A stretch of DNA of 64,000 nucleotides from NCBI RefSeq assembly GCF_949628265.1, contig NC_088787.1:8112501-8176500 (forward strand), given 5' to 3'. This document shows, piece after piece, positions 1 through 64,000 of the stretch. The position numbers were made by a program, and so were the translations under genes. How positions within the stretch are numbered: position 1 is the stretch's first letter; the number at the start of each line of letters is the position of its first letter. The notes under the pieces are model-generated. The model saw nothing but the letters and a program-made list of their open reading frames with translations. It was not told where the DNA came from and did not search any database. Source of the DNA: Cloeon dipterum. Lineage: Eukaryota > Arthropoda > Insecta > Ephemeroptera > Baetidae.

Positions 1-1612
1 ACTAAAAAGACAAAGACCTAATTTGGCAAATACTATTGAAGCCTCTTTAATTTGATATAAAATTATAGCTGGATTACGGAATAAAAGATGGTTTTAATTT
101 GAAAACGCCCTCTATTCTATCAAATTTACCTGTTTTTTGCTATTCCTTCTCTTGTAGGGATTATCTGTTTTAAATATAAATAAATCTTGCATTTCTTATA
201 ATTAGGAGAGATTTTAAGCAACGCTAACGATGCTGAGAAATTAAAAAGAAAATCTAAATTTATCGGTATGTGTTGAAGAAATTTCAACAATCTTACAGGA
301 AAACGGTCTAAAATATATTGAATGAATGTAATTTTGGCTGTTTTACAGTTTTTATTAAACAAATTTTTATTATGCCTCAAAATAACAGGCAACCCATATA
401 ACAAGGGATTAATAATTATACGTAATCGCGAGAGAATTAACTTTTTTGAGAATGGAATTTTTAAAATGAGATCGAGTGAAATTCAAACATAGTTTCATTT
501 ACAGTCAGAAAATGTGATGGCCGACTCCAAATAACTAAAAAAGAGCAAATAATAATATTGAAGATGGAATGAATGCTGTCTTTGATAGGAAGTTTCTCCA
601 TTGGGAATAGTGTTGGTCAGTTGGAAAGTTGCACAATTATCGAAGCGAGAGGCCCGGTTCAACATATTTCAATGTAGGCTATATAAATTCAAATAACATC
701 AAATTTTAATAAAACTTGAAAAAAAACATAAATGAGAAAACAAAGTGCTGTCGTGGGTGAGGAGCAGGTAGCGTGGTGATATATTTGTAAATAAACTATG
801 ACTTTCTTCTAGTTTATGATAAAAATGATACATTTTTAACCATTTCATATCAGGGAATAAAGTCATTCGTACTGATGAAGCGCCTGGTGCAACTGAAACC
901 GGACGAATGGGAACTAAAATGACAAAAAATATGACATATATGGCAAAACTCATGCAAACATTTTAAAATATTTTCTGGTACTTGGCTTAATTCTTTTGTC
1001 AAGATTATAATTTACTCGGTCCTGTTTTCATTAAAGTAATTTAAATTAATTCAATATAGCTAATTAACCTGCCTTTTAAAAAATAATTTATATTTATAAA
1101 ATTTATTTACCATAGACCGAAGTAATGCGCTATAATAACACGTTTAAAAAAATCGTTCATATTGTTAATGAAATTTCGTTTTCTAATATTAATTTACTGC
1201 ATGTGAAGATGATTCCAAATTTTAAAAATGCAATTCCTATTGGGCCACGTCTTTGTTATTAAAATTTCCATCATTGATTTTGATTTTATCAAATTAAAAC
1301 TTTTATTTGCTACGTACGTCACGAAAAATCATACGTGCGCGTGGATGCTTTTCCATGTAGAGCGGATGTTTTGTCCAAACCTTGAAATATACATGGAAAA
1401 TCTCTGACGGTAGTACAGTCGTCATCAGTTGCTTCCATGATGGTGGATAAAATTCACTCCAATTAAATTTTACAGCGAAAAGCTGCGCAGTGATTTCCAA
1501 TAACGTAAAACTTACCAAGTCACAAACAGGAAGCTTATCAGTTGGAAAGTAAAATTTCATCTACGTTCCATCAGTTTGAAATTTGAACTAGTGGCGAGAA
1601 GCCCTGTTCAAA
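1..1612. other. AT-rich intergenic region, no supported gene
   Basis: No gene can be supported here. One 85-codon open frame lies on the minus strand (1303-1560). It holds an internal GTAAGT and ends in an AATAAA-like context, so a terminal exon of an unknown gene is possible, but its translation resembles no family I recognise. The 150 bp before 1613 should hold the promoter of the proline-rich gene; I see no clear TATA box. Confidence 0.5.
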
Positions 1613-3693
1613 ATGTTCAGGCTGAGCGTAAGTGGAGCAAAACTTCAAAAAATTTCAGAAATACAAATAAGTTGTTCATGTTAGGTGATTTTCATCACGT
1701 TTGAGGCTCTGCTTGGGGCAACCCTTGCCGCACCAGCAGACTCAAAAACGCCAGACCTTTCCAAACTATTGGCAGGTGCTGGACAGGCAGGCTCCAACGT
1801 TGATTTACAGGTATGCACGGCAAAACATATTAAACTATATTTTAATAAATAAACTTGACAGAAATTGATGGCGGCCGGTGGTGGTAATGCGCAAGCAGTA
1901 TGAGTTTTATCATATTTTTCAGAGCTCTCTTGCTAATAATAAAATTAATTATTTCTAAAAAAGATGCAAGAACAGCTAGCTGCTGCACAAAAGCAGGTTA
2001 GTTTATCGTTTATTTTATCATAAAAGTGCATGGAGATTTGATTCTGAAACGTCTGCCAGGGGAGCGTGGGAGGACTTGACCTTGCAGCTTTGGCTCAAAT
2101 GGGCGGTGGTGGAGCCAATTTACAGGTTCATTACACAATACTATGAGAATAACATATTGTAAAATTCTTGATCAGGGAAGTATACAGCTAACTGCTCAAC
2201 GGCCAAGTGGCAGTGAGAAAACCGATGTGAAACCTTCAGATGGGTCGAAAAACTATGCTACTGCTACGCCAGAAACGCCAAGGCCGATGAAACCTGCTGC
2301 TCCGTCTTCAACGGATATCAAAAAGCCGGGTGATGGCAAACCTGTTGATTCCCCACCAGCAAAAATGACAGAAAGACCAGATGTAACGCCTGATCCAAGA
2401 AATGTAGCTCCATCGAGGTATCCAGAACAAACCAAGCCTCCAGGACAGACGAGAGTTCCAGAGCCATCGAGAGCTCCAGAACAGACAAAGCCACCAGGAC
2501 AAACAAGGCCTCCAGAGCCATCGAGAGCTCCAGAACAAACCAAGCCTCCAGGACAAACAAGGCCTCCAGAACCATCGAGAGCTCCAGAAAATAGTAAAAT
2601 TCTTGACCAGGGAAGTTTACAGCTAAATGCTCAGCAAAAGCCAAGTGGCAGTGAGAAAACCGATGTGAAATATTCAGATATGTCGAGAAATTATGCTACC
2701 GCTACGCCAGAAACGCCAAGGCCAACGAAACCTACTGCTCCGCCTCCAACGGAAATCAAAAAGTCTGGTGACGTCAAGCATGTTGATTCTCCACCAGCAA
2801 AAATGACAGAAAGACCAGATGTAACGCCTGATCCAAGAAATGTAGCTCCATCGAGGTATCCAGAACAAACCAAGCCACCAGGACAGACGAGAGTTCCAGA
2901 ACAACCGAGAGCTCCAGAACAGACAAAGCCCCCAGGACAAACAAGGTATCCAGAACAAACCAAGCCTCCAGGACAGACGAGAGTTCCAGAACAATCGAGG
3001 GTTCCAGAACAGACAAGGCCCCCAGGACAAACAAGGCCTCCCGAACAGTCTAGAGCTCCAGAGCAAACAAGACCTCCAGGACAGACGAAACCTCCAGAGC
3101 AATCAAGGCCCCCAGGACAGACCAAAGCCCCAGAAAATACAAGACCTCCAGGACAGACGAAACCTCCACAAACAAAACAGGACCATCCGACGGAAAGACC
3201 TGACATAACGCCTGATCCAAAGAATAAAGCGGCTCCGACGAAGGCTCCAGAAAAGCCGAAGGCCCAGGAACAATCCAAGTCAGAACAATCGAAGCCAACT
3301 AAACCAACTGCTCCACCGGGTGATGCCAATAAGAAGTCCGCTGATGTCAAGGTGAAGACAAGCTCTGACTCAACAGGCGGAAAAAACGCGCCAAGTAACA
3401 CGAAAACTGCCGATGCAAAGAAACCGGCCTCAACTGATACTAAGAAGTCCGTAGAAGTCAAGGCATCTGTGAACGTTAATGATAAGCAAGCTCAATCGGC
3501 GGTGGATACAAAAAAAGCAGCTGCGTCGGTTAAGAAACCGAGTGACAAGCCAGCCAGTGGCAAGGACGCCAAATCGGGAGCAAATGATGCCTCGAAGTCT
3601 GGGGGTTCAAAGGGTGCTTCACCAAAAACCACTGATACTAAAGCAAAATCTCAGTCGAGACCCTCTTCAACTACTAAAAAGACCAAGAAATAA
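1613..3693 (+). CDS. Secreted proline/lysine-rich repeat protein (unknown function)
   Basis: The model is join(1613-1627, 1685-1810, 1862-1897, 1964-1996, 2060-2125, 2176-3693), 597 residues, all introns phase 0 and 50-66 bp long. The first two exons join MFRLS to VIFITFEALLGATLAAPADS, a convincing signal peptide. Small exons then code for a Gly/Ala/Leu/Gln-rich stretch. The large last exon codes for a low-complexity Pro/Lys/Thr/Gln region built on an 11-residue unit like PEQTKPPGQTR, followed by a Lys/Ser/Ala-rich tail. No globular domain, cysteines or enzyme motif are visible. The composition suggests an extended extracellular or matrix protein, or a salivary, silk-like or mucin-like one, but this is inference. 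AATAAA signals lie about 105-115 bp after the stop. The weakest splice call is the acceptor at 1963, which has a poor pyrimidine tract. The last exon contains a roughly 435-bp tandem duplication that includes former intron sequence (see findings). Confidence 0.65.
2176..3180 (+). repeat. PEQTK/PPGQT coding tandem repeats with a larger 435-bp duplication
   Basis: Inside the last exon, units of about 33 bp coding PEQ(T/S)(K/R)xPGQT(K/R) recur at about 2406-2590 and 2856-3170. A higher-order duplication is superimposed: the block starting GSIQL at 2176 reappears starting GSLQL at 2611. Both are followed by the same landmarks (SGSEKTDVK, NYATATPETPRP, MTERPDVTPDPRNVAPSRYP). Confidence 0.85.
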
Positions 3694-3797
3694 TTCGAAA
3701 ATGCGGCACAACGGTTCTTAATTCCCAGCTTAAAAATGAAATATAATTTAATTACCATCAGAAATCGACAAAACACTAAACCCTGTGTATAAATGCA

Positions 3798-3811
3798 AAT
3801 AAAGAAATAAA
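3798..3811 (+). terminator. Polyadenylation signals of the proline-rich gene
   Basis: Two AATAAA hexamers (3798-3803 and 3806-3811) lie 105-118 bp after the stop codon of the proline-rich gene. This is the expected place for a short 3' UTR. Confidence 0.6.
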
Positions 3812-4459
3812 ATTTCAAATTGAATTTACTGATTTTTGCATTGCTACAAAAAATATTATTAAAATAAAATATATATCTGAGCATGAAGTTGATTTTTCTA
3901 TTTAATTTTTCAAGATGAGCGTCAAATATAATGATTTGCTATTGGGAAACTGTTCTCTGGTGTCATACGCAATAATAAGCCGAGTGAAAAATTTATAGAA
4001 GGTATTATTTTGATTTATTTTTGTCTTGAAGAACACAATACATTTTTTGAGTTAAATCGCAGAAGAAAAATTTATTTTCTCTTAAATCAATGCACCCACA
4101 CGGCATAAGTAATACGATATACAATGTTATTGGTATAAGGAAAACACATTTTTTATGTATGCAAAAGAGATTTGCTAATTATCTGACTGAGATCGAGCAA
4201 CACTCTAAAAGAGAGAAATAAGCTTACAATAAACGCACCACACATAAATTTAAAATAAGCCAACAAACAAACTGCAAAATCAATATTGTATAGATAAATT
4301 TAGCCTAGATGCTGCACACAATTAGCCGCTCGTTCAGATGTAAACAAATCTTAAGTCAGTTTGGAAGCTGCCCAAAACTGCTGCGATTTGTAAATTAAGT
4401 GAAATTCACACAGCGTAAGTTAGAAATGTTTCGATTGAAATAACTACAAGAGACCTAAA
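3812..4459. other. Intergenic spacer between convergent genes
   Basis: This stretch separates the 3' ends of the plus-strand proline-rich gene and the minus-strand KLF gene. It is AT-rich, with no long open frame and no recognisable repeat. Confidence 0.5.
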
Positions 4460-4465
4460 TTTATT
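4460..4465 (-). terminator. Polyadenylation signal of the KLF15-like gene
   Basis: TTTATT on the plus strand (AATAAA on the minus strand) lies about 115 bp beyond the TGA of the KLF-type gene. Confidence 0.45.
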
Positions 4466-4579
4466 GTCTTTTTTTGGTAATATCGGTGAATCTGACTGTG
4501 AGGAAAAAATTATGTTTGATTCACTCAATTTGAATAAAAGACTGGAATTATTTTGATTTCAACGTGTCTCCTGCCATCC

Positions 4580-7255
4580 TCAAACTTCTTCCTGCTGCTG
4601 TGCTTGGGGAACTTTGTCCCTGAGTTTGTTGGCGCAGTGCTCGTTGTTGCAGTACTGCGGCAGTCTGTGGTAGATGGGCGGGCGGCCGCGGCGCGTGCCC
4701 ACCTGGCTCGGCGGCCGCTTGCGGAGGCCGTTCTGCACGGCGGTCAGGTCGCACGCCAGGCAGTAGCAGCCCTGGCGGAGGTGCACCCTGATGTGCTTGG
4801 TCAGGTGGTCCGATCTGGCGAAGCGCTTCTCGCACAGCAGGCACTCGTACGGTTTGTGGCCGTTGTGCGAGCGCCGGTGCCGCGCCAGCTCGTCGGATCG
4901 GCTGAAGCGCCACGTGCAGTTCGGCCACGTGCACCTGAAATCAAATAATAAATGGAAAAATTATTATTGATTTTGTAACAATATTAACTTTGAAAGGAAA
5001 CAGCTAAGTCTTTATCTTTTAAGCAGATTTTAATAATTTTTAGTTATATAAATTGTGACAGCTATTTTTATTCAATTTGTTATTTTAATTAAATCTTAAT
5101 AGGTATTAAATAACATATTTATTAAATAAAAATGTAATTTAACTCCAAAAAAATCTTAAATAACAAAATAGCCTTTGAAAAAAGTTTTTATTTGATTTTA
5201 AGACATAGTTAAAATTTTATAAATACACACGTGGATGTCTGCATGTTACAACTTAAAAAAACGGAAGTTTTGATCAAATCTTGAGTCTTCAAATACGTAG
5301 AAAATCACTAACGATTAACACAATATTTATTTCAAAGAAAAAACTGCACATTGATTGCATTTATAGCAGACCATTTGCGCTGCAGAAAATTTGACAATTT
5401 TATATAATTTTTTTAAGGCAGTGTAAGAAGATTGATACCTGAATGGCTTCTCGCCAGTGTGTCTGCGAAGGTGCGACTTGAGATGCGAAGACTTGGCGTA
5501 GATTTTGCCGCACTTGGAGTAGGGACAGAGAAAAGAGCGGGCCTCCTGGTGCTCGCCGCCGCCCCTCGTCTTCACGGCGGCCGGCGCCTCCGGCTGCTGG
5601 AGAATATTCCCAGCAGCGCCGCTGCAACCCTCCAGACTCACACCGAGCACCACAAGGGGCGAGTCGAGTAAGGGCGGCGCCATCCCCGTTGTCGCCGGCA
5701 CCAGTTGCAGCGCCGCGTTCAGTTCGTTCAGGTAGTCGTTGCAGTCGTCCGTGCAGAGCAGCGTCCGCTCTGGCATCGCCGCCGCCGACTCGCTTGCTGC
5801 CGATGCCTCGCCGAACAGGCCTGGAATATGAGAGAGGGGCAAAATTTTTCACGGTTAGGAAGAACGAAAAGGATATTAACGCTTGAAAATCATATTTTGT
5901 TACATTTAAATATGCTAGTTTAAGCTTAATCTAGTAATTAAACGAAACTAATTGTAAGCAGGCAAATTATTCAGGTCAATTTCTTAAATCCTTTGCCCCT
6001 AGTTTTCAACATAAAAATCTAATTCATGCTGTCGAATCACCAACCGCCGATCAATATCAATATTTCGCTGTTTAAAACCAGTTTTTTCCTCATTTGATTA
6101 CATTTATATTTTTTGTTGAGGGACAATAACGCACGTAAAAACTTATTTTTTTAAACTTACAATAGCACAAGCTGCGTTGGTTGAATATTTAAAAAAATCA
6201 TGGCAGTTTAAATCAACAAAAAATATTTAATAATTTGATTTAAATTAAAGAGTTATTAAATTTATCCACGCAAAATAAACATTTTTAAAACTATTTTTTT
6301 ACTACATTGATTAAAAATTGGTCCTGTTTTAATCTCCTTTTATTTAAACAGATGAATTTGCCAGTTAAATTTTAAGACTCTGCCCTAACCAAACCAATTT
6401 AATTCTTAATAATTATTATTTTAAATATATAAATTAAAAAATAGTCATATTCTAACTAAAAAAGTGCCTACCTTCAATGTTGACCCAGTCATTGTTGATG
6501 TCTGCAATCATGGTGGTGCTCCAGTAAGGGTCGGAGGAGTCAAACAGGTTGTTGCCGTAATCGGTGGTTGGAAAGTCTTCGAGCGGCGGGGGTAGGTCGG
6601 CCAAAAAGAGGTCGTCGTCGCTCGGAGGCATGATTCCGGACAGGAAGATGCTCGCGAACTTGTCAACATCTTCTCCTGCAACAATCAGACGCAGAGGATG
6701 GATGAACACATCGCCGAAATGATAAGTAAATAAAATTGGCGCGTGGGCTCGAGAGGAAAAAGCTGAATCGCATTCGATTTATACATTTTGGAACATTTTT
6801 CCTCGACAGATAAAAATTTTCAGGGGTTTTTTGCTTTGCAAAATTCGAAAAATTTATCAATTACTTTGAAATAAATCAATTTACTCTCAATGAGTAAAGT
6901 TGTAATACTTTCATTTAATTCACTCGTGTTATTAAATTTTTGTTAGTATTCTTTATTCATATTTTGGATCATTGACATCTTATATATATTTTTCGTACAG
7001 AGTTTGCTAAATAAAATGTAAAAAATTAAAAAGGTTTAAATTCTTAAAAAGTATTGTTTTTTATTTTTAACGACAATTTTACATTTGCAAATTTTGTTTG
7101 TTATACTCTTTCATTTTATGTTTCAGTTCTCGCTCAGCAAAAATCCTTTTTTTCTGAATCGACAAGAACCTAAATATTAAATTCGCTTTAATTTTTTCCC
7201 AATTAATCTCTCTTAAAATAAAACGAAAATTCCCTATCGTTGAATTACCTGCCAT
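4580..7255 (-). CDS. Klf15: KLF15-like C2H2 zinc-finger transcription factor
   Basis: Minus-strand model join(4580-4934, 5439-5820, 6472-6675, 7249-7255), 315 residues, GT-AG introns in phase 1 or 2. The first coding exon is only 7 nt (ATG GCA G). The N-terminal half is acidic and low-complexity ([12 protein letters not shown] and similar) and probably activates transcription. Three C2H2 fingers occupy about residues 167-252: finger 1 [19 protein letters not shown], a TGEKPF linker, finger 2 [19 protein letters not shown], finger 3 [17 protein letters not shown]. The phrases [16 protein letters not shown] and [11 protein letters not shown] match KLF15 better than other KLF classes, whose finger 2 differs at these positions. 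KLF factors bind GC/CACCC boxes in the nucleus; KLF15 governs metabolic programmes and, in Drosophila, nephrocytes. A basic and cysteine-containing tail of about 65 residues follows finger 3. The linker before finger 3 is NGHKPY instead of TGEKPY. The finger-1/finger-2 junction is split by an intron within the conserved arginine codon. Confidence 0.8.
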
Positions 7256-7434
7256 GGCGCTGGAAAACCGTCCAAGAGAGCTGCTGCGGGTGCGAGGGGG
7301 TTGGGGTAGCTGTTGTTTAGGTCACGGAGCGCGTGTCAGCATCTCCTCAGCGTCGTGACTGATCGGCGCTGCGTCCAGGAGCCGAGTACTGAGAGCGTGT
7401 GTGTGCTTCCTGTGGCAGGCTGCGTGGCCACGCC

Positions 7435-7451
7435 GATAAGTTGGCCTTATC
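7435..7451. promoter_or_regulatory. Inverted pair of GATA sites upstream of the KLF15-like gene
   Basis: GATAAG (7435-7440) and CTTATC (7446-7451) face each other with 5 bp between them, about 180 bp upstream of the KLF ATG. Paired GATA sites in this geometry are typical of GATA-factor-dependent promoters such as those of insect fat body, gut and blood cells. The function is inferred from sequence only. Confidence 0.35.
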
Positions 7452-7936
7452 ACCCTTGCAGCTCAGCCGAGAAAAAACAGCAGCCGCAACCCAATACATG
7501 CGCGCACTTTTAATGAAAAAATAAATTGACTCGTCATACGCGCCAATAATGTGTTCTAATGGCCGAATTAGCACATTGCCCCGCATCAGGTTTTTTTTCA
7601 TTTCAATCTTTCTCTCGACTATGGCCGACACCATCTGGCACTGCTGACTGAATTATCGTAATTGCTCTTGTTGCACTTTGGGTTATCGCTTAGTTTGCCA
7701 CATTTTTTTACTTATTTATTTTGTTTTAATGTTATATTTTATTGAACATTCGTAGTTGGCTCACGGCTTAATAAAACGGATTTCCGCTTTGCATTTACTT
7801 TGGTTTTTAATTTCCTTTGTTAGCATAAAATTAAAATATCGAACAAAAATATTAATATTAATCCCCGGCGTAAATACGATAATCAATTTAAAACGCATAA
7901 CAAATCAAACTATTTTATTTCACAACAAAGAGTTAC

Positions 7937-8118
7937 TCTAAAATGTTTCATACACTGTTGCATTGATCTCGAAGAGAGGAATTTAAATATGTAAAGAAAA
8001 TGTGGTCAGGCGCTGTAAATTTTGGTGAAAATTTGAAAATTTGAATTTTTCCTACAGCAAGGTCCTTTATCAAATTATTACAAATTTTAGAACAAATTGT
8101 TTATCGATCAACTGCTTA
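7937..8118 (-). mobile_element. Decayed fragment of the TTAA MITE family
   Basis: The segment matches the inner part of the element at 8517-8948 in reverse orientation. Shared landmarks are a roughly 15-bp block around GATCTCGAAGAGAGGAAT, the AAATTTTGGTGAAAA block and GTTTATCGATCAA. Neither terminal inverted repeat is recognisable. Confidence 0.55.
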
Positions 8119-8516
8119 TTTTATCCCAAAAAAGGGTTTAATAAAAAATAGAACTTAATTTAATGCATTTTCAACCATTTTTCTAAACTTAACAAAAATT
8201 ATTATATAAAATTAGAGATCTCCTCAGCAGCCATATAGTTTTAGGCGGCGGCCGGATGAACTGATTTTAGTCGAAATTTAGCCTACCAGCGGTGGCGGCT
8301 GAGCATTTTTGCCGGTGGCTGGCGCACCTAACAGAATTTTAAAATTTCAGCCCTGCAGGCATTAATTAATTTATCTTCAACCAAAATTTATATCCACTGC
8401 ATTAACTGCAGAGTATTTTAAATCAGCAATCGTTGAAAACGTCCGCCTGCACTCTTCGAGGGCAAAAATTAAAAAAAGAGCAACAAAAATCTTAACAATG
8501 CCTATATCACAAACAA

Positions 8517-8948
8517 TTAAAGTGGAATGATACAGGGCAACAATTGAAAATTATTTGAATTGTTGGATGCCATAAACAATTGATCGATAAACAATTAGTT
8601 GAACAATTTGCAATAGTAAAAAAGGACCTTCCTACAATAAAAATTCAAATTTTGCCAATTTTCTCCAAAATTTAGAGTGCTCGAACATATTTTCTTGGCA
8701 TATTCCGATTCCTCTCGTCGAGATCTGTCCAACGGTGTATGCCACTTATTGGGGAAACTCTTGCTTTTGAAATTAAATCGGATTTCAAGTAAGGAGACAG
8801 CCATTGCCATTTGAAAAGCACGGTAACTTTCGAGCCAATTTTCTCAAAAAATTACAGCGCTCCTTAGGTCAATTTAGGCTTTAACTGAATCCTAAGGGAT
8901 GAGTTTATACATTAGCAAGAAGCATTTTCCAGTATCATTCCTCTTTAA
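8517..8948 (+). mobile_element. TTAA-flanked MITE, complete copy 1
   Basis: 432 bp, bounded by TTAAAGTGGAATGATAC on the left and GTATCATTCCTCTTTAA on the right. These are near-perfect 17-bp terminal inverted repeats that include TTAA at both outer edges. It has no coding capacity. TTAA targets are characteristic of piggyBac-type transposition, so this is probably a non-autonomous derivative, though the TTAA could be part of the terminal repeat. Confidence 0.8.
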
Positions 8949-10989
8949 ACTAATCCAAAATTCACCCTTTCATCTCTGAGAACAAAGACTTGAGTTGCAA
9001 AACCCAACTATTTCGACAGGAAAACTGTATTTACTGCAAGCTATTTTCTTCAAATTATACCGTTGACCTTCTAAAATTCACAGCTCCTCATTTATCAGCT
9101 GGGAAAGCCTCTCTATTCCTTTTTTTTAAAGAAAGTTCCGCATCAGATTGTCTCCTGATTTGAATTGGTGACAAAAGTGATGCTAAAAGTTTCGCTACTC
9201 CTTTTTTTTGCACCGCGGATGCAAATCGATTACAATGGACGCGACACTCAGCTTGAGATAGAGCGCGATTGTTTAACTAAGGCAAACGAACAGATTTCAC
9301 TTGCTGCCCCGCCGTTCATTATATGTATAAATGAGAGTGCACTATATTTCTCTCCGCTCCAGCTGATTGGCTTTGTGTTGTTTTTGCACGACCAGGAATT
9401 CGTTGATCATTATTGCTGATCCATGAAGATGAGCGCGCGCGATTTGGTGCAGCAGTTTCTATACGCGACGTCTTTGCTCATTACCACACTCTGCTCCAAA
9501 TACAACGCTGACCGAAAGTAAAATTTTCCTCGTCAGCCGCAAGAAAGAGCTTTAGTAGTATAGCTTCCTAAAACAAACAGTGCCTTTTATTCAAAGGGCT
9601 TGGCGTGATTGTTTACTTGTTAATTGAATTTTAGTTTGTTCCCCAAAATTAGTTTGTTTTAATTTAATATGCGGGAAAAATTAGATCAGTCGTTGTGACA
9701 GTTTTGTATTTTATTACAAGCTGATAACTTTTTTCTAGCATTAGCCCTTAATAAACGACGATATAAAAAAATTAACGAATGCGAGAATAATAAATAAATT
9801 TTGTATCCAAAATTCCTGTCTGTGATTGAATCAGTTGTTCGACAAGATATATTTTTAATTTAAATTACGATATTTCAGTTGAAAAAATAGAAGTTTTGAT
9901 TTTTTTACGGATTAAAGAAAAAAATAAATTAAAAATATATAAAATATATTAATAATAAATTTAGTTATTTACGTGTCTATAAGTTTAAATAATATTCTAA
10001 CAAAAAAGGTTAATTTAAACATGCTCTTAATTTACATAATATATTAAAAAAAATGTAAAGAAATCGCAGCCCTGAGCCATTTCTCGAGTATTCACAAGAG
10101 CATATATATATGGATTATGTAATTAAAAAGACATTTTGACACTCATATTTCTGTCTAATATCTTTAAAATCAATTAATTTATTCAGAAGACCAAAGTCCA
10201 AGCATTATAAGCGTTATTGATAAAGAGAGAGCAATTTTCTGCATAATTAGCGCTTCGAGCATGTGAAAGAGAGGGGAGAGAGAGCATTCTGGTCGAAGGT
10301 GTGTAGGTGCCTCAGCAAGAGAGAGCTCCGCTAGACGCACCGAGAGGCAAACGGCATAACCGCCTTCGGCCTGCCCTGCGTCAACTGCAGTAGCGGGAGT
10401 AAAACATATAAGGAATTATTTATTTTTAGCGTAAATGCGTGCTTTGCGTCAACTACCGCATTTCAAAATAAAGAAATATAGAGCGTGCAGAAATGAAGTG
10501 CATAACAGGAATATAGTGTTACCACAAATTTGTCGTATAAAGCAATTTCAAGAGTGAAATTTTGTAGCCTCTCTGCAACTGATTTTTGGTTAGAGGAAAG
10601 AACAAATACATAATATTGAGAATAAATGAACACAACCTCGAGTGGTCGCGCTTATTACAAAATTAGAAAAAAATACTGTTCACAAATACAAGCATTTTCT
10701 TCTCTCAAGTTCTTATGTAAATTCAATGAATACTTTTTTTGCTTTGAGCTGCTTGTTGTCGCTGTGGGTTTTGCAGTTGTACACTAAATTTTTTCTGTTT
10801 ACTCCTTACAAACAGAATAAATAAAAAATTGAAGAAATCTAGGAATGAATTCAATGAAAATTAGAGAGCTTCTGCTATAAGCTGGGCTGACCTTGTTTTA
10901 TTAATTATTAATTACTATTTACAAATTTTATCATTTACAGAAAGCAGCAAAAGAGAAGAGTCTGTTTCGCTCATTTTTGTTTAATTTTA

Positions 10990-11455
10990 TTATTCAATTA
11001 AAAAATTATATTTGACATACGCACCACAATTTCCTCCACCACCACCACCACCCCCGCCGCCTCCGCCGCCTCCGCCGCCTCCACCTCCTCCGTTGGCAAG
11101 TGGGTTAGGCTCTACTTCGCAAGGAGTGCATTCGGCATTATTTTCTGCCAAGGTGCATATTTCATTAATTGGATCAAAGCGCATTCCATCAGAACAAGAA
11201 AACACAAAGTTTTCTCCATTGTGGCAGTGGTAGAATTTGTTGCAATTTGCATGAGGGTGAAGACCATCCAATCCTGGTGAACAATCAGGTGCTCCCGGAC
11301 ATGAGTCTGCCAAACCCTCAGCTACCAGAATTGCAGTAAGAATTATCCCTGAAAATTACGTTGTGTTACATATTTTAAAAGGAAAAAATAATATTGCAAG
11401 CGCTTGTCATTATTGTTAAATAAGGTATAAAAAATATGAAAAACTTACAATTCAT
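10990..11455 (-). CDS. Small secreted chitin-binding (peritrophin-A/CBM14) protein with polyglycine tail
   Basis: Minus-strand model join(10990-11348, 11449-11455), 121 residues. The 7-nt first coding exon (ATG AAT T, then GTAAGT) joins to give the signal peptide MNWIILTAILVAEGLA. The mature part carries one six-cysteine peritrophin-A motif: CPGAPDC, then HANCNKFYHCHNG with the aromatic residues that stack on chitin, then FSCSDGMRFDPINEIC and a final cysteine after a short spacer. A run of 20 glycines (plus-strand 11031-11090) follows, then a short NCGAY tail. Single-domain proteins of this type bind chitin in cuticle or peritrophic matrix. A TTTATT (minus-strand AATAAA) at 10897 lies about 90 bp beyond the stop. 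The polyglycine tail is unusual for the family; it might act as a flexible adhesive or matrix-forming segment. Confidence 0.85.
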
Positions 11456-13259
11456 GGTGATTAATGCTTAAGGAACGCTCCAGAAGTTACGAATTCTTGG
11501 TTGCATTTGGCAAACCACCACGAAAGGCACAGATTTTTTTATTAATTTTCCTTCATTAGCTTTATCTATTGAAAAGGGAACTCCGCCATCATTCCGTTCT
11601 AGCATGCACTTTTCGCCTCATCGTGTTTTCATAATATGTGACGTATTTTAGCCATATTAATCAAGTCACGCAGATGTGTAAAATATTCTTAAAACTTTAG
11701 AGAAATTTGGCAATAGTTGAAACATTTCAATGTCACGAGGATTTTTCTTACCAGAAACTTAGTTTTCTTTTTTGATATTTCAGGAACCTCATGTAAGCTG
11801 ATATCCTGTGACATTTTTTAATAAATAAAATTTAAATCTAATAAAAAATATATATTTCTAACTGTCACCTTTGTCAAGGAGAGCTTGACGTGGGCTAGAA
11901 TCTAACCTTCGATTGTCGAAACAAATATGTCCATACCCTTGCATTTTGGAGGGCGTATTTATATTTCTTGTAACAATGTGTGGATGTGGGGTTCCCTCAT
12001 AAGCATGAAGTGCCTTGATCTTCATTGGACGTCCACGTGATTATTCAATTTGTTTTTAATTAAGATAAGATTTAATGCAAATTAAAGGTCTAACTCTACA
12101 CTGTTCAGCGGTACGATAAGGCTCTTCAAAAGAAAAGTCAGTTTCACCGACCAATTAAAGATCTATTATTAAAAAAATTAAAACTACTACAGTTTGTATT
12201 TCACCTTGAGAAACAATTCAGGTAACTTTAAACAAAAACTTGATAAGTGTTATGTTTATTAATTTGATTATTTTTCAAAACTTTATTGCATTTGTGTGGA
12301 AAATATTTTAAATTTCCTCTCTCTTTTAAATTTATGGTATGAAATTTTGCAATATTCAGTTTTTAACAGCGGGGGCCAGATGTGCGATAAAATTGGTTCG
12401 CACTGCGCAGATCCAAGATGGAGTCTGAATGTTGGAAACAAAAAGCTCTCTTTGGATTGCCGTACGAGTGTCAAGAGTTTGTTTTTACGATCCAAAAGAC
12501 ACAATTAGTACAAGTAATGCAAATTTTGTCACAATATTGACGGAAACCTTGGTTCTTTTCGCGCATTTTCGCTAGACCGTTTTTTCGCGCCATACTCCAC
12601 CGGACGCCATATTTGCGCGTCGCACGAATCTGGTCCCCACTGGTTTTTAATTCATAAAACTGCATTAGACTCCATTTACAAATTTTTGAGGCTGCTTCAT
12701 TAATAAGATACGTACGGAAACGGAGGTTTCATTTTACAAAAAAATAAATTTAATATCCACCATTCCACATCCAAAACAATTACAGGTACAATTTCTATTA
12801 TTTATTTTGTTAAAACCCGTTACTTAAATTAATTTCGGTTCCAGGCGATTAATGAAAAGTAAAAAGGCTTAATTATTTTTCTTTTAAATTTCATTAAGGG
12901 TCTTAGTTTCTCAGTACTTGTTTACGAACCACTAAAAAAACCTTTGGTGGTGTAAAACTGAAAATAATTGTGAGCCTCATTAGTCTCAATTGTTCAAACT
13001 CGAGATAATGTATTTTATGCAGACAAATAAAACGATAAAAAATGTAATCCATCATTTCGAAAGAGATGACCACCGACGGCACAATCCTTTTGTCTGGCGA
13101 TGCTCAAAAGGAGAGCAGGCAAAAAGCACCTACCTATTCCACCTGAGCGCTCGCACCTGAGCAAGGTGGGGCGGCGGCGGCGGCGGGATAGTGGGGCGGC
13201 GGTGAGGTCCTCGGAGGAATCGGCCGAGATAGTTCACCGTCTCACTTGTGCCAAAAGCG
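11456..13259. other. Spacer between divergent genes, containing one hAT MITE
   Basis: Apart from the hAT-type MITE at 12367-12642 I see no gene. The last 120 bp (about 13140-13259) is GC-rich with a run of CGG triplets and is the likely 5' UTR/promoter of the VWDE-like gene. Confidence 0.5.
12367..12642 (-). mobile_element. hAT-type MITE, copy 1
   Basis: 276 bp, starting CAGCGGGGGCCAGATGTGCG and ending in the degenerate inverse (CTGGTCCCCACTG). It is flanked by an exact 8-bp target duplication GTTTTTAA (12359-12366 and 12643-12650). The inner sequence is homologous to the copies at 20804 and 26937 but inverted. There is no coding capacity. An 8-bp duplication with CAG-type ends is diagnostic for the hAT superfamily. 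Confidence 0.88.
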
Positions 13260-16200
13260 ATGCTGCTGATCGTAGCCGCGGCGGTGTGCGTGCTCTCGGG
13301 GGCGGCGGCCGCCCCCGAAAATGTGACCGTCGTCGTCTCGTCGTCGACGTCCACGTCCACCGACTCGAGGCCCGCGACAATCTCCACGGCCAACTTTCCA
13401 AAGAACCACCGGCCCATCGAGGAAGTAGAGGTGCTGCAGCCCGCGGGCGGCGGTCTCGCAATCGTCATGCCGGCCAGCACGCCACGCACCGTTCTCTTCA
13501 AAAAGTCCAGGTAATGAATTGTTTTATTGTATTCCTTAAATGCAAATTCAACATTGAATATTGATGCGAAATTGTTAAAATTTATTATAACTTTGACCGT
13601 TTTTGAATTGTCCTGTTTGAAAACAATTAGAATTTGAAAACAATTTTAATTTATATTAGTTCATCAAATAGAATGACATTTTATTACTTAAGGAAATTAA
13701 TAGCTCGCATATTAATTTTGAAATAGTTGTGATGAGGAAATATTGCAATTATTTGTTCGAAAGTGGAAAGTTTAGCGCTAATAATCTCGTGGAGACACAC
13801 TTAATAGAATGAAAGTAATCATAACATTAGCGCGGAGCGTTTTACTGCTCCCAAGGTCAGCTATGGTGCTCATATATGAGACACACTCCAGCGTGGCTTC
13901 AAAGGAAAATCGAGAATGTGTTTACTCCTAAAGCTAAATTTAATTTGTAAATGTGCTGGCAGGATTGAAGGAGCTTTTCACTTTTGTACCGTTGTGTATA
14001 AACAAATAAATGCAACTTAACTTACAATATAAAAAATAATTGCTTCAAAATCGAGATGTAAAAATACCTTTTTTGTCATTTTCCTAGAGCCGGTGCAGGC
14101 AAGCCTTTTGATATCACATGATTTATTTTCTCATTTTGGCAGTGTCGATGGTTAAATATTCAGGAAGATGGAATGAAATTTAACCTAACCCGTGGATTTG
14201 AACAAATAATAACTCTGAACAATCTTATTCGTAATTCTATGTACAGTCAAAGGAGTTGAATCAATTATCTAATTTTTCAAAGATTATTTAAATGTTCACA
14301 GATTCCAATGATATTTTGAATGAAACCGTCATAAGTGATTAAATGCAAATTTAAATACAGTATGCACTCAATTTAAAAAAATAATCATAAATTCCCATTC
14401 TCAATAATCAGTTGCGAAAATCCTTTCGGGGCCTTCAATTAGATTATTTTGCAAACCTTTCAACAGTTGCTTGGCCTCCGCGAGGCTAAAAAATCTTAAA
14501 GATCCTACAAATATTTTAGCAAAATATTTTAAAGCACAATTTGTGGCAAAATATTGCTTGATATGTTTATTGTCTTTTCTCTCCTTCACCAAAACTTAGA
14601 CATAAGAAATAATAGTCAAAACCAATAGTGACCAGAAGTATTTTCCAGAAATATTTTTTGAGAACGATAGGTTTTTTTGTCTTTTGGTCTAAACGTGTAC
14701 TGCAAAACGAAATAATTGTTTCTTAGTTAAGAAGATATCCTTTAAAATTTTTTATTTTATTTTCATCTAATGAGAAAATCTACATTATTTCAAAAATAAT
14801 TCCAACTCAGTTAGGACCACAGATAAAACAGTTGAGGAAATCATAGAGTTTAAATAATTAATGCACGTTCATTGGTAGTGGTAAATTTAAATTCAAGTTT
14901 ATAAAAAATATTTCAATCTGAAGAGTTAACTTTGTAATATTAATATTTACTTAATTATTTAAATCCAACATGAATTTTTCGAAGTTTGGTAAACAATTTG
15001 TGAATATTTTTAGTGCAAAATCTTTTCATTCAATTTAAAATAAAAATAAAAGACATTAAACACTGCATTTTATGTTAAATAAAAAAAGCACAATAACCTT
15101 TGCTTGCGTGCAAAATCAGGACTTATTGTGCGCAAAGAAATGTTAAATTGAGATGCTTATTATTTTGTTTTCATGTTTCGCAAAAGCGATTGACTCGCAA
15201 ATAAACGATACATTTTGAAACGCAGCCGCAATAAAAAGGCACAGGCCGAAAAATGGCTCGTTTATTGATTGAGCAACCCAAGATATTATTATAAAAGATG
15301 AGCAGCACTGAGTCAGCTGGGAGAGAAAGAAGATCAAACCGAGATCGTGATTTTCCCACAGCATTTACTCTCTCGATAGAAAGAAAAATCGGCGTGTTAT
15401 TTTATAGGTCGTTTAAACTATTGCGCCCGCGCGCGCGCTCGATCGCGAGATACAAAATGCCGATAAAATAAATATCGCGAGGTGTTGACGAACAAAGGTC
15501 GCGGCACGATCAACTTTTAAATTTCATTTCGGAAGTGTTCATTCGCATATTGCACCGTCATCTTAGAGCGTATTCACAGTTATAATATGGTTTAATTAAA
15601 GCTGCAGGAATTAAATTGGGGACGAGATCACCAAAACACGGCGTTTTTGCACGCGCATGCGAAAACTTAATTAAGCAAATCACGAAAAGTAACAATGGGA
15701 ACTTTTCCAGCGGAAATATTTACCAATGTGGAACAAGAGAAATTAGGCGAACGCCGCGATTATTAAATACATCTGCGCCTTTGTTCCCAATGATCCGATG
15801 GAAAGCCACACGCCAACAACCACATTTTCCTATCTCCTCTCAATCATGTTGGGCGTGGCGATTTATAAAAACTCACTCACAATCAACATAAACAGGAGTC
15901 AATAAGAAATTGCAATCTTCGCAATAAAAATCCTTCTAGAGACTTTCACAGAATTTTACTTGCGTCATTTTTTTTCTAAACTGTGATGACAAAAATATTT
16001 GTTCTCTATTAAATTTTTGATTGCAAACACTGACAGCCTCTTTAAATGAATAAAAAATTACAGAACAAACCTAAACACTTAAATTTCTTTTAGAATTGGT
16101 CTTTGTTTAGGCTTGTGGATTGACTAATTTTTCTGAGCTTCCAATCATCCCGGAGCTCTCAAATAAACAAGAATCATTTGATTTTAAGCCCTTTGATCAT

Positions 16201-18517
16201 TACCTTATTTTATCAAAGACTGCTAATATTATCTAAAACCATAATTAATCAGAACTGAAGTACAATTAAATCTTTTGGTTCAAAATTTCGAAGATTTTTC
16301 TAAATTTTGTATATCAGTCAGACATAATTAGCCCAAAATAATTTAAAAATATATAAAGTTTGCAGAGTAAATATATTCATTTTAGAATCTTAAACAATCT
16401 TAAGAAAATATAAAGGGTGAAAATTAAGATTTTACGATATTAAATTACATAAAAATGTACAATTTTGCGAAAGAATCTTCTGATTTTGACATAACAGTCA
16501 GAAATATTATTATATTCCTGGATTGTATTTTGTATTTGATCAATTTTGATTTGTTGAAGCAGTGGAACCGATCCGTGCAGCGCGGACAACCACGTGGTGC
16601 TGCAGGACGAGACGCTTCGCAGCTTTAACCAGCCGGTTGATGAAGACGCCGGCGCCCTGTGCGACCAGGAACTCGACCCTGGCTGGTACCAGTTCCGCAG
16701 TTTGGCGGGCAACACCATCCCCACCAGCTGCCCCGCGATGAACCACTGCGGCACACACTATCCCATCTGGCTCAGAGGTAACACAAATTCCAAATTCAAA
16801 TGATAAAAATACAAATTAAATTGAGATAATTATAAAAATAAATAAAAATCTCTTAAATCGGTGAGATTGGAAATGAAATCGCAACATTTAAAATCAATTG
16901 CAATAGTTGCCCTCTCTCTAACAAGTTCTCAAGGCTGCATGAGATTTACTTATGATAACATCCAGCTTGCAACTACCATAACAAAGAGGCTGCGGTTAAA
17001 CGCGTGACTAAAAATGATTACTCTCCAAATTCACAGCATTCGTTTTATTGCAAACTAAAATTTAAAATATAATAAGAAATGACAACAGCTCTTTTCGAAG
17101 AGAGTAGCCACGAGTTAGCTCGTCAATTTAGGATGAAAAATTATTTCCATAAAAAAGGCAAAATACCTATTTTCCGTGACTTTATGTGCTAGAGATAAAA
17201 ACAGATCCTTGAAAAAGGCTTAATTATTGCCGTTAGTTTTTATTCAGAACAAATTTAATGACGAAATTGTGGTTATTGCTCTTTTATTGCACATTGAAAT
17301 TTTTTTAATTAATATAATTTTCCAATTTTGTTATTAATCTTATTAAAATTGAAACATTAATAATTTTTCTTTAAAAAACTCTTGTTTAATTCACAGAATT
17401 TGATGGTTAAAATTTTACTTATATCAATAATATAACACTTTTACCACACAAAATTTTTATATTTAATTACACACGGTGTATCAGTGATTCTTTTAGGATT
17501 CTAAGTATCATTAAATTGATTTTGTGTTGTTTTGAAGCACCTGTAGCTCTGTAAATTGACATTTTAACTCGCATGCAAACTTTTTATTGTTGATTTTCAA
17601 TCGACATGCGACATGGATATTTCATTCAAATATCTAGCATTAAATTTAAATATGTGTATAGGTTATGAAAAATTCTTGCGCACGATAGGAGAGGGAGATG
17701 CATCACAGAGAGCTGCAATTTTCTCAAAAAAAAATTCATCTTATCTCTTTTTATTAATGTGATTGATATAAGCCCATAAATAAATACAAAATTAGGACAA
17801 AGCAAATTATTGTAGTGAAAACAAGCAATTATTTCACGTGTGCAGATGCAGATTCTAATCAGGCTCCGAATTCGCCTTGATACAATTATTGCAAAGTAAT
17901 GATGTGTGTTGTTTGCATTATGGTGTATTGGTAGCACACAAATCCAAATGCCAAGTCGGGCGGAAAAGCTGGCCAGCCAGCCAATTTGGAGAAGAGGCGT
18001 TTTATTTAACTATGGCCGGCGCACACAAAAGCGAGCAGAAAAAAGAGGAAGTAACGGCGCCTTTTCTCGCGCAAATGACAGCACGCGGCCCGAAGATGAG
18101 ATTAGCCACACACCATTTCTTGCTCATTTAATGTCAGCGTGCGCCGCGCGGCATTCACCGCACCGCACGTGTGCGTGTCGCTCAAATGTATTTTTCACAA
18201 GTGAGCGGAACAATGAGAGACGCCTGCTGATTGAAAAGGGCGCTATTTTCTCGTCAAATTCATAACAGCAGTGAAACCGCAATTTCCCATTTATATAATA
18301 TATTATATAGCCTAACAATGGCAGTCTTTATGAATAGTGAATTGGGCGTGTGCGCCGCGGTAAATAGGAAAAAATAATATCGGCTTTTTGCTCCTTCGTC
18401 ACAACTTAAATTTTCAAAAATTTGTAAGCCATGTATAATTAAAAAAATGCAAAGATTTGTGTGTGAAGGATTGTTAAAAATAATGTTTAAGGTTTAATTC
18501 AATCTGAATTATTTCTC

Positions 18518-18583
<66 letters not shown>

Positions 18584-21500
18584 AACAATAAAAACAAATA
18601 AATTATCGTTTTCTTCAGTCAGTGATTTTTCACCTCAAAGAAACCAATTTTATTGATTATCGATATAGATAATTGAGAATTCCAATAATGATCGTCAGAA
18701 CGATGAGGTTTGAAATTCCATCCACAAGATTTAATGAACTCTAATCAAGTCTTTAATGCCAATTAAAATCAATTTATTTAAAAGTTTAAAAAAATTAGAA
18801 CTATATTTTCTATAATATTTCTTAGTATTGCAAATTTAATAAAATAAAAACTTTATTAAATTTTTTAGTAAAATTAAATGCTTTGTTTTTCCAATTCCAA
18901 TTAAATTTGATTTTACAAAACTGTTGTTTATATATTAACTACAATATTTAAATAATTAGGCCTGTTCTCTCTTCAGTTAGATCTCTTTTAAAAATTTCTA
19001 CGTCGTGCTTATACTCTTGCACATAAATAGATAACATGCAAATTTTAAATTAAAGAAAAAGCACTAAATAGAGGCTGAACGTCCTGCGAAAATGGTTTTA
19101 ATTTTTATTATAATTAAAATGCCAATTTTTTCACTTCACAGGGGAGATTCCTAAATTGGACGAGGGCATCGTGAACAGCCAGGGCTGCGTGCACGTGGAC
19201 GACGAGTGCTGCGGCCACTCAATGCCGATCCTGCTGAAAAACTGCACCGACTTCATCGTCTACTTCCTGCAGCCGACGCCGGCGTGCGACATGGCCTACT
19301 GCGCCGGACACATGGTGCCCTGTCCCCTCGGACTCGAGTCTGACACCGGATTCACACCCTGTCAATGTGAGTAGAAAATCTATTTGTGATTCTTAAAATT
19401 AGCTATTCATAATTTATGCAAAGAAAATGGCATGAAGCATCAATTTATTTTTAATTTTTTATAACTGGATATTTTGCCGTCCTTCTTAGCAGGAAAATAA
19501 TTTATGGAAATGAAAACAAAAACGAGGAAAGTTCTGTCTGTCTTTCAACGGATCTAAAAAATGCAACAAAACAATTTGCATGAGCAAAAAAGTCTTGATG
19601 TAAAAAATAAGGCTAAAATTTCGTTATGAAAAGAAGTTATGAGAAAATTTTCCAAACGTACAAGGCGGAAATATACGCTTTTCCATGGTTTTTAACAAAT
19701 TTAGATTGGTTTAAAACTTTTAAGACGCTTTTAGATGTTTTTTTTCAGATTTGGATAGTTGTCGGCGATTTTAAATGGTTCAAATATAATAAAATTGCAC
19801 GAATTTTGCTAATTTGATGGTTCTGCATGGATTGGAAGCTCGGAAAATCGAACAAATATCGCAGAGCTAATTAAGCACAACTAAAATTCAATGCCTGAAA
19901 ACACAAGATGATTGGAAAGTTTCAATCTCAGTGAACATTTCAGCCTCCTGCTTCAATTGTGTTACTTCTCTTTCCTCATTTCGCTCCTTGGTCGGTTTTG
20001 CAAGAGTGAGTGCAGTATACAAACACACTCAAATCGAGACAACTCTCATAATATGCGAGTAGTCCAATTAGACGCAATAGTCGTACATACGGAACGAACA
20101 GGCTTGGTTCTGCGAAGGCGTCGCAAGCGACACGCTGGGTAATCGCCACAAAAATGTGGAAGCCGCGAAACGACCACCCATCGTGCGCGCGCGGTTTTGC
20201 ATTTTGAAAAGAGCGCACGAAACAAAGCGTGCATTATTCACGTGTATTATATATTTTTTATTTTTTTGTTTTTTTGTTTGCCTCGCTGCCGCGACGAGCA
20301 GTGCTAGTAACACAGTTTTATTGCGTAAAATCAATGATGCGCGCCACAATCATTACGGGGCTCGTCTCTTTTTTGCCTGCATGCTTCCTCCTTGTGAATG
20401 TGCAGCCAACTTGAAATTAGGTTATTCAAAACTGACGTGCACAATAAAGCATTTGCCGGAGCGCGCGCGCGCGCGGACCACTCTAATCTCGCACCGACTG
20501 GAAACGACAATGATTTACTGCATTTCACGCCAATCGTCGCCGCGGTTAATTAACTTTCAGTCTATATATCCTCTCGGTCTTTCCCTTTTGCTGCTCCTTA
20601 AGAGGGAAATGAATTTAAATTAGAGCTTTCGTTTCTTAACTCCGAAACGAGAAATTTTTAAGTATGGATCTCAGCTTTGTAAACTGCTGGAAGTTAATTT
20701 TTAGCTTTTACATGTTCTGAAAATGTTCACATTGCGTTTAAATTTCTAAGACAAATGGTTTAAAATTTTGTGTTAAATCATCTTATTGAAAATTATGATT
20801 ATTCAGCGGGGGCGAGATCCGTGCGACGCGCAGATATGGCGTCCAGTGGAGTATGGCGCGAAAAAACGGTCACGTGAAATTCGCGAAAAGAACCAAGTTT
20901 TCGTCAATATTGTGACATAATTTGCATAACTGTCTTTTGGATCGTAAAAACAAACTCTTGACACTCGTACGGGAATCCAAAGAGCCCTTTTTGCTTCCCA
21001 CATTCAGACGCCATCTTGGATCTGCGCAGTGGGAACCAATTTTATCGCACATCTGGACCCCGCTGTGATTAATTTCGCCAGAAGGGAGACTTACTTCTAA
21101 ATTTACACAATTTTGGATATTATTGCGACGAGAGAAATTGAAATCAAGCCAAAAACTATAGACAAAACCGTTAAATTTATTGATAATATTTTTAAAAACC
21201 TTAAAAACTCCCTCCTAATTATGCGCATAAATTTTTTAAAGGTAAATTTCGTTTATTTTAGAAAGCCTAATTATAATTAATTGGTTGGAACATCGGCAAA
21301 TGAAAAGATAGTCGAGTTGAACACGGCCTTGTTAAAAAAAACATTCACTCACACGCTAAAATTATTTCCGCAGATGATTTTTGAGACAGGAAAATCGAAG
21401 CGGGGCTGGGGAAAATGTTCCAGAGACCAAAGCCGACCGAGAGGGCTCTTTCTTAACTATAGTCCTGTCAAAGAAAGAATTAAATATAAAAAATTAACTT

Positions 21501-24500
21501 CCTTGTGTTCTAGAGGATATATTCATAGAGACTTTTATTTATTTCTTTTCAGTTCTGGTGCAGCTGATTGACGTCAAGATATCTGTCGACCTGAACAAGG
21601 CGAACGGCATCGAAATTCGGTGTCAGGCGGAAATAGATCAGGTGAAGGCGCTGGAGACGGTGGTGGTCGAGGTGGACTGGCTGGACAGCGGCATCGTCAT
21701 CCACCAGCAGAAGTACATGCCCGCCGAGCAGAAGTACGCGGTCATCCCGAGGAAATCGTGGAAACTCGGACAAACGGTATAAAAATTAAACGCCTCACAC
21801 AGAATATTAGAGTGTCCTTGCGACCATCTATTGTGCTGAAAAAGGCAAGTGATCTCTCCCGGACTGACGCTTTTTTTGCGCCATTTACAGTTGCAGTGCC
21901 GCGCCAGGGTGCGTCACATCTCGATAAACACGTTCACGCCTCAGGTGCTGAGCGAGGAATTCTTTGCGGGCATTCAAATCCTCTCGCCGAACCCGATGCA
22001 GCTGATAGAAGGTCGGTACAAAAAGACGCGCATTCACTGTCCAACCTGTCAAGGCTTAATTTAGGTGGAGCCCACATTTAATCGAAGTGAATTGTCGAAA
22101 TCTTTTGAATGCAAGTGAAGGACACAATACACTGCTCGATGAAGTAATCTTATCGAAATATTAAACTCTAAACACATTCAATAAACATTTTATATCTAAA
22201 ATCATATTATTATTATTTTAAATTGTTATAAAAATATAACAAAATACAAACATTTTTAAATTTCAAATAAACATGCCATCGAGTACAATGTTGAAAATGA
22301 TAAAGAATAATTATGGACCTGGATCTTGAGGAACATAGATAATCATGATGATGTACTATTATTAATTTCCCATCTTAAATTTTATACGTTAACGCCATTG
22401 GCATGGACATTTCATTTCGAATGCAAGTAGTAAAAATGTGTAGGTTTGTTGCACATGATAGGAGAGGGATGTATCCATCACAGAGAGCTGCAAATATCTG
22501 GAAAAATTTCGACTTATCTCTTTCCAAAAATGGATTGATAAGGCCAAAAAAATATAAGGACGAAGCAAATTATTTGAATTTATTTTAGGCTTGAAAAAAT
22601 ATGCATTGCAGAGGTTTGGAAGTGTTCAAACTGTTTTGACAAAATTAAGTTGGGACTTCTTTTTGACGATTCGCAACTTTATTATTTTTAAAGAATTGGC
22701 ATTTAATTTTAATTTTTTCTAAATGATGTAAAATGTTCAAATTCCATTAACATCCGCTAAAAGAAGATAATTCTAACAAATCACAATTTGAATTTATTAA
22801 GCACCTGGATAATTTATGAAAAATTTCAAACAGCATAAAATATTTTTAATGTTAAATAATTATTATTAATTTTTTTCTCTCCGGAAAATTGGCAAAATCG
22901 TGATTCTGTAAAATATCTTAACTAAATTGTTGCTAAATTAAAAAAATGAATAATATTTTAAGTTCAACAGTGCACATCTTGTAGCTTTTTCTCGTTCTAC
23001 TTTTTCAAATAATTTGAAAGATATAATTATTTTACTAAGCATATTAAAAACTATAGGAAAATTTAGATTGCTTTTGAAACTCCATCTAGAGCTTATTGTT
23101 AGACAAGAAACCAAGTGATACAAATTATTTTTTCTATTCAAATTTTATTGATGCTTCGATCATATTATTATATATATTATGTTTTTTATCTTCCCAGGCG
23201 GAAATCCAGTCGAATTGGAGTTCACGTCAACCCTTCCGGTCGGCTGCATCAGAGACAACTGCTGCATCCAACTTCAGGTCAGCGTCATCTACCCTGAGAA
23301 GACCTACTTCTGCCCCACAGGAGAACCTTTGGACAGGGTAAGCAGAAGATTCCAAACTGTTTTTTTTTACTAAACATTTGTTCAGCTGGGCGTGATCGAC
23401 TGCTTGTGGAACGTCTGCAAGGACGATTGGAACGAGACGCACGGCATACCTTTCAGGGTGAGGTACGACAACCTGTACCACGGCAACCAGCAGCTGGAGA
23501 TCGAACTGAAGACGCACACCCTGGAGCACAAGGACTGGACCGACTACACCATGCCGAGACAACAGGTAAAAATGCGTTTGAATTTAATCGGTGAATTCCA
23601 TTTTGTCATCTTGATGGGAAACTTAAGAGGTAAATTTAAAGTTAAATAAGAAATTTATTGCATTGACTGACAAAGATTATAATATCTTAAAGTATAGTAA
23701 CATAAATTTATACACAATTTAAAATATTAGAATATTTAGTTGATACATCGCAGCAATCACATTTGTCAGGAGAATAGAAATGTGCTTGTTATTTTTTTTT
23801 AATTCTCCTAATGCTCAAAGTAGCACTACACATTTATCCATTAGATCAAGATCCTTAAAACTTTCAGCTTCTAAAAATAGAACGGCTCCTTTGTATCCGC
23901 GTCCGTGCGTTGCACTACTTCCTTTCACTTCCTTCACATTCCAGTCTGTGTCAAATTTTGACCGTACAAGGCTTTTCTCTTTACAAATTAAATCAATTCA
24001 TAGGAACGAAAAAATCGGCAGGACTGCAAAAAGTCTGCAAATAAAGTCAATTCTCTCATCTGGAGAAAAGTGTGCGGTCATTGTTTCGATCAAAACAACA
24101 GACCGTATTTTTTGTATTATAAATGACCGACCGCACGAGAAAGTGAAAGAGTTGAGTGTGTGTGTGTGTGTGCAAATTGCAGGTTCACGTGTTGGGCGTG
24201 GACGTGAGCGAGAAGTGTGTGTCGTCGTCGATGATCCACACTTTCGACGGCTTGGTGTACGAGCACCAGCTGCAGGGCACCTTCCTGCTCTACAAAAACA
24301 ATCTGCACGAAGTTCACGTCGACTACAAGCCATGCCACTACCGAAAAATGTGCAACTGCGCCGTCAGGGTCCAGTCCAAATACTCGGCCTTCGTCGCCGA
24401 CTACTGCAAGAAAGGCTACCTCCAGATCTGGAGCGAGTCGACAAACACGGACGAAACCCTCCAGGACATCACTATCATTCAGCAGAACGAGGGAAGATCC

Positions 24501-27500
24501 TACAAGGTCTGTACCAGCTAATTTTCATTTTATTCTATAATTTATTTTTGCTGAAGAAATACTGGAAAGAGCCTAAATATTTCATCAAAAATATTTTTTT
24601 AATTTTCATAAGCAGGCCTCATCCGCAAAATGGGTTTAAAAGGAAAACGTTGGCAATGTCCTAAAATATTTGATTCATAATTATTAATTAAAAATATACA
24701 TTTTTACAAGGAAACTCATGGGATGATTTATTTTAATTTTTGGAAATATTTACGGCTGTGATTTTAGTCGATCGACTATTTCCATATGGTCTTCCATGCG
24801 TACCATTAAATTAGTTCAAACCACGCGATTTAAAGCCATTTGAACAATGGTCAAACTTTTTGCAATGTGCAAAAATACACTATTTGATTTTTCACGCAAG
24901 GAATCAGCGCCTTGAAAGTAATAAAAATAGATCAAAATATTTTTTAGCCACAAGAGATACATAGTGATTTTAGCAAGGCACGAAATGTAATAAAAACAAT
25001 TAAAACCCGACTTTTTGCCTAAAATTTACAATATGAAAAAATTATCGACTTTTGCTTCTTAGCACTATTCAATTAATTAAATTATAGAAGATGAGATTGG
25101 AGAAATTTTTAAATTCGATGGCGCATGCGAGTTTTGGAACTGCAAAATGGAATAAAATCATTAAGTGATATAGAATGGGAAATGATGTTTTAAAATTTTA
25201 TTTCGGGGCAAATTTTTATACGGTTTTGTAATTGTGTTGAAACAGCTAACATATAAGATGAGATTAATCGATAAATTTGTTATTTCTTACTTGCTGGAAA
25301 AGCCGTAAATATTTATTTAAATAGAATTTTAACTTAAAAAATTGCTTAGAGCTTGTAAAAGGATTAAAAATAATATTTCCAAATTTAATAAGCTAATTTT
25401 AACTTGGAAAGCATGTTATAAAATTTTAAAACACTGCAGATATTTTTAGATTTCAAAAAAGAACATTAGATATATTATATCATGTTTAAATTATTCCTAT
25501 AAAATTAAATTTTTAAAATATAAGAGCGCAAATTAAATCCTTAAAGGACAAAATATATTAATTTTATAATCAATTTGCTTCCAATGTTTGTTCTTTATTC
25601 TAAATTCATCTTGGACATTTTCTTAATAATTACGTAATCGCAAAAAATTCAACCTCACAGAAGAATAAAAAATCACTTAAATTACAACTTAAGTGTAAAG
25701 TTATATGAGTTTCCCTAATTAGAGAGAGCCGTAAATTTCCCTAATTAGAGAGAGCCGTAAATTTCCCTGTCAAAATAGAAAAAACTTAGTACTCTTCCTG
25801 TCCCCTTCATTAAATAATTTTCCCAATCACCAAGACAGGATGAATTTCAGAGGAGAATAATTCATCCACCCTTGAAAGAGTTTAATAGCCTTTGAATAGT
25901 GCTGCGCAAGCATGAGCAATTAATCACAGCGTGTGACATACGCATTTGGTTTTGTTTTCCATTGTATGCATATACTCTCCATTTATTTATTTCGTTCTCT
26001 CTTTTAACGATTTATCTGGTGCAGCTGGTGTTCCCGAGTGGAACAACAGTGGTGATCGGGCCGTATCTGTCTTTCGTCAACGTGCACGTCTTCGCCACAG
26101 ACATGGGTCGCACGTCTGGTCTGTGTGGCTCGTTTGACAGAGATGGCTCGAATGACCTCGACTTGCCCAACGGCCAGGGCAGTGCCTGCAAGTACCAGCC
26201 ACGGGCCAGCTGCGAAGCCTTCTCCCAGCACTGGAGGTAATTTATCATATACGCATGTGTGTGTCCGAATGACGCGCAGTCTGGTGTCTCGTTTCCTCAT
26301 TGAAATTTCCGGCCAGCGCCAGCGTGATAGACATTTTTGGGGCGTTTCGCTATCTAATTGTCATTTGTCACGTATTTCGTTTCACTCGCTGATAAAGTTT
26401 GTATGGGGAAAATGATATTGTATTTTTCTGTGGACCTAAAGATGGTTATCGAAGGGAGAATTTTAAGCCGATAATCGTCTACGGTTTTTTTTGTATCACG
26501 AGAAGTTTTAATTTTAATATTGAGATGTTCGAGAAATGATTTTTTCGACAAATTAAACAAACGATTTTAGAGTTTTGGATCAAAAATCCACAAAATATTA
26601 AAATACGAATAAAAATGCTCTGAAATTTCGATGTTCCTTTCTAATGTTGATTTTTTATCAGAAAAAAATTATATGAAATTTTCAGGCCCATCCATTTAGT
26701 TTTTTACACTCAAAATAGTTTTAGAATCTCGGAAAAAATAATCTCTGTAAATTTAAGCCGAGCCAACAGTAAAAATGTTACAAAAACTCAGATTAATCTC
26801 ATTTTTTGTCCCGAAGAATATTTCTTCCTGGTCTTTAAATCTCTAAGAAACGCATCATAATATATTTGGACCAAAAATAGTCAGCAAAAAATTGATTTTT
26901 TTGGCAGAAATGCGATTAAAATATTCAAATTCAGGTCAGCGGGGTCCAGATTCGTGCGACGCGCAGATATGGCGTCCGGTGGAGTATGGCGCGAAAAACG
27001 GTCACGTGAAAATGCGCGAAAAGAACCAAGTTTCTGTCAATATTGTGACATTATTTGCATTACTCTTAACTAATTGTGTCTTTTGGATCGTAAAGACAAA
27101 CTCTTGACACTCGTACGGCAATCCAGAGCTTTTGTTTGCCACATTGAGACACCATCTTGAATCTGCGCAGTTTGTACCATTTTAATCTCACATTTAGCCC
27201 CCGCTAATTCAGGTAATATCTAGCAAATTTGAAACGTACGCGTGTGCTGTTATACTTTTGAAAATGGGAAAATTTCTTTAGCTAACAAAGGGGACATTTT
27301 TATTTATTTATTTTTTAAATATTCTTACAAATATAGAGATCATGGCAACCATACATGAAATTTTCAGCGCAGATTCTCTTGCTAAAATTATAGATCTGCT
27401 TCGAAAAAATAAAATTAGGCACTGTAGCAGTTCATAAATTTTGCATCTGGTATAATGGAAATTCCGTCTCTTAATTTCAGGGTGAAAGAATTCCAAGTTG

Positions 27501-29535
27501 TGGACGTGACGGAAACTGGTCAAATCGACAGGTCTGGGAAAGAAGAAGATGAAGGGCTGTACTGCGCGTGTCGCAGTCCGTACAGCAGTAAAATCTTGCC
27601 CGCAGCATCTAACATCACACTCGTTTTTCTCGAACACGAGTCAAGTAAATGTTGAACAGCAAAAAAAGTTCATTTTAAATTGATAATTTTTAATTTCAGC
27701 AAATGTGATAAAGAAGAGAAGTGACGACGACGTAATTGCGTGCGAGTCCTCGCAATGCTTCCACAAAAACGGAATTGAAATGTCTGAAGAGTACTTAAAA
27801 TTCACTGCGTCCGAAGTAAGAATATGATAATTTTTGTCTTGAGATTTGATTAATTAAATTTATTTTTAATTTAAGAAAAAATTGAATAAGAATTGGTAAA
27901 TTTACTGTTATATTTTTCAGTTTTTCACCGTGAAGGATGTGTTGGAGAAACAAACCGATGTGCTGCTAAAACCGTACGAGAAAATCCAATCTGACGACCA
28001 CGGCGGCGGTGAATGGAATTTGCACGACGCGAAACTTTTCTGCCAGAATTACGTAGCCAATAGTCTTGCTGCCCAACAATGCGACTACGTAGCCGACGTT
28101 AAAGTGTCGGATAGAATTGTCGAATGCGCCAACGACATCCACGTAAGTCCTCTGTTTAATTTTTTCTCTTTCAAACAATTTAATTAACTTACAACCTTTG
28201 AATACAATTCATCGGGATAAAAATTGTAATACTAGACGAAGCAGTCCACATTTCTCTTCCTGCACTGCATCGTGACCGACCGTTTTTGACAATCGCATAA
28301 TTTTTTGCCTGCTGTTCTGCAGACGACGAATGACTCATCTTGGGCAGCAGTGGCATTGAACAACCTCAAGTACGACTGCAAAACCGAAATCTACCGCAAC
28401 CTGTCTCTCTGGGAAGAGACACATGACGGTAAAATCGTGCCGCCGTCCGACCTGCTCAGCTCGCTGTGCATCAACAACTGCAGCGGCACCGGCGAGTGCA
28501 AAAATGGTACGGATTAATATATTTTTCTTAATAAATCCGTGATTTTTTTATAAACCTGAGTTATGGTTAATTTTATAAAATTTATTTTTAATAATTTCAG
28601 GCGTGTGCATGTGCAAGGGTGGATACGTCGGCAGCGACTGCTCGATAAACCAAAATCTGCCTCCAGTTATCACCGGCCTGACCATGAACCCTTGCGACGT
28701 GCAAGAAACCTCGTGCAAGTACGTGATCGTGTCCGGACCGAAATTCGCCGAAAACAATGATCTCCGATGCGGCATTGAAGTCTTCGTCGTAAGCAAAATC
28801 ACGAGAAAATTGTAGTGTTGTTTATAAAATAATTTTTGGAAAATTTCAGGTGAAAGACAGGGATCACACGGCGATTTCGCAGGGCATGACCTTCTCGACG
28901 GCTGAGTTTTTGAGTTTCCAAGCAGTGATTTGCACGGTGCCCACTTTGCCGGTACACTCCGTTGGAAAACATTTCAATAAGGACAGTACAAGGTAAAAAT
29001 TTCAGATATTTTAGTAAATTAGAAAAAAGTAGAGTCATTAGAGAAGAGTAAAATTAGTTTAGCCAAATTTAGATGAACTAAATAAAGCTCCAGCTTCTTA
29101 ATATATTTTCGAATTAATTCTCAAAGTTTTTCTCTTTCCCGTCAAACTCTAAATTTAATTTTGATTAGGCTGCAATTTTACCTGCGAATTAACTTAATTT
29201 TTAAACCTGTTGAATTAAATGAAAAAATCAACATTCTTCTAATCTTCCTTAATTAATAAATGATTTATCCCTTCTATTTTTCCTTCGGATAATTGTCTGT
29301 AAATTTTTATTTGTCTTTTGGTAACTAATCCTCGACAATCCTGCACAGGGCTCTCGTCAAGGTGAGCGTTTGCTATGGAAAGCAGTGCTCGGACCCTCTG
29401 GAGCTGTGGGTGATCGACTCGCGGTGTTGGCACTGCGACCTGGAGTCGCCGTGCGAACCGAAACTGCACGGCCCGTGCTTCTTCTACAACCCGTATTACA
29501 CGGAACCAGCTTCCAAAGAGGCAAAGGCTCAATAG
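13260..29535 (+). CDS. Vwde: VWDE-like secreted protein (von Willebrand factor D and EGF domains)
   Basis: Sixteen exons: join(13260-13510, 16563-16777, 19142-19366, 21553-21776, 21891-22011, 23198-23337, 23386-23565, 24183-24506, 26025-26236, 27481-27644, 27700-27815, 27921-28142, 28323-28506, 28601-28788, 28850-28992, 29349-29535), 1031 residues with all phases agreeing. The ATG at 13260 opens a signal peptide (MLLIVAAAVCVLSGAAAAP). Exons 2-3 hold a cysteine-rich module containing PGWYQFRSLAGN, CPAMNHCGTHYPIWL, ECCGHSMPILLKNC and VYFLQPTPACDMAYCAG, which matches the N-terminal region of vertebrate VWDE. Exons 8-9 (about residues 453-630) form the VWD domain, with HTFDGLVYEHQLQGTFLLY and the hallmark GLCGSFDRDGSNDL. 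Exons 13-14 carry one EGF-like repeat (CINNCSGTGEC, then CMCKGGYVGSDC). The protein should be extracellular. Vertebrate VWDE is longer with many EGF repeats; only one is visible here. Introns 1-3 and 8 are 1.5-3 kb and contain MITEs and microsatellites. Confidence 0.82.
17605..17820 (+). repeat. Dispersed repeat pair, copy A (VWDE-like intron 2)
   Basis: About 200 bp with clear direct similarity to 22396-22590. Shared blocks include GACATG then ATTTCATT, a GATAGGAGAGGG core, ATCACAGAGAGCTGCAA, CTTATCTCTTT and AGGACRAAGCAAATTATT. No terminal repeats or target duplication could be defined. Confidence 0.65.
18520..18579 (+). repeat. (AG)n microsatellite, about 60 bp
   Basis: An uninterrupted AG dinucleotide run of about 30 units in intron 2 of the VWDE-like gene. 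It probably varies in length between individuals. Confidence 0.95.
20804..21065 (+). mobile_element. hAT-type MITE, copy 2
   Basis: 262 bp in intron 3 of the VWDE-like gene. Left end CAGCGGGGGCGAGATCCG, right end ATCTGGACCCCGCTG, forming inverted terminal repeats of about 20 bp. The flanks TGATTATT (20796-20803) and TGATTAAT (21066-21073) are an 8-bp target duplication with one mismatch. Confidence 0.87.
22396..22590 (+). repeat. Dispersed repeat pair, copy B (VWDE-like intron 5)
   Basis: This copy has the same orientation as copy A at 17605-17820 and shares the same conserved blocks. Both copies sit in introns of the same gene, so a local duplication or two insertions of one family are both possible. 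Confidence 0.65.
25708..25770 (+). repeat. Short tandem duplication of about 28 bp in intron 8
   Basis: A unit containing TTTCCCTAATTAGAGAGAGC and then CGTAAA occurs twice in tandem and begins a third time. It is intronic, with no visible function. Confidence 0.8.
26937..27206 (+). mobile_element. hAT-type MITE, copy 3
   Basis: 270 bp in intron 9 of the VWDE-like gene. Left end CAGCGGGGTCCAGATTCG, right end GCCCCCGCTA (terminal G changed to A). It is flanked by a perfect 8-bp target duplication ATTCAGGT (26929-26936 and 27207-27214). Its orientation matches copy 2. Confidence 0.9.
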
Positions 29536-29593
29536 TTAGAGAATAATTCAACTTTGTCAAGCTTTTGTACATTTTCACTTCAGACTTGTGTGT

Positions 29594-29640
29594 TTTATTT
29601 ATGAATAAAAATATAATATATAGCTTTATGAAACAATAAA
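29594..29640. terminator. Interleaved polyadenylation signals of convergent genes
   Basis: Plus-strand AATAAA hexamers for the VWDE-like gene lie at 29604-29609 and 29635-29640. A minus-strand AATAAA (plus TTTATT, 29594-29599) suits PRMT7. The two stop codons are only about 105 bp apart, so the 3' UTRs must be very short or overlap. Confidence 0.6.
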
Positions 29641-32600
29641 TTAAACTAATTGTTCTTTCGGATCGAGGGACATGAAGATGCTGAATGAGAATTCCGTTTT
29701 GCACGCGTCCACCTCGTGGGAGACGTTGAATCGGTAAAAATCGTCCGGGCTTACTTTGAACTCGCCGTCGCAGAAGTAGACGCCTTGCCGCGTGAATTTG
29801 TCCCATTGCACCTTTTCGTTTGGCTTCGGTGGCTCCAACGGGCCTCCAGTCGATGTGGTGATGTTTTTGGTCAGGTTCCATTCCATCCAGAGCGCAAATC
29901 CGTGGCAGGTTCCATTTCTGCGTGAATATTTACAGCTTTCATGAATGAATGAGGAACAAAAATTAAAGAGAAAACATAAAAATGGCAAATCAGAGTTAAC
30001 TTTGTTTAAAAAGAGTGGTTCTCCTGCTAAATTGATGGAATGTTCTTTAAGGTTCCTTAATTATAAATAAAACGGAGCCTTTTCAAATAACATTTTTAAA
30101 TAAAAAAAAGTTCAAAGAGCATGTAAAAATCTAACTTATTTTTTAAAACAAATAGAGTCCCTTGATTCAAATCTGGACAAGATGTTGAATGATAATGAGC
30201 TCCAGAATTAATTTTTTTTTAAATATTTATTTGTTAAACACAACGTATTGAATTTTAATTTTCAGACAAAATAATGAACACTAAATTAATTATTTGTAGA
30301 TGATTGATTTTTGAGTTCAATATTTTTCTAATTGTAAGCTCTTGGAGCAGGAAGTGTAGAAATCATGAATTATGATTTAATAAATCGATATCATTAACAC
30401 TTTTGATGCAAAGCTATACCAAATCTCCCATTCAGGACACAAAATTTATAATTATTTGCTTCCTAATCTTTCTTTACCCCTAAAAGCTGTCACCATTTTT
30501 GCTCTGGAAAATATAGAGCTTGAAATCAACGTTTTTCTGGCCATTTGATTCTGAGTTATTTTTTTGGAAGGGTAAAAAACGCGAAAAAAAATCATAATTT
30601 TGTGAAGAATTGCAAATTCTTGGATCCCATAATTGTATAAAATTTTAGAGCCGTCGTTTCCTGCTCTGAAAACCACTATTTCGGCCAGAAAATACAAATA
30701 AACATCGACCATGAAACTCAAGCCAGATTAATTTCATAGGCTTACGTTAAAAAGGCGCCAGAGTCGCTGTTGTCGAGAGATTCAGATTTGTCGGCAAAAT
30801 CCAGATTCAGAATATTTATCGGCTTGCCGAGGCAGATAGTTTCATACTCCCACAGAGGTTGAGGCTCCACAGGCTCGTCACACTCCACTATTGATTTCTG
30901 TGAACATATTTAATTGCATGTATTTGGATTAAAAAATCACTTATCAAGACTAAGAAAGAAAATATAGTTAAGTGAGGGACTGGTGGGGCGAGATTTATGA
31001 TATTAAAAACCCGTTATGGGTCCACTCTAGGGATGAGTGGGTGGCAATGAGTAAAATAATGGAAAGGAAAATAAAATAAACACGTTTTTCATGTGAAAGG
31101 TAGCTGCTGTTATGGCTCCGCAGTGCTATTTACCTCTAAAATACAATTTATACTCATTTATACTTATTGAAAAAACACCAAATATAAAAAATAAAATTTT
31201 AAATTAATGTTATTCAATCTCCTACTCGTGTAATTCTTTATTTACTATTTTAAATTGAAACTGACTCAAATAATAATACTGAAACAAATAACAAATAAAC
31301 AACTTTATCACGATTTACAGAAATTCCTAGAGCTAATATAAAAATTGAAAATAAAATGTTATAAATTTCTAATCTTAGTCCTTGCAATCGGTTTCAAATA
31401 ATCTAAATTAAAAATCTTCATGATTTCTTACCATTATAAGTTCATCAAAGTGGTCCATTTTGAAGCCCATGCAGGTTCCGAGGGGCGCCCGAATTTTCCA
31501 GAGGTGCGTGAACTGGACAGGCATTGCCCAAATCGAGGCCCCCAGCGGCAGAACACTCTGGCTGCCAAGCGAGCGGAGTTTCTTCCAGAAACGCAGGTTG
31601 TGCCACGGCAGAAGCGCCTCTTCAAAGTACGGTTCCGCCAAGACCAGTTGCGCCTTCTCAATTTTCGTGTTCCACTCGACCTCCTTGTCGCTGGTGAGCC
31701 TGCGCGACCAGCCGCCATCACCCTCGGCACAGACCTTGCTGCCCAGAACCCTGGCAGCCATGATGGGCAGCAGGGAGGCGCCGCCCAGGTAGACCACCGT
31801 GTCTGTCTGATTAAATTTGAGTTTCATCGCGTTCAGGGCGTTGAGGAAGGCGTCCCTGCGAGAGAGGTCATTGATCTGGCCCAGGCGGGTCAACGATAGC
31901 TGCCGATGCAGATCGCATGTGCAGGGTGGCGCGCCGTTTGAACTTTTCACTGAGTTCTGCAATTCATGAGACAAAATTAATAAAGTCTAATTAAAAAGGT
32001 ATTAATTAACAGACATGCTGGTTGTTTAGCTTGAGTTTGATAGGATTGTAATGGCGAAAAACATATTTTTGATTTTAGGAATCCAGAATTAAAAATTTCA
32101 AATATCAAATATAGATTTAAAAATTAATTTTTCCCCTGTAAAAATCTAAAATTTGCGGTCGGAGTGGTCAAAATTTCCACTACTGTACTGATTTTTTCTT
32201 TAAAACTGCCATTTGCTACCTCAATTTCTCAAGAAAATATCTCTGACAATATTTGAAGTCGAGGACTTGAGCTAATAATTAGAAAAAAAATTAAGCTGAG
32301 GTGAAAACATTGCCTAAAAGAAACTGATTTGAATTGAAAAAAAACGTTTTGTTACCACTGAATTGAATTTCTTTTTTTTAATGCAGGTTTTTGCAACCCT
32401 GAAACGTTTCTTTTTTGGTTAAGATTAAAATTGCATCCAAAATAGATCAACATAGAGCTTCAAGAATAAAATATCTTAATTCTCACCTCAGTGAAGAACC
32501 AAAAGTTGAATTCGTCGTGGCAGCAGGTGACTTGGACCTTCTGCCCCTTGACAACATCAATCTCTTTGGGAAAATAGAAAAAAGACTGCATCCAGTGGTC

Positions 32601-33713
32601 CCTCCACTCTGGATTTCCAGCCCAATGCGGCGCACAGCTCAGAGTCACTTTCTTCTCAGGGTCCATTTTCAGGTCCCACCAGAAAAATACGCCTGGACAG
32701 GATCCGTCCGCGATGGCCTCGATCGCTACTGCTTCAGACCTTTTCATGGCCAGGGTTCCGCTGGTCAGGTCAAAGTCCAAGACGGGCACGGGCTCAGACA
32801 GGGCGACAAAATCTTTATTTGGCTCCAACATGGAGATTTGCATGTCGTGCGAGTTGCTGAAGGAGCATTCCTCCATATCTTTAGGCACCTGAAGACAGGA
32901 AAATGAAAATTGATTTTTTTTTAAATTACCTTTTAAAAACCCCTTACCGTCACTTGAACCCTTGGCTCTGGCTGCAGTCTCATCCAGTGTTGAAAAATTT
33001 GGCCAGAAACTAATTGAATGTAGATCGTCGCCGTGCTTGGAATGACAAAGCTCCCAGGCTGTCCAGAAATTAATTACCATGGAACTTTTAAATTTAACTG
33101 TCATTTTACCTCAAGCAAATGGGAATTGGCGTGGCGGAATGTTTCTATGGCCCCTTCGCCAATCAGGTCAGTATCAAAAACCTCAGTTACCAAAATGTTT
33201 GCCCGCTGCTCCAGGTCAACGCCAATTTCCATCTTTGTCGAGTGTTTGTTGACCACTTTGATTTTGTGTCCCATTTTATTCAGTTTTATTATCTTGGTGG
33301 CGCACTCGGCCATCGGACTGAAAGCCTATAAATTAAAAATATAAATTAAAATTCTGAGCTAAATCCTGATGTGATTTTACGACCTCGCAGGCAACAACCG
33401 AGTCTGCACCACACTCTACGGCCATCATGGAGAGCAGTCCTGTCCCTGTCCCAATGTCCAAAACATTGGCTTTCTCTCCCTGTTCGTGCTTCAGACGGAT
33501 TGCGGCCTTCAGCCCTTCTTTGTACAGCTCGTTCTGAAATATGTATAACATTTTTTTTATTGTTCACAGGTTCAAATAATTTTTAAAAAATATTACTCTG
33601 GATGTATCGAAAAGCATGTCAGCAAAGCCGGCTCGGGCAATGTTTTGGTTCCAGTCGAAATCCTCTCCATCGTAGTCGGTGTCAGACAACGAGTCAACTC
33701 TTACTGGAGCCAT
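29641..33713 (-). CDS. PRMT7: Protein arginine N-methyltransferase 7
   Basis: Eight minus-strand exons: join(29641-29917, 30746-30897, 31432-31956, 32487-32888, 32948-33058, 33110-33325, 33381-33533, 33597-33713), 650 residues in perfect phase. PRMT7 is the type III enzyme that monomethylates arginines using S-adenosylmethionine. It consists of two PRMT-like repeats in tandem, of which the first is active. Visible here are DFDWNQNIARAGFADML near the start, SAM motif I VLDIGTGTGLLSM (about residue 63), the double-E loop EVFDTDLIGEG with both glutamates kept, and VVNKHSTKM after motif II. In the second repeat, EWRDHWMQ occupies the THW-loop position and CHGFALWMEWNLT lies near the C terminus. 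Human PRMT7 is about 690 residues, so this one looks complete. It shares an upstream region with Uev1A and is tail-to-tail with the VWDE-like gene. Confidence 0.95.
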
Positions 33714-34171
33714 TGTTAATCTATTTATCACAGGAATTGCACGTAGATCTCAAATCCAAGCCGAAATTCGAATAAAAAATTAAAATATCTTTTATCCTAG
33801 TGCCGATTTGGTCTCTCGCCGTGCACATGTGTGTGTGCTGCTCAATAAACAAGACAACGAGGGCGTAACCAGGCTTAACGCGACTAACGCGAACGCGCTA
33901 CCTGGATTTGACCCATTCTAATAGTTTGAATTTGAAGTAAAAGGGCGGCAAAGCATACGCATCTCCATGAAAAATCTCCACGTGACAACTCATTCCGCGC
34001 CAAACACTCTTAATCAACATGGTCGCCAGTCGCTCCTCATTATTTTCCTTACCTCTGCAAAAGAAGCAGCGCCACCAACACCATCTATGGGCGGAAACAT
34101 GTGATTGCCTCCGCAGCCGCATAGACAGCGCATAGCGGTTCCCGTATGCGTTTGTTTGGTTAAATTGCAAC
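33714..34171. promoter_or_regulatory. Shared head-to-head promoter region of PRMT7 and Uev1A
   Basis: The two ATG codons are 458 bp apart on opposite strands, and both genes are housekeeping-type. The interval is moderately GC-richer than its surroundings and has no TATA box close to either ATG. A bidirectional promoter is inferred from geometry only. Confidence 0.5.
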
Positions 34172-35693
34172 ATGGCCACCCAAAGTGGAGTCGGTGAGAA
34201 GCATTTCCATTATTTTTACGGCCCAAATCCGGCGCAGTTCACGTCAAACGGACCCAAATACCGAATAGGCACTTACATTGCTTGTCCTGCAGCCGAATCG
34301 ACTCATTTTGAGATAACTGAAGCGCGCCAGGAGAGAAAATTAGCCGCTTAAACTCCTTCCTTTTGATGCAATGCGGGCCATGCGACCCAGAATCGCGATT
34401 TCATGTCTTTTTATTCTTATTTAACTCTTTCAAAGCCTAAATATGTTTTAACATTATCAAAAATTTTGTCCGAGCTATGCAGAAATAATGACTTTGAAAG
34501 TGACCTTCAAATTGCTCCAGCTGGCCGGAATTGTTTAAAATTCGGCAGCTCCGCCCATTGGCTTCCGATGCCGGCGTAAACGGAACCGAAAATTTCTAAT
34601 CTTGCTTCCTTATTTGCAGTGGTGCCTCGTAACTTCCGGCTGCTGGAGGAACTGGAGCAGGGCCAGAAAGGTGTCGGCGATGGCACCATCAGCTGGGGCC
34701 TCGAGAACGATGACGACATGACCCTGACTCACTGGACAGGGATGATCATTGGACCCCCCAGGGTACGCTTAACATGCCAATCTTCTAATTTAATTAATTT
34801 TGGCTTTTTTCAATGAAATTTTCCACCGGAATGAAGGTCTTGCTCCTCTTTTTTATAATAAAAAGCTATTAATTTTGCAAAAAATATTGTTCCCTTAGCT
34901 GATTTAAATTCAATTGATTAAAAATGTGTTATGATATTTTTCTCCTAATTATTTTAAAAGTGTTATCTTTTTGTTACAGACGCCCTACGAAAACAAAATG
35001 TACAGTTTGAAAATAGAATGCGGTCCGAGGTATCCTGAAGAGCCTCCTAGTTGTAAATTCCTTTCAAGAATCAATATCAATTGCATAAACACCTCTAACG
35101 GATTGGTGAGTAAAGCTAAATTTTTAAAAACTAAACCAAAAAAATCCTTATCCCTGCAAAATTGAAATTAATCCAGTGGAGTGGTGACAGAGAAATGCAG
35201 GGCGGAGTTCTTTCGCCACTGGTTTTACCCACCTTTTGCCCTTTAATTTGCCCAAATTCTTGCTCTAAAATCGCTAGAAATAATTTTTAATAAAAATGTT
35301 GCATTTTATCATAGTTATTAGTTTTCTTGAAATGTTACCTCAGCATGTTTTTAAAAAATTAATTCAACCCAAACTTTTAGATAACTAAATTCATGATTTC
35401 TGGCGTATTTACCTTTGCACATATATAGTTCACGTGGGTTTTTGCAGGCTTTAAGTTTCAGTTCTCCAAAGGGAGGTCATTGTTATTTAAAAACCCCTTT
35501 TGATATAAACCCTACAGAGATAATTGACGAAATTTCCCTGATTCAATTTCAGATCGATAGTCGGTGTGTGCCAGTTTTATCAAGATGGCAACGAGAGTAC
35601 ACGATCAAAACCCTGCTGCAGGAGCTGCGCCGACTGATGACCGTGAAGGAAAATCTGCGACTCTCGCAGCCGCCGGAGGGCAGTTCATTCTAG
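34172..35693 (+). CDS. Uev1A: Ubiquitin-conjugating enzyme variant Uev1A/MMS2
   Basis: Four exons: join(34172-34193, 34620-34762, 34980-35105, 35553-35693), 143 residues, the normal family length. The N-terminus MATQSG then [19 protein letters not shown], the core [38 protein letters not shown] and the C-terminus [12 protein letters not shown] match insect Uev1A almost throughout. UEV proteins have the E2 fold without the catalytic cysteine; here the region after NINCIN reads TSNG instead of an active-site motif. They pair with Ubc13 (bendless) to build K63-linked ubiquitin chains for DNA-damage tolerance and immune/JNK signalling. An in-frame upstream acceptor could lengthen the last exon (see findings). 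Confidence 0.96.
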
Positions 35694-36455
35694 CCTCCAG
35701 ACAGCCCTCCTCAGTTCCCCTGCCTCACCCACTGATATGAAAGAAACCCTGTTTCCCTTTCTCCCTCCCTCCCTCCCAACCCTCTCTATCTATCTGTTTT
35801 TTTTTATTCAAATCATATTTTGCGAATCCTTGAACACCCACTCACTCACTCACTCACTGACAGGAAAAAAAAAGAATTAATGAACGGTGGTTTTGGATCT
35901 GTTTCCCGGTTGGTTTCAGACAAATCTCTTGAAAGAGCCACGGCGGCGCACGCCAATGGCGACAATGGCGCGTGTACATACTTGTATAGGTTCTCGCTTC
36001 TATTGTTAGACACGCTCTCACTGCATGCGCTTGTTCACGGGCGTGCGCGTGTTGATTTTTACTATTAAGATCGATCATTACGATATATTATTATTATTAT
36101 TATTATAGCTACGGTATAAAAAAAATGCAGATCGTGACTAAAAATTAATCGTGCAAGGATGCATCTAGCTGCCACACCGGCCATGGACAATTTGTTTAAC
36201 GTGAAGATGGAAGGAAATAAATTGCGAGAGTTGAACTTCTAAATCAGCCTTTTTGTCACCCAAACTACCTCATTTGTGAAGAGAAGTGCGATGTGTTAAC
36301 GTTCAATTTAAATTAACATAAAGTTGCGTTTGGAAACTACAATTTAAAACTATTTTCTTGTCTGTTGGTGCAATAATTATTTCAGAGTTTTCAGATATAA
36401 CAAAAGAAGTATTGTTCTACGGATTGCAGGTGTCTGTCCAAATCTAAAGAAATAA
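35694..36455. other. Uev1A 3' region with simple repeats
   Basis: This is probably the 3' UTR and spacer. It contains a pyrimidine run with CCCT units (about 35758-35790), a (CACT)n run near 35836-35860, and an ATT microsatellite near 36087-36105. AATAAA occurs near 36219. No gene is visible. Confidence 0.5.
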
Positions 36456-37438
36456 TTGTCTTCAAATTATATTTTCCTTACCAAAATAAATGCTTTTAAA
36501 TCTTCATTTTCTTCCCAAGCTATCGTTTTCGCTCTGGAAAAATTTAATACACGTTTTCCTGATCTGAATCCATTAAATAATGTTTTGCCACGATATTTTA
36601 TCTTTTATGTTAGCCTATCGGCACAAGATATTTCTCCTGAGCGACTGCAGTCACTTAAAAAATATTGCACCTCCAAATTTCACAAAAATTTAAGAAAAAC
36701 GAAATATGTTTTGCCCTTATTTCACTACATGACAGGAAGTAGCGTCAGAATAAAAAATAATGATTAAACGGAAATGTTCCAAATGACGCATTCGAAAGCG
36801 AAGAGGCATTTTTTCGTTTTTTCACATGGATTGAAATATTTGGATCGTTTCAGTTATCGCAATCAGCAAAATTTTCTTGGTGAAAATAATTTTATAATTA
36901 ATTCCCCATTGGCGAAAACCCTTTCGAAAAAAAAAATATTTTCAAGAGTATTGTTTTGCCAAAAAAATGGAAAATATCTTAATTACTTAAAATTGAAATT
37001 CAATGTAACAGTAATGACTGACCAGCTGAGAGTTTGAATTTTGAATTTTTTTTTTTTCCTGAAAAACAATGCTATGACACAGTAAGACAGGAAGCAACGT
37101 CAGTTTGGACGCCACGGAAATGTTCCAACTATGACGCACTTCAAAAGTGAACAATGAGTATACTTTTTGGGTGGTTATGCTCTTTCCACAAGTAAAAAGC
37201 GATGGGCATACACGTTTGGACCATTATTTGTATCGCAATATGCATGGTAATTATCTTAATTATTATTCAATGCAATTAAAACAGCATAAAAAATTTAATA
37301 TGTTTGAGGTTGCCATAAGTGCTGACAGAAGCAATGCTGCAAGAATTGTTTCAAAAGGTATATTTCTTCCTGATTTAAGTTTAAAATAATAATAAAGTAA
37401 TACTGCACACTTTTTCTAAAATGAAATCATGAAACTAG
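36456..37438 (+). other. Degenerate tandem units upstream of the lectin/OBP gene
   Basis: Three open stretches (36456-36767, 36774-37037, 37147-37389) look like diverged copies of one another. GLKYLDRFSYRNQQ parallels GHTRLDHYLYRNMH, NGKYLNYLKLKFNVTVMTD parallels HGNYLNYYSMQ and KFNMFEVAISAD, and FYVSLSAQDISPERLQSL parallels FEVAISADRSNAARIVSK. A nucleotide block with GACAGGAAG, CGTCAG and GGAAATGTTCCAA occurs at 36730-36785 and again at 37087-37130. The third unit can splice (AAA G at 37357, then a phase-1 acceptor at 37438) into the lectin gene. They may be N-terminal exons of that gene, or decayed duplicates. I recognise no family. Confidence 0.35.
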
Positions 37439-40400
37439 CATTATATGATCAATCCCGAAATTTCCGAATCAAAGGGATGAGAAGAAGAATAATAATTGCT
37501 TGCTGTGGAAGAAATTCGTGCATTAACGTGAAGGCAAAGAAACGAGTGGGAAATTGGACAAACAATTCACCTCCACTAGTATATATAGAATATAAATTTC
37601 AGGACAAATAATAATATTTTAATTTAGACAACACCTGAAAATGTGACTGGAAATGCAGTTTCAAGAGGTTCAGAAGATACAAATTTTGGGAAAAGGCCGA
37701 CTAGTATAAATTTATAATTTTCAATTTGTATCTTATTTCTTCCAAAAGAAAATATCTTTGAAGGTCATTTTTTTTTTTTTTTTGCTCTTTTTATCCTTGT
37801 CCGTCCGAGGACCGGGAAGGGCGCGCACTGCACTAGCACGAATGCTGAAACCCGGGTCCCAATAACACCGCGAACGGATAACATGGGTGCACCAGGCCGC
37901 ACAGGGACCCAACCCTCTGAAGGGCCACTTGCCTCCGCACCGAGGACTGCATTGAAACGCTAGACATTCGTCCCGTGAAGCCAAATCACGCATGCTGGAA
38001 AGGTGCAAACCAGCAAGTAGCGAGTCGGCGCCGGTGCGCCTCCCAGCCCATCGAGCAATTTGAGCAATTCGAGTCACTAAACTAACCACTTTTTGCCATC
38101 TCTGACATTGGGTAGCCAGTATTAGATCTCCGAACTGCTCAAATACCTCACATTGCTTTGACACTCCTGAGAGTGCCTTAACAATGCGAGCCAACGGGCT
38201 GGTCATGAAGACGTTTCAACGAAAATTCAGGATTTTTCAGAAGGCAGCAGCGTGGATGTGGACGGAAGCACCAGCAATTCTAAAAATTTGCTAGTAAAAA
38301 ATGTTTTTCAATTTAAATAGATATACATCTTTAACTAAAAATCCAGCAGGGTGAAACAACGTTAATAGCACCCGTCGAAGAGAAAATCACAGAAAGCACT
38401 TTGACAACATCAATAATTGAAGCCCAAACCGCTGGAGAAATTTTGTCGACAAGCACTTTGACGGAGTCGATGACCACCAGAACTACAGAAATGTCAACAA
38501 AAACTATTGCTTATTCAACTGTGGAACCCACCTCCTTTCAATCCCTCCCCAGTAGTACAACAATTGCAGCACCAAGTTTTACAACTACAATCGAGAAAAT
38601 TACCATTACGGTGCCGACGTTGACGACAACGACGACTCACACAACTAGGTTCGTCTATTCCGCTCCGCCTGCTGCGACAACGCAAAAGGCGATGGTCCAG
38701 CCAGAGTGTCGGAGAAATTGCTCGAAATATGTGGGGAAATTAATTTTCATATAAACAATAATTAATTAAGTCGAAAATTCTGTTGTGCAGGCGCCTTATT
38801 TTAGGACAGATGGTACTTTGGAAGGTAGATTTAAATTTTATAGATATTGCTTTAATTTTTTGAACAGAAATAGTTGAAAGTAAAAATTGTTCCCTAGAAA
38901 AAAAATGCCATCACATATTTTTTAATACAACATTTTTAATTAATTGTTTTGTGAGGAAATTACTGGACGGTAATTAACTACTGGCGCCAAAGTTAAATTA
39001 TAAAAGCAATTGAATGTTTATTAAATGCAAAAGCCATAGAGAAATTTGTCGAGTCGAAGCCCAAAATTCTGGATTTTGCTCTTTCTTGGTCTTTTAAATT
39101 GTCCAATGCGTTTTAAAATATTGAGTTTCATTCCTTAAAACTCGCTAAAGTCTAAATCTTCACAGACCCTTCTCATCATGGATTCTGGGTTGAGGCGTGC
39201 AATCAAACCTTCATGCTCGGCAAATCACTAGTATTAAAACCAAATATAAATACACAATTTTCACTGTTGAAATTGCTTCACAACAGGCCAATTGGGAACA
39301 AAACGTAGATAAATGCTGCCGAATTGGCATGAAACCAATTACTTTTGAAGACGAAATTAAATGGAAATGTTTCAACGGTCTAATAGATGGTGAAATTTCC
39401 CTGAAAAAAGTTTCTTTATGATTTTTTAAAATTATTTTAGGATATAAATGGAAATACAACTCTTTGTATTGGACTTTCGGCGTGCGCACTTCGCCAAAAG
39501 AATTCAAATGGTGCAACACAAACTTTGAAATTTCACAGACCATTTGGAACAGGACGCAGGAGGACAAATCGAATGGAACGAAAAACTGCGTCCAGCTTGT
39601 AATCAGCAAAGAAAAGAGTAACGCTTCTCTTCAAGAGCGCCGCTGTGACGAAGTTAGAGCCTTCGCTTGCGAGGTTTAGTTGATACAATTTACCCTTTTA
39701 ATTAGAAAAAAATTAAAATTTCATCTCTGTCAAGGGTCCAACGACTCCGAAGCCTAAGTGTCAATCACCAACCTGCTTGTCTAACGTTAATTGCACCAAA
39801 AATGTAAATAATAATGTGATTTCTGGTAAAATTATTGCTAGTAATAGTTTAGAAATTTAAAAAAATAAAAATTGGCGAACAAAGCAAAAAACATCTGAAA
39901 AATAATTATCCGTTGTCTCTATCTAGACTTTTGTAGTTTTTACGATTTTAAAAATGACAGTATATTTTCATTGAGACTCTTTTCAGCCTGCAAACTTTAA
40001 TGTACTTGTTGATGGCAGGACAATTCCTCTAAAAGGTTTGGGACTTAGAGAATTGTGGGGCTATTATAGATGTAATTTTAGATATAACTAAATGGGGATA
40101 CTGGATCACCATCCTACGTTCAAAGATTTACGTCTTCAGCGATCCCAAAGACTTGCGAAACGTAAAGAATTTTTGTTTTACTTGTGACTTATAATTTAAT
40201 ATTTTTATTCTTTTTAACGCACAGTATCAAGATTCTACAATACGATGCTGTTCGTTCGGAATGAAATTGCTTAGTCTTCACTTCAGTATGGCCTATGATC
40301 ACATCGTTGAGGCATACAAAAATGGTTTGCTCCTTAACTGAAGTAAAAAAAAATATTTTTCCTTTGCTGAATTGAATTAAAATGTGATGGGATTGGATTG

Positions 40401-42215
40401 AGCCCGATAAATAGAAAATTGTAGAACCATTCAAAGCAAAGATCAATCTGATGAAATAGAAATTCATGTGGTTAATTATTTTAATGAATATATATAATAA
40501 TCTCTTTCTCTAGCTTCATGGCCGAAAACTGCGTTTTGGACCTCAGGAACAGATTACGGTTGCGAAGGTTCGTTTGGCTTTTGCTCCACCAACACTCTAC
40601 TGCGTCAAGAAGCTAAGTGTGTTTAATTATTTTTTCATCTGTAAAATCGATACAAAATCTGGAAAATCTGGAAAGATGGGCTGAGGGTCAGCCTGACAAT
40701 GCCAACGGCACAGAACACTGTGTTTCGGTAGAGGTGCAGAATAATTCTGCCCTCTTGTATGACGAAAACTGTCTCAGCAAAAAGCGCTTCATTTGCGAAG
40801 TATAATGAATATTTATGATATTTTTCTGCAAATAAATTGCTAATTTTGTAAAGGGCCGTGTTCAATCTCTTATCGTTGCAACGGCGGTAGAAGAGGAATG
40901 CTCTATGATCTACGGGCTTACTAAAGGTATTAATTCGATTAACATAATTTTTATTTGCGTCTCAAACTCTCTGATTTGCATTTTTAAAGAAAGAAATTTA
41001 TTTTCAGCGGACGTGCGCAAGGTATTAAAAACTGGGCCATCGAACTTGAGGGAAAAATGCTTCATGAAATGCTTTGGAGAAGCAACAGGACTTGTAATTA
41101 ATATTAAAAGTTAACTTGTCTACATAAATTGCTTCAGTATATAAATGGAAAACTTGTGGAGGAAAAATTGTACGCGATGTTTTCTGACATTTCCTCTGAA
41201 GATGTTGCGCAGTTAACTAAAATGTACACCACAATGGACTACTGCTCCAACATGACACGTAAGAAATTAATATTTTTTGGAAAATTTAAAGATATATATA
41301 TAATTTAAAACTCAATTTTGTTTCCTTGATTTATATATCCTGCGTGTAAATGATAGGAGGAATGGACATTTGTGACAAAGCTGCAGAATTGTTTCGCTGT
41401 GGAGTAGAAAATGCTCCGGAAGTCATGGCTGAAATCGTAGACAGAATGGAAAAGACAATAACCGTAATACTATATTTTCCTAGAAAAAATTAAACAAAAT
41501 ATATTGTGCTGATATTTAAGGAGAGCCCCATCTTGCTTCCTGAAGCCAAGTCCTATTGCCCACCACACAATTGCTATATACAAGTATTTTATTTATATTG
41601 TTTGGCTTGATTTTAAATCTCAAAGATTTAGACCGAACTGAAAACGCTTTTTGACGCAGCGCAAAACAGCACGTACATCGCATTTCCAGGTGGATATGGA
41701 TATGTGACTCATACCTGCGGTGGCAAATTCTTGACGGTAACCTCTACTAAAGAGGAAGTAAAGCAATTAGTTTTAATGTTATATAATTAATCTACATTTA
41801 TGACGTTTTCATGCGTGTTTAGAAAGATTTGCCTGGTGCTCTTGAAGTTTGTTGCTGGTTTGGACTGCGGCTAATGGTGATCCAAACAGAGCAAAAATAC
41901 GACTGCTTGATCAGCAATAAAATCAGTATGCATAAAAATATTTTCTTTATTGGCTGTATAACCAATTTCTTGTTACTTAATTTCGCAGATGGAAATAGAA
42001 CTAATAATTGGTTCGTAGTAGCCGGTTCTCGGATTGGATTCCCGACAAAACCGACTTGGTGCTTCACTGGGGATCTGGTTGACCTTACCATGGGTGAAAA
42101 TAGCATGGGCACACAAGGGAGTCGGTATCCATTTGTCACGGCGTTTACATTCGCAAAAAAACAATTTGGAGCATATTCCGAGAGCCTTGCAGAAGTAGCG
42201 TGCGAGTCTTTTTAA
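37439..42215 (+). CDS. Multidomain protein: mucin-like stalk, two C-type lectin-like domains, OBP domain, third CTLD (5' incomplete)
   Basis: Exons: (37439-37578 tentative), 37628-37703, 38241-38293, 38350-38730, 38791-38824, 39166-39230, 39287-39389, 39441-39673, 39735-39803, 39987-40035, 40082-40161, 40225-40324, 40514-40616, 40676-40799, 40854-40926, 41008-41093, 41138-41258, 41357-41463, 41521-41583, 41632-41736, 41823-41925, 41989-42215. From 37628 this is 784 residues in one frame. A Thr/Ser-rich stalk (38350-38730) precedes CTLD1 (YWTFGVRT, then NCVQLV and CDEVRAFACE). CTLD2 (FWTSGTDYGCEGSFGFC) has a QPD calcium/galactose motif at 40689-40697 and ends CLSKKRFICE. The OBP domain (40854-41463) has ECSMIYGLTKADVRK, KCFMKCFGEATGL, MDYC and CDKAAELFRC. 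CTLD3 starts near 41632 and ends VACESF. CTLDs bind sugars or proteins; OBPs bind small hydrophobic ligands; a secreted product is expected. The signal-peptide exon was not found. AATAAA follows at 42244. The alternative is two or three separate genes, but the downstream modules have no signal peptide or start of their own. Confidence 0.75.
37770..38215 (-). mobile_element. SINE-like retroposon with poly-A tail, inserted in an intron
   Basis: Read on the minus strand, a GC-rich sequence of about 430 bp, unlike its AT-rich surroundings, runs into GATAAAAAGAGC and a poly-A tract of about 19 A (plus-strand T run at 37768-37786). This is the layout of a SINE or other poly-A retroposon. I find no convincing tRNA A/B boxes and no clear target duplication. 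The 157-codon minus-strand frame across it has no family resemblance and is probably accidental. It lies in the 537-bp intron between 37703 and 38241. Confidence 0.5.
40831..40836 (+). terminator. Possible intronic polyadenylation signal after CTLD2
   Basis: AATAAA lies about 30 bp into the intron that follows CTLD2. If the donor at 40800 is not used, translation stops at once (GAA GTA TAA), and this signal could end a short transcript. Such hexamers are frequent in AT-rich introns, so the call is tentative. Confidence 0.3.
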
Positions 42216-42243
42216 AAGTTTACTTTATTTTTCCGCAGTAAAG

Positions 42244-42249
42244 AATAAA
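42244..42249 (+). terminator. Polyadenylation signal of the lectin/OBP gene
   Basis: AATAAA about 29 bp after the stop codon of CTLD3. Confidence 0.55.
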
Positions 42250-43299
42250 TATATGCATTTTTTAGTGTTTGCCCATACTGATACATCAAAATGTAATTCA
42301 ACTGAGATTGCAGAGTGGATTGATTCTTCTGTAAAAATGTTACCATAAGAGTAACAAGTAGCTTTAGCCCCTTTCATGTAGTGTGTTATATACTTACTCC
42401 ATTATTTTCTTTCTTGAACTTGGGAATCATGGAACAATTTGATCTTTGTTTGTTTCTAGCAACTTGGAGGCAGCAACAAATAAGTAAAATAATCAAAATA
42501 TATTAATATTCTGATTTCATAATTATGGCATCTTAAATTCAACTATTAAACTGATTTGTGGTGCAGCTGTCTTTGCAATGTTGCGGCTGCCCTCAAGTTG
42601 TAATTACAACAATACTGTACAAACAATTCATTTTATTTAAATTTTGACTGCAAAATCTACTAAATCGTTGAAAAATCTTGAATTTTGACTCTGAACTTTC
42701 TCCCAAAAAATGACTAAATCATTTTCCTGGTCTGCTTTTTCGTTAAATAGCAAATTAAACATAAAATTAGGATTCAAAATAGCACTGGTAAAAATCTCTG
42801 ACACAAAAGGAAAGAGGTACATACATTTTCCCTGCTTGTGCTCTCATAAAATTAATCGACTTGAGCCACCCCTGAGAGCTGGGGCATGAGTCATCCTCTC
42901 CCAGTGTAGCGTGTTAAATCTTGCGCACGTTCCAACAATTTGCTTTACTTCACTCTTATTTTTTCTCACCAGTCGCGTTTAGACACTGTCAACTTTTCTT
43001 TTGCAATGCTGTATAATATCTCTGCTGTGTTTTTTTCTTGTGAAAACTTTTTATTTAAATTTTAATCTTTATTACGAGCGATGTTTCCGAGTGTTAATAA
43101 CTGCTTTAGTTCTTTATAATGTAATAAAATGTTGGCGTCCTAAAACATTGATTTTCTTTATCAAGAAAGTCTCCCTGACATGCCCTTCCTTTATAAAATG
43201 GATCTATGTACGGCAACAATGAGAAACATTTAACATTTTTAGCTCTGACAAATAAGAGGTCCATGAAATTTAAGGTTTTTTAATTTAGAATAAAAATAG

Positions 43300-43510
43300 A
43301 TCAAATCAAAATAAACTGAAAGAGTTTAACTGTCACCGACATTTTTGCGTTTAATTTCAATTCCTCTCTGTTCAATCCATCCAACGATGTGCGAATTATC
43401 ATGAAAATTCTCCTCCAGGCGAAATAAATCATTAATTTTAATGGGGATACCTGCTCACCGCTTGAATAGCATACAAAATTTTGAGCCAACCTGGAACCAA
43501 CTTTCTCTAA
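43300..43510 (+). mobile_element. Strongly decayed TTAA MITE relative
   Basis: Weak but ordered similarity to the copy at 8517-8948: AATTCCTCTCTG, ATCCATCCAACGATGTG, AATTATCATGAAAATTCT and TTTTGAGCCAACC align in sequence. No termini are visible. Confidence 0.4.
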
Positions 43511-43760
43511 AATGTTAATCTCCTAATTTTCAAAGAGTAAATTAAGCAAAAAATATATTATTTTCCAGATTTTTAGATTCTCAAGTTTGTCTAAAGACCA
43601 CTTAAAATTCTAACAGTTTTTAAAGAATTGTAGAAAATGTGTGATTTGTTTACTCACTAACCAAACTATAGCATTATTGTTTATCAACCAAAAACATTTA
43701 AAAACAAAAAAAACAACAATACAAAGCTTAATTATATCATTTCATGATCCAAATATCAAA

Positions 43761-44202
43761 TTAAAGTGGAATAATACTGGGCAATGATTGAAAATTATTT
43801 GAATTGTTGGATGCCAAAAACAATTGATCGATAAACAATTTGTTCAAAAATTAGCAATAGTAAAAAAGAACCTTCTTACAGAAAAAATTCAAATTTTGCC
43901 AATTTTCTCCAAAATTTACAGTGCTTGAACATATTTTCTTGGCATATTCCGATTCCTCTCGTCGAGATCTGTCCAACGGTTTATGCCACTTATTGGGGAA
44001 ATTCTTGGTTTGGAAATTAAATCGGATTTCAAGTAAGGAGACAGCCATTACCATTTGAAAAGCACGGTAACTTTCCAGCCAATTTTCTCAAAAAATTACA
44101 CTGCTTCTTAGGTCAATTTAGGCTTTTACTGAATCCTAAGGGATGAGTTTATGCATTGGCAACAAGCATTTTCCAGGCTTTTGCAGTATCATTCCTCTTT
44201 AA
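43761..44202 (+). mobile_element. TTAA-flanked MITE, complete copy 2
   Basis: 442 bp. It starts TTAAAGTGGAATAATACTGG and ends GCAGTATCATTCCTCTTTAA, so the terminal inverted repeats and TTAA edges match copy 1. The inner sequence is about as similar to copy 1 as copy 3 is. Confidence 0.85.
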
Positions 44203-45139
44203 ATGGCGTTTCTTCCCCTCTAATTCAATTTCTCTGTCAAAACCAGATTTGAAAAATTTTCATCTAGAAAATAATAGATTTTATATAATGATTAAAAGAG
44301 CCAGTAGTCTAATTCAAAGGAATAACATGCTGATCTGAGAGGAATCCGATAAGTACCACTCTGGTATACAGCAGCATCCCCATCGCTCGAGAGAACAATC
44401 GACTGGAGCAGTGGTGAGTCATCCTCTCCCGTTGCAGCGAATTGCGAAATTCCGGGCCGCTTTTGCGCGCGCGGGACCGCAAGAGTTAGGCGGCTTGCAG
44501 AGTGTGCGCGCGTGCCCACTGCAGGCGGCGGCCGCGATTGATTGGGGCGCGCGAGTCGCAGCCAGCGCTCACCAACCAACACTAGGACTCGGTCCATTCA
44601 CGCAGGGAGGTCGCTTCGCAGCAGCCCTTGCAGACACCGCCGCCAGCAGCAAACAGCCAGGTGCCAGGTACGGACTGCTCCTTTGTGTCTCGAACTCGGC
44701 GTCTCGCCGCCAAACACCTGTTTGTTCATTTGTCTCGAATTTCCATTCAAGGCTCGATTTGTGGGTTTGAACGGATGGAGCATTTTATTTGGGCTCGCTC
44801 CGTCGGGGGTTGCGCACCCCAAATATCGATCTGCCACTTGCTCTTTCGCGCTTCTGCTCTGTGTGTGTGTGTGTGTGTATATAAACTGCGCGCGGCGCCT
44901 TTTATTCTTTATTTTGGTGCGACGCTCACAGATAATTGCGGCCCAACGGGTGATTGATGAGCATCAGGACAGGCGAATTTCCGGAATTTCCTCTGTTTTT
45001 GTGATGAAAATTAATATGAACCGTTTTTAGCAGCAAAATCTTTGACAACTTTACGTATAAATCTCTAAAAATCGGGGGAAATAACAAATTTTCTTAGAGC
45101 ACTGTTTGAATTTCTGAACAATCACCATCTCTGTACAGT

Positions 45140-45370
45140 GCATTTTATTTATTTATTAAAATTTTGGCTTGCTCTGGACCTTAAAGAGGATTGAAACAGG
45201 AATTGAAAATTGCCACTTTCCTCCAACATAAAATCTCTTGGACATATTATATTTTCTCGGTAAATTTATATTCCTCTCATCAAAATCTATCAAAAGGCCG
45301 GTGTATGCCACTTATGCATTTTTAACAATGATTTTCGGGTTTTCAATCTTCTTTTATGGAGTCTAATGCG
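45140..45370 (+). mobile_element. Decayed TTAA MITE fragment
   Basis: Shares the order CATATTATATTTTCTCGG, TATTCCTCTCATC, CCGGTGTATGCCACTTAT with the complete copies, with many substitutions and no termini. Confidence 0.5.
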
Positions 45371-45879
45371 AAATTTTGGTCCGTGTTTATTCTGTGACAA
45401 TCCACTTTAACGCAAAAAAAGTTTGTTTCCATGTTTTTCCCACCTGAGCAATTAATTTAACGGTGCAATTTTCGTTGTCTTATCTTTTTTTCTCTGCATG
45501 CGAGCGAGGCTTTCGTTAAGCGATAAGTGCGTCTCATGTTTACACTTCTTGGTCGCGTCGCGTGCGTTTTTACGGCTGCTTGCGCGAATACCGACAGCGT
45601 TGAGCAATCTTCCAAAAATAAAGCCGCTGCCTGCAGCAGAAACTGAAAACGTCTCGTAGTCGTCAGCGGTGGCGGTGGATTTCCATCTTCTCCAGTAGCT
45701 GCTTCTTCTAATTTTCAGCCTGTCACTGTGTGCGCGCGAAGCAAATATTGTTTCTCCTTGTTTGATTAGCACGCTTCAAGGCACACACACACTCCTCCAC
45801 CAGTTTAAGGTCAGTCGGTCGATTTTCTCTTTTTCGACTACCAAACACGTGATTTTAAATGATACTGGAAGTTTTTAAA

Positions 45880-46290
45880 CTGAGTTGATGGTGAAAAATG
45901 CTGGAAAGTGATTGTTGCCAAGGCATAAACTGATTCTTGAGGCTTGAATTAAAAAATTTAATGTTTAGTTTTTAGAAAAGTGGCTGCAAAAAGTTCGCAT
46001 GATTTTCGAATGGTGAGGATTGTCTCCTTACTTGAAATCTGATTTTATTTTACAAGAAAGAGTTTCCCTAAAAAGTTTCACACGCTGTTGGACAGATCTC
46101 AACGAAAGGAATCGAAATCTGCCGAGAAAATGTGGTCAAGCGCTGGAAATTTTGGAAAAAATTCTGAATTTAAACTGAAGCAAGGTCCTTTTTTAACTGT
46201 TGCAAATTTTAATCGACAAACTGCTTATTGCAGCCAACAATTCAAATGATTTTCAATTGTTGCCCTTTACTTATTGACGGATTGAGGGAA
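45880..46290 (-). mobile_element. Decayed TTAA MITE copy, reverse orientation
   Basis: Nearly full length but diverged. AATGCTGGAAAGTGATTG, GGATTGTCTCCTTACTTGAA, TGTTGGACAGATCTCAACG and CAATTGTTGCCC align with copy 3 in the same direction. The termini are degraded. Confidence 0.6.
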
Positions 46291-47366
46291 AAGAGCCACA
46301 CTGTTCATCCACGGTTATCTCTGGTGTCGCAACAATAGCAGAGATTAAATACCGAGATTAGTGCCATTCCATTGCACGGGACGTGCATGAATTCTTTATT
46401 ATTGCACACGCGCATGCCTTTCACACTTTCAGTCCTTCTTATTCATTCCTTCCGACCTGCTTCATTCTCTTGCACATTTAATATTTATTGTGATAAAACG
46501 TGCTTGGGAAAGGCAAGTCACGAAAGGGAGCTAATTTGATGGACTCGCTCGCAAGCACGAGTGCGACACACCCCTAGCATTAGCAAACCTAAGGGATGGT
46601 GGATTGCTTCGCGTTTATTGCGCTCTTGGAAACCTACTTGAAATGGCGTTTTAAATTAAGCAGTTTCAATTAAATAAGACCGATTAGATTAGTGAGTAAT
46701 TGCACGACTTCAACGAGTGGTGATTGGAGTTGATTACTTTAGAGATTTTATCTGTATTTTTCTCACAAATTAAAGCAGAACCAAGGCAGCAATCATTTCG
46801 AATACTGTAAATCCTAAAAAGGCTCATAGTCACAAAGCACAAACGATTTTTTTCTATTTATCTTCTGGTCATATCCTGTGTGTTTTTGCGCGGAACTTCC
46901 TGCCTTTATAATCAATCATGATTTTGAAAAGGAATATTGTCCCTAGCAATTAAAAAATTATCAGCTGATTTTCCTAATAAATTAAAAACAGGTTGGCAAG
47001 TTAACAAGTTGACGCACTAATGTAAGAGCTCAAAGAAAACGATCGTACGTGGTGGAATATTTAAAAATGTAGAAAAAAACGCAGTTTTTAGACTCTATTT
47101 TTGTCGTTTAATAAGCTGGTAAAATCAAACTCTACAATGCACGTTAATAAAAACCAGAAAGCCAAATATAATTTAATGCTGAGTAATTTCGTTTTAAAAG
47201 TCAGCTCACCTTGATTTTTTAGGCCATTTACCTGCCTTATTATCATAAGAATACCTCTTTGCTATGAGATGCAAAATTCAGATTTCCAGCAAACTGACAG
47301 GTTTTGCATTATTTACCTCTAAACCTGTTTTATTTTTCATAAATTTTATTAAAAAAATATTTCCTA

Positions 47367-47809
47367 TTAAAGAGGAATGATACTGCAAAAGCCTGGAAAA
47401 TGCTTGTTGCCAATGCATAAACTCGTCCCTTAAGATTCAGTTAAAGCCTAAATTGACCTAAGGAGCGCTGTAATTTTTTGAGAAAATTGGCTGGAAAGTT
47501 ACCGTGCTTTTCAAATGGCAATGGCTGTCTCCTTACTTGAAATCCGATTTAATTTCAAAACCAAGAGTTTCCCCAATAAGTGGCATACACAATTGGACAG
47601 ATCTCGACGAGAGGAATCGGAATATGCCAAGAAAATATGTTCGAGCACTGTAAATTTTGGAGAAAATTGGCAAAATTTGAATTTTTATTGTAGGAATGTC
47701 ATTTTTTTATTATTGCAAATTGTTGAACAAATTGTTTATCGGTCAATTGTTTAAGGCATCCAACAATTTAAATAATTTTCAATTGTTGCCCAGTATCATT
47801 CCACTTTAA
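47367..47809 (-). mobile_element. TTAA-flanked MITE, complete copy 3
   Basis: 443 bp, inverted relative to copies 1 and 2. Edges TTAAAGAGGAATGATACTGC and CAGTATCATTCCACTTTAA form the family's terminal inverted repeats. Confidence 0.85.
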
Positions 47810-49603
47810 GACTAACACATTCTATTTTTTTTTTCTACAAAGTTGAACTGTTTTACAAATTTTTACAATTTTATCACATTTTTGGGTGTTACAATTTCCA
47901 AAAATCTTGAGAGCTAAATTCAAATGGTTTAACGGTGAGATTTATATTTTCCCCCACTGTCAAACCAATCAGAATGAATTAGTTAAGATTCTTGGTCATA
48001 GGATGTCGTGACACTCTTTGACTTCTCCGGGCCTTAACTGTAATTGTTCTAAAATCCCCAATTTCACTGGGCTTATTTTTATTATAGAGGTAAAACAATT
48101 TTTTTACGATTTTCCAAATAAAAGCAACTATTTTTAATTTTCCCGGAAAATCGATCCTTATAATTACCGTCAATAAAAAAGTGAGTTCTGATTTTCGACC
48201 GCGTAATAAAAGTCGCGAGGTGGAAATCAATTTAGCAGCGTGATTGGGGCGTGCAGTGGCGTTAAAAGTTGAGCGAGCGCGGTCGGATGGAATCCACTTA
48301 CTGTTAGTATACTCTATAACGCGCGCGCTATCGATTTCCTCGTCTGCTCACCTGGCAAAGCGATTAGATCAGACTGACGAGCCGCAAGAATTTTCCACTA
48401 GCCCACTTTTCCCACTCCGCCCTTGCTCAACCCATGCCTCGCGGGCATACGCATCTCATCCCCCTGCCTGGTCGCGCGCGCAGGGGTGCATAAATATACA
48501 CCCTCTATTTCGAATGGCTGCTGAACATGCAAACACACGCAGCAGCTAGCCGTGAACTTGAACTCGTTTTCTCTACAGCAACACGCAACGCGCGCTTCGA
48601 AAGCTATTTTTTTTGTTTTTTGTTTGTTTTGACGCTCATGCATGTATGGAACGTGTAATTTGTACCCCCTGGTGTAAGTTTTGGCGCTATTTTTAGACAG
48701 GAAGATTGCAAGGTTTTGAAGGGGGAGATTTTCTTTGGCAAATATAAGAGAGACCGAAAGAGGGATGAGTTTTTTTTATTCTGCGAGAATTTTACAGGGC
48801 ACTGAATTGCTGACTTTGTTTAATTTTCTTTTAACTCTCATTGCCATCTATATAAAATTTGTTGTTAAATTTATGACCTCGCATTGAGGCTCTTTGGGTC
48901 ATTTTTGCCATTTAAAATAGAAACAAAAGTTAATAATTAGAATTAATATATTAATTACACTGGAACAAGTCACATGATTTAGTTAACCTCTATAGTTTCT
49001 CAAATTTCACTAACATAAATTGAATTAATATATTATTTAGCCATTTGTAAAACGGAGAAATGAAGTTAAAACAAAGAATGAATTTTTAAACTATTTATAA
49101 AAAAACATTTTTGCACACAAGTAGTCTAAAATTTATAAATTATCATTCTTGATTGCTGCTCGGAAAATCGGAGTACTCTTAAATTAAATTTAATCTGATT
49201 CGTCATTTAAATTTTTCTGACACAATCTCTTTAATTTACTAATTGAAATAAATATAAAAAATAATAAAAATGATGCGGAAAAACGCAAAGATTCAAATTC
49301 AGACAGTCGCTCTATCGAATCTAGAACAATATCAGAATATATTTATTATTTTGATAGCTCCATTTCCTATAAATGACCCAAATCCGAGTGACCGATAAAG
49401 CAGTTGGCCTTCATCACCTACCAAAATGCTTTCTCGTCAATAAATTTCAGAGTGACGAAGCGCCTCTTTTGCTTTATCTCCGAGACAAACAAAAGCCGTC
49501 AGGTGCTTTTAAAAAAGCAAGAGAGCAAGATCAAACACTACACTCTCTCGCCAGCAGGCAAAAAAAAAAAAAATAATAAATCTCGCCTTTTCGATTTTCA
49601 CAG

Positions 49604-51800
49604 ATGTCGGACGAGGCGAAACCAGCAGCAGCAGCAGCCCCGGAAGCGGCCAAAGTGGCCGAGAAAAAGCCGGAGGCCGAAGCAAAGCCAGAAGTTAAGC
49701 CAGAAGCCCAACCAGAGGCCAAGCCGGAGTCCACGTCGGATGCCAAACCGGAGGCCAATGGGGCGGCCAACGGCGCCCAGACGCCCAAGTCGACAGGCGG
49801 CAACAAGTTCAAGGAAAACTTCCGTGCCTTCTCCAAGTTTGGGGACACAAAGAGTGACGGCAAGCTGATTACGCTGTCGCAAAGTGACAAGTGGATGAAG
49901 CAGGCCAGCGTGATCGACAAGAACGGCATCACCACCACCGACACGGGCATCCACTTCAAAAAATTCAAGTGAGAGCCAGAAACACTCGTGAAAAAATTAA
50001 TTCTCCTTTGAACCTTAGATATATTTGCTCTCAGTCTATTTTGAAATTCACTAGTTGCGTAAGCCCTTAGTGTTCAAAGCCATTAACAGATGGCGCCACC
50101 GTATAATTTATTAATAAATTTTATTTCAGGTAATTGCGCTGCGATTTTAGACTCAATCCTGCTGCTGTGCATTCTTTATTTATTATTGTTTTCTTTTGAC
50201 GTGCTGAAAACCAAAATCAGTCCAGTCATTCGCCATAGAAACGTTGGAAACTATTTTATATTATTTAAAAAAATAGTTTTTCGCTATTCTACGGCGATTG
50301 GCTGGACTGATTTTGGTTTTCAGCACGTCAAAAGAAAGCATATTAAGTGAAGAATGCACAGGAGCAGGATTGAGTCTGAAATCGCAGCGGAAGTGCCTTA
50401 AAATTAAATTTATTACGAAATTATACGAAGGCGCCATCTGTTGGCATCTTCGAACACTAAGGGCGTATACAACTGGTGTTATCAAATAATAAAATTATTT
50501 TATGGAAGACTTTTTGCCCGAATTATTGGCCAAATTCTTTTAGAAAAATCAGGGTTTGTTTTAAAAGTCATTTAGAAGATGCAAATAAAAATATCATGGT
50601 TGCCTTTAGGTCGCTGAAAATCAATCTTGCTGATTACGAGAAGTTCATCGCAGAGTTAGCCAAAGCCAAGAAAATGGAAGCTGAAGATATTAAGAAGAAA
50701 ATGGCCGAGTGTGGAGCACCTGGTTTGACCGGAACTGCTGTAAGATCAAATTTTTATTTTATTGAAAGCAAAATAGAAACAATTTTAATAGAAAATCTTA
50801 ATTAAGATATATCATCATTGGCATTTGAGGTCGGTCGAAAATATTTTTATGAAGATATGACGAAGAGCTAGGCAGGTTTTGCTGATATTTGGAAATTAAG
50901 TTAACAGAATATTTGTAAAAAAATAAACTTGAAATAGTTTTTATTTCATTCTGATTTCGTTAAAATGAAAAAAAAACTTGCATTTTTGGCTGAAACTAGG
51001 CTAAATACACATTCTGGCATATGAAAAAGTCAGTGATATATGTATGGAAAAATTACTTTTCATAGTATTGGAACGCCTATTTAAATTGCAATAAACTAAT
51101 TTATTCACTTTTATTTGGCCATCTTCAAATACCTCTCTTACATGCTATCGAAACGGACAAGGCATGACGAATTTTTGTATATTTTAGAAGATGTGTAATG
51201 TTCGGGGGTAGCAATAGCAACGCGTGTCCTGTTCTTGATTTTAACTCCAAATAACTTAAATAAATGTCTACAATTAGAAATGAAACTGAATTTCACATGG
51301 AAAAAATCAATTTTACTGGAAAAAACCGGTCAAAATAATTTCGAGCTAAACAATTCATAAGAAAATCTTAATCTGTGAGAAAAAAATACTAGAAGTTAAA
51401 CTGAATCATGCATGTTATTTCTTAGGACTGCCAGCCGGCTTAGACTGTCTTTTTGACGCTTTTTAGACGCTTTTAGATGGTTTAAATTGCATAATTTGAT
51501 CATCCCGTGACGATTGGATGCTCACAAAAATATGGTTAACTGTCTAAAATTACCAGCCCCATTTTTATAATTAACAGATCTTGAATCATGGCAAGTAATT
51601 GAATTATTTTTCAGTCTGGGTCGAAAGTTCCGAACGCGGTGGATCGACTGACAGATGTTTCTCGCTACACTGGTTCGCACAAGCAGCGCTTCGACGAGAC
51701 GGGCAAGGGCCGCGGCATCGCGGGCCGCAAAGACGTCAAAGACAGTTCGGGATACGTCCAGGGCTACCAGAACAAAGATTCCTACAGCAAAACCCACTGA
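49604..51800 (+). CDS. ringer: Tubulin polymerization-promoting protein (TPPP/p25-alpha; ringmaker)
   Basis: Three coding exons: join(49604-49968, 50610-50739, 51615-51800), 226 residues. The first 60 residues are Ala/Glu/Lys/Pro-rich repeats (KPEAKPE-like) and probably disordered. The p25-alpha core follows: [110 protein letters not shown]. These are the family's most conserved blocks. TPPP proteins bind and bundle microtubules; Drosophila ringmaker controls axon extension and synaptic microtubules. The ATG follows ATTTTCACAG directly, a good splice acceptor, so a 5' UTR intron ends immediately before the start codon and the promoter lies further upstream. Intron 1 carries a foldback transposon. 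AATAAA occurs at 52060. Confidence 0.93.
50062..50465 (+). mobile_element. Foldback MITE with long inverted repeats in TPPP intron 1
   Basis: About 404 bp in which the right half is the reverse complement of the left. The ends are AGCCCTTAGTGTTC and GAACACTAAGGGCG. Inner arms include GACGTGCTGAAAACCAAAAT against ATTTTGGTTTTCAGCACGTC, and AGATGGCGCC against GGCGCCATCT. The outer flanks are TA (50060-50061 and 50466-50467), compatible with a TA target duplication as in Tc1/mariner-type elements. There is no coding capacity. Confidence 0.8.
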
Positions 51801-52059
51801 ACTGCAGGATCGCACTCCTCCGCTTTTTATCGAGCCGTTTTTGCTGTTGATTTCAACTGCTTTGTGATGATTTGTAGAATTGTATTATTCTAATTTGTCG
51901 AAGACTCGCATGAATGTACAAGAACGTTTGCGTTGAAGATACATATACATATTATATATATCCAGAGCCTAAATATTAGGAAGAATGATGTGGAGCCGAA
52001 CGCTATCGGTTGTGAGCACAAACAATTCAAAATAGTCGGTAATTTTCTACTTTGAAACG

Positions 52060-52065
52060 AATAAA
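52060..52065 (+). terminator. Polyadenylation signal of TPPP
   Basis: AATAAA about 260 bp after the stop codon of TPPP. Confidence 0.5.
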
Positions 52066-54217
52066 CTGTAGCTGGACACATATATTGATTACGTAAAATA
52101 GCTCCCAGACGGAAACTTTCGCTGCACCGGTGCAAAATTTTTGTCATTATTCCGCTGTCATGTGTATAAGAAGGAACATTCTCGGAAGCGACGGTCGAAG
52201 TTACCTGAAAAGTTGTGCGTAGGCAGTCCGCGAGACGCGCAAGTCGCGCCGCTTGCCTACCTTTGTCATTTTCTCTCTCTTTACATACCAACTTGTTCTG
52301 CTTGTTTCTTTCGAGCGCTGCACCAGCAGCTTTTAACGCAGTCTGTGCGACTAATTTTTAAATTTTACACCATCCGATGATGCAGTACAAAGAGTTTTTT
52401 CGGCGCGGATTTCTAGTTAGTCGCACAAAAATCAATTTTAGATTATTGTACCTCAAAGACTTGGGAATTTCAGTCGATTATGCACATAAACAAAGACAGC
52501 TATAATTTAAAAATGGAAAGAATTGTAGAAATTTGATTAAATTAAATAAATCAAAGCTAATGTGGACCAAATATAGAAAAAAAGTATCCTAGATGATTTA
52601 ATTTTGACATGCATAATTTTTAGGCTAGTAAAATGAGTTTTTTTTGTTATGCGTATTTATAAATTTCAATTCCTTGATTTTTGCTGTTAATCTTCTTGAT
52701 CTGGATCAAAGGGAATTGAAATAAATCGCATTTTTCTGGCCAAAAACAATGGCTGCTGCCAGGAACATTTTGCTAATAAAACCAGCGTGTTTTAATTGAG
52801 TTTTAAGACGATTTACTGTTTAAAATGAATATGATTTATGAAATATTTTATTTTGAGACGATGACAGTCTAATTATATGAAAGTTTGGTCACCATTTTCC
52901 TCCTTTCAAGACCCTTACGGCGGCCATATCTGCGCAATGCATTTTTTTGTATGTATTTAAAAATATCGGATTTTCGGACTGAAATTCCCAAGTCAAACCC
53001 TACCCATTGTATAAACACAAGTTCTTTTGGTGTTTCAAAATGGAAATAATAAAAAAATGTGAATAAAAAGACACGTACAAGAATAAAAAATAAAAATCGA
53101 CTTTCGATCCGTCAAGAACGAAACCCTCTTTTGTGCGAAAAGTACTACTTTATCGTCAGACTCACTTGGCTGGAGGCGGAAAGGATCCGCTGTGTGTGTG
53201 TGTGTGTGTGTTTGCCGAGCGTGGAGGGGCGCATGATCGAACAGGTGCTCGTGGGGGCGGCGCGGGGGTGGCGGCGGTGGAGGCGGAGGCAGCAGCTTCA
53301 ACCCCGTTATTGATTGCGCGGCAGCACCTCGGTCGGCACTCTCGCTCCTCTGCTCGGCTCGGCCGGCCCTTCTTCACGCCAGCACGCTGCTTCACACCGC
53401 TCTCAGGTACACCCCCACGCACCCTGAGTGTACCCTGATCCAAGGTCGATTATAGGATGACAGCAGTAAAGTGTTGATTTTTTTCAGTAAATTATATAAT
53501 TGATTTAATTCAATGGCAGGGATTCTTTAAATTAATAATTATCTGATTATGAGTGCGACATTTTTATTTATTCATGTTTTCAAAATTTCTGCTCGGCGTT
53601 AAAAAGTCGTCACGCCGTCTTGCTTCCGGCCGAAAAGGTCAGGCGGCGAGGCGAGATCGATTTTGTTTTGTGTTACAATGAAGGAGGCAGAGGCACATTA
53701 CGCCGCCCCGCAGATTACAATTTTCGCCTGCGTTATATATGTACACATTTCTTTGCTTTTTCTGCACTCGCGTCACGAACTTCTCTCTTTTCCTTCACTT
53801 CATCGCTCGCACTCTCAGTATTTTATTTTTTATTTTTACTTCCAACCCCGTGGAGAGAGGAACGCGGATTAACGTGCTGCATTCTTCATCCGCCGGCGTC
53901 GACGAGCATTTTTCCTGCTTGCTCGACATCTACACGTAAAACACTTTACAATCAAGCAGTGTCCACAAAAGCTAATCGATTCTGGTCGGAGTACACGACG
54001 AGCCTTTGACAACTAGCCCGCATGTGCATGTATCAAAGGCAATAAAAAAAAAAAATATGCAAATTGAAACAGGATTTTTCGTGTTTGCTCGTTTCAGTGC
54101 GAAATGAGAGGGCAGAAGTAAATCAGGTTGAAGAAGGGATTGACCACCGCCGCCGGCCTCGAGCAAATCACTTTTTATTTTTAGTTTTTGCTGATATTCG
54201 AATTTGATAAAAAAAAA
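52066..54217. other. Upstream region and probable 5' UTR exon of the SLC6 gene
   Basis: No coding gene is supported. 53190-53440 is strongly GC/CpG-rich with a GT microsatellite (53191-53212) and a polypurine stretch. Near 53407 an exon-like end CTCTCAG is followed by GTACAC. This is the likely promoter and non-coding first exon of the SLC6 gene, by inference. Open frames at 53620-54009 look accidental. Confidence 0.4.
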
Positions 54218-57200
54218 ATGGCGAATGTGGCGCATCTGGTGCGAAGGCAGAGTTCGCGCGACCTCAACCCTCAAAGGTCGCTCGACAGGGTGGAGCTCAA
54301 GGACATGAGAGGCAGACTCGTGCGTCAGCAGACAGGCAACGCGGTCAATTACGGCACCACCAACGCCGCCTTCGAGGACACCAGCCCCAACACGCTGGCT
54401 TCCGTCACAGAGGTATTTTTTGCACAAACTTTTTGGACTCTTCGTAATTTTAATTAATAAAATAGGACTGTCCAAAGACTGGGGAAACCAAATTTATAGA
54501 ACACAAATTTAAAGATCAAACTTTTTCAAAAGGGTTGAAATAAAGTTGAATATTTATTGTGTCGAGCCTGGAAAAATAAACAGCAGTTTGAACCAATTCA
54601 ACCCTCTTGAGCTAGAAAATGTATGTTAAGTGGAAAAAATAAGTCAGTGGTCTTTCACTCGGGTTATTTTTTGTCTCTCAGACACGTGCTGGAATTTTCC
54701 CCTTTTATAAAATCAGAGCAGTCGATGAAAATATCTTTTCGAATTCCAAGAAAAACATCTTATCATTAAAAGTTTAATCCGTAATGCACGCAAAACACAA
54801 TTAACTCAAGGCTGTGAATGATTTTATTCACTGTTTCAATTTTAATTTCGGAAAGTTGTATGTTTTGTCTGAGGTTGTGAGAGCAGAATCGTTGCTCATT
54901 AATGTTATAAAACTCGAACTCTTTCGAAAGGTGTTTTATAGATGGTTATATAAATCACGAGTTGCTATAGTCAGATTACAGACCTATTAATGTTCTTTCT
55001 CTTTTAGCAACGATGGATTGAGTTCTGGGATTTTTATAATGGTTGTTGAATTAAAACATCTAACCCGAAAAAAAATATTTTTTATTCTAGTTCAAGCTAT
55101 TCAAAAGCAATAATTATAATTCCAAAATAAATTTTAATTATAAAACTCTTAAAAATAAAACCAACGACTAACTCTATTATTTTTTTAAAGAGAGAAAAGA
55201 TAGATTTAAAGTTCAAAGCTCAGTTTTCTAATGGTATAAAGTTTGCGGCATTTTTAGTAGTTTAATATTTTGAAAATGCAAAAATAAAAATCAACAAATT
55301 TTGGATGGAAAACAAGTCTCTGATTTGCATTTATAAACACATTTCCTTGCTTGATTTGCTTCTTTTTATAGAGAGGTGAAAATCTCACGTTTCTTTTTAT
55401 TCAGAGAAACGTGCAAAAATATTCAGTGATGTCTATTGAAGCGGGTTAGCGTGTGGTTTTGATTCGATCAGTAGGACCAAGAGAAAGGCTGTATTTGTGT
55501 TCAATCGGAAGCTTTCAACCTTGCCGGAGCTCTCTCGGGCAACGTGCACACAAATGTATGTTTGAACAGGAGCTCAAGTGCATCCGAGGCTAACAGATCA
55601 AAGGCCCGCCGTTTCCCCACACTATTGAGTTCGCGCTTTTTTCTTTTTTCCCTATACGATCGAATAAATTATTATTATTTGCATCTCTCCAAATTTGATT
55701 TATTTTTATTTCGTGATTTTCAGGCGACGGTGAAAGACGTGCGGGACGCGATCGAGGGCAAGGACGAGAAGAAGACCTTTTGCCCAGAGAGCGGTGGCGA
55801 AGGCGAGGAACGAGAGTCGTGGGACAGCAAACTGACGTTTCTGCTGGCCACGGTGGGCTACGCCGTCGGCCTCGGCAACGTCTGGCGCTTCCCTTACCTC
55901 GCACAGAAGAACGGCGGAGGTGTGCATTAATTAAAAGTGCAAATTAATTCCTCAAATCCTATATATTATTATTGTTTTAATTAAAACAATGTGTTTAAAT
56001 TAATAATAATTTAGGAAAATTACTTATTATGAATTTTTTGTATCTTTACTTAAAAGTAATAAAAATAATTTAGTTTTTAATTAAATATAATTAGTCAAAT
56101 TCTCTTGTTTGAGCAAATAATTTAGAAATTTAGCTGATTCTGTGACCAATTAAAGTATTGTCAAAATTGACGGTATCTTTATGCGTTGTTTTTTTTTATA
56201 TAAATTGAATAGTTAATTATTAATATGAATGGCATACATTTTAAATGCCGTATCAATTTTGAATTGTTTCAGGCGCTTTTCTCATCCCCTACTTCATCAT
56301 GCTGCTGATCGAAGGGATGCCTATTTTCTACCTGGAGCTGGCGATCGGACAGCGGCTGCGGAAGGGCGCCATCGGTGTCTGGAGCCAGGTGTCGCCGTAC
56401 CTGGCCGGCATCGGCATCAGCAGCGCCGTCGTCTCTTTCAACGTCGCGCTTTACTACAACACCATCATCGCCTGGTGTCTCTTCTACTTCGTCCAGGTAC
56501 AACATAAAAATAAAAAAGACGAGGCTCTTGCTGTTGGTCAAGAAAAGTGCTGAAAGCTTTTACTGCAGTAAACCTCAATTAAACATGATTGTTTACTTCA
56601 TTGTTTTGTAATACATAAATTTATGTTTTATCCGATAAAAATATCAGTTCAAATTGAAAGTAAAATTTAGAAACAATTTTTCTGAGTTGTTGATTTTTAT
56701 AATACAGAATTGCAAATTATTTCTACCAGAAACTTTGAAATTTATTAATTTTAATATAATTTAATCTGACCTATGTAAATGAAACAGACATAAACTCGAT
56801 TATTTTTCTAATCATGGATTTCAAATTTAAAAACTTCAAGGTTTGAGCTTTTTTCCTCCTTGTTTAGAGTTTCCAGGCCCAGCTGCCGTGGGCCGAGTGT
56901 CCCAACAAGTACTACTCGAACGGCTCCTACGAAATGGAGCCTGAGTGCGCGGTAAGTACCAAATTTGCACGCATGCACTAAGACGACAGCCTCTGAAAAT
57001 TGACTGTTAATAAATAAGTAGGAAACTTAGCACTTGAGTAGGTAACTGCACAACATTTTTAGAATTTTCTTAAAATTTAAAGAGCATGACATCCAGAAGT
57101 AGGCGTAAACCAGATAATTTGGACCACTATGCCTCCTAAATTGTTTAAATTGATTCAAGAGAACAATTTTTTGCAAAAATTACTCGTATTTTCTTTAAAA

Positions 57201-60200
57201 ATCACTTCGAAAAATTTATCTGTTAAAATTAAAAGCTTTCAATTCTGTTTAAAACATTTTTCTGCTCCGTGAGTGAGAGTTTTGGAAAGGTTTTAAATCT
57301 TTCGGAGAAGATAAAAAGAAATTTAAAAAATGAAACGTTGCAAAATCATGAGCTAAATTTCTAAATATGTAAAATTGATCTAATTTAAATCTTACTAAAA
57401 AAGAGCTTTAGAGTTGTTTTGTTATAACTAATTTGGGTTTTGTGCTCATATTGATGAAAATTCGGGAGGGTTTTGACACTATCAGGCTGTGTTTGCTCAT
57501 ATTTCTTAGTAACTTTCCTTTGCTAATAGTTCACATATATGCACGAAGTAGCGATTTTCGTACACTGTTTCTGACTTAAAAAAGAGCTCTTAGCAGATCA
57601 AAATCAAATGGATCTCAATGGTTTGGGCCAGTAACATGAGAGCTGCGGAATTTTTCTGGGTTTTCCCCAATGAGGCTATTAAGATGAGGAATTTTCACGA
57701 GTTATTCGCTATCAGGGTGTCGCCCATCTCGAACTAGTTAAACCGTCGAAAAAAAGAGTTAAAATCTCAAACACAACGCAATTTTTAGGTGTTTGTCAGG
57801 CTTCTCAAAGCAATTTGTCCCGAGGACAGTTTAAAACATCTCTTAAATGGCATCTTAAAGTAAATCAGATCATTATCTAAAATTCCCAACCCAGCTACGT
57901 CTCCAATTTGTCAAGTTTTCAAATTTCTTATTTTAGAAGAGCAGTCCGACGCAGTATTTCTGGTACAGGACGACGCTGCAGGTGTCGGACGACATCAACT
58001 CGCCGGAACACTTCAACTACAAAATCGTATTCGCTCTGGTGATCGCCTGGATTCTGGTCTACATGTGCATGATCAAAGGGATCGCGTCTTCGGGAAAGGT
58101 GAGCGCGAGTGTTTAGCGTGCAAACGCGAATAACGCGGCGCCGCGCGAACAATTACTCCCGTTTGCTAAGCAGTAACATGATCCTCAAATTTGTTGCGCA
58201 CGCTAAAACAGGTGCGAAAGCTTTTATTTGATGTCGAATTTGTTCGCAGGTCGTGTACGTGACGGCAACGTTTCCATATATCGTGCTAATCATCTTCTTC
58301 TTTCGCGGAGTCACGCTAAAAGGCATGTCGGACGGCCTGATGCATCTTTTTAAGCCAAAGGTACGCTTCTTTTCTCAATTAATTTCACTCTCTTTTGGAA
58401 AAAGGATACTAAAGGTCTAAAACTCACTCATTTAATTCATGGATATTTTCAGAAATGCTTACAAAACTTTTAATGATATTTTTACGGTCAATAAGAGCAA
58501 AAGCTAAGGATTTTATATATACATTGATTGACAATAATTAAGTGTTTATATATTTAGAAAAATATTTTAATTACAATTTTTGACAAAACATAGTTAGATT
58601 AAAAATTTTAAAGTTTATTCAATACAAAATATTAGATAATTTGATTTAATATACACATATTTTTTTCAAATTACTTGAAAAAGAAATATGATTTTTAATT
58701 TTATATCAAAATCTAAGTAATTATAAACACAAACAACTTAAATTTAATATTATCAAGCAAATTTACAGATTTTTAATCCTTTACAAACAGAATAAATAGA
58801 CTGCTTCATTAAAAAAAATCAATTTGGACTACATTTGCCATACAAAGCAATTTTTTCTGCTCTATGACCAATCAATAAAATAAATGCCCTCTTTTACGCT
58901 ATTAAAAACTGATTTTTTCCGGTAATATAAATCTCGCTTGCTATTTTCAGTGGTGGCAGCTGACCGATCCAGTTGTATGGCTGGAAGCGGGCACCCAGAT
59001 ATTTTTCTCACTGGGTCTGGCATTTGGCGGATTAATCGCCTTCTCATCGTACAACCCGGTGAACAACAACTGCTACCGGGACGCGATTCTGGTGTCGCTG
59101 ACCAATTGTTTCACCTCCATGTTTGCCGGCATCGTCGTCTTCTCGATTATCGGCTTCAAGGCACACATGGCCTTCGACAAGTGTCTCGAGGAGCGAAACG
59201 CAACCATTCTGTCCGCCATGAGCAACGGCACTTCGTATGCGCTCGCTAACTTCCAAACGCCTGAATGCGACCTCCAGAAGGAACTGGACAATGTGAGAGA
59301 CTATTTGAAAATGAATAAAAATAGGGATGATTTATTCTTTTTTAGCAAAATTCTGGAGATAAAAAAATTGTTTTAAGAAAATCATAATTGAAAATGTGAT
59401 CAGCTGTCCAAAATTTTGATGATTTTATGCTGGAAATTAATTTAAAAATCCGTAAAATTCTTGATTTCGAGCATATTTACCTCTTAAAATTTCTAAATTT
59501 ATTTTCTTTAGCAAGGACACGTTAAATTTCCCGATCTTTTTCAATTTTAATGAACACACTTCGTTGGTAATCAATTTTCCAGACCGCATCCGGCACAGGC
59601 CTCGCGTTCATAATTTTCACGGAGGCGATCAACCAGTTTCCCGGAGCCCAATTCTGGGCCGTCCTCTTTTTCCTGATGTTGTTCACCCTGGGCATCGACT
59701 CTCAGTTCGGCACCCTGGAAGGCGTCGTCACCTCCATCGTGGACATGAAGCTGTTTCCCAACCTGCGCAAGGAGATCCTGACAGGTAAGGAAATTTTATT
59801 GTTTTTTTTTCTTATGATCGTTGAAATTTGCTCTTCAGGGAGTATCTGCCTGGTTTGCTGTCTGATTTCGATGGGATTCGCTCATAGCGCTGGTAGCTAT
59901 GTGTTCGTCCTATTCGACAACTTCAGCGGAAACTTTCCCCTGCTGATCATCGCGTTTTGCGAGTGCATCGGCGTATCCTACGTCTACGGATTGCGAAGGT
60001 GAGCTTCAAATTCTTCTCTTTTATTTGAGGGGGGAAGGTATGCATCGTTAGTTTATATTTTTTAATTTAAAAAAAGGTAAAATCCAACCACAAGTGCTTC
60101 AGGATAAAGACGATAGAGATTAGAAAATCTCAAAATCCGATAGAGTACTCGCAATTGTTTGATGTTTTTCAGTTTTTCCTTTGTTGACTATGTTAATTAT

Positions 60201-61200
60201 AGCGAGCATTTGATTGAAAAATTTGCCCCATTAACAAAGACCGTCTTTGACGAAGTTTCTGAGCATACCAATCGATTCTTGAGGGTCGAAATTGGTAAAG
60301 TGGATATTTTTTCCGACCATAAAGTCCAGCGCGACGTGCGAAATATTTTTCCCGCCAAAACAATATGAACGTATATGCGAGAACTGCGCATGCGTCAGGG
60401 CTGATTTGAGCACTTGCAGAGAGACCATCATTACGAATGACTTCTTTGTTAAATCCAGCCAGCTCTCACGCATGCGCAGCTCTCGCATATACGTTCATAT
60501 TGTTTTGGCGGGAAAAAAGTTCGCAAAAATATCCACTCTACCTAATTCGACCCTCAAGAATCGATTGGTGTGCTCAGAATCTTTGTCAAAGATGGTCTTA
60601 AACCAAACGAAAATTTTCCCAACTGATTATCATATAGTAAAGACTGATAGCTGGCGCGAAATTTGTTGATTTAATCTGAATCAGAACTTCAACTATATCT
60701 CATTTCAATATGTGTTGCAATTTCTTCCTGATAGATTCGCGGACGACATAGAAAAGATGACGGGTCACCGGCCAGGCCTGTACTGGCTGATCTGCTGGAA
60801 GTACCTGTCGCCTTTGGCCATGATATCAATCATGGTGGCGACATTCGTGCAGATCGCGATGGACGGCAGCGGCTACGACGCGTGGGTGTCCTCGGAGGGA
60901 ACTTCCGAGCGGCGCAACTGGCCCACGTGGGCGCTCGTGCTAATCTTCACGCTGATCCTGATGTCGGTGCTGTGGATTCCGGTGGTGGCCGTCTGCAGGG
61001 CGTTCGGCATCATCATCATCGAGGACGAGGAGAAGGCCTGGTTCCCTGGCTCTGAGCTGGCAGAGTTCCACGGACTCACCCACCACGAAGCCACGCCGAC
61101 CGAGAAATTTCTCTTCGGTTTCAGGGACGATGGCTCCGAGGGCATCTGCTGCCCCACCGGTGGCAACTATGAGCAAGAGGAGGAGGAGGATGATGACTAG
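54218..61200 (+). CDS. SLC6 sodium-dependent amino-acid/neurotransmitter-type transporter (NTT4/B0AT group, bloated-tubules-like)
   Basis: Ten exons: join(54218-54412, 55724-55919, 56273-56496, 56868-56951, 57937-58098, 58250-58360, 58951-59292, 59583-59784, 59839-59998, 60735-61200), 713 residues with agreeing phases. SLC6 proteins have 12 membrane helices and import solutes with sodium. The TM1 signature [20 protein letters not shown] is intact, as are [20 protein letters not shown] (TM2), [19 protein letters not shown] (TM3) and [18 protein letters not shown] (TM6). [18 protein letters not shown] (TM8) carries the sodium site. The [12 protein letters not shown] segment with a short extracellular loop is typical of SLC6A15/A17 and Drosophila bloated tubules, rather than the monoamine carriers, which have an Asp in TM1. 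N-glycosylation-type sequons occur in the loops ([18 protein letters not shown]). The tail ends in an acidic run. Intron 9 holds a foldback element. The exact ortholog (blot or another insect NTT4-like gene) is unsettled. Confidence 0.93.
60230..60605 (+). mobile_element. Foldback element in SLC6 intron 9
   Basis: Two arms of about 145-165 bp (about 60237-60403 and 60458-60600) are inverted copies. AATCGATTCTTGAGGGTCGA pairs with TCGACCCTCAAGAATCGATT-like sequence, and CCGCCAAAACAATATGAACG pairs with CGTTCATATTGTTTTGGCGG. The spacer is about 55 bp. The left arm has an extra segment of about 25 bp. No target duplication is clear. Confidence 0.75.
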
Positions 61201-64000
61201 TAAGCTGTGAGAATTGTCACCGCGCCGTTACAGAAGTAGGCTTGGGATTTTATTTTGGCGGGAAATCATCATTTGTTAATTAGGACGAGAAATATAAATA
61301 TTTAAGCGTTCAAATTTGGTTTCTGATTGGCTAGACGCTTTCAGACGCCATTTTCTTTAGGACCCAGCATTTAAAAAAGTAATAAGGGGAACAAAAAACG
61401 CGAAAAAAACTTGATTTGCCGGACTATTGAAGACGCCATTTTAAAGGACATTGTAGGTATTAAAATATAAATTTTATTTGGAGCAAACACCTCTGAAAAT
61501 GAGAGTAGTTTTGTATTTTTTGGCCTTTGAGATTGCTGGACAAAGAGCGCAGCTAGTACATTGTGACGTCGTTGCTGCTCAGGGTGGAAAATATGTCGAT
61601 TTTAATTGATTTTGGGCTGATTGTTCGATTTTCCTTTGTCTATGCTGTTTTCAATCAGCAATGTACATCATAGACAATTCCAAAAATTCCAATGACAATT
61701 TGATTTGCTGATACATTCTAAGTAAAAAAATTAAATAATATTTTATTTTACGTCATTTGTCCTTAAAGTGGTGGTTTCTGATCGAATAAACGCTTTCAGA
61801 CGCCATTCTCTGTGTATCAGGATAGATTAATTACCAAAATTGACTGACCTTATGTCCAAAATTTAATAATTTTGTTTAATTTTGGAAATATTACTGTCGT
61901 CATTTTAAAAATCTTTGCAGAAACGAAAATGATACCAAGCTTGATTGGTTATAATCGAGAAAAGAATCCAAACTAATAGAAATTCGACTTTTAATCAGAT
62001 GTAATTTTAACCAGTCTACATTTCCCAAGTCTAATCATTAATAGAACCAACATACTCATTCACTGGAAAGCGGACATATCACTAAAACGATCCAACACTA
62101 TATACATATTTTGGTTCGTTCATCGGTCCCTTTTATCAAATTCACATACAAGAACAGAAAATTCTGATCTGAGCATGGCCACGCTTATCCGGCGCTCAGC
62201 CTGACTGCTGCCTATAGTTGTCGAGAACGTAATTGCAGAACAATAATATATAATATTATATACACACACACTATATGTATACATGGATACGGTTTTGCTT
62301 ATTGAGACTTAATTTTTGAAAATGTGTACAACTTGACTGCCATCTCACCTATCTATATTCAGTTTTAAGACAATTTTAATCGCCAAAGTCGAGCTACGTG
62401 TACATCCTTCGATCTCGTTTCTTCCACTGCTGAATCTTGTTGATTAAAGGACAATAAACTAAACTAAATAAAAGAAGGCAACGCAAAGGCAACAATAATT
62501 GTTACATAGTACGTGTAAATACATTCAATAATTGTATAGTAAAAATATCACTTTGCTGCGATGCAGTATAGAAATTTTATGTGGATGTTGGTATCAAAGA
62601 AGATGGATTGTTTCAAAATTGGCAAATTGTTGAATTATGAAGTTCGTATGATCAGGAAAAATTCATTTTGATTTATACCGATAAGGCTGTTGAATTATTT
62701 ACATTTAACGTCAGACTGATTTTGTGCGCGACAATAAACAATAATTTCACTGCAGGCGCGTAAAAAAGGGGTGGAAACTCGCTATAACCGTGATGAATAC
62801 AATAAAAACAAACATATAACAAATGTGTTCCATAGAAATAAATAGTACTGCGGAAAAATGCTATATATTTTGTAGTGTGTATCTAGAAATGAACTAGACA
62901 CGATTGCTTTTCGCACTTTTTTGCCCCCGAGTTGACCTGCAATAATCGAGACCGGCGCGAGAAGCAAACTGCGTAGTTTCCATCGGCATTCATTCCGCTG
63001 AGGGGCACAAAAAGCAGCAGAGTGTGCGGCTCTGACAAAAAGTACACAAAAAGCAATGACTTGCAGGCATCACGACGTCTACTATACGACGACGACGAAA
63101 GGCCGGCCGGCCGGCGTGAAGCGAAAAAAAATTATAAAACGAATGCCACAGCGGATTTGAGAATAAATTATAATATCCCAACCTTCCTTCGCTATGTCGA
63201 TCACTCTCTCGCGATTCCTCACAATAATTAGTTTCCCCCGAAAGCAGTGTGAATAATTATGTAAATATTATTAAATGTATTTGTTGGTGTGCAGCTTTTG
63301 CAACTTCAATTACTGTGTGTGCGTTGATTTCTGAAGGCTGAAATGTAACTCGTGAATGTACAATAACTAAAACAAATAAATAAAAATCTGTTCCGTGTTG
63401 ATTGCGTTATATAGCTGTTGTATTGTAACAAATTCTCACAGGAGACCGAGTTTCATAGAGCAATGTTATCGAAACACGTTGTTGTTGAAATCCAAAAAAT
63501 AAACCATAAGCGAAATTGTGTCAACTGTTTCATTTCTCGATGACAGACTTCGATTAGATTATATTGGGATTTCGCACACATATACGCGGCGGCTCTTCAG
63601 CGCTGACACGAATTCAAATCTAATCTCCGCGGGAAGGCGGATTTCTCGCTTCACGATTTTGGGCCGAAGAATTTGCAAGTCTACAACGGGAGCGAGTCGT
63701 AATATAATAATTCTGCACGACCTTGGGGGAATGTCGGCGCAGGTGCTGCAAGCCCACTCGTCCTAATTATATCTCCTCCACCCGGCTGTCTGTCAAATTG
63801 GACCTGAACTTGAACACGCGTGACCTTTTCGTCAAATATAGGAAATTACTTTTCGGCCACAGCAGTTTCTAAAATTGCTGACAAGACATTTAATTAACAA
63901 TAATTGCGGTGCTGTAAATACTAGATTGCGTTTTACACGCTCTTCAAAGACTTCAAGAGCGTTTCGTATTGATATAAGATAGAAAAAAATTGAACGCCAG
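61201..64000. other. SLC6 3' UTR/downstream region, no further gene
   Basis: I see no supportable gene. An AATAAA at 62453-62458 could end a long (1.25 kb) 3' UTR. An 18-bp block ACGCTTTCAGACGCCATT occurs twice (61335-61352 and 61790-61807) within otherwise weakly similar sequence. A GGCCGGCC run lies near 63101. The short frames at 63022-63231 and 63518-63766 show no family features. Confidence 0.5.

Follow-up and report, generated by a model that had tools for sequence, protein, structure and literature searches.

Odorant-binding domains between C-type lectin domains in a mayfly gene family: predicted architecture and possible use as tethered ligand binders

Classic insect odorant-binding proteins (OBPs; Pfam PBP_GOBP, PF01395) are free proteins of 120-170 amino acids, each with its own signal peptide. 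Mosquito D7 salivary proteins combine two OBP-like domains and have no lectin domain. Sugar-binding C-type lectins (Pfam Lectin_C, PF00059) carry a QPD or EPN motif plus WND as calcium/sugar residues, and secreted insect proteins with several C-type lectin domains (CTLDs) act in immunity.

For the mayfly Cloeon dipterum, the species studied here, 191 OBP genes, a record number, have been reported in a compact genome (Almudi et al. 2020, PMC7250882). The main text of that paper places these OBPs mostly in nymphs (121 of 152) and describes gill expression for 82 of 167, some of them beside nerve-marked cells; the word 'lectin' does not occur in it. In another mayfly, Parafronurus youi, 10 OBPs of 135-252 amino acids are reported (PMC13205551), in a main text that contains neither 'lectin' nor 'fusion'. 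No description of an OBP-CTLD fusion was found in the literature searched.

The gene described here lies in a stretch of 64,000 nucleotides of C. dipterum contig NC_088787.1, the whole of which we refer to as the window. It resembles classic OBPs in its six-cysteine spacing, its Pfam match above the cut-off and its phmmer match to General odorant-binding protein 28a; unlike in those proteins, the OBP domain stands between a second and a third CTLD. With insect C-type lectins, dual-CTLD immulectins among them, it shares predicted secretion, several CTLDs and, in part of its family, QPD or EPN, and it differs from them in its OBP domain, its long Thr-rich stalk and the many incomplete or altered sugar motifs. 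Like the D7 proteins, it would hold an OBP domain within a longer protein, whereas those are without a lectin domain.

The window gene and its domains

A sequence-only reading had proposed that 21 consecutive exons at 37628..42215 (+ strand) splice in a single frame. This was borne out: every intron is GT-AG, the phases match, there are no internal stops, and the frame is open to the stop at 42215. Once a signal-peptide-like exon (37202-37246) is added, the gene becomes a 22-exon open model of 795 amino acids. The domain order is Thr-rich stalk, CTLD1, CTLD2, OBP, CTLD3, stop. The parts are as follows, all on the + strand.

37202..37246, +: signal-peptide-like exon, probably the first coding one (15 amino acids, hydrophobic), with a phase 0 GT donor; start predicted from sequence
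37628..38730, +: Thr/Ser-rich stalk (exons 37628-37667, 38241-38293, 38347-38730)
38791..39673, +: CTLD1 (exons 38791-38824, 39166-39230, 39287-39389, 39441-39673), a module also present in paralogues L016 and L025
39735..39803, +: Pro/Cys linker exon 5' of CTLD2, kept in paralogues
39987..40799, +: CTLD2 (exons 39987-40035, 40082-40161, 40225-40324, 40514-40616, 40676-40799), Lectin_C 4.3e-7 when searched alone
40689-40697, +: QPD motif of CTLD2, read in the sequence
40800..40853, +: intron between CTLD2 and OBP in the exon model, 54 nt, phase 0, with an in-frame stop inside
40854..41463, +: OBP domain (exons 40854-40926, 41008-41093, 41138-41258, 41357-41463; phases 0>1, 1>0, 0>1, 1>0), PBP_GOBP 7.8e-12 when searched alone
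41521..41583, +: linker exon with a Cys pair leading from OBP to CTLD3, phase-0 junction, likewise in L016, L025, L030 and L031
41632..42215, +: CTLD3, degenerate, without a Pfam match alone (exons 41632-41757, 41823-41925, 41989-42215 including the stop)

The stop directly follows CTLD3 here and in L016 and L023, and no transmembrane segment was found 3' of CTLD3 in the window gene.

The six OBP cysteines fall at domain residues 16, 42, 46, 89, 99 and 108. The canonical spacing claimed from the sequence was recovered unchanged (C1-X25-C2-X3-C3-X42-C4-X9-C5-X8-C6), and the six cysteines are invariant in all 21 aligned domains of a family sample. PBP_GOBP scores 45.7 bits in the window gene against a curated cut-off of 22 and matches all 21 sampled family domains at an E threshold of 0.01. 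The Pfam check suggested for the joined protein came out positive for both families, PBP_GOBP at 1.9e-10 and Lectin_C at 1.2e-9, each above its curated cut-off. The phmmer match of the OBP domain to protein 28a (6qq4) has an E-value of 2.6e-4.

Of the three CTLDs proposed in the same reading, CTLD2 stands on a Lectin_C match over the cut-off, whereas in the window gene neither CTLD1 nor CTLD3 matches Pfam when searched by itself; these two modules are assigned mainly from their common cysteine and exon pattern. Among five CTLD1/CTLD3 pieces from paralogues, the CTLD1 of L016 is over the cut-off (33.8 bits); the remaining four reach 22.3 bits (just short), 17.7 and 16.9 (a CTLD3 piece), with one giving no match. 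The galactose-type QPD motif attributed to CTLD2 is indeed present, but the site is incomplete, with LYDENC in place of WND, and the window gene thus lacks the full set of residues of a true sugar-binding C-type lectin. Across 37 genes, CTLD2 has QPD in 12, EPN in 5 and QPN in 1 (18 kept), and in the other 19 the motif is altered or not found. Glycan binding may therefore have been lost in the window gene and in those 19.

Fusion junctions and the genome-wide family

Paralogue exons were read by spliced alignment with an intron-length penalty. Junctions were examined in 37 genes picked for having OBP matches, fragments without both domains not being among them. In 14 of the 37, the end of CTLD2 and the start of the OBP domain share one uninterrupted exon, so that no splicing assumption is necessary for those genes. 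The other 23 junctions have an in-frame GT-AG pair, bringing the total in frame to 37/37. On the 3' side, the linker to CTLD3 joins in frame (phase 0) in the window gene and in L016, L025, L030 and L031. CTLD3-like exons follow the OBP in every one of the 29 paralogue rows of 850 nt or more, with alignment scores of 81-588; in the null set, 56 of 58 alignments stayed at or below 54, and the remaining two face a gene on the opposite strand. The OBP domain is thus flanked by in-frame junctions rather than being a free-standing small OBP with its own signal peptide. A separate signal exon for the OBP part, which would have spoken against the fusion, was not found in the window gene: the first OBP exon has no in-frame ATG, and there is no room for a promoter and signal exon of its own because the CTLD2/OBP intron is 54 nt long. 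We infer that one transcript and one protein would be made as modelled.

The genome contains at least 150 related OBP clusters and at least 259 CTLD clusters among the matches listed. A CTLD match lies upstream on the same strand within 1 kb of 128 of the 150 OBP clusters, within 1.5 kb of 133 and within 2.5 kb of 134; the other three relations of an OBP cluster to a listed CTLD were found in none of the 150. Against the 133 observed, 300 random placements gave a mean of 0.22 (maximum 2), and shifts of 3-30 kb that kept the clusters together gave a mean of 8.6 (maximum 19). Direct reading of the 17 clusters outside the 1.5-kb count revealed CTLDs in 14 (the window gene, L025, L026, L030, L031 and L044-L052), and the other three are degenerate copies. 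The 134th cluster at 2.5 kb (C1:17069185) is a copy with an in-frame stop that borrows the CTLD of a neighbouring gene, and it was scored as being without one. Proximity count and direct reading together place a CTLD with 147 of 150 OBP clusters, a figure that for about 46 clusters comes from reading the sequence itself and for the rest from adjacency of matches, with cluster coordinates transcribed by hand. Replication of the fusion within the genome, in the 37 in-frame junctions, the 14 single-exon ones and these 147 clusters, supports what had been proposed from one gene. The size of the family lay beyond what that first reading could see.

The genome was searched with single OBP proteins as queries; profile searches work exon by exon, and the exon-by-exon Pfam search of the genome found only one OBP. 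A Drosophila OBP28a fragment gave no genome matches, which says nothing on absence. Free-standing OBPs are undersampled in these counts because all OBP queries that drew many matches derive from fused genes, and the genome has at least one ordinary OBP exon (L001).

L016 (C3) and L025 (C4), which lie on two further chromosomes, repeat both the domain order and the lengths of the four OBP exons (73/86/121/107 nt), more than chance would give. In 37 genes, CTLD2 and OBP distances are strongly correlated (r=0.879; none of 999 permutations as high), which indicates that the two domains have diverged jointly. In 27 pairs picked for closeness, dN/dS is 0.05-0.47 wherever dS is computable, ratios that are rough, as dS exceeds 1 or is incomputable in many; they point to purifying selection in close pairs, the OBP domain included. 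The window gene has no relative near enough for dN/dS. The family comprises about 147 loci with an OBP behind CTLDs, and their simplest origin would be a single fusion that predated the expansion. We regard the OBP-CTLD architecture and the family as real with near certainty. Like the OBP set of Almudi et al. (2020), which comes from a genome of 180 Mb as given there against 190 Mb here, the present one is very large, and we infer that the two sets are the same, in which case the published 191 OBPs would largely be domains of lectin proteins.

Proposed function and rival explanations

We propose a single secreted protein made up of signal peptide, stalk, CTLD1, CTLD2, six-cysteine OBP and CTLD3. 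The Thr-rich stalk is probably O-glycosylated, and the OBP pocket would bind a small hydrophobic molecule. Lectin domains and stalk together may anchor the protein in a glycan-rich layer such as mucus, a sensillum or gill surface, the gut or a microbial coat, giving a tethered carrier that would not be washed off in water. In this way ligand binding could be coupled to glycan recognition. For the architecture together with this general reading as a tethered ligand binder, we put the probability at roughly 0.75. Its most likely use may be chemical sensing by the aquatic nymph, a choice to which we would give somewhat less than even odds, with immune or barrier recognition as the main rival.

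That rival holds that the proteins coat microbes or gut and gill surfaces, their CTLDs binding glycans and the OBP binding microbial lipids or toxic small molecules. It draws on the immune roles of secreted multi-CTLD proteins in insects and on the large tandem families, which suit arms races. Average dN/dS is low in both domains, however, with no sign of diversifying selection on averages, and OBP expression in C. dipterum peaks during nymphal life, with many of the genes active in gills, as the main text of PMC7250882 has it; we consider an immune or barrier role less likely than not. The protein could also be a precursor from which a post-translational cut frees the OBP, the lectin parts being packaging. 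RKK is conserved between CTLD2 and OBP in L036, L037, L039, L040, L041 and L043 as a possible cleavage site, but the window-gene linker CEGRVQSLIVATAVEEEC and the ARDT/TRDT linkers contain no dibasic site, and we judge this improbable. A secretion serving structure or adhesion, such as an egg coat, mucus, tube or glue protein, for which sugar and small-ligand binding would be irrelevant, accords with the Thr-rich stalk, the degenerate CTLDs and the altered sugar motifs of 19/37 genes; the retention of all six OBP cysteines in 21/21 domains and the purifying selection on the OBP domain count against it, and we think it distinctly improbable.

On a reading as separate genes, an OBP with its own start would adjoin a CTLD gene or sit within it, and the two would have been joined by eye. 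This would fit the usual occurrence of OBPs as free proteins and the ease with which chance in-frame GT-AG pairs are found, and among the 23 spliced paralogues five (L016, L026, L028, L034, L042) do have an in-frame ATG ahead of the first OBP cysteine. Yet 14/37 paralogues have the CTLD2/OBP junction within one exon, the window intron of 54 nt leads into an OBP exon without an in-frame ATG, four paralogues continue in frame into the CTLD3 linker, and none of the 150 OBP clusters stands in another relation to a listed CTLD. To this explanation we assign only the slightest chance. Independent-gene and chance-splicing readings were dropped in view of the single-exon junctions.

Meaning for mayfly odorant-binding proteins

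OBPs are commonly viewed as small free carriers, whereas here the OBP domain is fixed within a multi-lectin protein. With the fused arrangement duplicated to more than 100 genes, an apparently big set of small smell carriers may consist mostly of parts of composite proteins, and OBP counts in early winged insects need rereading. More tentatively than the sensory role itself, we suggest that this mayfly's OBP repertoire, which is the largest known in insects, may consist almost wholly of a new class of secreted lectin-OBP composite receptors and not of free carriers. With these, aquatic nymphs would retain hydrophobic cues and present them on the glycan-coated surfaces of gills and head, an alternative to the free sensillar OBP that is adapted to water. 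The family combines two well-studied binding folds in a single protein; how they share the work is measurable, and the arrangement gives a testable proposal for the functioning of ligand carriers in water.

The window gene and its domains

The window spans C2:8112501-8176500. Reading the sequence by frame and GT-AG joining, we obtained a model of the window gene with 22 exons (37202-42215), matching phases and no internal stops; the coding length is 2388 nt including the stop codon, or 795 aa. The sequence-only reading had joined at least 21 exons in one frame, and 21 were borne out inside its interval, 37628-42215, which opens at exon 2 of the 22. The predicted protein consists of a signal-peptide-like exon, followed by a Thr-rich stalk, CTLD1, a Cys-linker, CTLD2, the OBP domain, another Cys-linker, CTLD3 and the stop. 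CTLD1, CTLD2 and OBP are symmetrical modules, because each is entered and left in phase 0. In the window gene and in two paralogues, L016 and L023, the stop comes directly 3' of CTLD3, so these proteins would have no membrane anchor. A ~414-nt repeat (window 37790-38203) sits in an intron of the window gene; 40 scored candidates, this copy included, drawn from 3118 first-look candidates, are 98-100% alike, and one copy, at C3:22381573-22381986, occurs 5' of CTLD1 in L016 with its orientation unchanged. The window also contains the following features:

4580-5848, - strand: C2H2 zinc-finger gene
~11.0-11.4 kb, - strand: chitin-binding CBM_14
~25.9-26.2 kb, + strand: VWD domain
34620-35694, + strand: ubiquitin-conjugating enzyme (UQ_con 2e-13, joined first exons), the immediate upstream neighbour, which we take to be probably a Uev1A-type variant
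55475-61200, + strand: Sodium:neurotransmitter symporter (SNF 3.2e-30, one exon)

In keeping with the OBP and lectin domains named from the sequence alone, a Pfam check of the joined window protein found both PBP_GOBP (1.9e-10) and Lectin_C (1.2e-9). Searched by themselves, the window OBP scored 45.7 bits (cut-off 22) and CTLD2 31.1 bits (cut-off 22.6), and neither CTLD1 nor CTLD3 gave a Pfam match. The nearest solved structure to the window OBP is General odorant-binding protein 28a (6qq4, 2.6e-4), and an alignment of 21 OBP domains shows the six cysteines unchanged in every one. Among five CTLD1 and CTLD3 pieces from paralogues, L016 CTLD1 lay above the Pfam cut-off (33.8 bits), two further CTLD1 pieces lay below it (22.3 and 17.7), one CTLD3 piece reached 16.9 and one piece had no match. 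The CTLD label of CTLD3 therefore rests mainly on the shared pattern CGxxYL...CCxxGL...C.

CTLD-OBP loci across the genome

Used as a query, the window OBP domain matches many places in the same genome (190.1 Mb, 10 contigs), and these places coincide with CTLD matches. Among the matches listed, merging gave at least 150 OBP and at least 259 CTLD clusters. Of the 150 OBP clusters, 133 had a same-strand CTLD match upstream at a distance of up to 1.5 kb; a limit of 1 kb gives 128 and one of 2.5 kb gives 134. No listed CTLD match lay on the downstream side of any of the 150 or on the strand opposite to it. Against the 133 observed, random placement on the same chromosome gave a mean of 0.22 and a maximum of 2 in 300 runs, and shifts of 3-30 kb that kept the cluster structure gave a mean of 8.6 and a maximum of 19. 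Direct reading found CTLDs at 14 of the 17 clusters without a match at 1.5 kb (the window, L025, L026, L030, L031 and L044-L052), and the other three are degenerate copies. Adjacency and direct reading together thus place a CTLD with 147 of 150 OBP clusters among the matches listed. The number of ordinary OBPs is not inferable from this count, because all many-match OBP queries were of the fused type. L001 (C3:3625495-3625665) is an ordinary OBP exon and the sole PF01395 match genome-wide at the default threshold; as a query, its next matches appear only at E 0.33.

By spliced alignment, L016 (C3) and L025 (C4) have the order CTLD1-CTLD2-OBP-CTLD3, and their four OBP exons, like those of the window gene, measure 73, 86, 121 and 107 nt. 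At the other fetched OBP places examined, the OBP is immediately preceded by a same-strand CTLD module, save at three degenerate copies that lack their own CTLD:

C3:13742282: truncated OBP copy
C5:27974825: short OBP fragment
C1:17069185 (L020:6188-6397): OBP copy with an in-frame stop

A same-strand CTLD module immediately upstream of the OBP was likewise found at all six places from the remaining clusters, in seven of eight short slices taken from further clusters and at all nine places read afterwards; the one exception among the slices was cut too short and is among the nine. Sequence-level reading covered in total 46 genes carrying both domains (37 forming the distance set, plus nine). 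The window gene is a member of a multi-locus CTLD-OBP family in this genome.

Junctions and history of the family

We defined the CTLD2-OBP junction in 37 genes as the stretch from the last CTLD2 cysteine to the first OBP cysteine. In 14 of them (seven of the C3 cluster, L021, L036, L037, L039, L040, L041 and L043) the end of CTLD2 and the start of OBP lie within one open exon, with a cysteine-to-cysteine gap of 45 to 54 nt in the nine measured. An in-frame GT-AG pair is available in the remaining 23, in phase 0 in 22; such a pair by itself is weak junction evidence, whereas the single-exon cases are not weak. The window intron here is 54 nt, and joining the two domains in L028 requires a long extension and an intron of unusual size, 280 nt. 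An in-frame ATG precedes the first OBP cysteine in five of the 23 spliced junctions. One expanded subfamily (L036, L037, L039, L040, L041, L043) keeps RKK in the CTLD2-OBP linker, a possible proprotein-convertase site.

On the other side, the junction from OBP to the linker before CTLD3 is in phase 0 in L016, L025, L030 and L031. CTLD3-like exons lie 3' of OBP in all 29 paralogue rows having at least 850 nt (scores 81-588, three of the highest being the query sequences themselves). Of 58 null alignments to reversed or opposite-strand sequence, 56 scored at most 54; the other two (97 and 109) fall in L023/L024, where there is an opposite-strand gene.

Protein distances of CTLD2 and OBP are correlated across the 37 genes (r=0.879; 999 permutations never exceeded 0.275), the pattern expected if fusion came first and gene multiplication after. 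Wherever dS was computable, dN/dS was 0.05-0.47 for both domains in 27 close pairs; the window gene, with no close enough relative, is outside these pairs. At C3:13.73-13.79 Mb (L010-L015), one pair has a CTLD2 dS of 1.9 vs an OBP dS of 0.18 and another 0.25 vs 2.0, as if domains had been swapped by conversion or unequal crossing-over. Four CTLD matches with equal scores and ~13.5 kb spacing (C2:6339498, 6352950, 6366483 and 6380016; L006-L009) are apparently a recent tandem array.

Sugar-binding motif, published OBPs and proposed role

The galactose-type motif ascribed to the window CTLD2 stands in part: QPD is present, but its WND partner is replaced by LYDENC. Over the 37 genes CTLD2 carries QPD in 12, EPN in five, and QPN in one; in the remaining 19 the motif reads differently or has no clear counterpart. 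This variation counts against one uniform sugar-binding role across the family.

PMC7250882 describes a 180-Mb assembly of Cloeon dipterum with 191 OBPs, the largest set known then; the genome studied here resembles it in compact size (190 vs 180 Mb) and number of OBP loci. The word 'lectin' is absent from the main text of that paper. For another mayfly, Parafronurus youi, PMC13205551 gives 10 OBPs of 135-252 aa. No description of an OBP-lectin fusion was found in the titles and abstract openings of the open-access papers listed as matches; the closest co-occurrence of the two terms there, in a damselfly genome paper (PMC5381652), is in unrelated sections.

The CTLD-OBP architecture is established at the level of the genome sequence. 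With three CTLDs and one OBP, the predicted secreted protein would be retained in a glycan-rich layer by its lectin part and stalk, and its OBP would capture small hydrophobic molecules in the pocket. As a working hypothesis, the most likely use of such a lectin-OBP protein would be sensing in the aquatic nymph.
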